DNA from: Gammaproteobacteria bacterium
Lineage (GTDB): Bacteria > Pseudomonadota > Gammaproteobacteria > UBA5861
Length of the DNA: 64,000 nucleotides
Assembly (NCBI GenBank): GCA_022360445.1
Contig: JAKSCV010000036.1
Coordinates: 124,001-188,000, forward strand
Direction of reading: 5' to 3'
Positions 1 to 64,000 of the stretch are shown piece by piece (within the stretch, counting starts at the first letter, position 1; every line of letters starts with the position of its first letter). A program made the translations under genes and the position numbers. Under the pieces are notes generated by a model. That model did no database searches, was not told where the DNA came from, and worked only from the letters and a program-made list of their open reading frames with translations.

Positions 1-921
1 CGCCGTAACTTAGCCAACCTGGCCTTCTACCGGATGCTACTCGATATTGTCCGGTTTAACCGCGACATGAAACGCGCCCGGCTGCAGCTCGACAACCGGG
101 TTTCACTGGGTCAATACCTGGATCATAACGGCTACAGCCGCGATTTCGTTGAACACTACATCATTCCCATGGGTGCTGCCATCTGGTCGGCAACACACGC
201 TGCGATGCTGGAGTTCCCGCTGCGGTTTTTTTGCGATTTCTTCGACAACCACGGCCTGTTCAATATCGTCAATCAACCCCAGTGGCGCGTGATAAAAGGG
301 GGTTCTCGGGAGTACATCGCGCCGATGATTGCCCCGTTTCGCGAACGGGTGCATCTGAATCGCCCGGTCAAGGCGGTGCGGCGGACGGTCAGCGCGGTGG
401 AATTGCACTTCGCCGATGGCACCTCAGAGACCTTCGACGGGGTAGTGTTGGCCTGTCACAGTGATCAGGCTCTCGCCATGCTGCAGGATGCAACCGATAA
501 GGAGCGCGACACTCTCGGGCCCATCGAATATCAGGAAAACCTCGCGGTATTGCACACCGACACTTCCTTGTTGCCCAGCAGTCATCGTGCCTGGGCGGCC
601 TGGAATTACCATGTTTCGCCGAATCAGGCCCTGCCCCGACTGACCTATAACATGAATATTTTGCAGGGCCTGGCGTCTGAAGAAACTTACTGCGTGACCC
701 TCAATCACGACACCACGATCGACCCCGATCGCATCATCCGAAAAATTCAATACGCGCACCCGGTATTCAGCGCTGGCGCAGTTGAAGCGAAAAAACAGCA
801 AGCGCGTATCAACGGTATTCAACGGACCTGGTTTTGTGGTGCGTACTGGGGCAACGGTTTCCACGAAGATGGCGTCAACAGCGCACTGGCGGTCACAGAA
901 CAGTTTGGAATAAACCTATGA
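1..921 (+). CDS. FAD-dependent oxidoreductase (amine-oxidase-like), 5' truncated
   Basis: The reading frame is open from the first base of the window, so the N-terminal part with the FAD-binding Rossmann motif lies outside; 306 residues are visible. The sequence resembles the C-terminal two thirds of the predicted NAD/FAD-binding proteins of the COG2907 type, including a C-terminal FAD-contact stretch, CGAYWGNGFHEDGVNSAL. The stop overlaps the ATG of the DUF1365 gene (ATGA at 918-921), so it is in one operon with the next three genes. In related bacteria this gene accompanies cyclopropane-synthase-like methyltransferases, so a role in oxidising or desaturating membrane lipid acyl chains is an inference. 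The family call is firm; the substrate is not known. Confidence 0.85.
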   Translation, partial: RRNLANLAFYRMLLDIVRFNRDMKRARLQLDNRVSLGQYLDHNGYSRDFVEHYIIPMGAAIWSATHAAMLEFPLRFFCDFFDNHGLFNIVNQPQWRVIKGGSREYIAPMIAPFRERVHLNRPVKAVRRTVSAVELHFADGTSETFDGVVLACHSDQALAMLQDATDKERDTLGPIEYQENLAVLHTDTSLLPSSHRAWAAWNYHVSPNQALPRLTYNMNILQGLASEETYCVTLNHDTTIDPDRIIRKIQYAHPVFSAGAVEAKKQQARINGIQRTWFCGAYWGNGFHEDGVNSALAVTEQFGINL

Positions 922-1688
922 CGCAACTACAAAGTGCGCTCTACACGGGTAAGGTATACCACCGCCGTCTGCAACCCACCGAACATGCCTTCAGTTACCG
1001 CGTGCTCTTTTGGTACATCGATTTGGTGGAACTGGAAAGTGGCCAACTCAACACCCTGCTCAATGGTTGCCGATGGTGGTCACCCACGCGTTTTCATCGC
1101 AAAAACTACCATGGTGATGCCCGTGAATCGCTTCTGCAAGCCGTTGAACGAACGGTCATAGGCCACACCGGTCAGTCGGTTAGTGGTCCGGTGCGTGTGC
1201 TGACCCAACCCACTTATTGGGGCTATCACTTCAACCCGGTGAGCATCTATTTCTGTTTTGACAAGGCCGGTGCCCGGGTAGAAACGGTGGTGGCAGAAGT
1301 AACCAATACCCCCTGGGGCGAGCGCCATACCTACGTCTTGCCCCGGCCGAGTCACACAGATGGGCAAAACTGGTCGGTGGATTTCGACAAGGCGTTCCAT
1401 GTCTCGCCGTTCATGCCACTTGATCAGTCCTATCGTTGGCATTTCCAGGAGCCGGGAGCCGTATTGGCCAACCGGCTGACCAATCAGATGGCGGGCGAAA
1501 CGGTTTTTGAAGCCGGTATGAAGCTGCAGCGCCATCCACTCACGGCGCGTGAACGCAGCCAACAACTGCTACGAGAACCGGCCATGACCATCAAAACCAC
1601 TGTCGCCATCTATTTTGAGGCGCTGCGTCTGGCACTCAAGCGCGTGCCCGTTTATTCACATCCACAACCGAATACGAGGAATCACTGA
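918..1688 (+). CDS. DUF1365 family protein
   Basis: This encodes a 256-residue protein starting at the ATG that overlaps the previous stop; a longer upstream reading start is less likely because of this coupling. The N-terminus (ALYTGKVYHRRLQPTEHAF) and the central YWGYHFNPVSIYFCFD stretch are typical of the DUF1365 family. No catalytic role is established for the family that I can name. It is placed between the FAD oxidoreductase and the cyclopropane-type synthase, and its stop shares one base with the start of the latter, so it probably acts in the same membrane-lipid modification pathway (inference). Confidence 0.88.
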   Translation: MTQLQSALYTGKVYHRRLQPTEHAFSYRVLFWYIDLVELESGQLNTLLNGCRWWSPTRFHRKNYHGDARESLLQAVERTVIGHTGQSVSGPVRVLTQPTYWGYHFNPVSIYFCFDKAGARVETVVAEVTNTPWGERHTYVLPRPSHTDGQNWSVDFDKAFHVSPFMPLDQSYRWHFQEPGAVLANRLTNQMAGETVFEAGMKLQRHPLTARERSQQLLREPAMTIKTTVAIYFEALRLALKRVPVYSHPQPNTRNH

Positions 1689-2941
1689 TGTCTACGATCT
1701 CGTCTACGCCCACGGAAAAGCAGGGTTCACTGTTACAACGCTTGTGCCGGCGGGCACTGTTCGCTGGGTTCGAGCGGATCGAATACGGCCGTATCACCAT
1801 CACGGAAAATGGCGAAACCTTCCAGTTTGGAAAACTGCAGCGCGCATCCGATGCTGATGTGCGGATCTCCGTGTGGCAACCCAGCGGTTACCCGGCGCTC
1901 CTATTTCGAGGCACAATTGGCGCTGGCGAAACCTATGCCAATGGCGATTGGGATGCGGATGACCTGACCGGGTTAATCCAGATTTTCGCTGCCAACCAGG
2001 AGGCCATGTCAGCGATGGATGGTGCCGCCACCCGCGTAGCCCAGGCGATCGCACGCTGGACTCATTGGCTGAACCGCAATACCCGTTCGGGAAGCCGGCG
2101 CAACATCTCAGCTCATTATGATTTGGGCAATGATTTCTACGAACAGTTTCTCGACCCCACCATGAACTACTCCAGCGGGTACTTTATGGATGATGAAACC
2201 ACGCTGGAGGAGGCCTCGTTGGAGAAGCTTGACCGTATCTGTCGCAAACTGGCCTTGAAACCCAGTGATCACGTGCTGGAAATCGGCTGCGGTTGGGGCG
2301 GCTTTGCAGTGTATGCGGTGCAAACCACCGGGTGCCGGGTAACAGCAACGACCATTTCACAGGAGCAGTACGACTATACACGCGCACGGGTGGAAGCGGC
2401 CGGACTCAGTGATCGTGTGTCGGTGATTAAGCAGGATTATCGAGACCTGGAAGGCCAATACGACAAAATCGTCAGCGTGGAGATGATTGAGGCGGTGGGT
2501 CACCGATTTCATAAAACATTTTTCAAAAAATGTAACGAGCTGCTGAAGCCAGAGGGTGCGCTTTGTCTGCAAAGCATCACAATGCGAGATCAATTTCACG
2601 ACCGTGCGGTGAGGTCAGTCGATTTCATCAAAGCACACATTTTTCCCGGTGGCAGCTTGCCATGCACCGCCCGGCTCACTGACGTGGCCAAACGCTATAG
2701 TGATCTGCAGATCGTACATGTCGAGGACTTCTCGGATCACTATGCGCGCACGTTGCGCGAATGGCGCAAAACCTTTTTGCTCAATCAGTCCACCATTGAT
2801 CAGTTGGGCTATGACCTGCGTTTTCGGCGGCTTTGGGAGTATTACCTGTGCTATTGCGAGGGCGGCTTTCTTGAACGCACCATTGGCGTATCCCAGTGGG
2901 TCATGCACAAACCGCTGTGCCGCCATACCGTCGCTGTATAA
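1688..2941 (+). CDS. cfa: Cyclopropane-fatty-acyl-phospholipid synthase family methyltransferase
   Basis: This is a 417-residue SAM-dependent enzyme of the CFA synthase/mycolic acid cyclopropane family, which transfers a methylene or methyl group to the double bond of an unsaturated phospholipid acyl chain at the membrane. The SAM-binding motif VLEIGCGWGGFAVYAV lies in the middle, preceded by the family segments SAHYDLGNDFYEQFLDPTMNY and SSGYF. Its length matches the family. It starts at the ATG overlapping the DUF1365 stop (TGATG). Whether it makes cyclopropane or instead a methylated/furan-type fatty acid cannot be decided from the sequence; the oxidoreductase and DUF1365 neighbours leave the second option open. 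Confidence 0.93.
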   Translation: MSTISSTPTEKQGSLLQRLCRRALFAGFERIEYGRITITENGETFQFGKLQRASDADVRISVWQPSGYPALLFRGTIGAGETYANGDWDADDLTGLIQIFAANQEAMSAMDGAATRVAQAIARWTHWLNRNTRSGSRRNISAHYDLGNDFYEQFLDPTMNYSSGYFMDDETTLEEASLEKLDRICRKLALKPSDHVLEIGCGWGGFAVYAVQTTGCRVTATTISQEQYDYTRARVEAAGLSDRVSVIKQDYRDLEGQYDKIVSVEMIEAVGHRFHKTFFKKCNELLKPEGALCLQSITMRDQFHDRAVRSVDFIKAHIFPGGSLPCTARLTDVAKRYSDLQIVHVEDFSDHYARTLREWRKTFLLNQSTIDQLGYDLRFRRLWEYYLCYCEGGFLERTIGVSQWVMHKPLCRHTVAV

Positions 2942-2976
2942 AGTCAATTTTGCTGTCAGACGATAGGAAACAAACG

Positions 2977-3525
2977 ATGAAACACAACGCTCGGATTGTG
3001 GTGGCCTTTGTCCATTTTCAACTGATCTGGTGGACCTGTGTCTGGGGCGCGGCCTGGGGTCTCGGGGGCGCTGCGACGGTTTTTGCCCTGGCGTTGATGA
3101 TTCATCATTTCTATTTGTCGGAAAACCGCTGGGTGGACGCACAACTTCTCGTAGCTAGCGTTGGAATAGGACTAACAGTCGATAGCCTGCTGGCCTTGCT
3201 GGGCGCCTACCAGTTTGGTGAAAACACGTATAACACACCCATACCGCCGGTATGGTTGCTGGCGATCTGGGGTGCCTTCGGTTTGACCTACCGTTATCTG
3301 CTCGGATGGCTCAGGGGGCGCTATCTGATTGCCGCCGCGCTGGGCGCGGTGTTCGGCCCATTCACCTATGTTATGGGCGCTGAAAGTGGAGCCATGTGGG
3401 TATCGGTCGAACCGGGCCATCTAGTGCTGATGGCCTTGGCCTGGCTGTTGGTGCTCCCGGTTATGGATGCACTCCATCGGTGGATCGTTCCGTCGGCGGC
3501 ACAACCCGGCATCCACACTGGGTGA
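2977..3525 (+). CDS. DUF2878 family inner-membrane protein
   Basis: This encodes a 182-residue protein starting at ATG 2977, which follows an AGGAAA-like ribosome binding site. An upstream in-frame start would overlap the cfa gene by 46 nt and is rejected. The product is almost wholly hydrophobic with about five membrane segments and a conserved-looking ENRWVDAQL loop. It matches the DUF2878 family, which is regularly found beside cfa/DUF1365 genes. Its function is unknown; it may be a membrane partner of the lipid-modifying enzymes. Confidence 0.8.
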   Translation: MKHNARIVVAFVHFQLIWWTCVWGAAWGLGGAATVFALALMIHHFYLSENRWVDAQLLVASVGIGLTVDSLLALLGAYQFGENTYNTPIPPVWLLAIWGAFGLTYRYLLGWLRGRYLIAAALGAVFGPFTYVMGAESGAMWVSVEPGHLVLMALAWLLVLPVMDALHRWIVPSAAQPGIHTG

Positions 3526-3552
3526 TTTGCCGATAACTCGAAGGAGCAACTC

Positions 3553-4947
3553 ATGACGCAACTGGTTTGGTTTCGATCCGATTTACGGGTGCATGATCAT
3601 GCTGCACTTAGCCATGCATGCCAACGGGGAGAGTCTGTCATTGCACTGGCCTGTATCTGTTCGCAACAATCGTTGGAGGCTGGGGAAAGTTCGGCCAAGC
3701 AGTCGTTGTGGCGCCGTGGGCTCTCAGTGTTGCGGTCAAGCCTTGAGAAATTCAACATACCGCTGAAAATCATCGTCCATGATGAGTCTGCCTCGTTACC
3801 CGATCAGATTCTGTCACTGTGTGAGGCGTTGGAAGTCAGCCACATACATTTTCACCATCGCTACGAGTGGCGTGAGCGTAAGTTGGCCCATGCGGTTAAA
3901 AAAACAGCCCTGGCGCGAAATGTACTCGCCATCGGGTATCACGACCAAGTTATTCACCCGCCCGGTTCGCTGACCACCGGGAAGGGCGGTTACTACAGCA
4001 TGTTCACTCCGTTTAAACGGGCCTGGTACCGTGAACTGACACCGGATGCCTGGCAAACTTGGCCCGCCCCAACACCACAAAGCAAAACAAACATCACTGC
4101 TGATCGCATACCTGATCCGTGGTTTCCAGCGAAAGGTTGTCATGATGATCTGTGGCCCGCGGGGGAAGATGTCGCGCAGCAACGCCTTGCCGGATTCCTT
4201 GAGGACTCGTTGGAATATTATGGCAGTGAACGCGATTTTCCTGCGCTGGATGGGACCAGCCAGCTGTCTCCCTACCTTAATGTGGGACTTATCAGTGTGC
4301 GCCAATGCTTGGACGTAATTGCTTTTCACCAGGGCGGGCATATTCCTGATGCCAAAACTGGTGCCGGTAGCTGGGTAAACGAACTGATTTGGCGTGAATT
4401 TTACCGTCATGTTTGGGTTGGATTCCCGCACGTAACTCAGGGACAACCCTTTAAACAACATTATGACGGATTGCTCTGGCGCAATGCCCCTGAAGAGTTT
4501 CAGCGTTGGTGCGATGGTCGTACCGGCTATCCGCTGGTAGACGCGGCAATGAGACAGCTCAATAGCACCGGGTGGATGCACAATCGCCTGCGCATGGTGA
4601 CAGCCATGTTTCTCTGCAAACATCTATTGATCGACTGGCGCTGGGGCGAACGCTATTTCATGTCGCACTTGGTGGATGGTGATGAGGCCGCCAACAACGG
4701 CGGTTGGCAGTGGTGCGCCTCAACGGGCACAGACGCCGCGCCTTACTTTCGTATTTTCAACCCCATTGCACAGTCACAGCGTTTTGACCCTAAAGGTGAA
4801 TTCATCCGCCGATGGCTGCCGCCACTGCAAGATCTGGATGACAAGCGAATCCACGAACCCTGGAAACATGCAGTGGACGATTATCCCGCTCCCATCGTCG
4901 ACCACAAAGCGGCCCGTCTGCGCGCATTGGATTTTTATAAGGCTTAG
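3553..4947 (+). CDS. phrB: Deoxyribodipyrimidine photolyase (CPD class I)
   Basis: This is a 464-residue FAD enzyme that uses blue light to split cyclobutane pyrimidine dimers in DNA. The N-terminal antenna domain begins MTQLVWFRSDLRVHDH. The C-terminal FAD-binding domain contains WVNELIWREFYRHV, the DAAMRQLNSTGWMHNRLRM segment and NNGGWQWCAS, all hallmark photolyase sequences. The length matches E. coli PhrB. It is the last gene of the + strand lipid-modification set, with a GGAG ribosome binding site before its ATG. Its association with that set fits a shared response to light or singlet oxygen. It converges on the hydrogenase protease gene with only 4 nt between them. Confidence 0.95.
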   Translation: MTQLVWFRSDLRVHDHAALSHACQRGESVIALACICSQQSLEAGESSAKQSLWRRGLSVLRSSLEKFNIPLKIIVHDESASLPDQILSLCEALEVSHIHFHHRYEWRERKLAHAVKKTALARNVLAIGYHDQVIHPPGSLTTGKGGYYSMFTPFKRAWYRELTPDAWQTWPAPTPQSKTNITADRIPDPWFPAKGCHDDLWPAGEDVAQQRLAGFLEDSLEYYGSERDFPALDGTSQLSPYLNVGLISVRQCLDVIAFHQGGHIPDAKTGAGSWVNELIWREFYRHVWVGFPHVTQGQPFKQHYDGLLWRNAPEEFQRWCDGRTGYPLVDAAMRQLNSTGWMHNRLRMVTAMFLCKHLLIDWRWGERYFMSHLVDGDEAANNGGWQWCASTGTDAAPYFRIFNPIAQSQRFDPKGEFIRRWLPPLQDLDDKRIHEPWKHAVDDYPAPIVDHKAARLRALDFYKA

Positions 4948-4951
4948 CCTT

Positions 4952-5404
4952 TCATTTCAGGCGGGAGAGTAGGTTTTGAAGGGAGCTTACATACTGTGGC
5001 AATGTGTGCTGAATCGACGCTGAAAAAACGTCACCGGTCTGAAACTGCTCGCCTTCAATGCCGACAAAATAGCCGTCTGGCAGGGTGCGTCCCAGTGCTT
5101 GTGCGAGGCTGAGTACTTCCGTTGGACCAAAGCCGTGTGAAGAGGTTTGTGGAGACGAGGCCAATCGCTGGGTGAGTTTGGACAGGGATAGGGTTGTGAT
5201 GGTGCCTGGTTTTCCGGAGCCTTGCACGACGTCCAGCAGGATGACGGGTTCGTTGCCGTCCAGTAAGTCCAACAGGCCGGTGCCCGGCCGACCGGCAAAG
5301 ATGATTTCGGGCGGCGGAGTGGCATCGAGGGTTAGCTGTTCAGCAGCAGCAATGGCGGCACCGTCGTCACCGGCGTTGCGGTTGCCCAGTGCGATGATCT
5401 TCAC
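4952..5404 (-). CDS. [NiFe] hydrogenase maturation protease (HycI/HoxW-like)
   Basis: This encodes a 150-residue endopeptidase that removes the C-terminal extension of the hydrogenase large subunit after nickel insertion. The start is a GTG at 5404 that overlaps the large-subunit stop (GTGA); the frame is open further upstream, but MKIIALGNRNAGDDGAA is the canonical N-terminus. The GNRNAGDD motif supplies the first metal-binding acidic residue, VILLDVVQGSG the second, and SHGFGPTEVL the histidine region. It is the last gene of the operon. The large subunit does carry the matching cleavable tail. Confidence 0.92.
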   Translation of the reverse strand: MKIIALGNRNAGDDGAAIAAAEQLTLDATPPPEIIFAGRPGTGLLDLLDGNEPVILLDVVQGSGKPGTITTLSLSKLTQRLASSPQTSSHGFGPTEVLSLAQALGRTLPDGYFVGIEGEQFQTGDVFSASIQHTLPQYVSSLQNLLSRLK

Positions 5405-6723
5405 GATGGTGCGTTGACGTTTTCGATATTCAGTTTGAGGAAGTGTGTGGCGCAGGAGATGCACGGGTCGTAGGCGCGGATCAGTTGCTCGCACAGGTGG
5501 GTGGCGTCATTGTGAGCCAATGCCATTAACTGCGGGGCGATGGATACCAGGTCCGCTTCGATCTGCGCCTGATTTTGCGAGGTTGGCGGCACAATATCGG
5601 CGTGTTTGATTAAGCCGTCTTCGCCCATTTGATAGCGGTGTACGAGCAGGCCGCGGGGTGCTTCGGTGGCGCCGCAGGCAGTGGCTGCCCGAGGTGAGTA
5701 ATCACTGAAAGCCGCTTCCGGCTGGGTGTAGGCGTCGATGAGGTCGAGGGCTTCAGCCAGCGCATGAACCAGTTCCACGGCACGCACAACGATGGACTGG
5801 TACGGGTTGTGAACGGGCAAGGATAAACCGGATTTTGCCAGCGCAGTGCGCGCTGTGGGATGCAGCCGTTCGTGGTGTCGATTCAACCGCGCCATCGGCC
5901 CGCACAGATAGGTTTGACCGTCGCGCAGGTGGGATTGCAGCGCCGTGGAGTGTGCCACATGCGTTTCCTGTGAATGGTCGAAAAATTCTTCTACCGGAAA
6001 ACGGCCCGATCCACTGACGTGAATGGCATCGCCCCATTCCAGCGGGTATTGGTCGTGGTCCAGGCAAACAAATGTGTAGGCCTGATTGAAGTCGGGAAAC
6101 GTCAGCGCAGCGGTCCAGGTGACCGTGTCGATGGCGTCTTGTAAGGCGTTGGCGAGGTCATCGCGCAGTGCGTTGAGGGCGCTGGCGCGGGGCGTGGTGG
6201 TAAAACCGCCGACGCGGATGCTGATGGGGTGAATGGCGCGCCCACCGAGGCATTCGATCAAAGCATTGCCCGCTTTTTTCATTTTGAGCCCGCGTTCGAC
6301 AAGGTCTTTGTGATCGACCGCCATGGCCATTGCGCTGTCGTAGCCGAGAAAATCGGGTGCGTGGAGGAGGAACACGTGCAGGGCGTGGCTTTCGATCCAT
6401 TCACCGCAATACAACAGCCGGCGCAGCGCTCGAATGGCGGACGAGGGTGTGACGCCGAGTCCATTCTCCAAGGCTCGCACGGCGCTCATTTGATAGGCGA
6501 CAGGGCAGATGCCGCAGATGCGGGCGACGATATCGGGGACTTCTTCAATGGCGCGGTCCCGCAAGAAGGCTTCGAAGTAGCGCGGGGCTTCGAAAATGTT
6601 CAGTTTCGATTCGATCACCTGGTTGTCTTTGACCTTGAGGTGAAAGCGGCCTTCACCCTCGACGCGGGTGAGCAAGTCAACTTTGTAGGTTTTTTCCCCG
6701 GAAACGGTGTGCTCATCACTCAT
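5401..6723 (-). CDS. hyhL: [NiFe] hydrogenase large (catalytic) subunit, group 3b-like
   Basis: This is the 440-residue subunit that carries the Ni-Fe(CN)2CO active site. The start at ATG 6723 overlaps the small-subunit stop by 8 nt; a longer upstream frame is ignored. Residues 20-25 are RVEGEG, the N-terminal metal-ligand motif is ICGIC (C70, C73), and the C-terminal motif is DPCISCATH (C421, C424, H427). It is followed by a 13-residue tail that the maturation protease is expected to remove after H427. The compact length and gene order fit cytoplasmic, NAD(P)-coupled group 3 enzymes, closest to the group 3b (Hyh/sulfhydrogenase-type) arrangement. No Hyp maturation genes lie in the window, so they must be elsewhere. 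Confidence 0.95.
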   Translation of the reverse strand: MSDEHTVSGEKTYKVDLLTRVEGEGRFHLKVKDNQVIESKLNIFEAPRYFEAFLRDRAIEEVPDIVARICGICPVAYQMSAVRALENGLGVTPSSAIRALRRLLYCGEWIESHALHVFLLHAPDFLGYDSAMAMAVDHKDLVERGLKMKKAGNALIECLGGRAIHPISIRVGGFTTTPRASALNALRDDLANALQDAIDTVTWTAALTFPDFNQAYTFVCLDHDQYPLEWGDAIHVSGSGRFPVEEFFDHSQETHVAHSTALQSHLRDGQTYLCGPMARLNRHHERLHPTARTALAKSGLSLPVHNPYQSIVVRAVELVHALAEALDLIDAYTQPEAAFSDYSPRAATACGATEAPRGLLVHRYQMGEDGLIKHADIVPPTSQNQAQIEADLVSIAPQLMALAHNDATHLCEQLIRAYDPCISCATHFLKLNIENVNAPS

Positions 6724-7507
6724 GACGTTGGCTCTCTTCGCGAAACGCTTCGGACTCGGCGGTGAACAGGCGGAAAGCGCGTTTGATGGCCTCGTCGCTT
6801 TGTCCGTTCGTGAGCATCTGTGCCGCCAACGGCGCAGTCGCGGCGGACTCCTTTGGGCCATAGCAGCCAAAACAACCGCGATTGAATGCCGGGCAAATAG
6901 CCCCACAGCCGGCGTGCGTCACCGGGCCGAGGCAAGGCATCTGCTGCGTGACGGCGACGCACACGATGTCGTTGCGTTTGCATTCGAAACACACACTTTC
7001 GTTTTTGATTGCAGGCGTTCGGCCGCGCAAGCAGGCTGTGATCAGTTCCAGCAATTGTTGTTTATTGATCGGGCAGCCGCGCAGCTCAAAATCCACCGGC
7101 ACGTGATTGGCGACCGGCGTTGAGGTGGCGAGGCTGGAAATGTACTCCGGTTGGGCGTAAACGATGCGGCGGTAGTCGTCGTGGTCACCGAAATTACGCA
7201 GTGCTTGTATGCCGCCGCTGGTGGCGCAGGCGCCGATGGTTAATAGAACGGTGCTGTTGCGGCGAATGGCCTGGACTTCGTCCTGTTGTTCGGGCGTCGA
7301 GACCGAACCTTCGATGATGGCGACATCAAACGGGCCGCTCGGCTGCCCAGGTGAGGTCGCTTCGGGAAAGTGCACAATATCGATTTGTTCCCCCAGTAAC
7401 AGTAATTCGTCTTCGCAATCGAGCAGGGTGAGTTGGCAGCCGTCGCAGGAGGCCAGTTTGAATACGCCGAGTCGTGGTCGCGGGGAGTGGGTCGGGGTGT
7501 CAGGCAT
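6716..7507 (-). CDS. hyhS: [NiFe] hydrogenase small subunit, group 3b-like
   Basis: This is a 263-residue iron-sulfur subunit that passes electrons from the active site to the flavin subunit. The ATG at 7507 follows the previous stop by 1 nt; the frame is open upstream but that would overlap the neighbour. Proximal-cluster ligands are in CDGC (C21, C24), IGACATSGG and RGCPINKQQ. Two further cysteine groups, CFECKRNDIVC and CLGP...GCGAICPAFNRGCFGC, indicate two more 4Fe-4S clusters. There is no twin-arginine signal peptide, so the enzyme stays in the cytoplasm. It is in the same operon as the large subunit and the fused electron-transfer subunit. Confidence 0.94.
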   Translation of the reverse strand: MPDTPTHSPRPRLGVFKLASCDGCQLTLLDCEDELLLLGEQIDIVHFPEATSPGQPSGPFDVAIIEGSVSTPEQQDEVQAIRRNSTVLLTIGACATSGGIQALRNFGDHDDYRRIVYAQPEYISSLATSTPVANHVPVDFELRGCPINKQQLLELITACLRGRTPAIKNESVCFECKRNDIVCVAVTQQMPCLGPVTHAGCGAICPAFNRGCFGCYGPKESAATAPLAAQMLTNGQSDEAIKRAFRLFTAESEAFREESQRHE

Positions 7508-7508
7508 G

Positions 7509-9482
7509 TCAAAATCCTGGTTTGCCGAAGAGGGGCCGTATCTGAGCATAGCTAAAGACCGGCCCATCTTTGCAGATAAAATGCGGGCCGTATTGGCAGC
7601 GACCGCAGTGGCCCGTCGCGCACTTCATATTGCGTTCCATGGATAAGTAAATGTTCTCGGGCGGGACGCCGTCGGTGCTCAGTTGTCGAGTCACGGCGGC
7701 CATCATCACTTCCGGGCCGCACATCAAGTAGATGCCGTGATCAGGCTGGTGTTTGCGCTGCAATAAGGTGGTGACGGTGCCGACGTTTCCGCGCCAGTTG
7801 GCCGAGGCGCGGTCTAGCGTCACAGCGACTTTCACTGCGGGGTTGGTTGACCACTGCTTCAACTCGTTACTGAATAAGAGGGCACTTTGGTCGCGTGCGC
7901 CGTAAATCACGCTGACCCACTCGGTCGCCGGGTCTCGGGTTTGGCTGACCAGGTGGCGAATAACGCCGCGCAGGGGCGCGAGGCCAATGCCACCGGCAAT
8001 CAAGGTCACCGGGCGTCCAGGCATTTTGTCCAGCGGCCAGGCAGAACCGTATGGCCCTCGCACGCCGAGTGCGTCACCAACGCTGAGCGATGTGATTGCG
8101 GCGGTGACGTTGCCGACATTGCGCACGGTGTGTTCGGTGGTTTTGCCATCATTGCCAGAGACGGAAATCGGCACCTCGCCAATGCCGGGCAAGGCCAGCA
8201 TGTTGAATTGCCCAGGTTGGTCACAGTAATCGTCGGGCATGTGTAGTTTTAAGGTTGCGACATCGTGGGTCTCTTGCTGAATGTGTTGAATGCGGGCGCT
8301 GGCGGCTTGCAGCGGGTCTTTGCGTTCATGCCAGGTGATGGGTTTGAAGCCGGGTAGTGGCGCGGGCTCGGCTGGACTGTTTTGAATAGCCGCGACCTGT
8401 TCGGTGATGTCAATGCCGACAGGACACCAGGCGATACAACGGCCGCAACCGACACAGCCGCTGGTGCCAAACTGACTGTGCCAGGATGAGAGTTTATGGG
8501 TGGCCCATTGCCGGTAGCGGTCTTTGATGCTGGGTTGAAAACTCCAGCCGTGGATGTGTGAGTGTTCTTCGGAAAAACATGAGTCCCAGCTGCGTTCGCG
8601 CACTGCCGGTCCACTGGCGAGGTCCGGTGTTTCGTCGATGGCGTGGCAAAAACACGTGGGGCAGACCAGGGTGCAGTTGCCGCATGCCAGACAGGCGTCA
8701 CCAACGGCGTCCCACTGGGGGTGTTCCAGATTGCCGAACAGTAGTTCAGGCAAGCCGTCCGTATTCAGGGTTCGGCCCATTTGTTGGCGACAATCATCAA
8801 TGGCGGTGGTCAGCGCGGCCTGCTGCGCAGGTTTCGCGCTGGTGGCAGGGAGTTGTGCGGCGATGGCTTCTCCGCGGTCGCTGCCACTTTCCACTAAAAA
8901 GCAGTCGTCGAATTCCGTCAAACAGAGATCATAGCCTGGGCCGGCCTGTGGTCCGGTCCCCATTGAGTCACAGAAGCATAAAGCCCCGGCCTCAGTACAG
9001 TTGACTGCAATGATGAGTGTTGCATTCCGGCGGGCCTGATAGTGTGGGTCAACGTACGTGTCCTCGAGGAATACGCGATCTTGAATGCCGATGGCGGAGA
9101 GGTCGCAGGCGCGCACGCCAATGAACGCGGTGGGTGCGGGTTTGGGGTTTGCACCGTGCCAATGAAACGTACCGTTGTTCAGTGAGCTGGTTTGCACCAC
9201 CTCATGGGGTAGAAACAATTCTTTTTTCCAGGACTGCGGTCCGACGACATAGCCGAATGAGCGTTTGTCGTCGCGTTTTTCCAGCGTGTATTGCCCCGGT
9301 GCTTGGTGGTCTGTCCAGCCTGTTGGCAAGTCGTCGGGGGACTGGATTTCGTCGTAAATAATGGCGCCGTTGCTCACGGTAGGCCCGACGAGGCGCCAGC
9401 CCTGTTGCACGAGCACGGCAAACAAGTCGCTCAAGCCGTCGGGTGGCAAACTGACCATCGGGCTGGATGTCGAATCAGTCAT
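7509..9482 (-). CDS. Hydrogenase electron-transfer subunit: fused 4Fe-4S (HyhB-like) and FAD/NAD(P)-binding (HyhG-like) protein
   Basis: This is a single 657-residue reading frame. Residues 1-370 resemble the beta subunit of sulfhydrogenase-type enzymes, with two ferredoxin motifs at C264/C267/C270/C274 and C343/C346/C349/C353. Residues about 395-657 are a ferredoxin-reductase-like module with the NAD(P)-site segment GGIGLAPLRGVIRHL, and a terminal 2Fe-2S motif at C621, C626, C629 and C637. In classical group 3b operons these are two separate genes. It is predicted to carry electrons between the small subunit and NAD(P)H in the cytoplasm. Its ATG overlaps the stop of the upstream cyclic-nucleotide-domain gene by 8 nt. 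The domain calls are firm; the exact cofactor preference (NAD or NADP) is not visible. Confidence 0.92.
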   Translation of the reverse strand: MTDSTSSPMVSLPPDGLSDLFAVLVQQGWRLVGPTVSNGAIIYDEIQSPDDLPTGWTDHQAPGQYTLEKRDDKRSFGYVVGPQSWKKELFLPHEVVQTSSLNNGTFHWHGANPKPAPTAFIGVRACDLSAIGIQDRVFLEDTYVDPHYQARRNATLIIAVNCTEAGALCFCDSMGTGPQAGPGYDLCLTEFDDCFLVESGSDRGEAIAAQLPATSAKPAQQAALTTAIDDCRQQMGRTLNTDGLPELLFGNLEHPQWDAVGDACLACGNCTLVCPTCFCHAIDETPDLASGPAVRERSWDSCFSEEHSHIHGWSFQPSIKDRYRQWATHKLSSWHSQFGTSGCVGCGRCIAWCPVGIDITEQVAAIQNSPAEPAPLPGFKPITWHERKDPLQAASARIQHIQQETHDVATLKLHMPDDYCDQPGQFNMLALPGIGEVPISVSGNDGKTTEHTVRNVGNVTAAITSLSVGDALGVRGPYGSAWPLDKMPGRPVTLIAGGIGLAPLRGVIRHLVSQTRDPATEWVSVIYGARDQSALLFSNELKQWSTNPAVKVAVTLDRASANWRGNVGTVTTLLQRKHQPDHGIYLMCGPEVMMAAVTRQLSTDGVPPENIYLSMERNMKCATGHCGRCQYGPHFICKDGPVFSYAQIRPLFGKPGF

Positions 9483-9957
9483 CCGGGTGGGCGAACATGT
9501 CTAACAGTTGCAAGCGGCTTTCGGTCAACCGTTGACCAACGACAGCCAATACGTGTTTCATCACGGAGTAACCGGTCTCGTGGTCGCGGTCGCACAGCGC
9601 ACGCAGTTCGGCGCCGTTGATTACCAGCAGGCGGGTGGGTTTTAACGTGCGAGCGGTGGCTTGCCACATTCGGCCGGGTAACAGCGCAGACCAGCCCAGC
9701 AGTTCGCCACGGGAGATGGTGGAGACAATGGACTTTTCCGGAGGCCGTCCGGGCACGTACATGGCGAGCGACAAACGGCCTTCGAGGACCAGGTAGAGGT
9801 TGTCGGCCTGTTGGCCTTCGCGTAGGACTTCGGTGTCGGCGGGGATGTTGGTTGTCTTTGCTGATGCGATGATGGCCTCCGCCCTTTCGTCAGTGAGCGG
9901 TTTAAAAAAGCTGTACTTTTTTAACTGTTGGTTCGTGAGCATAGGGGATGTGGCCAC
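9475..9957 (-). CDS. Cyclic-nucleotide-binding-fold (Crp/Fnr N-domain) protein without a DNA-binding domain
   Basis: This encodes about 160 residues. The start is a GTG at 9957 or an in-frame ATG at 9942; neither has a clear ribosome binding site. The whole protein is one cNMP-binding beta-roll: LKKYSFFKPLTDERAEAI, then EVLREGQQADNLYLVLEGRL, then ISRGELLGWSALL. The family's usual C-terminal helix-turn-helix is absent: after the long C helix the protein ends. It is the first gene of the hydrogenase operon, overlapping the next by 8 nt, so it probably senses a ligand or redox state for the hydrogenase rather than binding DNA (inference). Confidence 0.85.
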   Translation of the reverse strand: MATSPMLTNQQLKKYSFFKPLTDERAEAIIASAKTTNIPADTEVLREGQQADNLYLVLEGRLSLAMYVPGRPPEKSIVSTISRGELLGWSALLPGRMWQATARTLKPTRLLVINGAELRALCDRDHETGYSVMKHVLAVVGQRLTESRLQLLDMFAHPDD

Positions 9958-9974
9958 GTTAACTTTTTGTTAAT
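9958..9974. promoter_or_regulatory. Inverted repeat immediately upstream of the hydrogenase operon
   Basis: The sequence GTTAAC-TTTTT-GTTAAT is a near-perfect inverted repeat around five Ts, directly abutting the GTG start at 9957. Its position suggests an operator or regulator site at the head of the hydrogenase operon, but it matches no regulator consensus I can name with confidence, and AT-rich palindromes arise by chance. Confidence 0.25.
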
Positions 9975-10095
9975 TATTCCATGAATGTGTTTCGTTTTGT
10001 TGACTCAGGTCAGGTGATAGCAGATGGGTTAAAACCTCTAGGTCATGGTTTTGCTGTTATATCTTGTTAATCGATGTAGGGATGTTGATGTTTCA

Positions 10096-11622
10096 TCAAT
10101 GATGTATAAACAGCTCTTCGATAAGTGTCGCATCGTCGAAATGGCGTTCGCCGATAAATGCTGTGACGTGCCGCCCTTTTTGCCGCATCGCGCCAGCATT
10201 GGCCACTCCTGTGGGCCAGAAGAAAAATCGCTCTGCTCGTTCTGTGCCGGAAATAAAGCCTTTTTCGTTAAAGAGGTTTTGGTGCCCATTTGGGGTTTGA
10301 AGTACCAGCAGCTCTTCGTAGGGTTTAAATGTGTACGGTATATCAGTGGTCGTGTCTTTTTCAGAAAAAACAGCCTGTATTTGGTGGTCTCTAGCAGAAA
10401 GTTTAATGGTGATCTGTTGCACGCTGGAAAGGGAGGGAGCGGGTAATAACAAAGGAGGCTCAATATGTTTAGATGTGCTTGGTTTGGGCCTAAGGCTTGG
10501 TCCATGAAAAAGCATATGGTAGCACCCGCAATTATGTATGGCGTCGTACAAGAGGGGGCTGCCAGAGGTATCCAGTGTCACGCGCCACGTTAAACCATCA
10601 AGCTGTCCTCCTAGTAAGTCAAAAACATTTGTTTTAGGACGAGCTTTAAACCAGATGACGTAGTTCAACTGAAGGAGGCTGTCATCATTTAGGCGTGTGT
10701 AAGTGGGGTAGGTGAATTGTACACTGGCCTTTGTGTCCACGTCAGGGTATTGGGTGCTTTTCCAGTAAGGGCTGCCGATGAGGTCTGCGTTTGTTTTCGT
10801 TTCAACCTCCCAAATAGGTGCAAATGTTAAGAAAAGTTTCTGCATCAATCGGTCATCTACATCGGGTGCAGCTAACGGGTTTTTAGTGGCCTGTTTAAAG
10901 TCAGAGAGGACTTTTTCTTTCTCTTGTTTGGACATAAATTTTTCTGGGCCATAGCGAATTAACAGAGGATTTGGTTTTGTTGGTGAGGGCTTTTGGTTAG
11001 TAAATGTTTTGTGAACGGTTTCGTGCCAGTCTGCTACTCCTGCTCGTAAGAAAAGGTTTACGAATGGGTGAATCCCTGGCCAACGCATGCTTGAGTTGTA
11101 GTCACTGGGTACATGGGCGTTTTCTTTAAGGTAATGAAGGCTTTGAGCGTTAGCCATGTCTTGGTTTTGAAACCAGTCCGAGCAGCTTTTGAACTGATTA
11201 AAAAGGGTATTTTTTCCTTGAGAAGCTATTACTTTTTGCGCGATAAGGGGGAGATTTTTGTATTCAATCTGGCGTTTTTCAATGTCGATTTTAGCCATTT
11301 CATTCAGCCAGAATGTGAGTTGTTGTTTACGATTCAGCTCATGCCGAAATGAGGCTAAGAACCGGTTCGTTCTTAAGTAAGGATACCCTGGAATACGAGT
11401 CGCCCCACTGTCGGCAGTTTTGTGATCTTTCACAATCTTGTCAAAGCGTTGATATAGGTCTAGACAGTAAGTTGCCTCTTCAGAGGAGCGGTACTCAATA
11501 GCCTGAGCAGAAAGCTCATGTTGTGTTGTTAAAGTTGTGCATCCTGAGGAGAGTAGGTAGATCGCCAGTATTATTCCTAAGCGACCAAAAGTGTGACGGG
11601 GTATTGTGTTGGAAGAATACAT
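10096..11622 (-). CDS. Putative lipoprotein of unknown function
   Basis: This encodes a 508-residue protein from ATG 11622; an in-frame codon ten residues further upstream is possible. The N-terminus has a basic start, a hydrophobic stretch and a lipobox-like LLSSGC, so it is probably exported and lipid-anchored. The mature part is soluble, with a Cys-containing motif NCGCYHMLFHGP in the second half and no domain I recognise. It stands alone on the minus strand between the hydrogenase and atp operons, with long flanking spacers, and is visibly richer in A+T than the hydrogenase genes. I do not assign a function. Confidence 0.7.
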   Translation of the reverse strand: MYSSNTIPRHTFGRLGIILAIYLLSSGCTTLTTQHELSAQAIEYRSSEEATYCLDLYQRFDKIVKDHKTADSGATRIPGYPYLRTNRFLASFRHELNRKQQLTFWLNEMAKIDIEKRQIEYKNLPLIAQKVIASQGKNTLFNQFKSCSDWFQNQDMANAQSLHYLKENAHVPSDYNSSMRWPGIHPFVNLFLRAGVADWHETVHKTFTNQKPSPTKPNPLLIRYGPEKFMSKQEKEKVLSDFKQATKNPLAAPDVDDRLMQKLFLTFAPIWEVETKTNADLIGSPYWKSTQYPDVDTKASVQFTYPTYTRLNDDSLLQLNYVIWFKARPKTNVFDLLGGQLDGLTWRVTLDTSGSPLLYDAIHNCGCYHMLFHGPSLRPKPSTSKHIEPPLLLPAPSLSSVQQITIKLSARDHQIQAVFSEKDTTTDIPYTFKPYEELLVLQTPNGHQNLFNEKGFISGTERAERFFFWPTGVANAGAMRQKGRHVTAFIGERHFDDATLIEELFIHH

Positions 11623-11826
11623 CTTAATTTTGCACAAAAATTTAGTCAGCAAATTCGTGTTGAGTAGTTTAACTTCGAATGGGGTATTTGTCAGGCGTAA
11701 CTGTTTGTTTATATATTGATTGCTCTAGTGTCTTTTGACTTTTAAGTTGTGGCTGCCATTAAGTTCATCTACTTAAATTGATGGATTTTTTATGAGGGAA
11801 GGGCAATTTTTTCGGCCGAAGTTTGG

Positions 11827-11855
11827 TTGACCCGGTTTCATTTGCTTTATATAAT
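11827..11855 (+). promoter_or_regulatory. Sigma-70 promoter of the atp operon
   Basis: TTGACC (11827-11832) and a perfect TATAAT (11850-11855) are separated by 17 nt, a near-consensus housekeeping promoter. It lies 53 nt upstream of the atpI start and points into the operon. Confidence 0.8.
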
Positions 11856-11908
11856 TCGCGGCGTTTTGTTCAACAAGGCCTGCGGTCGCGGCAGCAAGGA
11901 TTGAATAG

Positions 11909-13434
<1,526 letters not shown>

Positions 13435-13510
13435 AAAGATATCAAGAGCGAGCTCTGTACCTACTTAAGTTGTGTAAACTTTGTTTTAAATAACTTCTAG
13501 CGAAAATGAT

Positions 13511-13981
13511 ATGAACATAAACGCCACGCTAATCGGACAATCAATTGCATTTTTTGTTTTTGTTTGGTTCGTCATGAAGTATGTTTGGCCTCCGATTATT
13601 AATGCGCTTAACGAGAGAAAAGAGAAGATTGCTGCCGGTTTAGCTGCTGCTGATAGGGGGCAAAAAGAACAAATTCTCGCGCAAGAAAAAGCAACGGAAG
13701 TCATTAAGCAGGCTAAGGCTGACGCGGCTGGAATTATCAGCCAGGCAGAAAAGCGTCGAAATGAAATTATTGAAAGCGCCAAAACAGCTGCGGTGGAAGA
13801 GGGTGAACGACTTAAGTCTTCGGCTCAAGCTGAGATTGAACAAGAAATCCAGCGGGCTAAAGAAGCGCTTCGATCACAACTTGCTTCTATTGCGATAGCT
13901 GGAGCAGAGCGAATCGTGAACAAAGAAATTGATTCTTCTGTTCATGAAAAAACTCTTATTGACCTTGTGGCTCAAATTTAA
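13511..13981 (+). CDS. atpF: ATP synthase F0 subunit b
   Basis: This is a 156-residue peripheral stalk subunit. One N-terminal membrane helix ([19 protein letters not shown]) is followed by a long charged Ala/Glu/Lys-rich coiled coil that dimerises and contacts the delta subunit. The length equals that of E. coli AtpF. The 76-nt spacer after atpE is the longest in the operon and may help set the high c-subunit expression (inference). Confidence 0.96.
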
Positions 13982-14001
13982 AGGATGGTGGCAAGAGAGA
14001 G

Positions 14002-14535
14002 ATGTCTGAGTTAATTACAGCAGCACGACCTTATGCAAAAGCCGCATTCTTGTCAGCGTCAGAGCATGATGCCTATGATATTTGGGATGAAAAACTTGCT
14101 CTTTTAGAGCGTGTTGTCAGCGAAAATAAAGTGAAGTCTGTCATCAGTGGCCCAAGGCTTAGTCGAGAGGAAAAGGTCCAGCTAGTAATAGGTCTTTGCC
14201 ATCCAGTTTCTGAAGAAGTAGAAAATTTTGTCAAAATAATGGCCGAAAATGATCGTTTGAGTTTGATGCCGCAGATAAGAGTGCTGTTTGAAGAGCTGAG
14301 AAGGTACGCTGGGGGGGTAGTCAAAGCAGATGTGGTTTCTGCAACAGAGCTTGATGAAGTGAAAATAAATAAATTACGCAATGCGCTTGAAAAGCGCTTT
14401 AATAAAAGTGTTTCTGTCAACGTCAGTACTGACCAAAGTTTGGTCTCCGGTGTGCTTATCCGGATAGGCGATATTGTCATCGACGGTAGCTTAAAGGGGC
14501 GTATTGAGAAACTAACACATGCTTTAGCTGTATAG
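14002..14535 (+). CDS. atpH: ATP synthase F1 subunit delta
   Basis: This is a 177-residue protein linking the top of the F1 head to the b-subunit stalk. The opening ITAARPYAKAAF is the family signature, and the C-terminal GVLIRIGDIVIDGSLKGRIEKL is the conserved delta domain end. It starts at an ATG 20 nt after atpF with a GAGAGAG purine-rich ribosome binding site. Confidence 0.96.
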   Translation: MSELITAARPYAKAAFLSASEHDAYDIWDEKLALLERVVSENKVKSVISGPRLSREEKVQLVIGLCHPVSEEVENFVKIMAENDRLSLMPQIRVLFEELRRYAGGVVKADVVSATELDEVKINKLRNALEKRFNKSVSVNVSTDQSLVSGVLIRIGDIVIDGSLKGRIEKLTHALAV

Positions 14536-14588
14536 GCATGTGTACACAACGTACGCCGTAAAAGATTACGATATTGAGGAATTAACTC

Positions 14589-16130
14589 ATGCAACTTAAC
14601 CCTTCCGAAATTAGTGAGCTGATTAAGCAGCGCATAGATAATTTGGATATTTCAACGGAAGCGCAGTCAGAAGGGACTATCGTTAGTCTAGCTGATGGCA
14701 TTGTACGTATTCATGGTTTGAATGACGTGATGTCAGGGGAAATGATTGAGTTTCCTGGTGGGGTCTACGGGCTTGCACTTAACTTGGAAAGAGACTCGGT
14801 CGGTGCTGTTGTTCTCGGGTCGACAGCAGGCTTTTCAGAAGGTGATACTGTTCGTTGTACAGGAAAGATTTTAGAAGTTCCTGTTGGTGAAGGTCTTTTA
14901 GGACGAGTTGTTAGCCCGCTTGGTCAAGCGATTGATGGTAAAGGTGCGATAGAGTTTTCTGAAACCTCGCCTATTGAAAAAGTAGCGCCAGGTGTTATCG
15001 ACCGGCAGTCAGTCGATCAGCCGGTTCAAATTGGATTGAAGTCCATTGACGCCATGGTTCCCATTGGCCGGGGGCAGCGTGAGCTGATTATTGGTGACCG
15101 CCAAATTGGTAAGACGGCGGTTGCGATCGATGCAATCATCAATCAGAAAAATACAGGCATTAAATGTATCTATGTGGCGATTGGTCAAAAGCAGTCATCA
15201 ATTGCAGCTGTTGTGAGAAAGCTCGAAGAGCACGGTGCCATGGACCATACGATTGTCGTCGCGGCTGGGGCGGCAGATCCAGCAGCACTTCAGTACATTG
15301 CACCTTATGCTGGGTGCACTATGGGAGAGTACTTCCGTGATAAAGGTGAAGACGCCCTCATTATTTATGATGATTTGACCAAGCAGGCTTGGGCGTATCG
15401 TCAGGTTTCTCTGTTGTTGAGACGTCCTCCTGGTCGTGAAGCCTATCCCGGTGATGTTTTTTATCTCCATTCTCGGTTGCTAGAGCGCGCAGCGAGAGTT
15501 AATGCTGACTACGTTGAAAGAGTGACAGATGGTAAGGTAAAAGGTAAAACTGGTTCGTTAACTGCTCTTCCTATTATTGAAACACAAGCAGGTGACGTAT
15601 CGGCCTTTGTCCCAACGAATGTGATTTCCATTACCGACGGACAAATTTTTCTTGAAACGGATCTCTTCAATGCGGGTATACGGCCGGCGATTAACGCTGG
15701 TTTGTCTGTATCTCGTGTAGGAGGCTCTGCTCAGACAACGATTATTAAAAAGCTCGGCGGTGGTGTCCGTTTGGCACTTGCTCAGTACCGTGAGCTCGCG
15801 GCATTTGCTCAATTCGCATCAGACTTAGATGAGCAGACAAGGAAGCAGCTTGAGCATGGCCAGCGTGTAACTGAATTAATGAAGCAAAAGCAATATGCTC
15901 CGCTTTCTGTTGCTGAGATGGCTGTCTCTCTATTTGCGGCAAATGAAGGCTATTTAGATGATATAGATTCAGAAAAAGTTGTCAGTTTTGAAGCTGCGTT
16001 GCATGATTTTGTTCGAAGTAATTATTTAAGTCTACTCGATACTATTAATGAATCTGGCGATTATAATGATGACATTAAGTCTGAACTGACTAAGGCACTT
16101 AATGATTTTAAATCCAAGGGTGTTTGGTAA
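14589..16130 (+). CDS. atpA: ATP synthase F1 subunit alpha
   Basis: This 513-residue subunit binds nucleotide at the non-catalytic sites of F1. The P-loop is GDRQIGKT at residues 169-176; most relatives have T where this has I, outside the invariant [24 protein letters not shown] carries the arginine-finger region. The length is identical to that of the E. coli protein. It is in the operon between delta and gamma. Confidence 0.98.
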
Positions 16131-16156
16131 GTCATCAGATTTAGGAAGCGATAAAG

Positions 16157-17020
16157 ATGAGCAACGCTAAAGAAATTCGTACACAGATAAAAAGTATCCA
16201 AAGTACACAGAAGATTACCAAGGCAATGGAAATGGTTGCTGCCAGTAAAATGCGTCATGCTCAGCTTCGAATGGAAGCGACACGCCCGTATGCAGAAAAA
16301 ATGTCTCAAGTAATCGGACACGTTGCTCATGCAAATAGTGAGTATAAGCATGCGTTTTTAACGCCAAGAGAAACGGTTAAGAGAGCAGGGTTGATTGTTG
16401 TTTCAACCGACCGGGGGCTGTGTGGTGGCTTAAATATAAACTTGTTTAAGCGGGCTGTGTCGGAAATAAAGCAACTGTCTGAACAAAATATAGATGTTGA
16501 TGTCGTCACTATTGGTAAAAAAGCTGCAGAATTTTTTAAACGTATTGGTGTTAAGTCGATTGCAAATGTTGCTGAACTTGGTGACACCGTACACCTTGAA
16601 GACTTCATTGGTTCTATAAAAGTTGCTCTTGATGCCTACAGTGATGGTCAAATTGACAAGATCTACCTTGTCCACAATAAGTTTGTTAATACAATGACGC
16701 AGTCACCTGATGCAATCCAACTTGTTCCGCTTGTGCCCTCTGAAGAAGAAGAGTTAACGCAACATTGGGACTATATATATGAACCAGAGGCTAAAGCGGT
16801 TCTTGATCATTTGCTAGTAAGATATATTGAGTCCTTGGTATACCAGGGCGTGGTAGAGAATATTGCATGCGAAATGGCGGCACGAATGGTCGCAATGAAA
16901 AGTGCCTCAGAAAATGCAGGTGAATTGATTGATGATTTGCAGCTCGTATACAACAAAGCGCGGCAGGCATCGATCACACAAGAGCTTGCAGAAATTGTCA
17001 GCGGTGCAGCTGCTGTTTAA
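16157..17020 (+). CDS. atpG: ATP synthase F1 subunit gamma
   Basis: This is a 287-residue central rotor shaft. The N-terminal helix contains [20 protein letters not shown], and the conserved DRGLCGGLN segment and the C-terminal [15 protein letters not shown] segment are all present. Length and position in the operon are as expected. Confidence 0.98.
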
Positions 17021-17033
17021 GTAAATAATTTAA

Positions 17034-18434
<1,401 letters not shown>

Positions 18435-18450
18435 CAGGCGGGTATAGATT

Positions 18451-18870
18451 ATGTCTATGACAATGCATGTGGATGTAGTGAGTGCAGAAAAACAAGTCTA
18501 TTCAGGGCCTGTTACAATGCTTGTTGCTCCAGCTGAAATGGGTGAGGTAGGTATTGCACCTCGCCATGCGCCATTAGTGACTCGCATTAAACCTGGTGAA
18601 ATACGAGTCACTTTGAGTAGTGGCGAAGAGCAATCTTTTTTCGTTTCTGGCGGTATTTTAGAAGTGCAAAAAAGTGTTGTTACGATCCTAGCAGACACAG
18701 CGATCAGGGCTTCAGATATCGACGAAGCTGAGGCTATTGCAGCAAAAGAGCGCGCTGAAGAAGCATTAAGAGAGCAAAAAGATTCTATTGATTTTACGCA
18801 AGTTCAGCGTGAACTTGCGGAAGCAGCTGCTCGTCTCAGCCTGATACAAAAAATTAAAAAGTCAAAGTAA
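18451..18870 (+). CDS. atpC: ATP synthase F1 subunit epsilon
   Basis: This is a 139-residue rotor subunit that can inhibit ATP hydrolysis. The N-terminal beta-sandwich is marked by VVSAEKQVYSG and GEVGIAPRHAPLVTRIKPGEIR, and the C-terminal part is a two-helix hairpin. It ends the operon and is followed by a strong terminator. Confidence 0.97.
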   Translation: MSMTMHVDVVSAEKQVYSGPVTMLVAPAEMGEVGIAPRHAPLVTRIKPGEIRVTLSSGEEQSFFVSGGILEVQKSVVTILADTAIRASDIDEAEAIAAKERAEEALREQKDSIDFTQVQRELAEAAARLSLIQKIKKSK

Positions 18871-18894
18871 TACAATCTATACATTTGACTTAGA

Positions 18895-18917
18895 GGGAGC
18901 TTGAGCTCCCTTTTTTT
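18895..18917 (+). terminator. Rho-independent terminator of the atp operon
   Basis: GGGAGC and GCTCCC form a perfect stem around TTGA and are followed by seven Ts, 24 nt after the atpC stop. Confidence 0.93.
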
Positions 18918-19244
18918 GTCTGTACGGGGGTATAGGATCTCAAACTATGGGCACTAATAGTGAAACTTATCTATTAGATGGCGTAACTGTGATTGACTTC
19001 AGTCGCCTTCTGCCTGGTCCTGAGTGTGCACAAATGTTCGGAGGCTTAGGTGCTGTCGTCATTAAGGTGGAAGAAACTAAACTAAGTGACAGCCAGTTGC
19101 TGTGAGTTTCCCCGGACATTAGTTCCACGAGCCGGATGAGATCGCGATAATTTATGCCGCCTTTTCTGTAAACGTAACGGGTGGTAGATAATTTAGAGAG
19201 TTATGAAGTCGAACATGATTGTAGTGGTGTCGCCGCTGCTCGTT

Positions 19245-19590
19245 ACTGTCCGGAATCAGTGATGCTGAGTCTTTCCACAAGGGTATTCTAGGTTGGTTTT
19301 CCCAGCTGGATGAATCCTAGGTTCACGCCAGATTCCCTGTTCCAGAAGAACATCGCTTTTACTGATAAGTTCAGTGCTGTTATCACAGAATACCTCTGTG
19401 GGCTTGCCCCGCTCTTCACAAATTGATCCAGGAAACAAGCAACCTGCCTTCCGCTGATGGAAGTGAATATCAGCTGGCTAATCATTTGGCGAGTCATCAA
19501 CGACATTGAGCACACGAAAACACAGGCCATTTGCTGAGTTGGTCAGAACAAATTCCATTGACCAACGCTTGTTGACTGTCAACGGAGCTT
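19245..19590 (-). pseudogene. IS3-family orfB (DDE integrase) remnant
   Basis: The minus strand encodes, across several frames, RWSMEFVLTNSANGLCFRVL, then TSISGRQVACFLDQF, then FIQLGKPT and NTLVERLS. These are recognisable as the catalytic core of IS3 orfB (RWSMDFV...FRVLNVVDD...SISG...IQPGKPTQNAYIES). Stops and frameshifts break it, the first catalytic Asp is replaced by Glu in WSMEF, and the N-terminal part and C-terminal tail are missing. The boundaries are approximate. Confidence 0.78.
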
Positions 19591-19599
19591 CCATCGGCT

Positions 19600-19817
19600 G
19601 CCACAGCCGCTCAAGTTTCTTCCGCTTGTTATTCTGAAGCCCAGCTCCTTGAGCCACTTGGGCTCATCGGTTTCTAGGTCGGTGTACTTACTTCGCCAGT
19701 TGTAGAAGGCTCCGTTAATATGTTGAGGTCACAGTAAATGTTGCCAGCCTTGGCGTTTGCCTCGTGTTTAATAATGTATTCTTCGCTTGTAATGCTTCTG
19801 CATGTTGAGATCTTCAT
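19600..19817 (-). pseudogene. IS3-family orfA (helix-turn-helix) remnant
   Basis: Translation of the minus strand in two frames gives SITSEEYIIKHEANAKAG followed by AFYNWRSKYTDLETDEPKWL, which aligns with the orfA pattern (RFTEEQII...EA.AG...ATYYNWRSKYGGM). At least one frameshift separates the two pieces. It begins near an ATG at 19817. It is the DNA-binding half of the transposase and is not functional. The lower boundary is approximate. Confidence 0.75.
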
Positions 19818-20168
19818 GGACGTAGATGGCTGAAAATCTCATCGAGGTCATGGCGCTAATACCGGGGGAAGGTCGGCTGTAATCCACCTCTCTTGATGAA
19901 GCTCTTCATTCTTAGAACGTTGTGACGAGGGAGTTAGTAGCGACACAAAAACACCCTGTCGAAGGATGTACCCGGGTTCTTGTCAATTCGATGTTCCGCG
20001 CGGGTCTCAGCAAGAAAAGTTGTACACCCGCACCATCCTTAGGTCAAAGCACACCAAGTGTCTTACATGCATTGAAGTTTACTGACAGTGAAATTCAGGC
20101 GCTGAAACAAGATGGCGGTTTAGATTAGCTTAATAAGCACCGAATCATTTTATCTGGCCTAAATACAA

Positions 20169-20780
20169 TTAAGATTCACTATATGCGGTTGCCATAAATG
20201 ACGTCTTAATTCCATCTACGACGTATTGCATAGCCAGCGCTGCTAGCAATAGGCCCAAAATACGGCTTACCACATTAACTGCCTGCCTCACCCAGGGATC
20301 GGTTCAACACAGGGGCATATAACAGTGCAATAAGTGCTGTGAAAACCACCAGAATCAAGACCAATAATACGTCTCAGTCAAAAAGATGACGGGTGTTCTC
20401 TGAAGTCATGAGTAAGATCGTGGTGATTGTACCGGGTCCAGCGAGCAGTGGGAATGCCGACACATCTTGTTTCTGGTTGGCCTCATACTGTTCAGCATAG
20501 GTTCTTGAACGCAAGCCTGAGTGCCGGGCAAAGAACATATCAATCGACAGTAAAAATAGCAGTAACCCACCTGCAATCTTGAATGCGGAAATCGTAATAC
20601 CAAACCAGTCTAACAATGCAGTGCCTGTAAAAAAGAAAAGTAATAGGATAACACTGGCCAAGATAGTAGCCCGGGCCATGCAGCATTGCTCTTGTGGGGT
20701 GGTTCCGTGAGTCATTGCAGCAAATAACCGGAGTCAATTACGCTGAATAAGACAACGAAGTTGTTAAGGAACGCGTTCAT
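20169..20780 (-). pseudogene. MarC-family integral membrane protein pseudogene
   Basis: From ATG 20780 the minus strand reads MNAFLNNFVVLFSVID, then shifts frame into THGTTPQEQ and a long stretch with FKIAGGLLLFLLSIDMFFAR and FPLLAGPGTITTILLM, which are MarC (UPF0056) hallmarks. After a stop near 20374 the C-terminal helices continue in other frames (VLLVLILVVFTALIALLYAP, then RILGLLLAALAMQYVVDG). At least three frame changes are needed to follow it, so it is a decayed gene. The function of MarC proteins is not settled. Confidence 0.82.
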
Positions 20781-20913
20781 CGTTTGAAACCTGTTACTGC
20801 TCAATAGTAATGGATGTGTATGGCTTTTATTGACGCTTTTTTTCTGGGCTCTCATAGAGAGGTTGTTCTAAATCGAGAGCGCTGACCAGTTTGGTGGAAG
20901 CATGAGCAAAGTG

Positions 20914-20935
20914 GTGATTTTCACATAAAAATCAC
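20914..20935. promoter_or_regulatory. Perfect inverted repeat upstream of fumC
   Basis: GTGATTTT and AAAATCAC form a perfect 8-bp inverted repeat with a 6-nt spacer, centred about 67 nt before the fumC ATG. The position suits a regulator operator; no specific regulator is inferred. Confidence 0.35.
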
Positions 20936-20991
20936 TTTATTATCTTAGTTTCAAGAGTAAAGCTAACGAGCGCGTGATCAAGGAGCCCAGT

Positions 20992-22389
20992 ATGAAGACA
21001 CGAAAAGAACATGACAGTCTTGGCAGTATTGAAGTTGCTACTGAAGCGCTATGGGGTGCGCAAACGCAGCGATCTATAGATAATTTTGCAATAGGTAGCG
21101 AGTGCTTTCCAGAGGATTTCATTAAGGTTTTTGCTTTAGTCAAAAAAGCGGCTGCTCGTGTGAACCACGACCTGGGTTTACTGCCAGCGCTGCAAACTGA
21201 TTTAATTTGCCAGGTGTGTGATGAAATCAGTGCAGGGCAGCATGCCGATGCGTTTCCATTGAAGGTGTGGCAAACCGGGAGTGGTACGCAGACAAATATG
21301 AACCTCAATGAGGTTGTTGCGAATCGAGCCAACGAAATTGCTGGCCATGGCCGAGGAAGTAAATATCCGGTGCATCCCAATGATCATGTAAATTGTTCAC
21401 AGTCCTCTAATGATATTTTTCCAACGGTCATGCATGTTTCCGTTGTGAAACGGTATCAGCAAAATTTGTTACCGGCGTTAAAGCGTTTAACGCTAGCCCT
21501 GGCTACAAAGGAGAATGCATTCGCTGATTGTATTAAAGTTGGTCGTACGCATCTGATGGATGCTGCGCCGGTTACACTGGGCCAGGAATTCGGTGCCTAT
21601 GTTGCCCAACTGCAATATGCCACAGAGCAACTGGAACGATCGGTGTCTTCGCTTGGCTTCCTTGCGCTCGGGGGAAGCGCTGTCGGCACTGGACTGAATA
21701 CACACCCGGAATGGGCAGAAAGGGTTGCCCAAGAAATCAGTGGCTTAATGGGGCAGTCTTTTGAACCTGCAAAAAATACGTTTATGGCGTTGGCGTGTCA
21801 CGATGAGATCGTAAATTTCCACGGTTGTCTACGTGGCTTGGCTGTTGCGTTGTATAAGATAGGGAATGATCTGCGTTGGTTAGCCAGTGGACCACGTTGT
21901 GGCCTAAATGAATTACAATTGCCCGCGAATGAACCGGGTAGCTCGATTATGCCTGGCAAAGTGAATCCCACTCAGATTGAAGCGCTTACCATGGTCGTGG
22001 CACAAGTAATTGGCAATGATGCTTGCGTCAGTTTTGCCGGGTCTCAAGGTCAGCTTGAACTGAATGTCTTCAAACCCGTTATTATTTTCAATACCTTGCA
22101 ATCAATTTGCTTACTCGCCCAAGCGATGGAGAGCTTTCGAAGTAACTGCGTACAAGGGATGCGTGTTAATGAGGCTCAAATCCAGTTTAATATTCAGCGC
22201 TCGCTCATGTTGATAACCGCGTTGAACCCGGTTATTGGTTATGACAAGGCGGCTGAGGCCGCAAAGCGGGCATGGGAAAAAGGTATTTCTTTAAAAGAGG
22301 CGACTCTTGAATTAGGTTACCTTGATGAGGGTGAGTTTGATGGGCGAGTAGATCCTAAAAAGATGCTTGCGCCGAATATTCCTGTTTAA
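20992..22389 (+). CDS. fumC: Fumarate hydratase class II
   Basis: This is a 465-residue iron-independent fumarase converting fumarate to malate in the TCA cycle. Family motifs seen in order are WGAQTQRSIDNFAIG near the start, TGSGTQTNMN, SQSSNDIFPT, the catalytic GRTHLMDAAPVTLGQEF and the signature loop GSSIMPGKVNP. ATG 20992 is preceded by AAGGAG at a good distance; a GTG 18 nt upstream is rejected. It is the class used under oxidative or iron-poor conditions in many bacteria. It stands alone between two decayed regions and is intact. Confidence 0.96.
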   Translation: MKTRKEHDSLGSIEVATEALWGAQTQRSIDNFAIGSECFPEDFIKVFALVKKAAARVNHDLGLLPALQTDLICQVCDEISAGQHADAFPLKVWQTGSGTQTNMNLNEVVANRANEIAGHGRGSKYPVHPNDHVNCSQSSNDIFPTVMHVSVVKRYQQNLLPALKRLTLALATKENAFADCIKVGRTHLMDAAPVTLGQEFGAYVAQLQYATEQLERSVSSLGFLALGGSAVGTGLNTHPEWAERVAQEISGLMGQSFEPAKNTFMALACHDEIVNFHGCLRGLAVALYKIGNDLRWLASGPRCGLNELQLPANEPGSSIMPGKVNPTQIEALTMVVAQVIGNDACVSFAGSQGQLELNVFKPVIIFNTLQSICLLAQAMESFRSNCVQGMRVNEAQIQFNIQRSLMLITALNPVIGYDKAAEAAKRAWEKGISLKEATLELGYLDEGEFDGRVDPKKMLAPNIPV

Positions 22390-22473
22390 GACAGCATCTA
22401 AAAAACCTACTGGTTCCTTCTTTATAGGCCAGCCGGAGGCTAGGTTTGCATGATGGAGCTTGCTTGTTGCTGC

Positions 22474-23550
22474 CTAAAACCAGTTTTTACGCTTAAAATA
22501 GATCACCATTGCGATGACTATGACAATCATGATGCCCCATGATATCGGGTACCCATAATACCAGCGAAGCTCGGGCATGGCCCAAGGGCTGCTTGAATGG
22601 TTAAAGTTCATCCCATAAACCCCAACGACAAAGGTCAGTGGAATAAAGATAGTCGCAATAATGGTCAATACTTTCATGATATCTCCCAGCCGATGGTTGG
22701 CAGAAGACAAGTAAAGTTCAATTAAGCTTGTGGCCATCTCGCGGTAGTTTTCAATTAGTTCGATAATTTGTGTGCTGTGGTCATAGCAATCCCGTAAGTA
22801 GACTCGTGTGTTATCACTGATCAACCCCAGTTCACTATGAAGCAAATTGTTGATGAGTTCGCGCTGTGGCCAGAGGCTGCGTCGCAAAAGGATCAGTTCG
22901 CGACGTATTTCGTGGGATTGCGTGAGCATCGTCTTATCCGGCGTAAAGCTCAGTATGTCTCCTTCAATAGTTTCAATATCTTCGCCAAAGCTTTTGAGTA
23001 CGGGATAACCCTGGTCGACGACTAAGTCAAAAATGCAATAGAAGAGGTAGTCAGCGGGTTGTTGGCGAATCCGTGCGTTATGTTTTCGTAAAAGTTGGCG
23101 TAATGGTTCAAAGGGGTCGACATCGCCGTCACAAAAACTAATGATGTAATTTTTTCCGATAAAAATAGAGACTTGCTCGACATGAGCCTTTCTGTTGTGT
23201 AGGTAAGGCGTGGATAAGATAACGAACAGTTGTTCGTCATATTCTTCTACTTTCGGCCGTTGGCCAGTATTAATAATGTCTTCCAGTGCCAGTGAGTGTA
23301 GGCCAAAAATATCTCCAACATTTTTAATCGTATTCACATCCGCGGGACCTTGCAGGTGTATCCAAGTATTGCTTACGTTATCGAGATAGGCTTTACACTC
23401 TTCAATCGTGGCGAGATCTTTTTCCAAAAAGTCAATGGCAGAGTAGTCAATGAGTCGGATCGAAAGTGCTTCAGCCGAAACTTCACGGGTTTGGGTTAGT
23501 GTTCCTGGCGCTGTACCCGGTGGATGGTACATTTTTTTAAAATATTCCAT
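22474..23550 (-). CDS. corA: Magnesium/cobalt transporter CorA
   Basis: This is a 358-residue pentameric Mg2+ channel. It has a large cytoplasmic N-terminal funnel domain, then two C-terminal membrane helices; the selectivity motif YGMNF ends the first (VLTIIATIFIPLTFVVGVYG). A basic tail KRKNWF follows. The length is slightly above the usual 316-350. It is transcribed on the same strand as the downstream-facing MscS-family gene, with 89 nt between them. Confidence 0.94.
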   Translation of the reverse strand: MEYFKKMYHPPGTAPGTLTQTREVSAEALSIRLIDYSAIDFLEKDLATIEECKAYLDNVSNTWIHLQGPADVNTIKNVGDIFGLHSLALEDIINTGQRPKVEEYDEQLFVILSTPYLHNRKAHVEQVSIFIGKNYIISFCDGDVDPFEPLRQLLRKHNARIRQQPADYLFYCIFDLVVDQGYPVLKSFGEDIETIEGDILSFTPDKTMLTQSHEIRRELILLRRSLWPQRELINNLLHSELGLISDNTRVYLRDCYDHSTQIIELIENYREMATSLIELYLSSANHRLGDIMKVLTIIATIFIPLTFVVGVYGMNFNHSSSPWAMPELRWYYGYPISWGIMIVIVIAMVIYFKRKNWF

Positions 23551-23639
23551 AGTCCTCGGCTGTTGAAGTCTTTTTATTGTTTTCTCAAACAGTGATCGTA
23601 CGGCATTTGTCCTGATAGCAGCTTGCTAAAGCAAGTGGG

Positions 23640-26600
23640 TCATTGCTCGCCTTCTTTGCCTTTTTGAAGAACGGCTTTTGGATCAAAGGGGGTAATGTCA
23701 CGTATATGAATATCTCTTTGAGGAAAGGCTATTTCAATATCGGCTGCACGAAATTGTTGGTCAATCTCCATATGCAACTCGTGTTTGGTATCGAGCAAAA
23801 AGTCGATGTTCGGTATGAATACACGTAGCTCAAAATCAAGGGAGCTCGCACCAAATGCCATAAAGCGAACGGTGGGGGTTGGCTCGTCGAGTACATTAGG
23901 GTGATTTCGGGCAACCGCGAGTAGTGTGTCATAAGCTAAGTGAGTGTTTGAGCCATAGGCGATCCCAACAGGGATGACTAAACGTAGAATGGTGTCACTC
24001 AGCGACCAGTTGATGACTTGTCCTGTGACAAATTCTTTGTTCGGAATAATCAGCTCTTTTCTGTCCCAGTCAGTAATGGTGGTTGCACGCATTTGTATAC
24101 CGGTGACTTTGCCGCTGATATCACCCACTGTGACGACGTCACCGACGCGGATTTGGCGTTCGAATAAGATGATTAACCCTGAAACAAAATTTGCAAATAT
24201 TTCCTGTAAACCAAAGCCCAGGCCCACCGTAATGGCTGCTGCGAGCCACTGTACTTTCGACCAGCCAATACCTATGGCGCTAAATGTCATCGCCAAACCT
24301 ACGATGATCAAAGCATAGCGAACGATCGTTGCGATGGCGTATCGTGCACTGGGTGAAAATGGCAAGCGTTGTAATATAGCAATTTCGAGTAAGCCTGGAA
24401 TATTGCGGCTGACAAAAAATGTCATGATTAGGACAACAATGGCGAGCAGGAGATTGGCCAATGTGACAGGTATTGGGGTCGTGCTGTCGCTTCCGCTACC
24501 GCTTATTTCATTCTGCCAGAGTACAATGTCGTTGAGCAGGTTGAAGGCCGGCAAAATACCAGACCAAATAACATAGAGGCCAACAATAATCGCGATCCAA
24601 TAGACACTGTTAAGTAGGCGCATCGTTTGCGCATTAATGGCGGCGACATCAATTTTGGGTTCTTTCTCATCTTCTGCATGGACAAGCTCGCCAGACGAAG
24701 GCATCTCGTCAAATGCCTCGTTTTGCGAGGGAGATGAAGGGGTAGAAGTGCCGGTTGCTTGCAGCGAAAGTTGGTACTGGGCAATGCGGAGCCCCCTGAT
24801 AAGCAGTGATTTAATGAGGGCAATCACAAAGATCAGGCCGGTAGAAAATGCCAAGTGTAAGCCAATTTGCAAAGCCGTGTATTGATAACCTAAGAGTGCC
24901 GCCAGAGCCAGTGCAAGTGGTGTTGCCACTAATGCAGGAAACCAGAGACCCGATAAGCGTGCAACCCAACTGCCAGGTTCGCGCGTAATTACGTTTTTAA
25001 GTAACCCTGTTGTTGGATGTGTCAGGCGGTAAACCAACCATGCAGTACAGAACATAAAGGTAAGGAATGTGATACGTCCCAATGAGTCTTGATGTGCTTT
25101 TGTAGACTGATTCAATGTCGAGGCTACAACGAATATGAGTACGGTGGCCAGAGGAAAGTACCAGCGCCATTGTTGACGGATCAGTAAAAGATCCGCTTTT
25201 GACCAATCGAAATGTGTCTCATATAAACCACTGTTTGCAGTAAAACGGCGCACTAATAACCCAAAAAATAAGGCCCAAGCTGTGAACATTAGCCCCGCTG
25301 AAATGGCTGAGGAATGGATAGAACCTGTGTGTATTTCACCGGTTCGCCAGGCAACTAGATAAATGAGCAATGGCCAGGGGATCACACTTAACAGTGTGAG
25401 CACGATTGATAACAATATGTTTGTTAATGTGGCAGTGTGTAGCGACCCGGCTGAGCGACTCAAAGACAACTGCTTCCTTTTCAATCGTCTTCGCGTGATC
25501 AGTAAGAGGGTAATTAAGAGTAGGGGTGGAAGAATGGTTGTGGGGTTTTGGAGGAGATCTTTTCCCAGTTGTACGGCCAGTTGAGCTAAAGCTGATAAGC
25601 TTAACAACCACTGAATAGAGTTTGTTAGTTGCTTTATATCATTGAGATTCAGTAGCGAGGCGCTTTGTATCCACAAGATGTGGCTGTCAATCAGCTTCTT
25701 GTAGTCTCTTACAACCTCAATTAACAATTGTTCTTTTTCCATTAGCGGAAAAAGATGTTGGTTAAAGTACGTATCGTAGGCTTTGATCAGTTCAGGTAAG
25801 TAACGTGTTTTTTGCTCTTCTAATAAGATTTGGAGTGATGAGAGGAGCTCCTGTTGTTCGGTTTCTGTCACTTGTACTTGTGCAGCATCAACCCGCTGGC
25901 GGGCCTCTCGTTCTACATCCACTAACTCCACTAAGCGGTCCTCGAGTTCTAGGCGTTTCAGTTGGATGTGGTTCATTGCCTCGCGATGGGCTTTGAGCTG
26001 GGTTCGATAATAAGCAATGTCAGGCAGCTGGTTCCGGTCATTTCTTAACTTTAAGCCGATGGCATCAGTTAAACCTATTTGAGTCACTTTCTCTTGGATA
26101 CCGTCGAATTGCCGGCGAGTCACACCCAGTAGGTCGCTGACAGTATTTTGGTCTTGAGTGACACGTGTTGTGAGGGCAAGAACATGAGCAAGCTCAGAGG
26201 CTAGCTGACGGTTCTCATCCGTGACGGTACGGATGAGAGGGTGGGCATTGGCACTGGCGATCATTGATGCATCGGCGGCTTGCACCACCTGGGCGGCTGC
26301 TTCAGTACGGAGCTGGCTTACAGCGCGCTCCAATGCATTGATCTGTTTTTCAGCAGCGAGCACTTGTTTTTCCGCCCGTTGACGTCGAGCTCGTAAGAGT
26401 TCACGCCGAGCGTCATAACTTTGACTTTCTTGTTGCAGCTCCTCAATGTAGTGGCGAAGATAAGTTTGTTCAGCTGTTAAAGCTTCCTGCTTGACACCAT
26501 TGTCCCCGTTCACGCGGTTGGCGGGTGGTGTAATGAGTATTTGATTGAGTTCATTCAGGCGGTATTGTGCCGTGGAGAGTGCTTTTATGATGCTTTGCTG

Positions 26601-27149
26601 TCTTTCGAACCGTTGTGTGGCTTCAGTGTCGAGTGTTTCACGGCGTCTTTGAGCGTTATCGAGTTCACCCTTTAGTGTTTCCAGCCGAGATTCGATAGTT
26701 TCCAAGGGTAAGTTTATATCAAGCTTAATCGATTCGGGGGTGGGCGTTGAGAGTTGTTCCCGAATGGTTTTCAATGCAAGTGGTGCTTGCTGCATTGCTC
26801 GTATATGTGACTGTTTTCGGTCGATAGATGTGAGTGTTTTCTGTACGTAATCGTTGGCTTTCCTCAACCAGGATAGCTCATCCTTTTTCTGGTCTGAGGG
26901 CGATTCAATCTGCTCTAATAAGCGCATGCGCTCGGATAATTCTGCTTGTAATTGCTGCAGATTAGCTGACTTTTTCTCAAATGATCCGTGGAGGAGCGTG
27001 GGCGGGCTCTGTACTTCATCCGCGTGCAGGCCGTTGAGTGATAACAAAATGAACACTATGAAGCACTGAAACCCTATGAATCTGAGACGATCAGATTTCT
27101 GTTGCTTGTTATTGGGCGAGGCGCTAAAGAGTAGTGTTGTGTGGTTCAT
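23640..27149 (-). CDS. Large mechanosensitive channel of the MscK/MscM (MscS) type
   Basis: This is a 1169-residue membrane protein that releases solutes on hypo-osmotic shock. An N-terminal signal-like segment (CFIVFILLSLNGLHADE) is followed by a long periplasmic region of coiled-coil helices (about residues 45-480), then several membrane helices. The C-terminal MscS core has the pore-helix pattern GLGFGLQEIFANFVSGLIIL and the beta domain GDVVTVGDISGKVTGIQMRATTI. E. coli MscK (1120) and MscM (1107) have similar size and architecture. The assignment to one or the other is not possible by eye. Confidence 0.92.
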   Translation of the reverse strand: MNHTTLLFSASPNNKQQKSDRLRFIGFQCFIVFILLSLNGLHADEVQSPPTLLHGSFEKKSANLQQLQAELSERMRLLEQIESPSDQKKDELSWLRKANDYVQKTLTSIDRKQSHIRAMQQAPLALKTIREQLSTPTPESIKLDINLPLETIESRLETLKGELDNAQRRRETLDTEATQRFERQQSIIKALSTAQYRLNELNQILITPPANRVNGDNGVKQEALTAEQTYLRHYIEELQQESQSYDARRELLRARRQRAEKQVLAAEKQINALERAVSQLRTEAAAQVVQAADASMIASANAHPLIRTVTDENRQLASELAHVLALTTRVTQDQNTVSDLLGVTRRQFDGIQEKVTQIGLTDAIGLKLRNDRNQLPDIAYYRTQLKAHREAMNHIQLKRLELEDRLVELVDVEREARQRVDAAQVQVTETEQQELLSSLQILLEEQKTRYLPELIKAYDTYFNQHLFPLMEKEQLLIEVVRDYKKLIDSHILWIQSASLLNLNDIKQLTNSIQWLLSLSALAQLAVQLGKDLLQNPTTILPPLLLITLLLITRRRLKRKQLSLSRSAGSLHTATLTNILLSIVLTLLSVIPWPLLIYLVAWRTGEIHTGSIHSSAISAGLMFTAWALFFGLLVRRFTANSGLYETHFDWSKADLLLIRQQWRWYFPLATVLIFVVASTLNQSTKAHQDSLGRITFLTFMFCTAWLVYRLTHPTTGLLKNVITREPGSWVARLSGLWFPALVATPLALALAALLGYQYTALQIGLHLAFSTGLIFVIALIKSLLIRGLRIAQYQLSLQATGTSTPSSPSQNEAFDEMPSSGELVHAEDEKEPKIDVAAINAQTMRLLNSVYWIAIIVGLYVIWSGILPAFNLLNDIVLWQNEISGSGSDSTTPIPVTLANLLLAIVVLIMTFFVSRNIPGLLEIAILQRLPFSPSARYAIATIVRYALIIVGLAMTFSAIGIGWSKVQWLAAAITVGLGFGLQEIFANFVSGLIILFERQIRVGDVVTVGDISGKVTGIQMRATTITDWDRKELIIPNKEFVTGQVINWSLSDTILRLVIPVGIAYGSNTHLAYDTLLAVARNHPNVLDEPTPTVRFMAFGASSLDFELRVFIPNIDFLLDTKHELHMEIDQQFRAADIEIAFPQRDIHIRDITPFDPKAVLQKGKEGEQ

Positions 27150-27300
27150 TCGTGGCCCTCGAATAAGGGAACAACATTTTTGGTTCTGTGGTCCAACGTG
27201 AGTTAGGTTTTAACACGTGTCATGGGCCGCGGGTAGTGATGATTATAAAACGTATCCATGTGACAAGAATATTTGGCTATTTTACTGAGAGGTGGTGGAC

Positions 27301-27803
27301 TTGAAAAATGATGAGATGAAGCAATCGTCACGAAAAGGTATTCGACAGTTAAAATCAGACTGGCCCAAGCTAGATTGGTTTGATCGTTTTTGATTATTTA
27401 GTCACTGTTTTTGTCAGCGGTATTTTGGCCATCGTGATCCTGGTGGCTGTGATTCGTCTAACAGGCAATGTTTTTCAGCTGTTTCAGCAACAGCTAACAA
27501 ACCATACTGACTTTATGGCATTTCAGACAACTTTTGGCATGTTATTGACGTTATTAATCGCGTTTGAGTTCCCCCACTCATTAAATGCCATAATTAGAGA
27601 AAAAGAGCTTGCTGACCCAAGTCAGAATCGTCGTTTTAATCGCTATTCTTGCCCTCGCAAGGAAATTTTTAGTGCTTGACCCAAAAGAATACGATGCTGC
27701 TACTATGGCGGCTTACGCGGCTATGGCCGTGAGTTTAGGAGTTATCTACTGGTTGATAAACTCATCTTTGTCCGATCAGGCTGAGCAGCCCTCCGAAGAT
27801 TAA
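27301..27803 (+). pseudogene. PsiE-like (phosphate-starvation-inducible family) membrane protein, frameshifted
   Basis: Three successive frames together make one PsiE-like protein. A cytoplasmic start from TTG 27301 (LKSDWPKLDWFDRF) shifts at the T5 run near 27391 into FDYLVTVFVSGILAIVILVAV and FQTTFGMLLTLLIAFEF. It shifts again near 27610 into TQVRIVVLIAILALARKFLV and a last membrane helix ending at 27803. Family members read straight through both points. Either the gene is decayed or the sequence has two single-base errors. It faces away from the MscS-family gene, with GAGGTGG before the start. Confidence 0.8.
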
Positions 27804-27864
27804 AAAGCAGCGGGTTGTTTGAATCAACTGGTCTGCTGTATCTCTCAAAAGTGAACAGTTATTC

Positions 27865-29040
27865 TTAAAGGGCTTGAGAGGGTGAGTGTGGTGGTCTCTT
27901 GATGAGATATTTGATGAACATAATCCATGGTGGGCTCATCAATAATGTCATTGAGATGACAGCCACAGTCAGCTGGTAACCATAATCAGAAATGATATGA
28001 GCTTGAATGCCAACTGCCGCTAAGACAAAGGTGAACTCTCCAATTTGGGACAGCAAGGTACCCGCGTAAAGGCTGTCTCGCCAGCGTTCACCCAGTAATT
28101 TCAGAATAGCGCCGTTAATGAAAGTATTCGTTAGAATACCCAATATAACGAGCAATGCAGTTTGCCCCCATATTCGGCGACAAACCCAAGATCGACCAAT
28201 AAGCCAATGGATACAAAAAATAAGGCAACAAAAATTACCCGGAAGGATTCCAGGCTGTGGTGGACCCACTGTGTTTCTTTGGCTGCGCTGATGATCATAC
28301 CCGCAACAAAGGCTCCCAACGCTGTGGAGAGGCCAATAAGACCGGTGATCAACGACATACCCAGACAAATAGACAACGCGGCAAATATCTGTATTTCATG
28401 ATCATTACGGAGAAGTCGGCTTAGTGGAAGGTGGAGTGTCTTTTGGCCGCAATGTAAGCCACTAATACGGTCATTAGAAAGGCACCGGCAAGTTGCAACC
28501 AGATATTGCCGGTATCTTGCTCGGCTCCATCGAGCATAGCGAGCGTAATCAGCATGGGAATTACTGCTAAACCCTGTGCCAAGAGGGTCACCAATACATT
28601 TTGGCCAGCCTTCGAATCAAACTCTTTCCGATCTTGTAGTCGTTTCATCACGACAGCAGTACTGCTCAAGCTGATCACAAACCCGATGAGCACAATGCGT
28701 TCAACTGACCAGTCAAAGTAAACACCCATTGGCCAAACGCAGCCTACACTAATGAAGATTTGTAGAAACGTGCCGATGATGGCCACTTCCCAGCGCTTAA
28801 TCAGCTGGCTAGGCGAAACTTCCATACCGATAAAAATAACAACAGTACAACGCCAACCGAACCTAACCGCGCTAATAATGCTTCACCCTCGACCCGTGTC
28901 GGTCCAAGTGGTCCGATTGAAACGCCCACAATCAAATAGCCTATGACATAAGATTGCCGAATTGCTTGTAGACATAGGCCGAGTATTAAGACAGCCAGAA
29001 TCGATCCAACCAAATAGGGCATAATCGGGTCGAGGTGCAT
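27865..29040 (-). pseudogene. Kef-type monovalent cation:proton antiporter (CPA2), frameshifted
   Basis: From ATG 29040 the product begins as a CPA2 antiporter (GYLIVGVSIGPLGPTRV). It changes frame near 28830 into GMEVSPSQLIKRWEVA and FVISLSSTAVVMKRLQD, again near 28445 into LGMSLITGLIGLSTALGAFV and SIGLLVDLGF, and a third time at the G5 run near 28168 into ILTNTFINGAILKLLGERWR and LLSQIGEFTFVLAAVG. All pieces are co-linear with a normal 390-residue antiporter domain. No C-terminal TrkA-N domain follows. The frame changes sit in or near homopolymers, so sequencing error cannot be excluded. Confidence 0.85.
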
Positions 29041-29172
29041 CTTATGTCAGTCTTGGCACTGGGGTTTGAAAAATGTGGGGAGTATAGGCGAATGCCGGAT
29101 TTTGTTCACAATTTTGAGTGAGCACACCTGAGGAAGATCGAATATAAAACAGCGTATAAAAAAGGTGAGGTT

Positions 29173-29934
29173 ATGCAAATAAACAACAAGGTGGCAATGG
29201 TCACGGGTGCTGCATCAGGTCTGGGAGAAGCCACTGCACGACGCTTGGCAAGAGAGGGGGCAAAAGTGGGCGTACTGGACAGGGATATCGTGCGCGCAGA
29301 GAGTGTCGCAAAAGATATTGGTGGACTGGCATTGACCTGTGATGTCACCGACGAAAAGGCTGTGGGGTCTGCACTTGCCGCGCTTGCAGAGTGGCATGAA
29401 ATCCCTTCAATTGTGGTTAACTGCGCGGGAATTGGTCAATCAGAAAAAGTGATCAGCGGCGGAAAAGCTCTGCCTTTTGCCAACCACAAAAAAGTGATCG
29501 ATACACATCTGAACGGTACCTTCAACGTTATTCGGTTGGCAGCAGAGCAAATGATTAAGCGCATGCCTGATGAGCAGGGGCAGCGAGGTGTTTTTGTCAA
29601 TACATCGTCTATTTCAGGGATAGAAGGGCAAATTGGAGCAGTGTCTTATGCGGCGGCAAAAGCCGGCATTGCAGGTATGACTCTGCCTCTGGCAAGAGAG
29701 TTCAGCCGCTATGGCATCCGTGTGGTTGCGATTGCGCCGGGCTTGTTTGAAACCCCCATGGTCGGCGAACTGCGCCAAAGCGAAGTCGATAAAATGGTTG
29801 CAGGTGTTCCGTTTCCACACCGGTTTGGTCGGCCGGAGGAATATGCCCGGCTTGCTCGGGACATTATCGAGAACCCCATGCTGAACGGTGAAATTATTCG
29901 CCTGGATGCTGCGTTCAGAATAGGTGGCTTGTAA
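29173..29934 (+). CDS. Short-chain dehydrogenase/reductase, 3-hydroxyacyl-CoA dehydrogenase-like
   Basis: This is a 253-residue NAD(H)-dependent oxidoreductase. The cofactor motif TGAASGLG is at residues 11-18, and the catalytic Tyr159 and Lys163 lie in SYAAAKAG with the serine in NTSSISG. The overall pattern (VLDRD after the second strand, and VAIAPGLFETPMV) is that of type 2 3-hydroxyacyl-CoA dehydrogenases/HSD17B10 relatives, which act in beta-oxidation of branched or steroid acyl-CoAs. It starts at the ATG after GGTGAGG and is translationally coupled to the DsbA-fold gene (TAATG). Confidence 0.9.
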   Translation: MQINNKVAMVTGAASGLGEATARRLAREGAKVGVLDRDIVRAESVAKDIGGLALTCDVTDEKAVGSALAALAEWHEIPSIVVNCAGIGQSEKVISGGKALPFANHKKVIDTHLNGTFNVIRLAAEQMIKRMPDEQGQRGVFVNTSSISGIEGQIGAVSYAAAKAGIAGMTLPLAREFSRYGIRVVAIAPGLFETPMVGELRQSEVDKMVAGVPFPHRFGRPEEYARLARDIIENPMLNGEIIRLDAAFRIGGL

Positions 29935-30569
29935 TGTCAGCAACACTTTATTATGTCCATGACCCGATGTGCAGCTGGTGTTGGGCTTTCAAACCTACTT
30001 GGGTAAAGATCAAATCCGGTTTGTCCAACTCCATTCTTACACAGCGACTGTTGGGTGGCTTGGCTGCAGATAACCAGGACAAAATGCCTGATGAACTGCA
30101 GCACTTTCTGCAGCAAACATGGTTAAAAATCATGCAGGTTGTGCCCGGTACTCAATTCAATTTTGACTTCTGGCGCCTGTGTGAACCAAGACGCTCGACT
30201 TGGCCTGCTTGCCGGGCCGTGATCGCTGCCAGACAGCTTGATGCAGAGTTGGAAGAAGCAATGATTGAGGCGATCCAGAAGGCCTACTATTTAAATGCGG
30301 AAAACCCCTCGAATGACAGTACATTGATCAAACTGGCTATTCAAATAGGCCTGGATGAGAATGAGTTTGCACAGCGGCTTCATTGCCCAGAGACACAGCG
30401 TACGTTATCCAATGAAATCCAGCAGGCATCGGCCTTAGGGGCTGAAGGCTTTCCAAGCTTAATCCTGGAAGAAGATGGTAGGCATCAGCGTATTGCTTAT
30501 GATTACAACGACGCAGGCATGGTGTTGGAGAATCCGCTGATCCTACGTGCAGGAAATCTAAGGATATAA
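29934..30569 (+). CDS. DsbA family (FrnE-like) thioredoxin-fold protein
   Basis: This is a 211-residue protein with a CSWC redox motif close to the N-terminus (YYVHDPMCSWCWAFKPTW), followed by the helical insertion and the C-terminal GAEGFPSLIL cis-proline strand of the DsbA/HCCA family. There is no signal peptide, so it should act in the cytoplasm as a disulfide isomerase or thiol oxidoreductase. Its ATG overlaps the SDR stop codon. Confidence 0.87.
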   Translation: MSATLYYVHDPMCSWCWAFKPTWVKIKSGLSNSILTQRLLGGLAADNQDKMPDELQHFLQQTWLKIMQVVPGTQFNFDFWRLCEPRRSTWPACRAVIAARQLDAELEEAMIEAIQKAYYLNAENPSNDSTLIKLAIQIGLDENEFAQRLHCPETQRTLSNEIQQASALGAEGFPSLILEEDGRHQRIAYDYNDAGMVLENPLILRAGNLRI

Positions 30570-30645
30570 CTCATTTCAGCGGGTCTGTTTCCAAGTGAGC
30601 AACAGGTTTGCGTTTACTGTAGTGGTTTGGTTTGAGGAGAGGCCA

Positions 30646-31698
30646 CTAAATGATAGGGCCTTCTGGCGTGGGACGTGCAACAGGTTCAGGGGCGTGCTCC
30701 TCATGAAACTCGTCCACTTTTGCTTCCACCTCATCAATATCACTAAAGCGGGCGACATGGTAGAGTGCATCTCCCTCATTAATCAGTGGTAGGTTTGTTC
30801 TACCGATTACAATACCGCTGAAAGGCGCAGTGACTTGCAGCTCCCGTTCACCAAAGGGGTCAGCTACAATGCCGAGCAGGGCGCTTTTCTTGACTCGCCC
30901 GCCCAGCGGCACCATGGCTCGAAAAATACCGCTTTCGCCAGCACGTATCCAGGCGGTGGACCGGGCGATAACGGGTTCAACCGCTACTTTTTTCTTGGTA
31001 CGCTTTTTTGGTAGCATCCCCAGCTCACGCATGACATTGGTGATACCTTTTACGCCTGCTCTGATTGACACTTCGTCAAAACGTAACGCTTCGCCGCTTT
31101 CGTACAACAGTATTGGAATGCCTGCCTCAGCCGCTGCTTCACGCAGTGAGCCATCACGCAGATTTGATGAAATTATCACCGGCACATTAAAAGCATGTGC
31201 CAGGCTCTCTGCTTCCTTATTTTCCAAGTTCGCGCGGATTTGCGGTAGATTGCTTCGGTGTATGGCTCCGGTATGCAGATCGATACCGTGCGTACTTTTA
31301 GTGACGATTTCTTCCATGAACAGATGAGCAATACGAGCCGCGAGTGAGCCTTTTTCGCTGCCTGGGAACGAGCGATTCAGGTCTCGGCGATCAGGCAGAT
31401 AACGGGAGTGATTAATAAAACCATGGACATTGACGATCGGTACAGCAAGGACTGTCCCACGCAACTGGCGTAGAGCAGACAGCTTCAGCAAGCGGCGAAT
31501 GATTTCAACGCCGTTAATTTCGTCGCCGTGAATAGCTGCGCTGACAAAAAGTCGTGGACCATCCCGCTTACCTCTGATCACGTGAACAGGGATAGACATA
31601 GGCGTGTGGGTGTAAAGGCGGCCAGCAGGCAGGTCAATTGTTGTACGGGTGCCTGGTCTGATATCGTGGCTATTGATGCAAAAGTGCTCGGCAGTCAT
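30646..31698 (-). CDS. Succinylglutamate desuccinylase/aspartoacylase family protein
   Basis: This is a 350-residue predicted zinc amidohydrolase of the M14-like AstE/ASPA fold. The zinc site is seen in SAAIHGDEINGVE (His and Glu) and the second histidine in GIDLHTGA. The catalytic glutamate is in LLYESGEALRF. A C-terminal biotinyl/lipoyl-like beta domain (residues about 250-330) is common in this subgroup. ATG 31698 with AAAGG upstream, 4 nt after the rimK stop, is preferred to a longer frame that overlaps rimK. Being next to rimK suggests it trims or edits glutamyl tails (inference). Confidence 0.88.
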   Translation of the reverse strand: MTAEHFCINSHDIRPGTRTTIDLPAGRLYTHTPMSIPVHVIRGKRDGPRLFVSAAIHGDEINGVEIIRRLLKLSALRQLRGTVLAVPIVNVHGFINHSRYLPDRRDLNRSFPGSEKGSLAARIAHLFMEEIVTKSTHGIDLHTGAIHRSNLPQIRANLENKEAESLAHAFNVPVIISSNLRDGSLREAAAEAGIPILLYESGEALRFDEVSIRAGVKGITNVMRELGMLPKKRTKKKVAVEPVIARSTAWIRAGESGIFRAMVPLGGRVKKSALLGIVADPFGERELQVTAPFSGIVIGRTNLPLINEGDALYHVARFSDIDEVEAKVDEFHEEHAPEPVARPTPEGPII

Positions 31699-31702
31699 GG
31701 GT

Positions 31703-32608
31703 TTAACCTTTGCCCCGTGTGCGGGTTTGGTTGGGTTTGGCGTGTTTTTCAATAAACTGGATGATCAGGGTAGCAATGTCTTTGCCTGTAGCCGCCTCGA
31801 TGCCTTCAAGCCCGGGTGAGGAGTTGACTTCCATAACCAGTGGCCCGCGATCTGAGCGCAACAGGTCAACCCCGGCCACATTGAGCCCCATGATCCGCGC
31901 GGCTTTTACGGCAGTGGCCCGTTCTTCAGGGGTGATTCTAATGGTTGAAGCCGAGCCGCCTCGATGCAAATTGGAACGGAGCTCGCCCGGCAACGCCTGA
32001 CGTTTCATAGCCGCGACGACCTTGTCACCGATAACCAAGCAGCGAATGTCGGCGCCACCGGCCTCTTTGATGTACTCTTGAACCATAATGTGAGCTTTCA
32101 ATCCCATGAATGCTTCAATCACGCTTTCTGCGGCTTTAGTGGTTTCTGCTAGCACGACACCAATGCCCTGTGTACCTTCCAGCAATTTAATCACCAGCGG
32201 GGCGCCGCCGACCATTTTGATGAGGTCTTTAATGTCATCCGGATCGTGAGCATAGCCAGTGCTCGGCAGCCCCACACCTTTGCGAGCCAGTAATTGTAAA
32301 GAGCGCAGTTTGTCTCGGGAGCGTGTGATGGCAACTGATTCATTCAATGGAAATGACCCCATCATTTCAAATTGCCGAAGCACGGCAGCACCGTAGAAAG
32401 TGACTGAAGCACCTATTCTAGGTATGACGGCATCAAAGGAGGGTAGGCGGCCTCCTTTCCAATGTACTTCTGGTTTGCTCGGAGCAATATCCATGTAACA
32501 TCTCAGCACGTCAAGGACTATAGGTTCGTGGTCGTGCTTGTCACAGGCTTCAACCAACCGTTTTGTGGAATAAAGGTTTTTGTTGCGAGAGAGGATTGCA
32601 ATTTTCAT
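31703..32608 (-). CDS. rimK: Ribosomal protein S6--L-glutamate ligase RimK
   Basis: This is a 301-residue ATP-grasp ligase that adds glutamate residues to the C-terminus of ribosomal protein S6. It begins [20 protein letters not shown]. The nucleotide-binding part includes [20 protein letters not shown] and [19 protein letters not shown], and the metal-binding end is [14 protein letters not shown]. The length matches E. coli RimK (300). It lies in a cluster with the AstE-like gene downstream and the retropepsin-like gene upstream. Confidence 0.95.
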
Positions 32609-32753
32609 TGGAAGATTGTTTTCTCTTTTTTTGCTGTGGCTGTTTGTGTGTTGGTTTATAGTGGATAATCTATGCTATCAATCGGCAGCATATTAATAAG
32701 GCCAGTCGGATAGTCAGTAACATGTTTGTTATCCGTCGTCGACTGAAAGTTTT

Positions 32754-33341
32754 TTATTGGCCGAGCAAGTAGGAGGCTGCTGGGTTGACAATGATACGGC
32801 CTTTCATGGCTGTTCGTCCCAAAAGCATTCGAAAGCGCATGGAGTCCCGATTGGTGAGCGTCATTTCAATTGGCCAGCGGTGGTGCGCAAAGGCCAAGTC
32901 TGTGCTGATGACGTAACGCAGCTCGCGATGCCCACCGGAGTCTGTGACCTGACGCTGATCGAGAGCTTCTGTTTCACAGTAGACTTCAGTCTCCAGGTCT
33001 CCTTGGTATGGGTGCATTCCGAAGCGTACCCAAGTTGTACCATTTTTTTTAAAAGGCTGGATGGAAAAAGCATGCAGGCAAGAGGTTTTAGCGCCTGTGT
33101 CTATTTTTGCTTTGATGCGGGTTAAACCGATGTCAGGTAGGGATACCCACTCACGCCAACCGACGGTAAGAAAGGGCTGGCTGGGTTTTACTGCGGATGT
33201 GTCTGCTTGTGTGAGTGAGCTCACGTGTGAGTGCATGTAGGAGGGGGCTGAGTTCCGTTTTGCGTTGACTGTATCGGCAAGCCGGATGGTCGTCAATGAT
33301 TTTTGTCTCTGTGGCGTTCGGTTTAGTGTATCAGTGTCCAA
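32754..33341 (-). CDS. RimK-associated retropepsin-like protease (putative ATP-dependent zinc protease family)
   Basis: This is a protein of up to 195 residues. The core [20 protein letters not shown] followed by [13 protein letters not shown] is the aspartic-protease-like D-T-G flap of the PF05618 family, commonly encoded with RimK (RimB-like). The start is uncertain: the TTG at 33341 overlaps the MBL gene by 19 nt, and the ATG at 33236 would give 160 residues, closer to the usual size. The first 50 residues look unconserved. It probably acts on RimK or its modified target (inference from linkage). Confidence 0.83.
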
Positions 33342-34183
33342 ATCCCTTCTTTTTCTTCACCTGAGACGGTGTTATCGTCTTTAAGTTTTAAGAGGATTGC
33401 ATAGACAGTATTCCCAGCCATCTTATGCAAATGCTTGGGTACATCCTGATAGACAATTTCAACAATATCCGGAATAGTGGTGGGTTGATTGATGCGTTTG
33501 AGCGCGTCGAGGACCATATTTTCACGTACTTGTCTGTGGTCCAGGATTTCCTGGAGGATAGTTTTCGGGGGGCGCATGATTCGCCCATGAGCTGGAGCGA
33601 GCGCTTCAATGTTCATGTCTTTCAGACGCTTAATTTGTGTCAGATAGTCTGTCATGCCACCGTCTGGTGGCATAATGACGACAGTGGCACCATCCATGAC
33701 CATGTCTCCAGCTAACAGCAGTTTTTCCTCTTCTAGGAAATAACATAAGTGATTAAGAGCGTGCCCGGGTGTGTGTAAACAAGTTAATGTGAATTCGTCG
33801 CAGTCAATGTGGTCACCTTCGTCCAGGAAATAGTCGCAGCGAAAGTTTTCGTCCCGGACTGTTTGGAGTTCCACGCGGTGAGCATAAATAGGCGCACCTG
33901 TCAGTGCTTGCAGGGATTGGGAGCCTGGCGAGTGGTCGGGGTGTGTATGGGTCACTAAAATCCACTTTAAGTTCCCACCGCAGGCTTCGGCAACCGTTTG
34001 GATGTGCTCGGGGTCATCCATGCCGGGATCAATCACGGCAACTTCCTGGTGGCCAATCAGGTAGGTGTTGGTCCCCGGACCTGTCATGGGACTGGCATTG
34101 GGTGCTGTAATCCGTCTGACCAGTGGACTCAATGATGTGACTAAACCCGGTTTGAACTGTTCCATAATCTCAGCTGGAATCAC
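33323..34183 (-). CDS. MBL-fold metallohydrolase (LACTB2-like)
   Basis: This is a 286-residue metallo-beta-lactamase-fold hydrolase. The metal-binding motif is THTHPDHS with further ligands in [11 protein letters not shown] and [10 protein letters not shown]. The C-terminal helical domain after APAHGRIM resembles the winged-helix part of LACTB2-like enzymes. The start is a GTG at 34183 with GAGGGG upstream; an ATG lies six codons later. The substrate is unknown; relatives include nucleases and thioester hydrolases. Confidence 0.88.
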
Positions 34184-34258
34184 CCTTTACCCCTCAAAAA
34201 AGTCTTGGTTGCCTTGTTATTCTGGTGCCGTGTTAGACTTCGACCTTAGCATATTTTG

Positions 34259-34663
34259 TTAAAAGTTGTCCTTGCGGATGAAGCGTGTGATTTGTCGTCG
34301 GGACTTTTTAGACGGCTTTCTTGGGGCATGGGGTGTGGGGCGAGCAGCTTTTCGCATCCGTGCAGCTTCTTCTCGCCGTGCCATACTTTCGACGGTTTCC
34401 TGGTACATCATAATGGCCTCTTTGGCAGGGCCACGCTTGTTGTTGAGCTGTAGCACGGTCACGGTATACTTGTCGTAGCCCCGGAGGATTTCCAGTACGT
34501 CACCGGCTTTTATACCTTTCGCCGGTTTAACCCGTGTTCCATTAAGGTGTACTTTTCCGCCGTTGACAGCCTCTGCTGCCAGCGAGCGTGTCTTGAAAAA
34601 ACGGGCGGCCCAGAGCCATTTGTCGATACGGAGGGCGTTTAACGGGTTAGTTGCTGTCACCAT
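34259..34663 (-). CDS. hslR: Heat shock protein 15 (S4-domain RNA-binding protein)
   Basis: This is a 134-residue protein with an N-terminal S4 RNA-binding domain (LRIDKWLWAARFFKTRSLA, then NGGKVHLNGTRVKPAKGI) and a strongly basic tail. E. coli Hsp15, which rescues stalled 50S subunits carrying nascent tRNA, has 133 residues and the same layout. ATG 34663 is preferred over a TTG 12 codons upstream. Confidence 0.93.
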   Translation of the reverse strand: MVTATNPLNALRIDKWLWAARFFKTRSLAAEAVNGGKVHLNGTRVKPAKGIKAGDVLEILRGYDKYTVTVLQLNNKRGPAKEAIMMYQETVESMARREEAARMRKAARPTPHAPRKPSKKSRRQITRFIRKDNF

Positions 34664-34716
34664 AACCGTATTGTTATGTTTTCTCACATCCCTAATCAAT
34701 AGATAGGAGCGAATTT

Positions 34717-35370
34717 ATGTCCTTAGAACTGATCAGCTTCAAGTTATGTCCTTATGTTCAGCGTTCTGTGATCACGTTGTTATATAAGGAAGTTCCCTTT
34801 GATATTACTTACATTGATCTTAATAACCCGCCTGAATGGTTCCAGGAAATCTCTCCACTGGGCAAAGTGCCGGTCCTGAAAGTAAACGGCGCCGTTTTAT
34901 TTGAGTCCGCTGTGATCAATGAATATATCGATGAAACAACGGGATCTCCACTACACCCGACTGACCCTTTATTACGTGCGCAAAATCGTGCCTGGATTGA
35001 ATACTTTTCAACTATGTTGATGACCCAGTTTCAAATGGTGAATGCGGAAACAGAAGAAGCTTTTGAAGCAAGAAAGAGTGATATGTTGAGCCAGATTCAA
35101 CGGCTGGAGTCCCAGTTGGGCAGCGGGCCTTATTTTAACGGTCAGGATTTTTCATTGGCGGATACGGCTGCTGCGCCGATTTTTACTCGCATGGTGCTGA
35201 TGAATGAGCGGTTAAATTATTTTGATCCAGCCACGGCACCCCATTTTGATCAGTGGGGTCAAACGCTGCTGGCAATGCCGGCGGTGAAAAATTCCGTTGT
35301 TGATGACTTTGATGAGTTGTACATCCATTTTATGAAAAACATGGGAAGCTATATTTCAAGCCGTATTTAA
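34717..35370 (+). CDS. Glutathione S-transferase family protein
   Basis: This is a 217-residue cytosolic protein. The thioredoxin-fold N-domain carries FKLCPYVQRS with a likely catalytic cysteine, the cis-proline KVPVLKV and the glutathione-contact FESAVINEYID. The helical C-domain follows (QDFSLADTAAAPIF). The cysteine active site is like that of omega/SspA-type GSTs, which act as thioltransferases. GGAG lies before the ATG. Confidence 0.9.
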   Translation: MSLELISFKLCPYVQRSVITLLYKEVPFDITYIDLNNPPEWFQEISPLGKVPVLKVNGAVLFESAVINEYIDETTGSPLHPTDPLLRAQNRAWIEYFSTMLMTQFQMVNAETEEAFEARKSDMLSQIQRLESQLGSGPYFNGQDFSLADTAAAPIFTRMVLMNERLNYFDPATAPHFDQWGQTLLAMPAVKNSVVDDFDELYIHFMKNMGSYISSRI

Positions 35371-35676
35371 AGAAGACAGGGTTTTGGGTCGCGTGCGGAA
35401 TTTACGCATTGGCAATTTAAGGAACCTCTGACTAAATCCTGAAGGATGAGACTTAAAAAGCACATTTGTTGCGTTGCAAATCTCGTCAAGGACTTAAGGC
35501 CATTGTCTCTGCTTTGTGCCTTGCAACGGCCTGCTTCAGGTCACGCAGAAACAGTATGGACTTGATCAGAGGTTTCTAGAGTAAGAAATTTTTCACTGAA
35601 GAATAGTTTTTTAGCCCTCTCTTTTCTTACAATAATAAAAAAACAATTGTGACAACATTAATCGGAGGAAGGGCCA
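35371..35676. other. Non-coding spacer with a MITE-like repeat
   Basis: No gene is seen in this 306-nt spacer. Its middle part is the MITE-like element at 35419-35577. The last 20 nt include the AATCGGAGGAAGG ribosome binding site of the following gene. Confidence 0.6.
35419..35577. repeat. MITE-like element with terminal inverted repeats
   Basis: The left end AAGGAACCTCTGACTAA and the right end CTTGATCAGAGGTTTCT are imperfect inverted copies of each other, about 160 nt apart, with no reading frame between them. Inside, CGTTGCAA (35472-35479) and TTGCAACG (35521-35528) form a second inverted pair, so the transcript could fold. The same end sequence recurs at 38548 and 55096. It is probably a non-autonomous relic of an insertion sequence; I do not name the parent family. 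Confidence 0.6.
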
Positions 35677-36081
35677 ATGCCCAAAGATGCTCAAGCCATG
35701 CTGGCTGACCCGGGGCCAGATCAGGTTTACCGGGAAGCCTTGAATGCAGGCACATTTCAGATTCAGCAATGTACTGCCTGCAGCAAACACATTTTTTATC
35801 CTCGGCTCGTTTGTCCCCATTGCGGTTCCAATGAAATTGCCTGGGCGTCACCCAGTGGGCAGGGGACCGTTTATTCAACCACGGTTGTCCGTCGCAAGCC
35901 TGAGCGTGGGGGTGACATCAACGTCGCGATGGTTGAATTGGATGAAGGTGTACGCATGATGAGCCGAGTGGAAGGGTTGCCACCTGCTGAGGTAACAATT
36001 GGCCTGCGTGTGACGGCCCGGCTTGTTGAACAGGGTGAAAACAAGCAGGTTATTTTTGAGCCGGCAGGAGGTGCGCAATGA
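35677..36081 (+). CDS. Zn-ribbon OB-fold protein (DUF35), acyl-CoA-binding partner
   Basis: This is a 134-residue protein. The N-terminal rubredoxin-like zinc ribbon is C-T-A-C...C-P-H-C (CTACSKHIFYPRLVCPHCG), followed by an OB-fold (GTVYSTTVVRRKPERG, then VTARLVEQG). DUF35 proteins bind acyl-CoA and pair with thiolase-fold enzymes. Here the next gene is exactly such a protein and the two overlap (ATGA). A strong GGAGG site precedes the start. Confidence 0.92.
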   Translation: MPKDAQAMLADPGPDQVYREALNAGTFQIQQCTACSKHIFYPRLVCPHCGSNEIAWASPSGQGTVYSTTVVRRKPERGGDINVAMVELDEGVRMMSRVEGLPPAEVTIGLRVTARLVEQGENKQVIFEPAGGAQ

Positions 36082-37229
36082 GTCATCCGTTAAGAGGGTC
36101 AACGGCTATTGTAGGGGCGTCGACAGCGGGCCTGGGGGCCTGCCCGGGGCATACAGAGATGGATATCATCGTGACTGCCGCGCACCAGGCATTAGCTGAT
36201 GCTGGCTTGAAAATCACCGATGTTGATGGGTTGTTTTCCTGCTCGACGGTGTATTCGCTGGCGACATTGTCCATTGGTGAATACTTAGGGATTAAGCCCA
36301 AGTTTTCAGACAGTAATCAGATTGGCGGTTCGTCTTTTGTCGGTCACATGCTCACCGCTGCGATGGCGATTCAAAATGGTCTTTGTGAAACTGCATTGAT
36401 TGTGTATGGCAGTAATCAGCGGTCAGCGGCGGGTAAGCTGGTGGGTCTACCGGAGCCAGACTTCTACGAGGCGCCTTACGAGCCAAAACAACCTCCCTCC
36501 AGTTATGCGATGGTCGCTGCGCGGCATATGCATGAGTTTGGCACAACCAGAGAACAGCTCGCGCAAGTCGCCGTGGATGCCCGGCAATGGGCCCGCATGA
36601 ATCCCGAAGCATTTATGCGTGACGAACTCAGCATTGAAGATGTGTTGAATGCCCGGATGGTCAGTGACCCATTGACCGTACGTGACTGCTGTCTGGTGAC
36701 CGATGGTGGGGGTGCGATCGTTATGGTTTCAGCAGATCGTGCCAAAGACTTTCCACACAAGCCGGCTTATGTTTTGGGTGTTGGCATGGCGCATTGGCAC
36801 CGGAATATTTCAGCCATGCCGGATTACACGGTGTCTGCTGCGTCTGAGTCTGGCCCGCGTGCATTTGACATGGCAGGTCTTACGCCTTCCGATGTGGATG
36901 TCCTCGAACTCTACGATGCGTTTACAATCAACACCATTATGTTTTTGGAAGACTTGGGCTTTTGCAAGAAAGGTGAAGGTGGTCCCTTTGTTGCCGACGG
37001 CCACATTGGTCCTGGCGGGAGTACGCCGGTTAATACGAATGGTGGAGGTTTGTCATGCTGTCACCCTGGCATGTACGGCATGTTTACCATTGTCGAAGCC
37101 GTTCGACAACTGCGAGGCCAATGCGCAGAGCGCCAGATTGAAGGGGCTGAAATCGCTTTATCCCATGGTAATGGTGGACGGTTTTCGAGCCAGGTAACGG
37201 CTTTGCTGGGTAGCGAAGCCACTTTGTAA
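36078..37229 (+). CDS. Thiolase-fold protein (lipid-transfer/SCP-x-like), possible aldolase
   Basis: This is a 383-residue protein of the thiolase superfamily, COG0183-like, translationally coupled to the DUF35 gene. The position where thiolases carry the nucleophilic cysteine reads NQIGGSSFVGHMLTAAMAIQ, with serine instead. The C-terminal region is NTNGGGLSCCHPGMYGMFTI. Ltp2-type steroid aldolases share both the lost cysteine and the need for a DUF35 partner, so carbon-carbon retro-aldol cleavage of an acyl-CoA is possible (inference). Conventional thiolase activity is less likely. An acyl-CoA dehydrogenase follows 59 nt downstream. Confidence 0.85.
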   Translation: MSHPLRGSTAIVGASTAGLGACPGHTEMDIIVTAAHQALADAGLKITDVDGLFSCSTVYSLATLSIGEYLGIKPKFSDSNQIGGSSFVGHMLTAAMAIQNGLCETALIVYGSNQRSAAGKLVGLPEPDFYEAPYEPKQPPSSYAMVAARHMHEFGTTREQLAQVAVDARQWARMNPEAFMRDELSIEDVLNARMVSDPLTVRDCCLVTDGGGAIVMVSADRAKDFPHKPAYVLGVGMAHWHRNISAMPDYTVSAASESGPRAFDMAGLTPSDVDVLELYDAFTINTIMFLEDLGFCKKGEGGPFVADGHIGPGGSTPVNTNGGGLSCCHPGMYGMFTIVEAVRQLRGQCAERQIEGAEIALSHGNGGRFSSQVTALLGSEATL

Positions 37230-37288
37230 TTCCGGATGGTGGACTGGAGTCAACAGCAGTCCATCGTTCACAGAGTGGAGGTATCACA

Positions 37289-38422
37289 ATGGATGAACAG
37301 GCATTTCGACTTGAAGTCAGGCAGTTTATTCACAAGCATTTCCCGGAGGAGTGGCGGTTTCCTTCTTACCGGTTAAGCCTGAGAAAAACAGAGTCTTGGC
37401 AGCGTATGCTGCATGAAAAGGGTTGGGGGGCACCGAGCTGGCCTAAAGAGTATGGCGGCATGGGGCTCAACCCTTATGAACAGATCATTTTCCAGGATGA
37501 GATGGATAAGGCCGGTGTCAACATTGCACCAAATGCCGGGATCACTATGCTGGGCCCGCTATTAATCCGCTATGGAAACGAGGAACAGAAGAAGGCGTAT
37601 CTCTCCGATATCATGAGTGGTAAGACGATCTGGGCACAGGGTTACTCAGAGCCCGGCGCTGGTTCCGACCTGGCGAACTTACGTACTTCAGCGGTTTTGG
37701 ATGGTGATCATTTTGTAGTCAACGGGCAAAAAATATGGACATCGTTTGCGCACGAAGCGGATATGATCTTTCTGTTGGTCCGCACAGATAAAGATGCGAA
37801 AAAACAGGAGGGCATCAGCTTTCTGCTGGTGGATATGAAGTCGCCAGGCATTACAATCAAGCGCATTACGAATATTTCTGGTCATTCTGAGTTTTGTGAA
37901 GTCTTTTTTGACAATGTACGTGTGCCTCGAGACAGCATGGTCGGAGCGATTAATAAAGGCTGGTCTATGGCCAAGTCGTTATTAGGCTCTGAGCGGATTA
38001 CACTTGGCAGCCCTAAAATTGCTAAATACCCACTCAGTCTTTTAAAAAATCTGGCTGATGATAAAGGTTTGTTTTCAGACCCGGTATTCACGTCCCGTTA
38101 CACCGAAATTAAAATGGATGTTGATGATCTGAATGCTGCATTTGTACGTTTTGCGGATGTTCTGCGTCGAGGTGAGGAGCTTGGTCCAGAGGTCTCGTTG
38201 TTAAAAATCTGGATTACAGAGGCTTTTCAGCGCGTCACAGATGTGCTGGTTGAGTATGCAGGTGAGCACGGTTGTGTGGATGAGATGTTGGCTTTAAGTC
38301 AGGGGTCAACATTGCACCCTGCTAATCAATATTTTATCTCACGGCCCTCTACTATTTATGGGGGTACCAACGAAATTCAGCGAAACATTTTGACCAAGGC
38401 CGTGTTGCAGTTGCCTGGCTAA
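37289..38422 (+). CDS. Acyl-CoA dehydrogenase family protein
   Basis: This is a 377-residue FAD enzyme that introduces the alpha-beta double bond in acyl-CoA. Motifs seen are WAQGYSEPGAGSDLANLRT (FAD/substrate loop), VNGQKIWTSFAH and the C-terminal STIYGGTNEIQRNIL. Length and motifs are as expected for the family. It probably forms one operon with the DUF35 and thiolase-fold genes, with a GGAGG site before its ATG. The substrate is unknown; polycyclic or branched acyl-CoAs are typical for this neighbourhood. Confidence 0.92.
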   Translation: MDEQAFRLEVRQFIHKHFPEEWRFPSYRLSLRKTESWQRMLHEKGWGAPSWPKEYGGMGLNPYEQIIFQDEMDKAGVNIAPNAGITMLGPLLIRYGNEEQKKAYLSDIMSGKTIWAQGYSEPGAGSDLANLRTSAVLDGDHFVVNGQKIWTSFAHEADMIFLLVRTDKDAKKQEGISFLLVDMKSPGITIKRITNISGHSEFCEVFFDNVRVPRDSMVGAINKGWSMAKSLLGSERITLGSPKIAKYPLSLLKNLADDKGLFSDPVFTSRYTEIKMDVDDLNAAFVRFADVLRRGEELGPEVSLLKIWITEAFQRVTDVLVEYAGEHGCVDEMLALSQGSTLHPANQYFISRPSTIYGGTNEIQRNILTKAVLQLPG

Positions 38423-38547
38423 AGCGGAGAGCCCAAGGGAGGAAACTTTGAGTAAGAGACTCCCTTGCTTCTCCAGAGCTTTGATTGGGTGACGGGCGTG
38501 ATGTGTCTCCTTGCGACGATCCTGTTTTAAAGGGGCCGCTTGTTAGG

Positions 38548-38566
38548 CTTAATCAGAGGTTCCTTA
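38548..38566. repeat. Solo end of the MITE-like repeat
   Basis: CTTAATCAGAGGTTCCTTA matches the terminal sequence of the element at 35419-35577 and of 55096-55114. No partner end was found nearby. It overlaps the last codons and the stop of the thioesterase pseudogene. Confidence 0.55.
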
Positions 38567-38995
38567 ACTGAACTGATTGGTTATCGATGCCAATGGCAAT
38601 AACCTTTCCTGTGATGCATACAACGCCGTCGTAGGAAATGGTTGTTTCAACAGTGTATTTTCGCCTGTTTACTTTTGTAATGGTTGCGCGCAAGCCGACA
38701 GGTTTTAGTGGGACAGGTTTGAGATATTTGATGTTCATGGACCCCGTTACCATGAAGAGTTCCCGGCTGAATGTGTCTTCGAATCCAAGTTCTCTGTTGA
38801 GGTAAGCTCGCGCTGCGTTGATGGAATGGCAGTCAATCAAGCCGGAAGAAATGCCTCCGTATAAATCAAGTTGGGTGGCCTACATATAATTTTGGGGTGT
38901 TTAGGTGCAAATAGCCTCATTACCTTCCCAGTAACTTCTGATATGTAAACCGTGGGGATATCCAATCCCCACCTAAAATAGTGATTGGGTGACAT
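38553..38995 (-). pseudogene. PaaI-family hotdog thioesterase, frameshifted
   Basis: The N-terminal half (MSPNHYFRWGLDIP from 38995, reaching PKHPKIICRPPNL) and the C-terminal half (YGGISSGLIDCHSINAARAY and MNIKYLKPVPLKPVGLRATI) lie in different frames. Put together they match the hotdog thioesterases that have a C-F-G-C-G-P-D-N start and a G-G-I-I-A-x-L-I-D-C-H helix. One frame change near 38875 breaks the gene. In the N-terminal part the conserved cysteines are replaced (YFRWGLD). The final residues NL and the stop are encoded by a MITE-like repeat end, so the true C-terminus may also be lost. Confidence 0.72.
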
Positions 38996-39134
38996 TTTTC
39001 TTAGATTAATACGCGGGTCATTGTGCGGCCATAAAAGCAAAAAAATTTATAAGAATTAAATGCTTAAATCTAGCTTGGGTATTAAATAGTATGGCCCAAG
39101 CTAGCTCTGGCGCTGTTTTCAAGGTTTTTTCAGT

Positions 39135-40307
39135 TTAACCGCGCGTTGCTGTGAACCCGGTCAGTTCCTTGCCAATGATCAATCGTTGAATCTGTGATGT
39201 GCCGTCTGGAACAACCCACATACGTGCGTCGCGCATTCGTTTTTCCATGCCGGCTTCTCGAGTCAGGCCAAGAGCACCCATTACTTCCATTGCTTTATTC
39301 GTAACGCGTACGCCCATTTCGGTTGCAAATGCTTTAGCGATTGAGACTTCTTTATCTGCATGGCCTCGGCTCATTTTTTGGCGGGCACGGAATGTCAGAA
39401 GTCGAGCCGCTTCGATGTCCATCGCCATATCGGCGAGCAGTGCCTGAACGAGTTGGAAGCGTCCAATTTCCTTACCAAACTGTTTTCTGACTTTGGCATA
39501 CTCAATGGCCTCTTCCAGCGCTTTTGAAGCGATTCCGCAGGAAATTGAGGCACACATGACACGCGCTGAATTAAAGTTAAAAGGGCTGCCTTTGGTGCTT
39601 TCTTTCTTTTTGAGCAAGAGGCTTTCCTGGTTATCCGTCTCCCATCCTCCCAGGCGGTTAATGGCAGGTACTTCTAAATCATGGAAGCTCAATTCAGAGT
39701 TCGGAAAAGCCGCTAAGCCAACTGTCTCGATGTCTCGGCTTTCGAAAGGTGTTTCCTTGCGGTCAACCAGAATCGCTTGAAATCCCAATGGCCCTTTTGA
39801 TTTGTCTGTCTGGCAGATCACGATCGCAACATCGGCAATATGGCCATTACTGATCCAGATTTTGTTGCCATTAATGATGTAGCGGTCTCCTTTCAGTTCG
39901 GCTCGGCATTCGACACCTGTCGGATCTGAGCCGACATTAGGTTCGCTGATTCCCATGCAACCGATACGCTCGCCCATTAAGAGGTCGTTGGCCAATCGTG
40001 CTTTCACGTCGGGGTGGGCGCCTTGGGCAACATAGCGCGCAGCACCATTTGCGATAAAGGCAAGGCCGGCCAGACTGGGAAAGACACGGCCCATTTCTTC
40101 AAACAAAATGCCTTCGATAATAGGGTCTGTCGGTTGATCAGGCCCGATATAACCCCAGGGAATCAGCCGTTTTAGAAGGCCTTTGGCTAATTCTGGGGTC
40201 ATTGGGGAGTCTCCGTGCTGTCGGTCTTCTTCAGTGAGTTCGGACTCAATGAATTTACGTACTTCACGTTGGACCATGCTTTGTTCTTCTGTGAATTCAA
40301 ATTCCAT
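39135..40307 (-). CDS. Acyl-CoA dehydrogenase family protein
   Basis: This is a 390-residue FAD enzyme. The ATG at 40307 (MEFEFTEEQSMVQREVRKFI) is the natural start; the frame is open 25 codons further. The motifs IGCMGISEPNVGSDPTGVEC, INGNKIWISNG and the C-terminal WVVPDGTSQIQRLIIGKEL are present. The G-T-S-Q-I-Q end differs slightly from the usual G-T-N/S-E-I-Q. It stands on the opposite strand from the other acyl-CoA genes; its role in the same catabolic pathway is plausible but unproven. Confidence 0.92.
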   Translation of the reverse strand: MEFEFTEEQSMVQREVRKFIESELTEEDRQHGDSPMTPELAKGLLKRLIPWGYIGPDQPTDPIIEGILFEEMGRVFPSLAGLAFIANGAARYVAQGAHPDVKARLANDLLMGERIGCMGISEPNVGSDPTGVECRAELKGDRYIINGNKIWISNGHIADVAIVICQTDKSKGPLGFQAILVDRKETPFESRDIETVGLAAFPNSELSFHDLEVPAINRLGGWETDNQESLLLKKKESTKGSPFNFNSARVMCASISCGIASKALEEAIEYAKVRKQFGKEIGRFQLVQALLADMAMDIEAARLLTFRARQKMSRGHADKEVSIAKAFATEMGVRVTNKAMEVMGALGLTREAGMEKRMRDARMWVVPDGTSQIQRLIIGKELTGFTATRG

Positions 40308-40561
40308 GGGCAGTGCCTCATTCAATATCAAAAATCGTATATTAAATCCTTTAACCGGCAGTAATTCAATGCAGTTAACCATAATTAACCAGCTAGTTAC
40401 TTATTGGTTTTTTTATGGTAATGAAGAAAAATATTTATACTAACTGGTAATTTCGGGGCAGGTGAAGCTTTTTCTCAGGCAGAGTGTATCAGTGAGAGGG
40501 AAAGGCTTTATTTGATCGTTAAGCGAGTAGGTAATGGAGGGAGACGTTGAATGTTAAGCAT

Positions 40562-40595
40562 AAAAAAAGCCACACGTATAAGGGTAACGTGTGGC
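40562..40595 (-). terminator. Rho-independent terminator of the porin gene
   Basis: GCCACACGT and ACGTGTGGC form a perfect 9-bp stem with a 9-nt loop. Read on the minus strand it is followed by seven Ts, 43 nt after the porin stop. A short T run on the + side may allow weak termination in the other direction. Confidence 0.92.
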
Positions 40596-40638
40596 TTTTG
40601 CCTTTTGGGCGAATGATCTAATGTAACGTCGTGTTAAA

Positions 40639-41508
40639 TTAGAATTCAACGCCAAGCAATACACGGTATGTCAGCGTATCTTCACCGACGTCAGGTGACA
40701 TGCTCGTCAAACGGAAGTTGACATAAGTCATTTCACCCAGCGCATAAGTGGCTTCAGGGCGTACATAGTCGGCCGTATCTTCAACAGTCGTGTAAGTCAA
40801 AGCAAACGTCCAATCCCCGCTGAAGTACTTACCTTGAACAGAGCTGAGGCTTGAATCCGCTTCGTCATACATAGCGTGGTGAGCGGCTACAGAGAACATA
40901 TTGTTTGCGAATTTACCAGCAACGGCAGTCACAGTCTCTTCGGCTTGTCCTGCTGGGATGTTCTCATTAAGTGATTCAATACCCGCACCAATGGTTAATC
41001 CGCCTGCTGAGTATTGTGCACCGAAGCCAAAAAGATCACCGCTACCTTCAGGAGCAAAAGCGGCAAATACGCTAACGGGGCCGAAAGCGTTGTTGTAGCC
41101 AAGAGACTGGTCGTAGTCACCGGTTTCAATGTCAACAATGTCGTTTGCCAGTTCCGCAACTTCTTCGATCGGAATAGCCGCTTCACCCAGGCTAACGTCA
41201 CCAAAAGTGCCTTTCAGGCCAACGGTTACGCTATCTGCCGTTGTGATTGAGCCACTTGGGCCGTCAGCGTCAATGCGGTAAGTGGCATAGGCTTCACCGA
41301 CTTTGACGGGTTCAACATACTTGAATTTAACGCGAACATCACCCAGCTCAACAGCGAGGTCAGTTTCTTGGGTTTCATCGTCTGAATCAGTTTTAGTGAT
41401 TTCAGCTTCAACGATACCTGAAACTTTGAGTTCGCCGGCATTAGAAGTCAGAGGAAGCATGCAAGCACTTGCGACAGCAAGGGCAATTGCAGATTTTTTT
41501 AAGGTCAT
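40639..41508 (-). CDS. Outer-membrane porin
   Basis: This is a 289-residue protein with a clear signal peptide (KKSAIALAVASACMLPLTSNA, cleavage after the final Ala) and alternating beta-strand pattern. It ends in phenylalanine (YRVLLGVEF), the usual outer-membrane insertion signal. It is acidic and rich in Asp, Glu and Thr, as in marine gammaproteobacterial general porins. The single gene has GGAAAGAG before the ATG and its own terminator. The pore specificity is unknown. Confidence 0.85.
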   Translation of the reverse strand: MTLKKSAIALAVASACMLPLTSNAGELKVSGIVEAEITKTDSDDETQETDLAVELGDVRVKFKYVEPVKVGEAYATYRIDADGPSGSITTADSVTVGLKGTFGDVSLGEAAIPIEEVAELANDIVDIETGDYDQSLGYNNAFGPVSVFAAFAPEGSGDLFGFGAQYSAGGLTIGAGIESLNENIPAGQAEETVTAVAGKFANNMFSVAAHHAMYDEADSSLSSVQGKYFSGDWTFALTYTTVEDTADYVRPEATYALGEMTYVNFRLTSMSPDVGEDTLTYRVLLGVEF

Positions 41509-41842
41509 TGCTCTTTCCTTTGGTTGTTTAGGGGATCAGTTAACTTTGCATAACTGACACCAATGGTACCACCAGAATTTGAAAACGCAACCTTTTCGCA
41601 ACATTTTTTGTTGTAAAAAGATCGGATGTTGTTTTTTTTGCACAGCTGCTGCCCCGATTTGTGAACTTTAGAGGATTAGTAGGTCGCGGCTACAATACTT
41701 TTGTTGCATTTATATTACAGATTATGTGGTTCTTACAAAAAGAGCCAATGGTAAGACCTTTTTATCTGGGCAGAATAATGTGTCGTCAAAGGTCAATACC
41801 CCTCCTGTTAGACTGAGAGGGGCAAATATTCGGGAAGAGGCG
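41509..41842. other. Intergenic region between the porin gene and gpmI
   Basis: This 334-nt stretch carries the porin upstream region (minus strand) and the 3' flank of gpmI. CCCCTC (41799-41804) and GAGGGG (41817-41822) form a modest stem that could be a weak gpmI terminator, without a clear T run. No gene is supported: a 61-codon + strand frame from 41726 runs into gpmI and has no coding features. Confidence 0.5.
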
Positions 41843-43384
41843 TTAGAGGTTTATCGGCTCAAGCAGCAGGGATTTGCCGTGCATTTCAGATGGTTGCCCC
41901 AAACCCATTAACTGCAGAATAGTAGGTGAGATAGACGATAAGCCGCCACCGTTGGCCAGCTTCCAGGGCGTTTCATCAATAATTGAACAGCCGACGGGGA
42001 AAGTCGTGTGTTGAGTATGGGGCTCTTTCGTAAAGGGGTCGAGCATTTGGTCGCAGTTTCCATGATCCGCTGTTAATAACAGAGAATACCCTGTTTTTTT
42101 GGCGCACTCGATTAGCCGACCACATTGCATATCAACCACTTCCATGGCCTGTATGGCCGCTTCCAAGTTTCCGGTATGGCCGACCATATCACCATTGGCG
42201 AAGTTAACGACGACAAACGCGTATTCTCCAGACTCCATCGCCTGGATGATGGTATCTGCGACAGGGATAGCGCTCATTTCAGGTTGCAGATCATAAGTTG
42301 CGACTTTGGGTGAATCGATCATTTCACGGTCTTCGCCTGGATAGGGTTCCTCGCGACCACCGTTAAAAAAATAGGTCACGTGGGGATACTTTTCAGTTTC
42401 CGAGCAGTGGAACTGCTTTAATCCATGGTCGCTGATAATTTGGGCAAGTGTCGTCTGAGGAGCTTCCTTTTCGAACGCGATGGAGAGTTCATAGCTTTCT
42501 GCATACATTGTCATTGTGGTGACAGGGATGGGCTTAAAATCACCGCGATCAAATCCGTCAAAGGTTGTTAGAGCGAGAGCTTCGGTCAATTCGCGTGGGC
42601 GATCGTTGCGAAAATTGAAGAAAATCATTGGGTCTCCGTTTTCGATCAGCGTCGCTCCCTCAATAATCGTAGGCTTGATAAACTCGTCAGTTTGCTCAGC
42701 GGAGTAGGCTTGGTCGACGGCCTGAGTCGCATCACTGGCGTGCTCCCCATTGCCTTGGGTCAGTGCTTCCCAGGCCAGTTGTACGCGGTCCCAGCGTTTA
42801 TCGCGATCCATGGCATAGTACCGACCAGAAACGGTGGCAATTTGCCCTCCTGCGTTTTGCAATGCACTTTCGAGTGCTGGTAGGTAATCTTTGGCGCATT
42901 GTGGACTTGTGTCACGACCATCGGTAATCATGTGTACCATCGGCATAGCGCCTTCTTGCTCACAAAGTTGAATAAGTGCTAGCAAGTGTTGGATGTGGCT
43001 GTGCACGCCACCATCTGAAACAAGACCTGTGAGGTGGATGGGTCTTGACTGTGCTTTTGCTGCGCGAATCGCGTTGAGAAGCGCCGGGTTATGGAAAAAG
43101 CTGCCGTCATCAATGGCATCATTAATCTTGACGAGGTCTTGACGCAAAATAGAGCCGCAGCCTAGCGTCATATGTCCGACCTCAGAATTGCCCATTTGAC
43201 CTGGCGGTAAGCCCACCGCTGAACCAGATGCTTCAATCAGCGCTAAAGGTTGAGTATCGTAAAGGTTGTCCAAGTGAGGTGTATGGGCCTTCACCAGAGC
43301 ATTGTATTTATGTGAAGGATTATGACCCACTCCATCCAGTATAATAAGAAGGACGGGGCGGCGAGGGGGATGTTTTTGTGTCAT
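41843..43384 (-). CDS. gpmI: 2,3-bisphosphoglycerate-independent phosphoglycerate mutase
   Basis: This is a 513-residue manganese enzyme of glycolysis and gluconeogenesis that interconverts 3- and 2-phosphoglycerate. The metal-binding start is VLLIILDGVGHN, the catalytic serine is in QMGNSEVGHM, and GLVSDGGVHSH, TDGRDTSP, NFANGDMVGHTGN and LTADHGNCDQM follow in order. The length matches the family (about 510). It is a single gene, divergent from ttcA. Confidence 0.97.
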   Translation of the reverse strand: MTQKHPPRRPVLLIILDGVGHNPSHKYNALVKAHTPHLDNLYDTQPLALIEASGSAVGLPPGQMGNSEVGHMTLGCGSILRQDLVKINDAIDDGSFFHNPALLNAIRAAKAQSRPIHLTGLVSDGGVHSHIQHLLALIQLCEQEGAMPMVHMITDGRDTSPQCAKDYLPALESALQNAGGQIATVSGRYYAMDRDKRWDRVQLAWEALTQGNGEHASDATQAVDQAYSAEQTDEFIKPTIIEGATLIENGDPMIFFNFRNDRPRELTEALALTTFDGFDRGDFKPIPVTTMTMYAESYELSIAFEKEAPQTTLAQIISDHGLKQFHCSETEKYPHVTYFFNGGREEPYPGEDREMIDSPKVATYDLQPEMSAIPVADTIIQAMESGEYAFVVVNFANGDMVGHTGNLEAAIQAMEVVDMQCGRLIECAKKTGYSLLLTADHGNCDQMLDPFTKEPHTQHTTFPVGCSIIDETPWKLANGGGLSSISPTILQLMGLGQPSEMHGKSLLLEPINL

Positions 43385-43518
43385 ACAATATCCTGCTGGC
43401 TGGGAGTCATTTGCAATAGGGCTTGTAACGATTCTACGTGAATTTCTAGGTCAGGGATGAGCCGGATTCAAAACTTTCAAGCGTTGAGCAATTAAACATT
43501 TCTAGACGGACTTTTACA

Positions 43519-44379
43519 ATGCAACATATCGAGCAAAACCTGCAAAAGCGACGTTACGATTTTAACAAATTAAGAAAAAAGCTGCGGAGAAAAGTCGGCG
43601 AAGCCATTGTCGATTTTAAGATGATTGAAGAAAATGACAAGATCATGGTTTGCCTTTCAGGCGGCAAAGATTCTTACACCATGCTTGATATCTTGCGGAG
43701 TCTTCAGGTTTCGGCGCCTATTTCGTTTGAGTTAATCGCCGTGAATCTGGATCAAAAACAACCGGGTTTTCCCGAGCACGTACTGCCTGATTACCTGTCT
43801 GAAGCGGGTGTGCCCTTTCATATTATTGAGCAGGATACCTACAGTGTCGTCAAGCGCGTCATACCGGAAGGTAAAACGACCTGTGGCTTGTGTTCCCGGT
43901 TACGACGGGGGATTTTGTACACGTTTGCCGAGCAGCACGGCATTACAAAAATTGCACTGGGACACCACCGGGATGACATGATTGAGACATTGTTTCTTAA
44001 CATGTTCCACGGCGGAACGCTCAAAGGCATGTCCCCCAAATTACGCAGTGATAGCGGTAAACAGACAGTTATCCGCCCGCTCGCATATTGCCGTGAGAAA
44101 GATATTGCAGATTATGCGACACAAAAGGCCTTCCCGATCATTCCGTGCAATCTGTGTGGCTCCCAGGAAAATTTACAACGGCAAGCGATCAAACAAATGT
44201 TGCAAGAGTGGGACAAAAGCCACCCAGGCCGAGTTGAGACGATCTTTGGCAGCATGCAAAACATTCGACCTTCTCATTTACTGGATCGTCGACACTTCGA
44301 CTTTGATAATCTGACGTCACTTGTTGAAGAGTCGGAACCCACCATCAGCGAACGTGTTGTAGATTTCTACCGACCCTGA
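43519..44379 (+). CDS. ttcA: tRNA 2-thiocytidine synthetase TtcA
   Basis: This is a 286-residue enzyme that thiolates cytidine 32 of tRNA using ATP and a 4Fe-4S cluster. The PP-loop [12 protein letters not shown] and two CxxC pairs (CGLC and CNLC) are present, with the conserved [12 protein letters not shown] between. It starts at ATG 43519. The glycerophosphodiesterase gene begins 7 nt after its stop. Confidence 0.96.
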
Positions 44380-44386
44380 GCACCGG

Positions 44387-45109
44387 GTGTCAACCTACCT
44401 CCATCGTTCGTTTGTGTGCTTCGGTCACCGGGGCGCTTGTGGCTATGCGCCAGAAAACACCTTGCGCGCCTTTGACTTGGCGATTCAACAAGGCGCGCAA
44501 GGTATTGAGCTGGATGTGCAGCAGGTGGGTAATGAGTTATTGGTTTTTCACGATAAAACACTGAACCGCACCACCAATGGTACCGGATGGGTCACGGACT
44601 TTCCCGTGCCCGTGTTACGCGCCCTGGATGCTGGAGGCGGTGAGCGTATTCCGCTGCTGAGCGAAGTACTTGCGTTGGTCAACCAGCGAGTCTGTGTGAA
44701 CATTGAAATCAAAGATCATCAGTCTGCCGAAGCTGTGGCTCACCTTGTCACTCATCATGTACAGCAACACCAATGGTCGTATGAGGCTTTTCTGGTTTCT
44801 TCTTTTGATTTTGACCAACTGCGGCGCGTCCACAATGCGAACCCGGCCATTCCACTGGGTGTCTTGTGCGAGAACAGCCTGGATGAGGCGCTGGCATTTG
44901 CTGGAGAGCATGGCGCTTTTTCCATGCATCCCAGCCTGACCTGTGTGAATGAATCATTTGTGGAACAGGCTCATGGGGCAGGCTTTAAAGTTTATGTGTT
45001 TACTGTCAATGAACGGGCCGATGTCGCGCGGATGATCGCATGGGGTGTGGATGGCGTGTTTTCTGATGTACCAGATCAAATGTTGGCGTATGCCCTCAGG
45101 CTTTTGTGA
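44387..45109 (+). CDS. Glycerophosphodiester phosphodiesterase
   Basis: This is a 240-residue GDPD-family TIM barrel that releases glycerol 3-phosphate and an alcohol from phospholipid head groups. The catalytic FGHRGACGYAPENTLRAF and ELDVQQVGNELLVFHDKTL motifs supply the two histidines and acidic metal ligands. The start is a GTG; no better ATG exists. There is no signal peptide, so it is cytosolic like UgpQ. Its 3' end overlaps kdsC by 14 nt tail-to-tail. Confidence 0.93.
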   Translation: MSTYLHRSFVCFGHRGACGYAPENTLRAFDLAIQQGAQGIELDVQQVGNELLVFHDKTLNRTTNGTGWVTDFPVPVLRALDAGGGERIPLLSEVLALVNQRVCVNIEIKDHQSAEAVAHLVTHHVQQHQWSYEAFLVSSFDFDQLRRVHNANPAIPLGVLCENSLDEALAFAGEHGAFSMHPSLTCVNESFVEQAHGAGFKVYVFTVNERADVARMIAWGVDGVFSDVPDQMLAYALRLL

Positions 45110-45650
45110 GCCGATGCCGTTCGGTGTCTGATGTCAGGAGTTCGGCATAAGCTTGCTCAAGTGGCAGTCGGGCAGCGACTAAAGCATCACAAATTTCGCG
45201 CACGGCTCCTTTCCCGCCGGCAGCTTTCGTCACCCAATCCGCGTGCTCCTGGACCAGTGAGTAGCCGTCAGCAACGCTGATGGATAGCCCTGATTTTTCC
45301 ATGACGGGCAGATCCAGCATGTCATCACCGGCGTAGGCGGCATGTTCGGGTGAGAGCCTGAGTGTTGTCAGCAATTGCTGAAATACCGCGAGTTTGTCAC
45401 CGCTGGCCGGGAAAAAGTACTGGATACCCAGATCCTTGACGCGCCGAGTAAGCGGGGCTGAGTCACGTGCCGTAATAATTGCCACGTCAATCCCGTGGTG
45501 TTGACAGAGGCGAATCCCCAAACCATCTTTGACATTAAACAGCTTAATGGTCTCACCGTCGGCTGAATAGTGGAGCGTGCCGTCCGTCAGCACTCCGTCG
45601 ACATCCAGAATAAGCAACTGAACATGAGCAAGCCGGTCGCGCCAGGGCAT
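45096..45650 (-). CDS. kdsC: KDO-8-phosphate phosphatase (HAD family)
   Basis: This is a 184-residue HAD phosphatase that removes phosphate from KDO 8-phosphate in lipopolysaccharide synthesis. The nucleophile motif is LDVDGVLTDG with D16 and D18, and the third motif is AYAGDDMLDLPVM. It starts at the ATG sharing a base with the kdsA stop, so the two steps of KDO synthesis are co-translated. Confidence 0.95.
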   Translation of the reverse strand: MPWRDRLAHVQLLILDVDGVLTDGTLHYSADGETIKLFNVKDGLGIRLCQHHGIDVAIITARDSAPLTRRVKDLGIQYFFPASGDKLAVFQQLLTTLRLSPEHAAYAGDDMLDLPVMEKSGLSISVADGYSLVQEHADWVTKAAGGKGAVREICDALVAARLPLEQAYAELLTSDTERHRLTKA

Positions 45651-46483
45651 TACAGTTGATCCTCGCCAAAGGGCTGGCTTTTGACAGCCTGATCAATGTG
45701 TTGAAGTTGTGAGAGCAAAGCCGGCATCAAGTGCAAAGGCCACATATTGGGCCCATCGCTCAGTGCGGCTTCTGGCTTGGGGTGCGTTTCCATAAAGAGC
45801 CCCGAGATACCGGCCGCCATGGCGGCGCGTGCCAGGACAGGAACATGCTCGCGCTGCCCGCCGGACGTGGCACCTTGTCCACCGGGTTGCTGCACCGAGT
45901 GTGTAGCATCGAACACGATTGGACAGCCTGTCGTGCGCATTGAGGCAAGGCCGCGCATGTCACTGATCAGGGTGTTATACCCAAAACTGGTGCCCCGGTC
46001 GCAGAGCATGACCTGATCATTCCCCACTTCCTGGCATTTATCGACAACGTTTTGCATATCCCAGGGCGCTTGAAACTGACCTTTTTTGATATTGACAGGT
46101 TTTCCTGCGCGGGCGACGCGCTGAATAAAGTTGGTTTGGCGGACTAAAAAAGCCGGCGTTTGCAAAACATCCACAACCGTTGCAATTTCATCGATGGGAG
46201 AGTCTTCGTGCACATCCGTCAGCACCGGAATCCCGAACGTGTGGCGCAGCGTTTCCAGGATGTGTAACCCCTTCTCCAAGCCAGGGCCACGGTAAGAGCC
46301 TGTTGATGAGCGATTCGCTTTATCGTAGCTGGCTTTGAAAATAAACGGAATGCCCAGGTGCTCAGTCATTTCCTTTAATTGACCGGCAATGTCAGTGACC
46401 AAGGCCTCTGATTCAATGACGCAAGGGCCAGCGATGAGGAAAAAAGGGTGGTGAATACCTGCGTCAAAACCACATAATTTCAT
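45650..46483 (-). CDS. kdsA: 3-deoxy-8-phosphooctulonate synthase
   Basis: This is a 277-residue aldolase that condenses phosphoenolpyruvate with arabinose 5-phosphate to make KDO 8-phosphate. [12 protein letters not shown], the [12 protein letters not shown] loop, and [12 protein letters not shown] and [12 protein letters not shown] are all characteristic. The asparagine in KANRSS points to the metal-independent class. It is first in the kdsA-kdsC pair. Confidence 0.96.
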
Positions 46484-46667
46484 GATCTATGCACACTCAA
46501 TGGGAAAGTCATGGCCAAGTATACATCAAGCTAAATTAAAGACGCATCGCATCGCATTCGTTAGAATGCAGACATTGAAAGCGCCAGGAAAGAGGTGGTG
46601 ACAATCGGTTGGTTGTGCCGCACAGATGTGCGCGAGAGTTTTTAAAAAACTAGGAGTCATTATCATC

Positions 46668-47759
46668 ATGTCTAAACTCAATCAGTTCTTGTCGGGTGTA
46701 CGTGTCTTGGATTTGACCCGCCATTTGCCGGGGCCGTTGGCCACCTTGTACCTTGCCGATATGGGGGCGGAAGTCATTAAAATTGAGCCACCCACTGGCG
46801 ACGAAGCTCGTTCGCTGGGGCGTAAAAATGCGAATGGACGGACGGATTTTTTCGACGCCATTCAAGCAGGAAAGCGCACCCGAATGATGGACTTTACGCA
46901 AGCCGAAGACGTGGAAGCGTTTATCGAACTGGTGAAAACGGCGGACATCCTCGTCGAGTCATTTCGACCGGGCGTGATGGATAAACTGGGAATTGGTTTC
47001 AAACGCCTGCGTGAGATCAACCCAGGATTGATTTGCTGCTCTTTGCCCGGTTACGGGAGCGGTACACCACTGAGCCATGCTGCTGGACATGATGCCAATT
47101 ACCTGTCCTTGGCGGGTGTTTTAGGAGCAACGGGAGCTGAGGAGAAGCCCTACTATTTTAATCCACCTGTCGCGGATTGCACCGGCTCCTTGACGGCGGT
47201 GACATCTATTCTGGGGGCGTTACAGGCACGTCATCGGACGGGGGAAGGCTGTGAAATCGAAGTGGCTCTTGCCGATGTGGTGATGCCACTGCAAACCATG
47301 ACCATCGCCGAGTTGAACGGAACCGGTCAATCACCCGAGCGGGAGAAGGAGCTGCTCAACGGAGGCGCCGCGTTTTACCGTATTTACGAAACGAAAGATA
47401 AAAAACACGTGATGCTGGGCTCCGTCGAGCCTAAATTCTGGAAAGCCTTTTGCGAAGCGGCGGGCCGTGAAGATCTGATTGCGCGGCAATGGGAACCAAC
47501 ACCCCAAACAAAAATGATCAAAGAACTCGATGCTCTGTTTGCAGAAATGACGCTGGCCGAATGCGAGGAAAAATTTATTCCCGCAGACTGCTGTTTTACG
47601 CCGGTACTGAACTTGCAGGAAGCCTTGGAGTCGCCTTATCACCAAGCACGTCAGCTGGTCCGCAAAGATGATAAGGGGGCTTATCAGGCCCTGTTTCCTG
47701 TTTATGTGGATGGGGAAGCGCCGGCGCTCCGTCCGGAATTGATTGAAGAATCCTCTTGA
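46668..47759 (+). CDS. CaiB/BaiF family CoA transferase
   Basis: This is a 363-residue class III CoA transferase or racemase. The start at ATG 46668 (MSKLNQFLSGVRVLDLTRHL) has AGGAG upstream; an in-frame ATG 14 codons earlier is less likely. Family features are GPLATLYLADMGAEVIKIEP, the CoA-binding LVESFRPGVMDKLGIGF and an aspartate in FNPPVADCTGSLTAVTSI at the catalytic position. It is first in an operon with an MBL hydrolase, thiolase, second CaiB and GFA gene. The similarity to 2-methylacyl-CoA racemases is only suggestive. Confidence 0.92.
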   Translation: MSKLNQFLSGVRVLDLTRHLPGPLATLYLADMGAEVIKIEPPTGDEARSLGRKNANGRTDFFDAIQAGKRTRMMDFTQAEDVEAFIELVKTADILVESFRPGVMDKLGIGFKRLREINPGLICCSLPGYGSGTPLSHAAGHDANYLSLAGVLGATGAEEKPYYFNPPVADCTGSLTAVTSILGALQARHRTGEGCEIEVALADVVMPLQTMTIAELNGTGQSPEREKELLNGGAAFYRIYETKDKKHVMLGSVEPKFWKAFCEAAGREDLIARQWEPTPQTKMIKELDALFAEMTLAECEEKFIPADCCFTPVLNLQEALESPYHQARQLVRKDDKGAYQALFPVYVDGEAPALRPELIEESS

Positions 47760-48766
47760 GCGATCGCCTCAACGTATCTCACCGGAAAAGCCGTTTGCTG
47801 GAAGTGCTACCTGGGATCTTCCAACTGCGGCTGCCGCTGGCTTTTGGCTTGGGGCATTCCAACGCTTATGTCCTTCGCGACGGCGATGCTTGGCTGCTCT
47901 ATGATTGCGGCTACAGTTCAGTTGATTGCCAAGCGGTTTGGCAGGAACTGCTTCAGGATGAGTTACGTGGAGGGGTCGCCCGGATTGTGGTTTCCCACCA
48001 CCACCCTGACCACATGGGCAATGCGCGCTGGCTGCAGCAGGCTACGGAGGCGGAAATTTACATGGCCGATGCAGAAAAACACTGTGCCGAAGTTTATCAC
48101 CAGAGTGACATTGGTGGACAATTTCAGGCCTTTCTGGAAAGGCATGGCATGGGTCGCGCGAGTGCACAGCAAGTGGTTGAGCAATATGTCCAGAGCCAGC
48201 TGACTTCCCCTTTGCCAGAAAGAACACAACCGATTAAGGCCGGGGATATTTTCGCCGCGGGTTCTTACCGTTTCCAGGCGTATATGCTGGGTGGGCACAG
48301 TGATGCGCAGGTCATCTTATTTGATGCTGAAACCGGGGCAGCCTTGGTGAGTGACCACCTCCTGCAGTTTATTACGCCGAATATCGCGCTATGGCCCTAT
48401 GGCGACCGTAAGCCACTGACTAGCTATTTCGAAAGCCTGGAAGTATTAAAAGGTTTGAATATTCAAACCGTACTGCCTGGACACCACAAGGTTTATCGTG
48501 CAGCGGGTCATCGCATTGAACAGCTGAAAGCTCATCACAGAGATTTGTTGGAAAAAATAGAAAATCATTTAGTGGGCAAGCTGAGTGCTTTTGATCTGGC
48601 GGCCCGAGTGTTTGGGACAACCATTTTTCGTGAAACGCGTTTTGTGCTGCATAAAATGCTGGCTCAGCAGGAAGTACTGTCTCATTTGCAGTATCTTAAC
48701 TCAACGGGCCGGGTGCTCAAAAATGAAGACGATCGTGTCTATTGGCAAACAGCACCATCGCTTTAG
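47756..48766 (+). CDS. MBL-fold metallohydrolase
   Basis: This is a 336-residue metallo-beta-lactamase-fold hydrolase. The TTG start overlaps the preceding stop (TTGA). The metal site is VSHHHPDHMGNARW, with further ligands in MLGGHSDAQVILF, ALVSDHLL and VLPGHHKVY. The C-terminal helical domain (LEKIENHLVGKLSAFDLAAR) is that of the glyoxalase II/LACTB2-like subgroup. Within the acyl-CoA operon a thioesterase function is plausible (inference). Confidence 0.88.
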   Translation: MSDRLNVSHRKSRLLEVLPGIFQLRLPLAFGLGHSNAYVLRDGDAWLLYDCGYSSVDCQAVWQELLQDELRGGVARIVVSHHHPDHMGNARWLQQATEAEIYMADAEKHCAEVYHQSDIGGQFQAFLERHGMGRASAQQVVEQYVQSQLTSPLPERTQPIKAGDIFAAGSYRFQAYMLGGHSDAQVILFDAETGAALVSDHLLQFITPNIALWPYGDRKPLTSYFESLEVLKGLNIQTVLPGHHKVYRAAGHRIEQLKAHHRDLLEKIENHLVGKLSAFDLAARVFGTTIFRETRFVLHKMLAQQEVLSHLQYLNSTGRVLKNEDDRVYWQTAPSL

Positions 48767-48798
48767 CACGCTTACTTAAAACCATACGGGGAAAAATA

Positions 48799-50034
48799 AT
48801 GGAAGACGTTTACATTGTTGGCGTAGGTATGACGCCATTCGGCAAGTTCCTGGATAAGTCTGTCAAACAACTTACGCGGGAATCAGTCAGCCAGGCGATG
48901 ACGGATACCGGTGCTCGTTTGGCCGATATTGAATCTGCCTACTTTTCAAATACAGGCCAGGGCCATTTTGAAGGCCAGTTAATGGTGGGAGGAGAAGTTG
49001 CTCTGCGCGATATGGGCTTTGAAGGTATTCCCATCGTCAACACCGAAAATGCCTGCGCCAGTGCCAGCACAGCGCTCTACCTTGCCGTTCAAGCCGTTGC
49101 ATCGGGTCAGTCAGAAGTGGCTCTGGCCGTTGGTGCAGAGAAAATGTACAGCAAAGACCGTGAAAAAATGTTCAGTGTTTTTGACGGGGCCTGGGATGTA
49201 GCCACCCCCCAGGCGAACTATGCCAGGCTGGAAGCGCTGGCAGCGGACTTTCCTCGTCCGGGTGGAGAAGAAGAGAGTGGTCAGCGCAGCCTGTTTATGG
49301 ATGTTTATGCGTTTCTTACACGCTACCACATGAAAAATTTTGGGACGACGCAGGAACACTTAGCAATGGTGGCGTCCAAAAACCATTATCATTCCTCGCT
49401 GAATCCACTGTCTCAATTTCAAAACACGATGACCGTGGAAGAAGTCATGCAAGCCAGAGAAGTATCCTGGCCACTCACCTTGCCCATGTGCGCTCCGATC
49501 AGTGATGGCTCGGCTGCGGCGATTATTTGCAATCGCGAAGCATTGGAGCGGTTTGACCGGGCGCGGGCGATAAAAGTCTGTGCCAGCGTGCTGGCCAGTG
49601 GTACGAACCGTAAGCCAGAGGAACATGAAAAGCACCTGTGTCGATTGGCAGCCAATAAGGCCTATGACAAAGCGGGCGTTGGTCCTGAGGACATGTCATT
49701 GGCAGAAGTGCATGATGCAACGGCCTTTGCCGAAATCCTACAAACAGAAAATTTGGGTTTTTGCCCGATTGGCGAAGGCGGTGCACTGGCAGCATCGGGA
49801 GCCACTCGTTTGGGTGGGCGCATTCCTGTCAATGTTTCAGGTGGTTTGGAGTCTAAAGGACATCCAATTGGAGCAACGGGGCTGGCGCAAATCTATGAAA
49901 TGGTCTTGCAGTTGCGGGGTGAAGCGGGTGAACGCCAGGTAGAAGGTACGCAATTCGCCATTGCTGAAAATGGAGGGGGTTTTTACGGGATTGAAGAAGC
50001 CGCCGCCGTGATTACTATTTTGGGGAAACCTTAA
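48799..50034 (+). CDS. Thiolase family protein (SCP-x type)
   Basis: This is a 411-residue thiolase-fold enzyme, probably cleaving 3-ketoacyl-CoA. ATG 48799 (MEDVYIVGVGMTPFGKF) has GGGGA upstream; the longer frame overlaps the previous gene. The nucleophilic cysteine is present in NACASASTALYLAVQAV, and the active-site histidine is in ESKGHPIGATGLAQIYEM. It therefore differs from the cysteine-less thiolase-fold protein at 36078. Here no DUF35 gene is next to it. Confidence 0.92.
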   Translation: MEDVYIVGVGMTPFGKFLDKSVKQLTRESVSQAMTDTGARLADIESAYFSNTGQGHFEGQLMVGGEVALRDMGFEGIPIVNTENACASASTALYLAVQAVASGQSEVALAVGAEKMYSKDREKMFSVFDGAWDVATPQANYARLEALAADFPRPGGEEESGQRSLFMDVYAFLTRYHMKNFGTTQEHLAMVASKNHYHSSLNPLSQFQNTMTVEEVMQAREVSWPLTLPMCAPISDGSAAAIICNREALERFDRARAIKVCASVLASGTNRKPEEHEKHLCRLAANKAYDKAGVGPEDMSLAEVHDATAFAEILQTENLGFCPIGEGGALAASGATRLGGRIPVNVSGGLESKGHPIGATGLAQIYEMVLQLRGEAGERQVEGTQFAIAENGGGFYGIEEAAAVITILGKP

Positions 50035-50057
50035 ACTAACCTGCCAGGTGGAGCGAG

Positions 50058-51293
50058 ATGAAAGCCTCAGATAACGCGCAACAAAAAAAGATGTTGAAGC
50101 AGCCTCTGTCAGGCATTCGTGTTCTGGATATTGCAACGTTCCAGGCGGCACCGCTGGCCGCAACCATTCTCGGGGAGTTTGGTGCGGAAGTGATCAAAAT
50201 TGAGCAACCCGACGGTGGGGACCCCTTGCGGCAGTATGGCACTCTTGACCCGTGTGGTGACTCCTACCTTTGGCTGAGTGAAGCCCGCAACAAAAAATCC
50301 ATCACTCTCAATTTGCGCGAACCGGAAGGTGTCACCTTGTTCAAAAAAATGGTGGCTAAAGCCGATGTTGTCACCGAAAACTTTCGCCCTGGCACTTTGG
50401 AAAAGTGGGGGCTCGGCTACGAAACTTTGCGCGGCATCAATCCCGGGATTGTGATGTTACGGATCTCTGCTTATGGGCAGACAGGCCCTAACAAGGATTT
50501 GCCTGGTTTTGCCCGGGTTGCCCATGCTTTTAGCGGCGTCAGTTACCAGACGGGGGACTCTGACCGTCCGCCGGCCTCACCCGGTATCGCCGGGCTGGGG
50601 GATTATCTGTCTGGTGTATATGGGGCTTTGGGCGTGATGATGGCCTTACGGGCGCGGGAGGTTAACGACGGTATCGGGCAGTTTGTGGATATTGGTTTGT
50701 ACGAGCCTATTTTCCGGATGATGGATGAACTTGCGCCTGCATACGCAAAAACCGGTCAAGTGCGCGAACGCATGGGGGCCGATATTGCGATCGCCTGCCC
50801 TCACAGCCACTATCCAACACAGGATGGAAAGTGGGTGGCGATTGCCTGCTCCAGCGACAAAATGTTTGAACGCTTGGCCGCGGCAATGGGTAAGCCAGAG
50901 ATGGCAGTGGATCACCGCTATGCCAAAGCCCATGCACGGATTGAACGCCGTGACCATATGAATGAGCTTGTCAGCACGTGGACCTCGGCGCAGACACAAA
51001 GCGAGGTGCTGGCCGTGTGTGAAGCGTTTGATGTGCCTTGCGGGCCTGTGCACAGCATTGCAGACATCTTTAATGACCCCCAATATGCCGCTCGTGAGAA
51101 TTTATTGCAGTTGGTGAACACACGGGCCGGGGATGTCGTCTTGCCCGGTATTTTACCGATTTTGTCCGAAACGCCGGGGCAGTTTTCCCACGTTGGTCCG
51201 GCCTTGGGTGAGCACAGCGTGGCTGTGTACGCCGAGCTTTTGGATTTGTCGATGACTGAGCTCAAAACGTTGCGTGAAAAGGGTGTGATTTAG
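50058..51293 (+). CDS. CaiB/BaiF family CoA transferase
   Basis: This is a 411-residue class III CoA transferase. Motifs are LSGIRVLDIATFQAAPLAAT, FGAEVIKIEQPDGGDPLRQ, VTENFRPGTLEKWGLGY and the likely catalytic aspartate in AGLGDYLSGVYGALGVM. It diverges from the other CaiB in the operon, so the two are unlikely to be redundant. The ATG has GGTGGAGCG upstream. A CoA donor such as succinyl-CoA and an unknown acceptor acid are inferred only from the family. Confidence 0.92.
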   Translation: MKASDNAQQKKMLKQPLSGIRVLDIATFQAAPLAATILGEFGAEVIKIEQPDGGDPLRQYGTLDPCGDSYLWLSEARNKKSITLNLREPEGVTLFKKMVAKADVVTENFRPGTLEKWGLGYETLRGINPGIVMLRISAYGQTGPNKDLPGFARVAHAFSGVSYQTGDSDRPPASPGIAGLGDYLSGVYGALGVMMALRAREVNDGIGQFVDIGLYEPIFRMMDELAPAYAKTGQVRERMGADIAIACPHSHYPTQDGKWVAIACSSDKMFERLAAAMGKPEMAVDHRYAKAHARIERRDHMNELVSTWTSAQTQSEVLAVCEAFDVPCGPVHSIADIFNDPQYAARENLLQLVNTRAGDVVLPGILPILSETPGQFSHVGPALGEHSVAVYAELLDLSMTELKTLREKGVI

Positions 51294-51328
51294 GCGCTAT
51301 CAATGGTGGGTAGGGAGGTGGAGCAGAA

Positions 51329-51718
51329 ATGGTAACGGGTGGTTGTCTTTGCGGGAGCGTAACATATCGCATCCTTGGCAAGGTAGGGGATATTGTTCAT
51401 TGCCACTGCCAAACGTGTCGTAAGGCGCATGGTGCGGCTTTTTCAAGTGTGGCGGCTGTTAACGAACACGAGTTTGAATTGTCGGGCCGTGATTGTTTGC
51501 GATCCTATGAATCATCCCCAGGTAAAAAACGTTATTTTTGTTCAAACTGTGGCACCCATCTATATGCCAAGCGGCAGATGGCCGCACATATTATTTTGCG
51601 TTTGGGCTCATTGGATATTGATCCTGGTGCACAAGAAAAGTGCCATATCTGGGTGTCGCAAAAGGCCCCCTGGTACAGTATTAACAGCGCTCTGCCCGAG
51701 CACGAGAAGGGGGAATAA
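51329..51718 (+). CDS. GFA family (CENP-V/Gfa-like) zinc protein
   Basis: This is a 129-residue beta-fold protein with the zinc-binding pattern GGCLCGSVTY, HCHCQTCRK and FCSNCGTHLY. The family was named for glutathione-dependent formaldehyde-activating enzyme, but most members have no proven reaction. It is the last gene of the acyl-CoA operon, 36 nt after CaiB, with GGAGG upstream. Confidence 0.9.
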   Translation: MVTGGCLCGSVTYRILGKVGDIVHCHCQTCRKAHGAAFSSVAAVNEHEFELSGRDCLRSYESSPGKKRYFCSNCGTHLYAKRQMAAHIILRLGSLDIDPGAQEKCHIWVSQKAPWYSINSALPEHEKGE

Positions 51719-51763
51719 GCTATTTGCCTTAGCTTAGTGGGACAGGGTACTGGCTTGTCTCAG

Positions 51764-53767
51764 CTAGCCAATGTTTTTGGTCACCCCATTCCAGCTCGAA
51801 AGCAATGCCTGGAATTCGGGCTCTGGGCGAGGTTTGCTGATGTAATACCCTTGGGCCTCGTGGCACTTTAGTGTTTTCAGAAAGTTGTATTGTGCAATTT
51901 CTTCGATACCCTCTGCGACAACGCTGAGTTTTAAGCTTTGGCTCATAGCCAGGATAGCTTCGACAATGGCTTTATCGTCTGAATTGGTCAATATGTCCCG
52001 GATAAAGGAGCGGTCAATTTTGAGCTTATCAATAGGGAATTGCTTGAGCAGCAGGAGGGATGAGTACCCGGTGCCAAAGTCATCCACAGCGATCACAAAG
52101 CCGATTTCGTGCAATTGGTTTAAAACGTCGACGGCATTTTCTGCGTCACGGGTCATGGATGACTCTGTCAATTCCAGTTCAAAGTGACGGGCACTGACCT
52201 GTTCTTTGCGTAAAATATCAAGAAAGCGTGCAGGTAATGAGGGCTCAATTTGTGAGGGAGATAAATTGATCGCGATGGGTACGATCGGTTGATGGGTTTG
52301 CTGCCATTCGCGAACTTGCTTGCAGGCCTCTCGAAAGACCCAGGCGCCGACTTCTTTAACCATACCGGATGTTTCGATGGCGTCAATAAACTCGCCGGGG
52401 GGGAGTATTCCGCGTGTCGGGTGCGCCCAGCGAAGCAGGGCTTCTGCACCTGTGATTTGATCGGTTTCCAAAGATACCTTTGCTTGATAAAACAGGCAAA
52501 ATTGATTGCTCAGATAGGCGGTTTTAAGCTCTTTTTCAAATAGCAGACTGTTGTGCCCGCGTACGTCCCGGGTGTTGGCTGAGTAGAGAGCGGTGTTGTT
52601 CCGCCCATCGTGTTTGGCCTGGTACATGGCCATCTCGGCCCGGTGGAGCAATGTGCGGACATTGATGGTGTTATCCGTAATGAGACACGAACCCAAACTG
52701 AAATCGATGTCCAGCTTTTCGGAGGCAATTGCTGCTGAGTACGGCTTTGTCAGAGTCGACAAACAGCTTTTCATCAGGGTGATGGCATCACTACGATTGA
52801 ACTCACCGGCAATGAAAAAAGCAAACTCATCGCCCGTGATACGGGCCGTTGCGGTCAATTCTGGATGGTAATCGATCGTGTTTTTTAATGCGTCGCCATC
52901 AAACAGGTCGCGCAATCTGTCGGCGATGAGTTTCAGGAGCTTATGACCTGTTTGAAAGCTGTAAGCGCCATTGATGCGGTTGAAACCTTCGATATCAATG
53001 TAGGCGATGATGCCTTGCTGATTACTGTCGATAGCGAGTGTGTTGCGTACATGCTGTAAAAAGGCTTTTGTGTTTAACAGTCCGGTGTGGAGGTCATGTG
53101 TGGTGTGATAGGCTAATTCTTTATTGCTCTGCTCAACTTTTTTAAAAAGTGTTTGACGTTGTTGCTCAACTTTTTGGTACAAAACGGTGTTTTCGTAGGC
53201 GTGAGCACCGTTAAATAAGATGACAGAAATGAGCTTTTTCATGGCCTCGGTCAAACGTTTTGACGCCGGTAGTGAGGCCACGAGCATGCCGTATATCTGG
53301 CTGGGTGTTGCAAAGACACTTAGGACTGTTTTGTATTCAGGCTGCGTGGACGTAAAGATATGGGGTAAGTGGTAATTCAATGCCCAGGCAAATTCGGCTT
53401 GGCGAATGGACGCATCAATTTCAGAGACTAATACGGCATATTGCTCAGGGGGTTCGCAAACCTGAAGCTCAAATTCCCCGGTTTCACGGTCAGCGATCAT
53501 TAAACCCAGTGAGTCCAGTTCCGTAGCATCCGCGATGCTTCCGAGGATGCTCTTTAAAATGTTGATCGGGTCTTTTTGCTTGGTGCTGTCGCCATGAATA
53601 GCACTGACTTCTGACAGTTTGTCGAGTGAAATCAGGTGCCATCGGTTTTCTTTTTCCAATGCATCCATGCGTTTTTCGAGCCAGGTGGCTTCTTTTTGTA
53701 AAGCCTCCTTGTGAGCAGATAGGTGTTGCTCGGGGTTACTCTCTGAATGTCTATCAATGTGGCCCAT
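51764..53767 (-). CDS. Diguanylate cyclase/phosphodiesterase (GGDEF-EAL) with GAF-like sensor
   Basis: This is a 667-residue signalling protein for cyclic-di-GMP. A short coiled coil and a GAF-like domain (to about residue 200) are followed by a GGDEF domain whose motif reads ARITGDEFAFF, then an EAL domain. The EAL part keeps GAEALLRW, ELTESSM, DDFGTGYSSL, LKIDRSFI and EGIEE, so phosphodiesterase activity is likely. The GGDEF motif has T in place of the first G, so cyclase activity is doubtful. It follows the HDOD gene by 3 nt. Confidence 0.92.
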   Translation of the reverse strand: MGHIDRHSESNPEQHLSAHKEALQKEATWLEKRMDALEKENRWHLISLDKLSEVSAIHGDSTKQKDPINILKSILGSIADATELDSLGLMIADRETGEFELQVCEPPEQYAVLVSEIDASIRQAEFAWALNYHLPHIFTSTQPEYKTVLSVFATPSQIYGMLVASLPASKRLTEAMKKLISVILFNGAHAYENTVLYQKVEQQRQTLFKKVEQSNKELAYHTTHDLHTGLLNTKAFLQHVRNTLAIDSNQQGIIAYIDIEGFNRINGAYSFQTGHKLLKLIADRLRDLFDGDALKNTIDYHPELTATARITGDEFAFFIAGEFNRSDAITLMKSCLSTLTKPYSAAIASEKLDIDFSLGSCLITDNTINVRTLLHRAEMAMYQAKHDGRNNTALYSANTRDVRGHNSLLFEKELKTAYLSNQFCLFYQAKVSLETDQITGAEALLRWAHPTRGILPPGEFIDAIETSGMVKEVGAWVFREACKQVREWQQTHQPIVPIAINLSPSQIEPSLPARFLDILRKEQVSARHFELELTESSMTRDAENAVDVLNQLHEIGFVIAVDDFGTGYSSLLLLKQFPIDKLKIDRSFIRDILTNSDDKAIVEAILAMSQSLKLSVVAEGIEEIAQYNFLKTLKCHEAQGYYISKPRPEPEFQALLSSWNGVTKNIG

Positions 53768-53770
53768 ACA

Positions 53771-54622
53771 TTATGCCGCTAAAAATACTTGTATCGCGTC
53801 GATGTGCTGATTTTGTGTTTGCGTAATAATTTCTGGCAGTGACGATTCCTGTAGTTCACACAGATCCCAAGCGCTTTCATTGAGTCTGGGCACCATACGT
53901 TGGCCGCTAATTCCCATTTTTGTGGCGATAACGATCAGGTCTGCAATATGCAGGGTAGCGGCAGCGAGCTGGTAATCGTTTGGAGCCGACTCGGGGTCAT
54001 GGTGAAACAAAATGGGTTCTGTCAGGCTCAGTGGGATGTTCCAATGGGCCAGCAGTCCGGATCCTGCCATCGAGTGATCAAAACCTAAGGTCTGGTGTTC
54101 CAGGATATGAACAGCAATACCCGTTTGATCATGGTTTTCTAGAATCTGTTGCATGGCCTCGGGCTCTTGAAGAAAAAGCATGAGTAAACCCAAGTCATGG
54201 AACAGTGCGGCGACATAAAATTGCTCAATATTTTTCTCGCGCCGCCAAATGGCGATATTGCGGGCAGTGATGCCGCAGGCAATGCTGTGAGCCCAAAAAT
54301 TCTTGAGGTCAATACCTTGTATTTTCATCCTGCTGAACTGCGTAATGACCGCTGTCGCTAGCACGAGGTCTCTAAGCTGCCGAGTGCCCACTTGCATAAC
54401 CGCACGGTTGATACTAGTGATCTCGCTACCAAAGTTATACAGGCTGCTGTTTGCCAGGCGCAGTATTTGTGCAGCGGTATTGGGGTCCCGATTGATAATA
54501 ACCGCGATATCGTCGATCGATGAATCTGGGTCATCAATAGCTGATTGCAGTTCGTGATATATGCTCGGTAAAGAGGCCAGCTGGCTGGTTCGGGCAATGA
54601 TGTCTTCCAGCGAGTCACTCAT
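53771..54622 (-). CDS. HDOD domain signalling protein
   Basis: This is a 283-residue HDOD-domain protein of the HD superfamily lacking a full metal site. TSQLASLPSIYHELQSAI and RDPNTAAQILRLANSS are typical, followed by VATLVF-like hydrophobic helices and the HDLGLLMLFLQ segment. HDOD proteins act in signalling output. The ATG overlaps the stop of the upstream small gene (ATGA), and the GGDEF-EAL gene follows directly, so the three form one regulatory operon. Confidence 0.9.
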   Translation of the reverse strand: MSDSLEDIIARTSQLASLPSIYHELQSAIDDPDSSIDDIAVIINRDPNTAAQILRLANSSLYNFGSEITSINRAVMQVGTRQLRDLVLATAVITQFSRMKIQGIDLKNFWAHSIACGITARNIAIWRREKNIEQFYVAALFHDLGLLMLFLQEPEAMQQILENHDQTGIAVHILEHQTLGFDHSMAGSGLLAHWNIPLSLTEPILFHHDPESAPNDYQLAAATLHIADLIVIATKMGISGQRMVPRLNESAWDLCELQESSLPEIITQTQNQHIDAIQVFLAA

Positions 54623-54948
54623 CCGTGTCCCTGCCCTTGTTGCACTAATTCTCTGTCTACGCAGATTTCAACGAGCATGCTGATCGCAGGGTGACTAAAG
54701 TCATTACCGTTAAAGTTCTTTTTCACTTCCTCTCTGACCAAGGCACGGATTTCTGGGTCAATGTCTTCTAGGCCATTCTCCTCGGCATCCGTGATACAAA
54801 CCGTCGAAATACCCCAGGTTTGAAATATTTTTAAGTGGCGTTCTTCAATCTCACAGCCTGCTTTTAAGAGCAGCCGCCCGCTCCGGTCTTTGACATCCGC
54901 AGCTAGAACAGAGCCGGTTTCTAGTTTGTCTAGGCTCACCTGATTCAT
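54619..54948 (-). CDS. Small protein resembling the N-domain of HD-GYP/HDOD proteins
   Basis: This is a 109-residue soluble protein. Its opening VSLDKLETGSVLAADVKDRS followed by GRLLLKAGCEIEERHL resembles the short beta-rich domain often found in front of HD-GYP domains. The C-terminal part (EIRALVREEVKKNFNGNDF) is helical. It is the first gene of the HDOD/GGDEF-EAL operon and is coupled to it by a 4-nt overlap. It probably acts as a small partner of the HDOD protein; no activity is claimed. Confidence 0.8.
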   Translation of the reverse strand: MNQVSLDKLETGSVLAADVKDRSGRLLLKAGCEIEERHLKIFQTWGISTVCITDAEENGLEDIDPEIRALVREEVKKNFNGNDFSHPAISMLVEICVDRELVQQGQGHG

Positions 54949-55056
54949 GTTGTCCCCATGGTGTATTACTTATGACAACTCACTTATCGGCCAGTGGTTT
55001 CTTTTTCTTTACGGGCGGAAAAGGTTCTGCTTGTTATTTTGTGAATTCAGAACGAC

Positions 55057-55084
55057 AAAAAAAATGGCGCGTGAGTGGGCGCCA
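55057..55084 (-). terminator. Rho-independent terminator downstream of rlmI
   Basis: TGGCGC and GCGCCA form a perfect stem with an 8-nt loop, followed on the minus strand by eight Ts. It is 35 nt after the rlmI stop, beyond the repeat end at 55096. Confidence 0.9.
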
Positions 55085-55095
55085 GAGGGGTAAAG

Positions 55096-55114
55096 CTTAA
55101 TCAGGGGTTCCTTA
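55096..55114. repeat. Solo end of the MITE-like repeat
   Basis: CTTAATCAGGGGTTCCTTA differs from the copy at 38548 by one base and matches the ends of the 35419-35577 element. It lies between the rlmI stop and its terminator. Confidence 0.55.
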
Positions 55115-55118
55115 GATG

Positions 55119-56345
55119 TTATGTGATCGCAGTCAGGCGGCTAAAAATAGCTTTGAGGTAGGCGGTTTCGGGCATGGCCGGGTGCATAGGGTGATCGGGC
55201 GCCTGATGGCCGTATTCGAGCACCTGTGCAAAACGCTTTTGTGCGTGTGCTGTTGATTGAACAACTCGCTGTAACGCGCTGGAAGGGAGATGCTGAGAGC
55301 AGCTGCAGGATACTAGAATACCCTCGGGAGCAAGTAAACGGCTGGCTTGCTGTGCCAATTTTTCATAACCTCTCAGGCCGGACCGAAAATCTTTCTTGCG
55401 TTTAATGAAAGCCGGTGGGTCAGTCACGATGACATCAAACTGTCTTTTTTCCTGCAATAGTTGCTCAAGCGCATCAAACGCTTTGCCACAAATGCTTTCG
55501 AAGCGTTCGTTAACACCGTTCAGGCGAGCATTTTGGGTGGCCATGTCGATGGCCGGTTGAGAGGCGTCAATGGCTGTCACCGTGCGTGCGCCTGCTAGCA
55601 GCGCCGAGATAGACCAGCCGCCTGCATAACTGCAAACATCCAGTACTCGCTGATTGATAGCATAGTGCTTAAAGCGTTCCCGGTTAGTACGTTGATCATA
55701 AAACCAGCCCGTTTTTTGACCCTGTTTGTGGATAATTCGAAAGCGCGCTTCGCCCTCGTAGACTGACCATTCTTCAGGGACTTCACCGTGAGTTTCTTCA
55801 CCCTCAGCTGTTAGTTGTTCTAGTGACCGCATGGCATTGTCATTTTGAATGAGCATTCCGGTCACACCCTTTATGTTTTGTAGGGTATCGAGCAGATCTG
55901 CTTTCACCGCCTCCATGCCGGCTGTGTTGATTTGAATGCTCAGAGTTTCTCCATAGCGGTCAACGACGAGACCTGGCAAAAAATCCCCTTCGCTATTGAT
56001 GAGTCGGTAATAAGGTTTGGTATATAAAGATGCCCTTAACTTTAGAGCCGATGAGATGCGTTCAGCCAGTAAAGAACGATCAAGCGGTCTACGTGTGTAG
56101 GCGTAAATCCGGGCGCAAATCAGAGAGTGAGGGTTGATGTAGGCCATGCCCAGAAACCGGTCGCGATGTGTATACAAAGCGACGTGTTCACCGGGTGCGA
56201 ACTCTTTTAGGGGTGAGCGCCCGGTGTCGACCTCATTGCTGAAGACCCATAAATGACCAGCCAGGATGCGTTTTTCTTCACCTTTTTTGAGGTAGATAGG
56301 GTTAGCCAACGGTAAACATCCTGGATTGCAGTAAAAGAAGCGCAT
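55119..56345 (-). CDS. rlmI: 23S rRNA (cytosine-5) methyltransferase RlmI
   Basis: This is a protein of up to 408 residues: an N-terminal PUA domain (YLKKGEEKRILAGHLWVFSN) and a SAM-dependent methyltransferase domain with VLDVCSYAGGWSISALLAG, FDVIVTDPPAFIKRKKDF and the cysteine motif LVSCSCSQH. It methylates C1962 of 23S rRNA in E. coli. The start is ATG 56345, or a TTG at 56309 with AGGA upstream giving 396 residues, which equals the E. coli length and may be the true one. Confidence 0.92.
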   Translation of the reverse strand: MRFFYCNPGCLPLANPIYLKKGEEKRILAGHLWVFSNEVDTGRSPLKEFAPGEHVALYTHRDRFLGMAYINPHSLICARIYAYTRRPLDRSLLAERISSALKLRASLYTKPYYRLINSEGDFLPGLVVDRYGETLSIQINTAGMEAVKADLLDTLQNIKGVTGMLIQNDNAMRSLEQLTAEGEETHGEVPEEWSVYEGEARFRIIHKQGQKTGWFYDQRTNRERFKHYAINQRVLDVCSYAGGWSISALLAGARTVTAIDASQPAIDMATQNARLNGVNERFESICGKAFDALEQLLQEKRQFDVIVTDPPAFIKRKKDFRSGLRGYEKLAQQASRLLAPEGILVSCSCSQHLPSSALQRVVQSTAHAQKRFAQVLEYGHQAPDHPMHPAMPETAYLKAIFSRLTAIT

Positions 56346-56392
56346 TGTAGCGCTCGAAAGAAGCGGAGCTCAACTTCGCAGTCCGTCATTCT

Positions 56393-57475
56393 TTATTCTT
56401 TGACGCCATGGGCAAGCAGCAAGGCCTGTAAGATTTGCTCGCGCTTATCCTTCGGGAGTGCCGCGATTTTTTCCGTCTCATGATAAAAGGCCAGTAAGTC
56501 GCCATTATTTTGGTCCAGTAGCTGTTGAAAAGCCGGAATATAACGGGTGTAAGTGGAGACAGAAGCCAAACGGGCATTATTCAGTGGCCGCGAAAACCAC
56601 CGGTCATAGCCGGAGTAGCCTTGCCATTGGGTTGTTTTAATCTGTTGATACTGTTTTTGGAGTGTGGCGAAGATACGGGCCTTTTCCGCTAAGGCTGCTG
56701 TCGGTATCAAGTTTTGCGCATAGAGCGCTTCAAGCGCTTGGCGAGTGTCGTTCAATAAGCCGAGAAAGTCTCGGCGGCGCTGATAGCGCTCTTGCTCCTG
56801 GGTCAAAGTGTCAATATCCCCTTGTGCGCTGTACCATCGGGAGACTCCTTCGCGTTGGACAAAACTGGCAAAACTTTCGTTAAACGCGGAACTGTCTTTG
56901 ATGTAGAGCTTCTGATGCGCCAGTTCGTGCAAAATGATGCCAATCAGTGCAGGTTCTCGCCAGGCTATCATCGTGTTCAGTACAGGGTCATCAAACCAGC
57001 CGAGGGTTGAATAGGCGGCAGCGCCATTGATGGTCACATCATAACCTTGTTCAGCGAGCGAGTCCGCGTATGCCTGTGCGTCTTCCCGGCTGTGGTATCC
57101 TCGATAGGTCACGCAGCCGGCAATGGGGTAACACCAGGTCTTTGGCGTAAGTGATAGCGCTGGGGTGGCAACCACATTCCAGGCCACATAAGCTCGCCCG
57201 ATATCTGCGTAGGAGAGGTAGCTGTCATTCTCTGGCAGATGAAGTGCCTCGCTAGCAAAGTGCCGGACTTCCTTTACCAATAGCAGCTTGTGGCGAAGAT
57301 CCTCATCGATGCCGGTTTGCTCCAACCAGGCCTCAATGGGTTTTTGTTGGCTGATAATATCAAAATGGCCCTGAATGATGCGTGTGTAATAGCCAACAGT
57401 GCTGCACCCGCTTAAGGCTGCAATGCCGGCCGTGATGATGAGACCTCGAAAAAGTTGTGTTAACAGTGTGTTCAT
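56393..57475 (-). CDS. Putative aminopeptidase lipoprotein (HExxH)
   Basis: This is a 360-residue protein with a lipoprotein signal ending ALSGC. The zinc-protease motif HELAHQ is in the middle (GIILHELAHQKLY), followed by a glutamate-bearing FNESFASFVQREGVSRW, matching the PF10023 predicted aminopeptidase family. It is likely anchored in the envelope. The ATG at 57475 is chosen; the frame is open much further upstream over the divergent cca gene, which is not credible. It and cca start only 14 nt apart. Confidence 0.87.
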   Translation of the reverse strand: MNTLLTQLFRGLIITAGIAALSGCSTVGYYTRIIQGHFDIISQQKPIEAWLEQTGIDEDLRHKLLLVKEVRHFASEALHLPENDSYLSYADIGRAYVAWNVVATPALSLTPKTWCYPIAGCVTYRGYHSREDAQAYADSLAEQGYDVTINGAAAYSTLGWFDDPVLNTMIAWREPALIGIILHELAHQKLYIKDSSAFNESFASFVQREGVSRWYSAQGDIDTLTQEQERYQRRRDFLGLLNDTRQALEALYAQNLIPTAALAEKARIFATLQKQYQQIKTTQWQGYSGYDRWFSRPLNNARLASVSTYTRYIPAFQQLLDQNNGDLLAFYHETEKIAALPKDKREQILQALLLAHGVKE

Positions 57476-57489
57476 CCGACAATTGTGGC

Positions 57490-58734
57490 ATGAAAATTTA
57501 TCTTGTGGGTGGCGCGGTACGCGATGCTCTGCTTGACCTTCCGGTAAAAGAGCGCGATTGGGTGGTTGTTGGTGCCACTCGTGAGGCACTTCTGAAACTC
57601 GGATTTCTCCCTGTCGGAAAGGACTTTCCCGTTTTTCTTCACCCCAAGACACGTGAAGAGTACGCGCTGGCGAGAACTGAACGCAAAACAGCAGCCGGCT
57701 ACCATGGTTTTGCTTTTGATGCGACTGATGCGGTGACATTGGAGGAGGATCTGCGGCGGCGAGATCTAACCATCAACGCCATGGCGCGCGATGATCAGGG
57801 TACATTGATTGACCCCTATGGTGGGCAAGTGGATCTGGAACGGCGTTTATTGCGGCATGTCTCATCGGCGTTTGCTGAGGATCCGGTGCGCATCTTGCGC
57901 GTTGCCCGGTTTGCTGCGCGCTATCAGCCGCTTGGTTTTCAAGTGGCCAAAGAGACCATGACGCTGATGAAGGCCATGGTCGACAATGGTGAAGTTGATG
58001 CCTTGACGCCTGAGCGGATTTGGCAAGAGCTGGTTCGGGCTCTGAGCGAGGCGAGCCCATCCCGGTTCTTTAAAATACTCAGGGCTTGTGGCGCATTGGC
58101 CGTTTTATTTCCAGAAATTAACCAGCTTTTTGGGATACCGCAGCGTGCTGATTATCACCCAGAGATTGATACCGGAGTGCATACTCTGATGGTATTGGAA
58201 CAAACAGCAACATTAACCGATAGCCCTGCGGCCCGTTTTGCCGCCCTTTGCCACGATTTAGGTAAAGGAACAACACCTTCTGCCTTACTGCCCCGCCATC
58301 ATGGTCATGAAGAACGAGGTGCGAAGCTGGTGCAAGCACTGTGTGATCGTTACCGTGCGCCTCGGGAATACCGAGATTTGGCGACACTTGCGGCCAGGTT
58401 TCACACACATTGTCACCGCGCGTTTGAATTAAAGCCGTCAACACTGCTGAAAACCCTGGGGCAACTGGATGCCTTGCGTAAACCCGCGCGTTTTGAGCAG
58501 TTCTTAAAGGTTTGCGAGGGTGATTCGCGAGGGCGAACAGGTTATGACAATCAGCCATACCCACAAGCTGACTACTTTCGCGCGGCGTTGGATGAAATCA
58601 AGCAGGTTGATCCAGTACCGCTGGCAGCTGCGGGTTTTTTGGGTAAGCGCTTAGGTGATCGCTTAACGGAGATTCGTGTGGCGCGCCTTGAAGTTTTTAA
58701 GCAGAAAAACGCCTGGCAATATAATCGTCAATAA
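57490..58734 (+). CDS. cca: CCA tRNA nucleotidyltransferase
   Basis: This is a 414-residue multifunctional enzyme that adds CCA to tRNA 3' ends. It begins [20 protein letters not shown]; the class II nucleotidyltransferase motif ERDW and [10 protein letters not shown] follow, then the [16 protein letters not shown] segment. The C-terminal HD domain ([14 protein letters not shown]) gives phosphatase/phosphodiesterase activity as in E. coli (412 residues). The ATG at 57490 is chosen over a TTG 11 codons upstream. The 3' end overlaps ispG by 38 nt, tail-to-tail. Confidence 0.96.
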
Positions 58735-59908
58735 TTTGAATAAAGTCAGTCGCAATGGAGTCACCTTTTAGGGTTAACTTACGCTCACCATCTATGTAAA
58801 CCGGGGCGTTGGGTTGCTCACCTGTACCGGGGAGGCTAATGCCAACGTCTGCGTGTTTGCTTTCTCCTGGGCCATTGACGATGCATCCCATGACAGCCAC
58901 TTTCATTTCTTCTACCCCAGGGTATTGGTTTTTCCAGATAGGCATTTGATCGCGAAGGTAGGCTTGAATGTCTTTGGAGAGAGATTGGAAATACGTGCTG
59001 TTGGTACGGCCGCATCCTGGGCAGGCGGTGACCATCGGTGTAAAGGATCTCAGACCCATTGTTTGCAAGATCTCTTGCGCAACGATGACTTCTTCTGTGC
59101 GGCTGCCGCCCGGCTCAGGCGTCAGGGAAATGCGGATCGTATCACCGATACCTTGTTGAAGCAGTACAGCAAGCGCTGCTGTTGAGGCGACGATGCCTTT
59201 GGAACCCATGCCGGCCTCTGTCAGCCCGAGATGAAGTGCATAATCACAGGTTTGGGCCAGCTGCTGGTAGACAGCAATCAGGTCTTGCACGATGCTCATC
59301 TTGCATGAAATGATGATCCTGTCTTTTCCCAGGCCGATTTCTTCTGCTCTTTTGGCGCTGTCCAGTGCTGAGCGAATGACCACTTGTCGATTAATGTCTT
59401 CCAGTGGTAATGGCTGGCTTTGACGCGCGTTCTCATCCAGCATCTGAGCGAGTAGTTCTTGGTCCATGCTGCCCCAGTTGGCACCGATACGCACGGCTTT
59501 GTCGTACTGGCAAGCGATTTCAATCATGGTTGAAAAGTGCTCGTCGCGTTTTTTACCTTTGCCGACATTACCCGGATTAATACGGTATTTTTCAAGTGCC
59601 TGGGCGCAATCGGGGTGCTGGCTGAGGAGTCGGTGCCCATTGAAGTGGAAGTCGCCCACGAGTGGTGTGTCGTAGCCCATTTTATCCAGTTGTTCACGAA
59701 TGTAGGGAACTGCGCGAGCCGCCTCCTCGGTGTTAACCGTGATACGAACAATCTCAGAGCCAGCTTTGGCCAGTTCAGCGCATTGAACAGCGGTACGAAT
59801 GGCGTCTGCTGTATCTGTGTTGGTCATTGATTGAACAACCACCGGGTGGCCTCCGCCGACAATGACGGATCCAATTTTAACTGCTGAGGTTTGCCTGATT
59901 TTTTCCAT
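58697..59908 (-). CDS. ispG: 4-hydroxy-3-methylbut-2-enyl-diphosphate synthase (flavodoxin)
   Basis: This is a 403-residue iron-sulfur enzyme of the MEP isoprenoid pathway, converting MEcPP to HMBPP. It opens with [20 protein letters not shown]; the cluster ligands are in [11 protein letters not shown] and [12 protein letters not shown]. It is about 30 residues longer than E. coli IspG (372), as in the variant found in many other proteobacteria. The convergent overlap with cca is in the C-terminal tail of both. Confidence 0.95.
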
Positions 59909-59911
59909 TGC

Positions 59912-60466
59912 TTATTCGTTTTTGTGATGTGTTTTTTTAAAATCTGCCAGCTTATTGTACCAGTCAATCAAGTTGGCCAGTGAGAAGGCGGCATTCGCAG
60001 GGCTTGGGTTGGGGGTGACAAAGATCTGTGCGCTGCCGATGGGCCAGGGTTGTTCTCCCCAATCCACGCCACCCTTGATGTTTTCCGTCACGACTAGATA
60101 ATTTTTGTAAGCCACTTTGCCATGGAACCACACAATACGGGGTGAATATTTCAGGATTTTTTCTTTTAGAATGGGGCAGTCTGTGCGAAAGTCTGCACTG
60201 CGCAAGGCTGAGCCTTGTGATGTCGGGCGTTTGACGGTATCCGTAAAACCCATACGGTAGTCGGTCAAAAGTGTTTGCTGACTCTCAATAGAAGGTGTGA
60301 GTGGTTTGTCGATCAGGGCAGACGCGTTCAGTGCTTTCCAAAAGCGATTTTGTGGTGTGGCAAAATAGAAGCCAGCCTTGACAGCATTCAATGAAGGGTT
60401 AAGGCCTACGGAGAGAATGTCCAGGTTTGGTGAGAGCAGATCAGGTAAAGTGGTCATTCCAGTCAT
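59912..60466 (-). CDS. mug: G/U mismatch-specific uracil-DNA glycosylase
   Basis: This is a 184-residue DNA repair glycosylase of the MUG/TDG family. The catalytic motif is VGLNPSLNAVKAGFYFATPQ followed by NRFWKALNAS. The late motif FVTPNPSPANAAF is the second DNA-contact loop. An in-frame ATG three codons into the frame (60457) is an alternative start. It ends 3 nt before the ispG start. Confidence 0.92.
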   Translation of the reverse strand: MTGMTTLPDLLSPNLDILSVGLNPSLNAVKAGFYFATPQNRFWKALNASALIDKPLTPSIESQQTLLTDYRMGFTDTVKRPTSQGSALRSADFRTDCPILKEKILKYSPRIVWFHGKVAYKNYLVVTENIKGGVDWGEQPWPIGSAQIFVTPNPSPANAAFSLANLIDWYNKLADFKKTHHKNE

Positions 60467-60494
60467 TGCGGTTTAGTTTTCTGGGAGTGTAGTA

Positions 60495-60680
60495 ATGGGT
60501 GATGTTATCCCGTTTAAAAAGCCAAAAGCATCGGAAAAGCACAAAGGAAAATCTCTCTGCCGGAGCGGATTTCACAAATGGGAGATTGTTCAATCACAGC
60601 AGTTTGATGTAAAAGCTGGAAAGCTGGTGACAGTTTACCGTTGTAAGCGATGCGGCAAGATAAAAACGGCCGCGCATTAA
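60495..60680 (+). CDS. Small zinc-ribbon-like protein, unknown function
   Basis: This is a 61-residue basic protein: MGDVIPFKKPKASEKHKGKS, then LCRSGFHKWEIVQ and YRCKRCGKIKTAAH. The C...H and C-x2-C spacing suggests one zinc site. It lies divergent from mug with GGGAGTG before the ATG. The coding signal is supported by this pattern, but the family is not recognised with certainty. Confidence 0.7.
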   Translation: MGDVIPFKKPKASEKHKGKSLCRSGFHKWEIVQSQQFDVKAGKLVTVYRCKRCGKIKTAAH

Positions 60681-60684
60681 CCGT

Positions 60685-61296
60685 CTATTTTGGTCTGGGA
60701 ACCGTCAGAATCTCCCCAAATGTCGTATAGTCATTACCCCCCAACCGGGCAATGGGGTCGACGGCAGCGGCATTGATTTCTAATCGCTTACCGTCTTGAG
60801 TGGCGACCTTGTCATCTAAAAAGATGTGTTTGACTGTCGCTAAAATCATACCTTGTTTTTGCGGACCAAGTTCATGTGTCAGCTCATGTTCACAAGCAAA
60901 TGCTATTCGGCAGTCCGCGAGCCGGGGGATCTCAAACCCTTCAAACGGAACCGTTTCGAGGCCTTCTTTTTCTAATTCAGATTCTCCTGCCGGTAAGCTG
61001 GCGGATGTTGCTGTGACTTGGGAAGCGAGTTCGCGATGAGGAATGTGTACGACAAATTTCTTGCGTGCTTCAATATTGACACGCGAGTCTTTAATACTGC
61101 CATCGGGCTTTTTTCCGATTGAGAGCATGATCATTGGCGGGTTGCTGCAGACGGCATTGAAGTACGAGAAAGGCGCCAGATTGTAGGAGTCATTTTCATT
61201 TTGGCTCAACACCCAGGCAACGGGTCTGGGGATGAGCGATTGGATCATTGCAAAGTAGATTTGGTTAGGCGAAAGGTCGGCTAGATCAATATACAT
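60685..61296 (-). CDS. Flavin reductase family protein (FMN-binding split barrel)
   Basis: This is a 203-residue protein. IQSLIPRPVAWVLSQNENDS and YNLAPFSYFNAVCSNPPMIM are the FMN-binding strands of the family, and DSRVNIEARKKFVVHIPHRE follows. Related proteins are flavin reductases or flavoprotein oxygenases of unknown substrate. It converges on the small protein gene with 4 nt between. Confidence 0.88.
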   Translation of the reverse strand: MYIDLADLSPNQIYFAMIQSLIPRPVAWVLSQNENDSYNLAPFSYFNAVCSNPPMIMLSIGKKPDGSIKDSRVNIEARKKFVVHIPHRELASQVTATSASLPAGESELEKEGLETVPFEGFEIPRLADCRIAFACEHELTHELGPQKQGMILATVKHIFLDDKVATQDGKRLEINAAAVDPIARLGGNDYTTFGEILTVPRPK

Positions 61297-61314
61297 ATTG
61301 TGCTCGCTGTGTCG

Positions 61315-62091
61315 TTATTGTGTCTGCTGACGGGTGAAGACCCATTCAGTAGGTGTCGATAGGGCATCATTATAGCGGTAGCCAGCTGCATCGAAATCTT
61401 TTAGCGCTTCCGGGCTGTCAATTTTCCTTTGGATGATATAGCGACTCATAATGCCCCGTGCTTTTTTTGCGAAGAAGCTGATGATTTTATATTGTCCGTT
61501 TTTGTAGTCTTTAAATATGGGAGTGATCACCTGACCTTTGAGGCTGTTAGTGGGTACGGCTTTAAAATACTCGTTGGATGCGAGGTTGATGAGTGTGTCT
61601 GTTCTCTGTTCGGCCATATCCTCATTGAGGCACCTTGTGAGTTTGTCCCCCCAGAAGCTATAGAGGTTTTTCCCGCGTTCATTTTTGAAAGCGACGCCCA
61701 TTTCCAGGCGGTATGGTTGGATTAAGTCTAAGGGGCGCAGTAAGCCATATAAGCCTGAAAGGATTCGCAGATCACGTTGGGCCCGATCAAAGTCTTCTGG
61801 TAAAAAACTATTGGCATCCAGCCCATGGTAAACATCACCAGTAAAGGCAAGCATCGCCTGTTTGGCGTTTTCAGGTGTGAAAGGTAATGCCCAGTCCGAG
61901 TAGCGCTGGTAGTTGAGTGCGGCCAGTTTGTCACTGATCTTCATCAATGATGCGATTTGTTGAGGTTCCAGTTCCCGGGCCTCCCGGATGAGCGCCATGG
62001 AATCATCTAAAAAACGGGGTTGAGTGTAATAATTGGTAGTGGGAGGTGTCTCGAAATCGAGACTCTTAGCCGGTGATATGACAATAAGCAT
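61315..62091 (-). CDS. yaaA: Peroxide stress protein YaaA
   Basis: This is a 258-residue protein with the classic start [17 protein letters not shown] and the internal [36 protein letters not shown] and [11 protein letters not shown] blocks. The E. coli protein limits intracellular iron during hydrogen peroxide stress and binds DNA. The length is the same as in E. coli. Confidence 0.95.
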
Positions 62092-62183
62092 GCGAAGTGT
62101 CGGTGTTGTGTTTTAGAGCCCCTATCCTAGGGTGCACGATATGGATTTGCAACTGGGTTGAGTCAGCACCCAGTTTGTTCTTC

Positions 62184-62927
62184 TTAGGCTGGAGAGCCGC
62201 TTTTTGTACTGGTAGCTCCAATACACGTCAAGTAGGCTTGTTCGAGCGTGTTGGCTTGATATCTTTGCTTGCACTCATCAGGCGTTGCGATGATCTCGAA
62301 CTGGCCGGTATGCAAAATACCCATGTGATGGCAGAGGGATTCGACATCATTCAGTAAGTGGGTACTCATTAAGATGGTCGTGCCTTGCGCATTGAGCGAT
62401 TGCAGATACTCTGAGACCAGAATTCTGGCTTTGGGGTCCAGTCCGCTCAGTGGCTCATCAAGTAAGAGTAAGGGTTTTTTGCTTGTAAACAGGCTGATGA
62501 GCCCGAGTTTCTGGCGCATTCCCTTGGAGTATTTGCGAATAGGTTGATCAAGTACGGCTTCGTCGAAGTCGAGCTGCTGCGTGATCGTGGTTCTATTTGC
62601 GGGTGTAAGCTGAGGTACTCCATAAAATTGTGCCATCATTTGTAGGAACTGAGCCCCCGTTAGAAATGAAGGAGGTGTGAATTGTTCTGGGAGAAAAGCG
62701 AGACCTTGTCGGGATGACGTTAAAACGTGCGGAGTCCCAAAAAGAGTAATTTGCCCGCTTTTCAATGGGATGAAGTTAAGGATGCTTTTTAAGAGCGTTG
62801 TTTTCCCGGCTCCATTGGCGCCGACTAAACCAAAAATTTCATTGGGTTGGATGCAACAACTGGCACCCTGAAGGACATGTTTTTTACCATAATTGACATT
62901 GATGTTTTGAACGTCTAGAACTGGCAT
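62184..62927 (-). CDS. ABC transporter ATP-binding protein
   Basis: This is a 247-residue ATPase. Walker A is GANGAGKTT, the signature motif is YSKGMRQKLG and Walker B is PLLLLDEPLSGLD. ATG 62927 is chosen; the frame remains open 47 codons upstream over the prepilin gene, which is not supported. The C-terminal pattern resembles ATPases of ABC-2 export systems. No permease gene is adjacent within the window: yaaA follows and a prepilin gene precedes. Confidence 0.92.
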   Translation of the reverse strand: MPVLDVQNINVNYGKKHVLQGASCCIQPNEIFGLVGANGAGKTTLLKSILNFIPLKSGQITLFGTPHVLTSSRQGLAFLPEQFTPPSFLTGAQFLQMMAQFYGVPQLTPANRTTITQQLDFDEAVLDQPIRKYSKGMRQKLGLISLFTSKKPLLLLDEPLSGLDPKARILVSEYLQSLNAQGTTILMSTHLLNDVESLCHHMGILHTGQFEIIATPDECKQRYQANTLEQAYLTCIGATSTKSGSPA

Positions 62928-62995
62928 TCTTGCACTTGCGCGCCGGGAGTACGGTATGTGTATCGGCGCGCTTTTATTCCGTGAGCTATGTGTTT

Positions 62996-63646
62996 TTAAA
63001 ACCCGCGGAGTACAGCGGCGCAGTTCTGGCTTTCCCCGGCAATGTTCCAGCTTTCCTCTGACCGACAATTGACATCAGTCACAGAATGTGAACGTAGTTC
63101 ACCATCGTTGGCGAGTCCATCATCCAGTTTCAGGTCCAATTGCAGCAGGATGTTAACGGGAATCTGGCCACCCGTGGAAAATTCGTTAGCGTCACCGGAG
63201 TTATCAGCACCCTCATTACTATAGACGATTTTATAGACTCCATTAAATGGGTTTGCCGGACAGGAGGAAACGCCGTTTTCGCAGTCGAGTGAGTCGACAG
63301 CGGCCGTGCCGCCTGTGAAGTTCCCCGAAATAAAGCCGGCAACAGATAAATGTTGCCAAATCAGTGTCGTTTCACTGCCCTCGGACTCAATACGACCATC
63401 TGCATCACCGTTAGACAGGGATGAATCAATTTGAGTGCTTGCATTAACAAAGTCGCCTGGTAAGGCGTTGTAGCGATCTTGGAAGGCGTACCAAGCTGTT
63501 CGTATGCCGCTCATCTCGTTGGAAAGAGAACGTACTCTTGCGCTGTCAATAAGTTCTTGACCTTTTAAAATACCGCCCAGTATCAAGCCAATGATGACTA
63601 GAACAATCGCGATTTCCACCAATGTGAAGCCTGATTGGCGCCGCAT
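62996..63646 (-). CDS. Type IV prepilin-like protein
   Basis: This is a 216-residue protein with the prepilin peptidase site MRRQSGFTLVEIAIVLVIIG: cleavage and methylation are expected at G/F, with Glu5 of the mature part. A long hydrophobic helix follows, then a soluble domain with six cysteines that could form disulfide bonds. AGGAGG lies 9 nt before the ATG. It is larger than typical major pilins, so it is more likely a minor pilin or pseudopilin. No assembly genes are next to it. Confidence 0.88.
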   Translation of the reverse strand: MRRQSGFTLVEIAIVLVIIGLILGGILKGQELIDSARVRSLSNEMSGIRTAWYAFQDRYNALPGDFVNASTQIDSSLSNGDADGRIESEGSETTLIWQHLSVAGFISGNFTGGTAAVDSLDCENGVSSCPANPFNGVYKIVYSNEGADNSGDANEFSTGGQIPVNILLQLDLKLDDGLANDGELRSHSVTDVNCRSEESWNIAGESQNCAAVLRGF

Positions 63647-63765
63647 AGGGCTTACCTCCTTTTTAAACACTGAACGTTTCATAGAGCAAAAATTGTGCCT
63701 TAGTATGCCCATTGAATACCTTGAGGTTTTTCTCAATTTCTATGGAAAAATGTTGATAATGCGAC

Positions 63766-64000
63766 TCAATGTGACGATTTTTCATCAATTTGTGCCTGCA
63801 TGCGTCTCAGTCTGTTTTGTAAAAAGCGAATCTCTTCTTCCTTTGATATGGAGCCACTGCTTAGGAGCGCGCCCAGTAAGAGCGCTGCCGCTTCCACTTC
63901 ACCCATTTCTTCAAGGAGAAAAATATGCATTTGTTGAGCCCAATTCGGTACATCTAAATCATAGGTGGCTGCTGCCAAGGTAACCGCCAACTCGTACGCA
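63766..64000 (-). CDS. Hypothetical protein, 5' end cut by the window
   Basis: The frame is open to the last base of the window, so only the C-terminal 77 residues are seen. They are helical and acidic: VPNWAQQMHIFLLEEMGEVE, then a hydrophobic AAALLLGALL, and an amphipathic tail that looks like a coiled coil (EEEIRFLQNRLRRMQAQIDE). It lies upstream of the prepilin gene on the same strand, 119 nt from its start. No family is recognised. Confidence 0.6.
   Translation of the reverse strand, partial: AYELAVTLAAATYDLDVPNWAQQMHIFLLEEMGEVEAAALLLGALLSSGSISKEEEIRFLQNRLRRMQAQIDEKSSH

Follow-up and report, generated by a model that had tools for sequence, protein, structure and literature searches.

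The window analyzed here is a 64,000-nucleotide stretch of contig JAKSCV010000036.1 from a gammaproteobacterial genome of the UBA5861 lineage. Its forward strand carries three consecutive genes of interest. The first encodes a DUF35 protein of 134 amino acids with a ChsH2-type zinc ribbon and an OB fold (35677 to 36081, +), and the second a thiolase-fold protein of 383 amino acids (36078 to 37229, +), which belongs to the PRK06158 family, lacks the nucleophilic Cys, and is proposed here to be a retro-aldolase. The ORF coordinates bear out the overlap of the two genes that the sequence-only reading had pointed out: the stop codon of the DUF35 gene and the start codon of the thiolase-like gene share a 4-bp ATGA (36078 to 36081, +), which suggests translational coupling. 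The acyl-CoA dehydrogenase predicted to follow was also found, as an ORF of 377 amino acids (37289 to 38422, +) starting 59 bp past the thiolase-like ORF; it is PimC-like, scoring 298.1 bits against TIGR03204, below the cut-off of 623.85. A GST-domain gene (34717 to 35370) lies upstream of the DUF35 gene, and beyond it are a 146-amino-acid gene and a metallo-β-lactamase-fold gene on the opposite strand. The trio is isolated amid unrelated genes, no hydratase gene adjoins it, and it occupies the same place, at 97% identity, in contig L012, which belongs to the MAG "Halothiobacillaceae bacterium UBA5861". A 4HBT-type thioesterase gene in the window (38553 to 38980) is interrupted by in-frame stops in the first half and looks decayed or affected by sequence errors; it is intact in L012 (158 amino acids). 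A second acyl-CoA cluster (46626 to 51293) consists of genes for a CaiB CoA-transferase, a metallo-β-lactamase-fold protein, a Cys-containing thiolase (48742 to 50034), and another CaiB CoA-transferase.

The thiolase-like protein matched the NCBIfam model NF004811/PRK06158 at 651.3 bits (cut-off 421), which places it in this subfamily, and its gene also matched Pfam PF22691 (Thiolase_C_1). NCBIfam labels PRK06158 "acetyl-CoA acetyltransferase," but judging from the sequence the missing Cys makes the activity claimed in this name improbable. The score against the PRK07855 lipid-transfer model was 250.6 bits (cut-off 469). The BbsB equivalog model gave 166.5 bits (cut-off 750), and with no nucleophilic Cys the protein does not qualify as a BbsAB-type thiolase. 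The DUF35 protein matched PF12172 (zf-ChsH2, 42.3 bits) and PF01796 (OB_ChsH2_C, 60.9 bits), and its PDB relatives, 9myr_B and 6ok1_B, are the corresponding subunits in the structures of the Sal and Ltp2 aldolases. The solved structure nearest to the thiolase-like protein by sequence (phmmer) is 4u4e (376.7 bits), followed by CtSal (9myr, 202.8 bits), TcLtp2 (6ok1, 186.9 bits), and then thiolases such as BbsB (151.7 bits). 4U4E is a structural genomics entry from Sphaerobacter thermophilus titled only as a putative thiolase; it is 48% identical to the window protein in the structural alignment and has the same GGSSFV and HPGMYG motifs, with YDSF at the third.

Two characterized Cys-less relatives, the steroid aldolase TcLtp2–ChsH2 (PDB ID: 6OK1) and the bile acid aldolase CtSal–Shy (PDB ID: 9MYR), share with the window pair the thiolase fold, Gly in place of Cys, the Tyr of a YDxF motif, and a DUF35 partner. 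The absence of a Cys motif at the nucleophile position, where the sequence-only reading saw GGSSFV, was confirmed by the alignment: in the window motif S79-NQIGGSSFV, Gly84 (codon 36327 to 36329, +) aligns with CtSal Gly89. According to PMC12329534, CtSal Gly89 occupies the position of the nucleophilic Cys of SCP-2 thiolases, and this replacement rules out thiolysis in CtSal. The same paper describes mutation evidence that the YDxF Tyr is the base in TcLtp2 and CtSal. It assigns the role of the acid to Tyr344 in TcLtp2 and to Cys304 in CtSal, whose activity is abolished by C304A. Tyr279 of the window protein (codon 36912 to 36914, +; YDAF motif) aligns with these bases, TcLtp2 Tyr294 and CtSal Tyr302. 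Both marks of SCP2-type thiolases are therefore absent, with Gly84 replacing the nucleophilic Cys and Tyr279 replacing the His of HDxF. The correspondence of catalytic tyrosines with Ltp2 holds for this base but not for the other residues, as Ala281 takes the place of TcLtp2 His296 (YDAF instead of YDHF) and His329 that of TcLtp2 Tyr344; the two proteins are 33% identical. Likewise, Ala281 replaces CtSal Cys304 and His329 replaces CtSal Gln352. His329 (codon 37062 to 37064, +; CCHPGMYG) also aligns with the His of the thiolase GHP motif. Since the second catalytic residues of TcLtp2 and CtSal are missing, the YDAF enzymes must use another acid. The DUF35 partner differs from Shy as well: Shy is a MaoC–DUF35 fusion with a Cys3His1 zinc site, whereas the window DUF35 protein is encoded by a separate gene and has a Cys4 set, so it is not of the Shy type.

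The residues at positions 84 and 279 were compared in 129 distinct aligned relatives, which showed Gly/Tyr (105), Cys/His (20), Ser/His (3), and Cys/Ala (1). Gly at the nucleophile site is thus accompanied by Tyr in YDxF in 105 of 105 cases, and Cys or Ser by His in 23 of 24. The three Ser-containing proteins (L126, L132, and L136; NASATGS) keep the His (HDAF), and this different state is perhaps esterase-like or inactive. At positions 281 and 329, the 105 Gly/Tyr rows mostly have Ala/His (70), Ser/His (18), or Cys/His (7); rarer pairs are His/Tyr (TcLtp2 and two others), Ala/Tyr (IpfD, the paralogue L080 of the same genome, and L114), Cys/Gln (CtSal and one other), Cys/Ser (1), and Cys/Gly (1). 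Gly83, Gly84, and Tyr279 are invariant in an alignment of 40 family sequences, as are Asp280, Phe282, Asn319, His329, and the surrounding glycines, although the invariance of His329 is biased because CHPGMYGM served as one seed for the pattern-picked loci. When 26 loci from a whole-genome search without the pattern were inspected (24 distinct from earlier rows), His329 was kept in all 11 of at least 46% identity. Invariance of Tyr279, Asp280, Phe282, Asn319, His329, and the glycines is what a working active site would show, which argues against a noncatalytic lipid- or CoA-binding scaffold, even if Cys-less thiolase folds can be noncatalytic in principle. A thiolase-fold decarboxylase or condensing enzyme has a precedent in TbSLP, a Cys-less protein with the YDxF Tyr for which PMC12329534 gives weak malonyl-CoA decarboxylation; the same paper gives CtSal as having no malonyl-CoA decarboxylase activity. 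We regard this group of explanations, scaffold included, as unlikely.

In 61 of 62 relative loci, a same-strand DUF35 gene is found no more than 300 bp away, upstream in 53 and downstream in 8, and the sole exception (L017) starts at a contig edge. The window DUF35 protein has the complete Cys4 set (Cys32, Cys35, Cys46, and Cys49). Of the 61 relative rows, only 35 to 39 retain any given one of these cysteines; zinc binding is therefore not a general property of the family, and the ribbon was dropped as a family mark. PMC12502768 reports that the aldolase activity of Ltp2 in C. testosteroni requires the DUF35 domain. A PimC-like acyl-CoA dehydrogenase of at least 46% identity is a neighbor in 17 of the 62 loci. 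Neighbors within 8 kb were counted in 66 loci forming 24 groups (L077 to L082 were left out), with labels assigned by BLAST against 75 hand-labeled proteins of annotated plasmid regions, a procedure likely to miss some genes. A MaoC or crotonase hydratase was present in 45 loci (15 groups), an acyl-CoA dehydrogenase in 41 (16 groups), a short-chain dehydrogenase/reductase (SDR) in 52 (17 groups), a CaiB protein in 36 (6 groups), and an aldehyde dehydrogenase in 2 (2 groups). One of the clusters (L086) is presumably PA1016-PA1023-like. The hydratase and dehydrogenase neighbors agree with retro-aldol cleavage of an enoyl-CoA that has been hydrated. The retro-aldol reading is weakened by the frequency of the SDR, which could supply 3-oxoacyl-CoA for thiolysis but could also serve another round of β-oxidation, and by the rarity of aldehyde dehydrogenase genes nearby.

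The frequency of SDR genes bears on the possibility that the protein is, as its NCBI family label says, a thiolase or acyl-CoA acyltransferase, which would cleave 3-oxoacyl-CoA from a neighboring SDR with another nucleophile, e.g., Cys204/Cys205 or Cys327/Cys328. The retained His329 of the GHP motif and the invariance of Cys204 and Cys205 in the 40 family sequences would agree with it. A replacement catalytic Cys was sought in the window protein and its relatives, and none was found. The Cys204/Cys205 pair also occurs in relatives with the ordinary Cys, such as L079 and BbsB, and in Ltp2, and so it does not represent a new nucleophile; Cys327 and Cys328 vary among the relatives. Moreover, a Tyr has taken the place of the HDxF His alongside the loss of the Cys, and we consider the thiolase explanation quite improbable. 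A known thiolase for comparison is BbsAB, the benzoylsuccinyl-CoA thiolase (PDB ID: 7PXP), which shares the thiolase fold, the DUF35 partner, HDAF close to YDAF, and the His of GHP; BbsAB is a thiolase, whereas in the window protein the Cys is absent and Tyr replaces the His. The DUF35 partnership of Cys-containing thiolases also means that a thiolase fold joined to DUF35 does not by itself define Ltp2-type enzymes, a correction to the sequence-only reading.

An AlphaFold2 model of the window protein was built on the 40 family sequences (pLDDT 90.1, pTM 0.92). In structural comparison with VIA-align, the best match was CtSal (Z score 52.8, 1.9 Å over 369 residues), followed by TcLtp2 (Z score 51.2, 2.1 Å over 366), 4u4e (51.0), TbSLP (51.0), and the Cys-containing archaeal acetoacetyl-CoA thiolase 6esq (50.4). 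The ranking of the predicted model favors Cys-less members, but the gaps are small and the fold alone does not decide the chemistry; fold comparison was rejected as a discriminator of aldolase and thiolase because the Z scores overlap. A phylogenetic tree was calculated from 65 rows, comprising 24 Cys/Ser rows, 23 PRK06158/PRK08142 rows chosen from a larger set, and 18 other Gly/Tyr rows. All 24 Cys/Ser rows are on one side of a single branch (support 100/100), so that the Cys-to-Gly and His-to-Tyr changes were fixed on one branch. With one ancestral change, the 105 Gly/Tyr rows do not amount to 105 independent tests. The 23 PRK06158/PRK08142 rows group together (support 100/98), and the window protein falls in this clade of its own, outside the Ltp2 and Sal branches.

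IpfD and IpfE of ibuprofen degradation (pIBU218) also resemble the window pair: IpfD has no nucleophilic Cys, has YDAF, carries Gly and Tyr at the coupled sites, and is encoded next to an OB-fold gene. Their acyl-CoA cleavage releases propionyl-CoA. IpfD is needed for ibuprofen degradation, and its cleavage step has been termed retro-aldolase (PMC9195938). IpfD differs from the window protein in having EGST instead of GGSS and Tyr at the position of Ltp2 Tyr344 (35% identity), and IpfE, as judged by eye, does not have the zinc-ribbon Cys set of the window DUF35 protein. A gammaproteobacterial genome encodes an IpfD-like protein (L114; L091 3640-4827) with EGSS, YDAFSY, and GYYLQG, which is the next of kin to IpfD.

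The genome from which the window derives (G000; 3.46 Mb, 97.9% complete) encodes 11 homologues of the window protein, of which seven are Gly/Tyr (the window protein, L074 to L078, and L080) and four are Cys/His (L010, L079, L081, and L082). A paralogue on contig C88 (66% identical) is accompanied by PimD-like and PimC-like acyl-CoA dehydrogenases and its own DUF35 gene, with a convergent MaoC gene nearby, and one on C30 has two MaoC-type hydratase genes directly 5' of the aldolase and DUF35 genes. In function, these gene sets match the ChsE1E2/ChsH1H2/Ltp2 module described in PMC12502768. The genome also has, by motif, an Ltp2-like Cys-less paralogue (L080, C63:12874-13941; YDAF with GYTHG) and a Sal/SLP-like one (L078, C85:241137-242273; YDCF), each with a DUF35 gene. 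These separate paralogues, the 33% identity, and the best structural Z scores with Sal and Ltp2 are the grounds on which the window protein might be taken for a steroid side-chain aldolase, that is, a proteobacterial Ltp2 or Sal. Its position outside the Ltp2 and Sal branches and the loss of their second residues speak against this, and so does the gene content. Neither KshA (PF19298, KshA_C) nor the ring-hydroxylating dioxygenase alpha subunit (Ring_hydroxyl_A, PF00848) was found in G000, and no HsaC-like dioxygenase exceeded the cut-off of TIGR03213; at 97.9% completeness, the genome therefore lacks the usual aerobic route for steroid rings. The KshA search was positive in a control genome (L035 genome) and found none in a MAG labeled Novosphingobium sp. 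Chol11 (L047 genome). A steroid substrate is thus unlikely, and we hold an Ltp2- or Sal-type assignment to be very improbable.

The sequence-only reading advised a search for sterol or terpenoid genes elsewhere in the genome. G000 has two AtuA-family genes, one of which is ~14 kb from the C88 paralogue. It also has 14 acyl-CoA carboxylase β (carboxyltransferase) subunits (PF01039, E ≤ 1e-60), whereas 74 other genomes of the class have 0 to 3 each in the same search, an unusual expansion for 3.46 Mb. At about 45 to 66 kb of contig C34 (L144 and L143) are genes for a biotin carboxylase, a small biotin carrier, and two carboxyltransferases, together with a branched-chain-type ABC importer, a CoA ligase, an AtuA gene, and two acyl-CoA dehydrogenases; this stretch is an Atu-like acyl-CoA carboxylase cluster. 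The AtuA genes and the carboxylase β expansion point to branched or isoprenoid acids but name no substrate. The sequence-only reading had suggested a side-chain-cleaving module for a branched or polycyclic compound; a branched or isoprenoid acid would fit the genome, whereas a steroid is contradicted by the genes it lacks.

Here, we propose that the Cys-less thiolase-fold protein and its DUF35 partner probably act as a retro-aldolase. Tyr279 corresponds to the base of TcLtp2 and CtSal, the two characterized Cys-less relatives, which makes this the best reading. It is supported by the Gly84/Tyr279 signature, by a place in the tree beside Cys-less DUF35 partners, of which the two assayed ones are retro-aldolases, and by the dehydrogenase and hydratase neighbors in relatives. 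The acyl-CoA aldolase idea of the sequence-only reading is retained in this form; its equivalence to Ltp2 is not, given Ala281, His329, and the separate clade. The two proteins would form one enzyme that converts a β-hydroxyacyl-CoA to a carbonyl compound and acetyl- or propionyl-CoA. The analysis itself shows the sequence, the residue coupling, the tree, the model, the gene order, and the genome content, from which the complex, its reaction, what Tyr279 and His329 do in it, and the substrate are inferred. The acyl-CoA dehydrogenase (37289 to 38422) would produce 2-enoyl-CoA, to which a hydratase encoded elsewhere would add water. Tyr279 may then take the β-hydroxyl proton, with the hydroxyl oxygen placed in the space of the lost Cys near Gly84. 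Upon cleavage of the C–C bond, the CoA enolate would be held or protonated with the help of His329, inherited from the thiolase ancestor. The likeliest substrates would be branched or alicyclic acyl-CoAs that are blocked at the β carbon for normal β-oxidation, not steroids. A bolder scenario, which we advance as a tentative and rather doubtful one, is that a single ancestral swap of the nucleophilic Cys to Gly and the HDxF His to Tyr made an aldolase of a thiolase, and that PRK06158 is a third mechanistic class. This class would have kept the thiolase His, now serving as an acid on the enolate side or as an oxyanion residue, whereas Ltp2 and Sal would later have replaced it by Tyr and Gln, respectively. 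The window enzyme might accordingly split 3-hydroxy-3-methylacyl-CoA into a methyl ketone and acetyl-CoA, a carboxylation-free way past a β-methyl branch.

To our knowledge, no member of the PRK06158 clade has been assayed, and no such assay appeared in the literature searched, which omits most subscription journals. The window gene belongs to a widespread and poorly named family and is not special to this locus. Matches at E ≤ 1e-60 are present in 16 of 369 genomes of the class, including its own, and 495 plasmid records matched at 1e-20. Identity was 60 to 80% for 50 of these records, and the weaker ones may include Cys thiolases. Plasmid annotations from many genera label the family acetyl-CoA acetyltransferase or thiolase. 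What is new is that the DUF35-coupled thiolase-fold aldolases appear to include a third group, which is large and is marked by the pair Tyr279/His329. If its members are retro-aldolases, many predicted β-oxidation pathways misassign the bond-breaking step, and the product is a carbonyl compound, not a shorter acyl-CoA. The strict split between Gly/Tyr and Cys/His would provide a simple two-residue rule separating aldolase from thiolase chemistry, and it makes the change from thiolase to aldolase directly testable by mutation.
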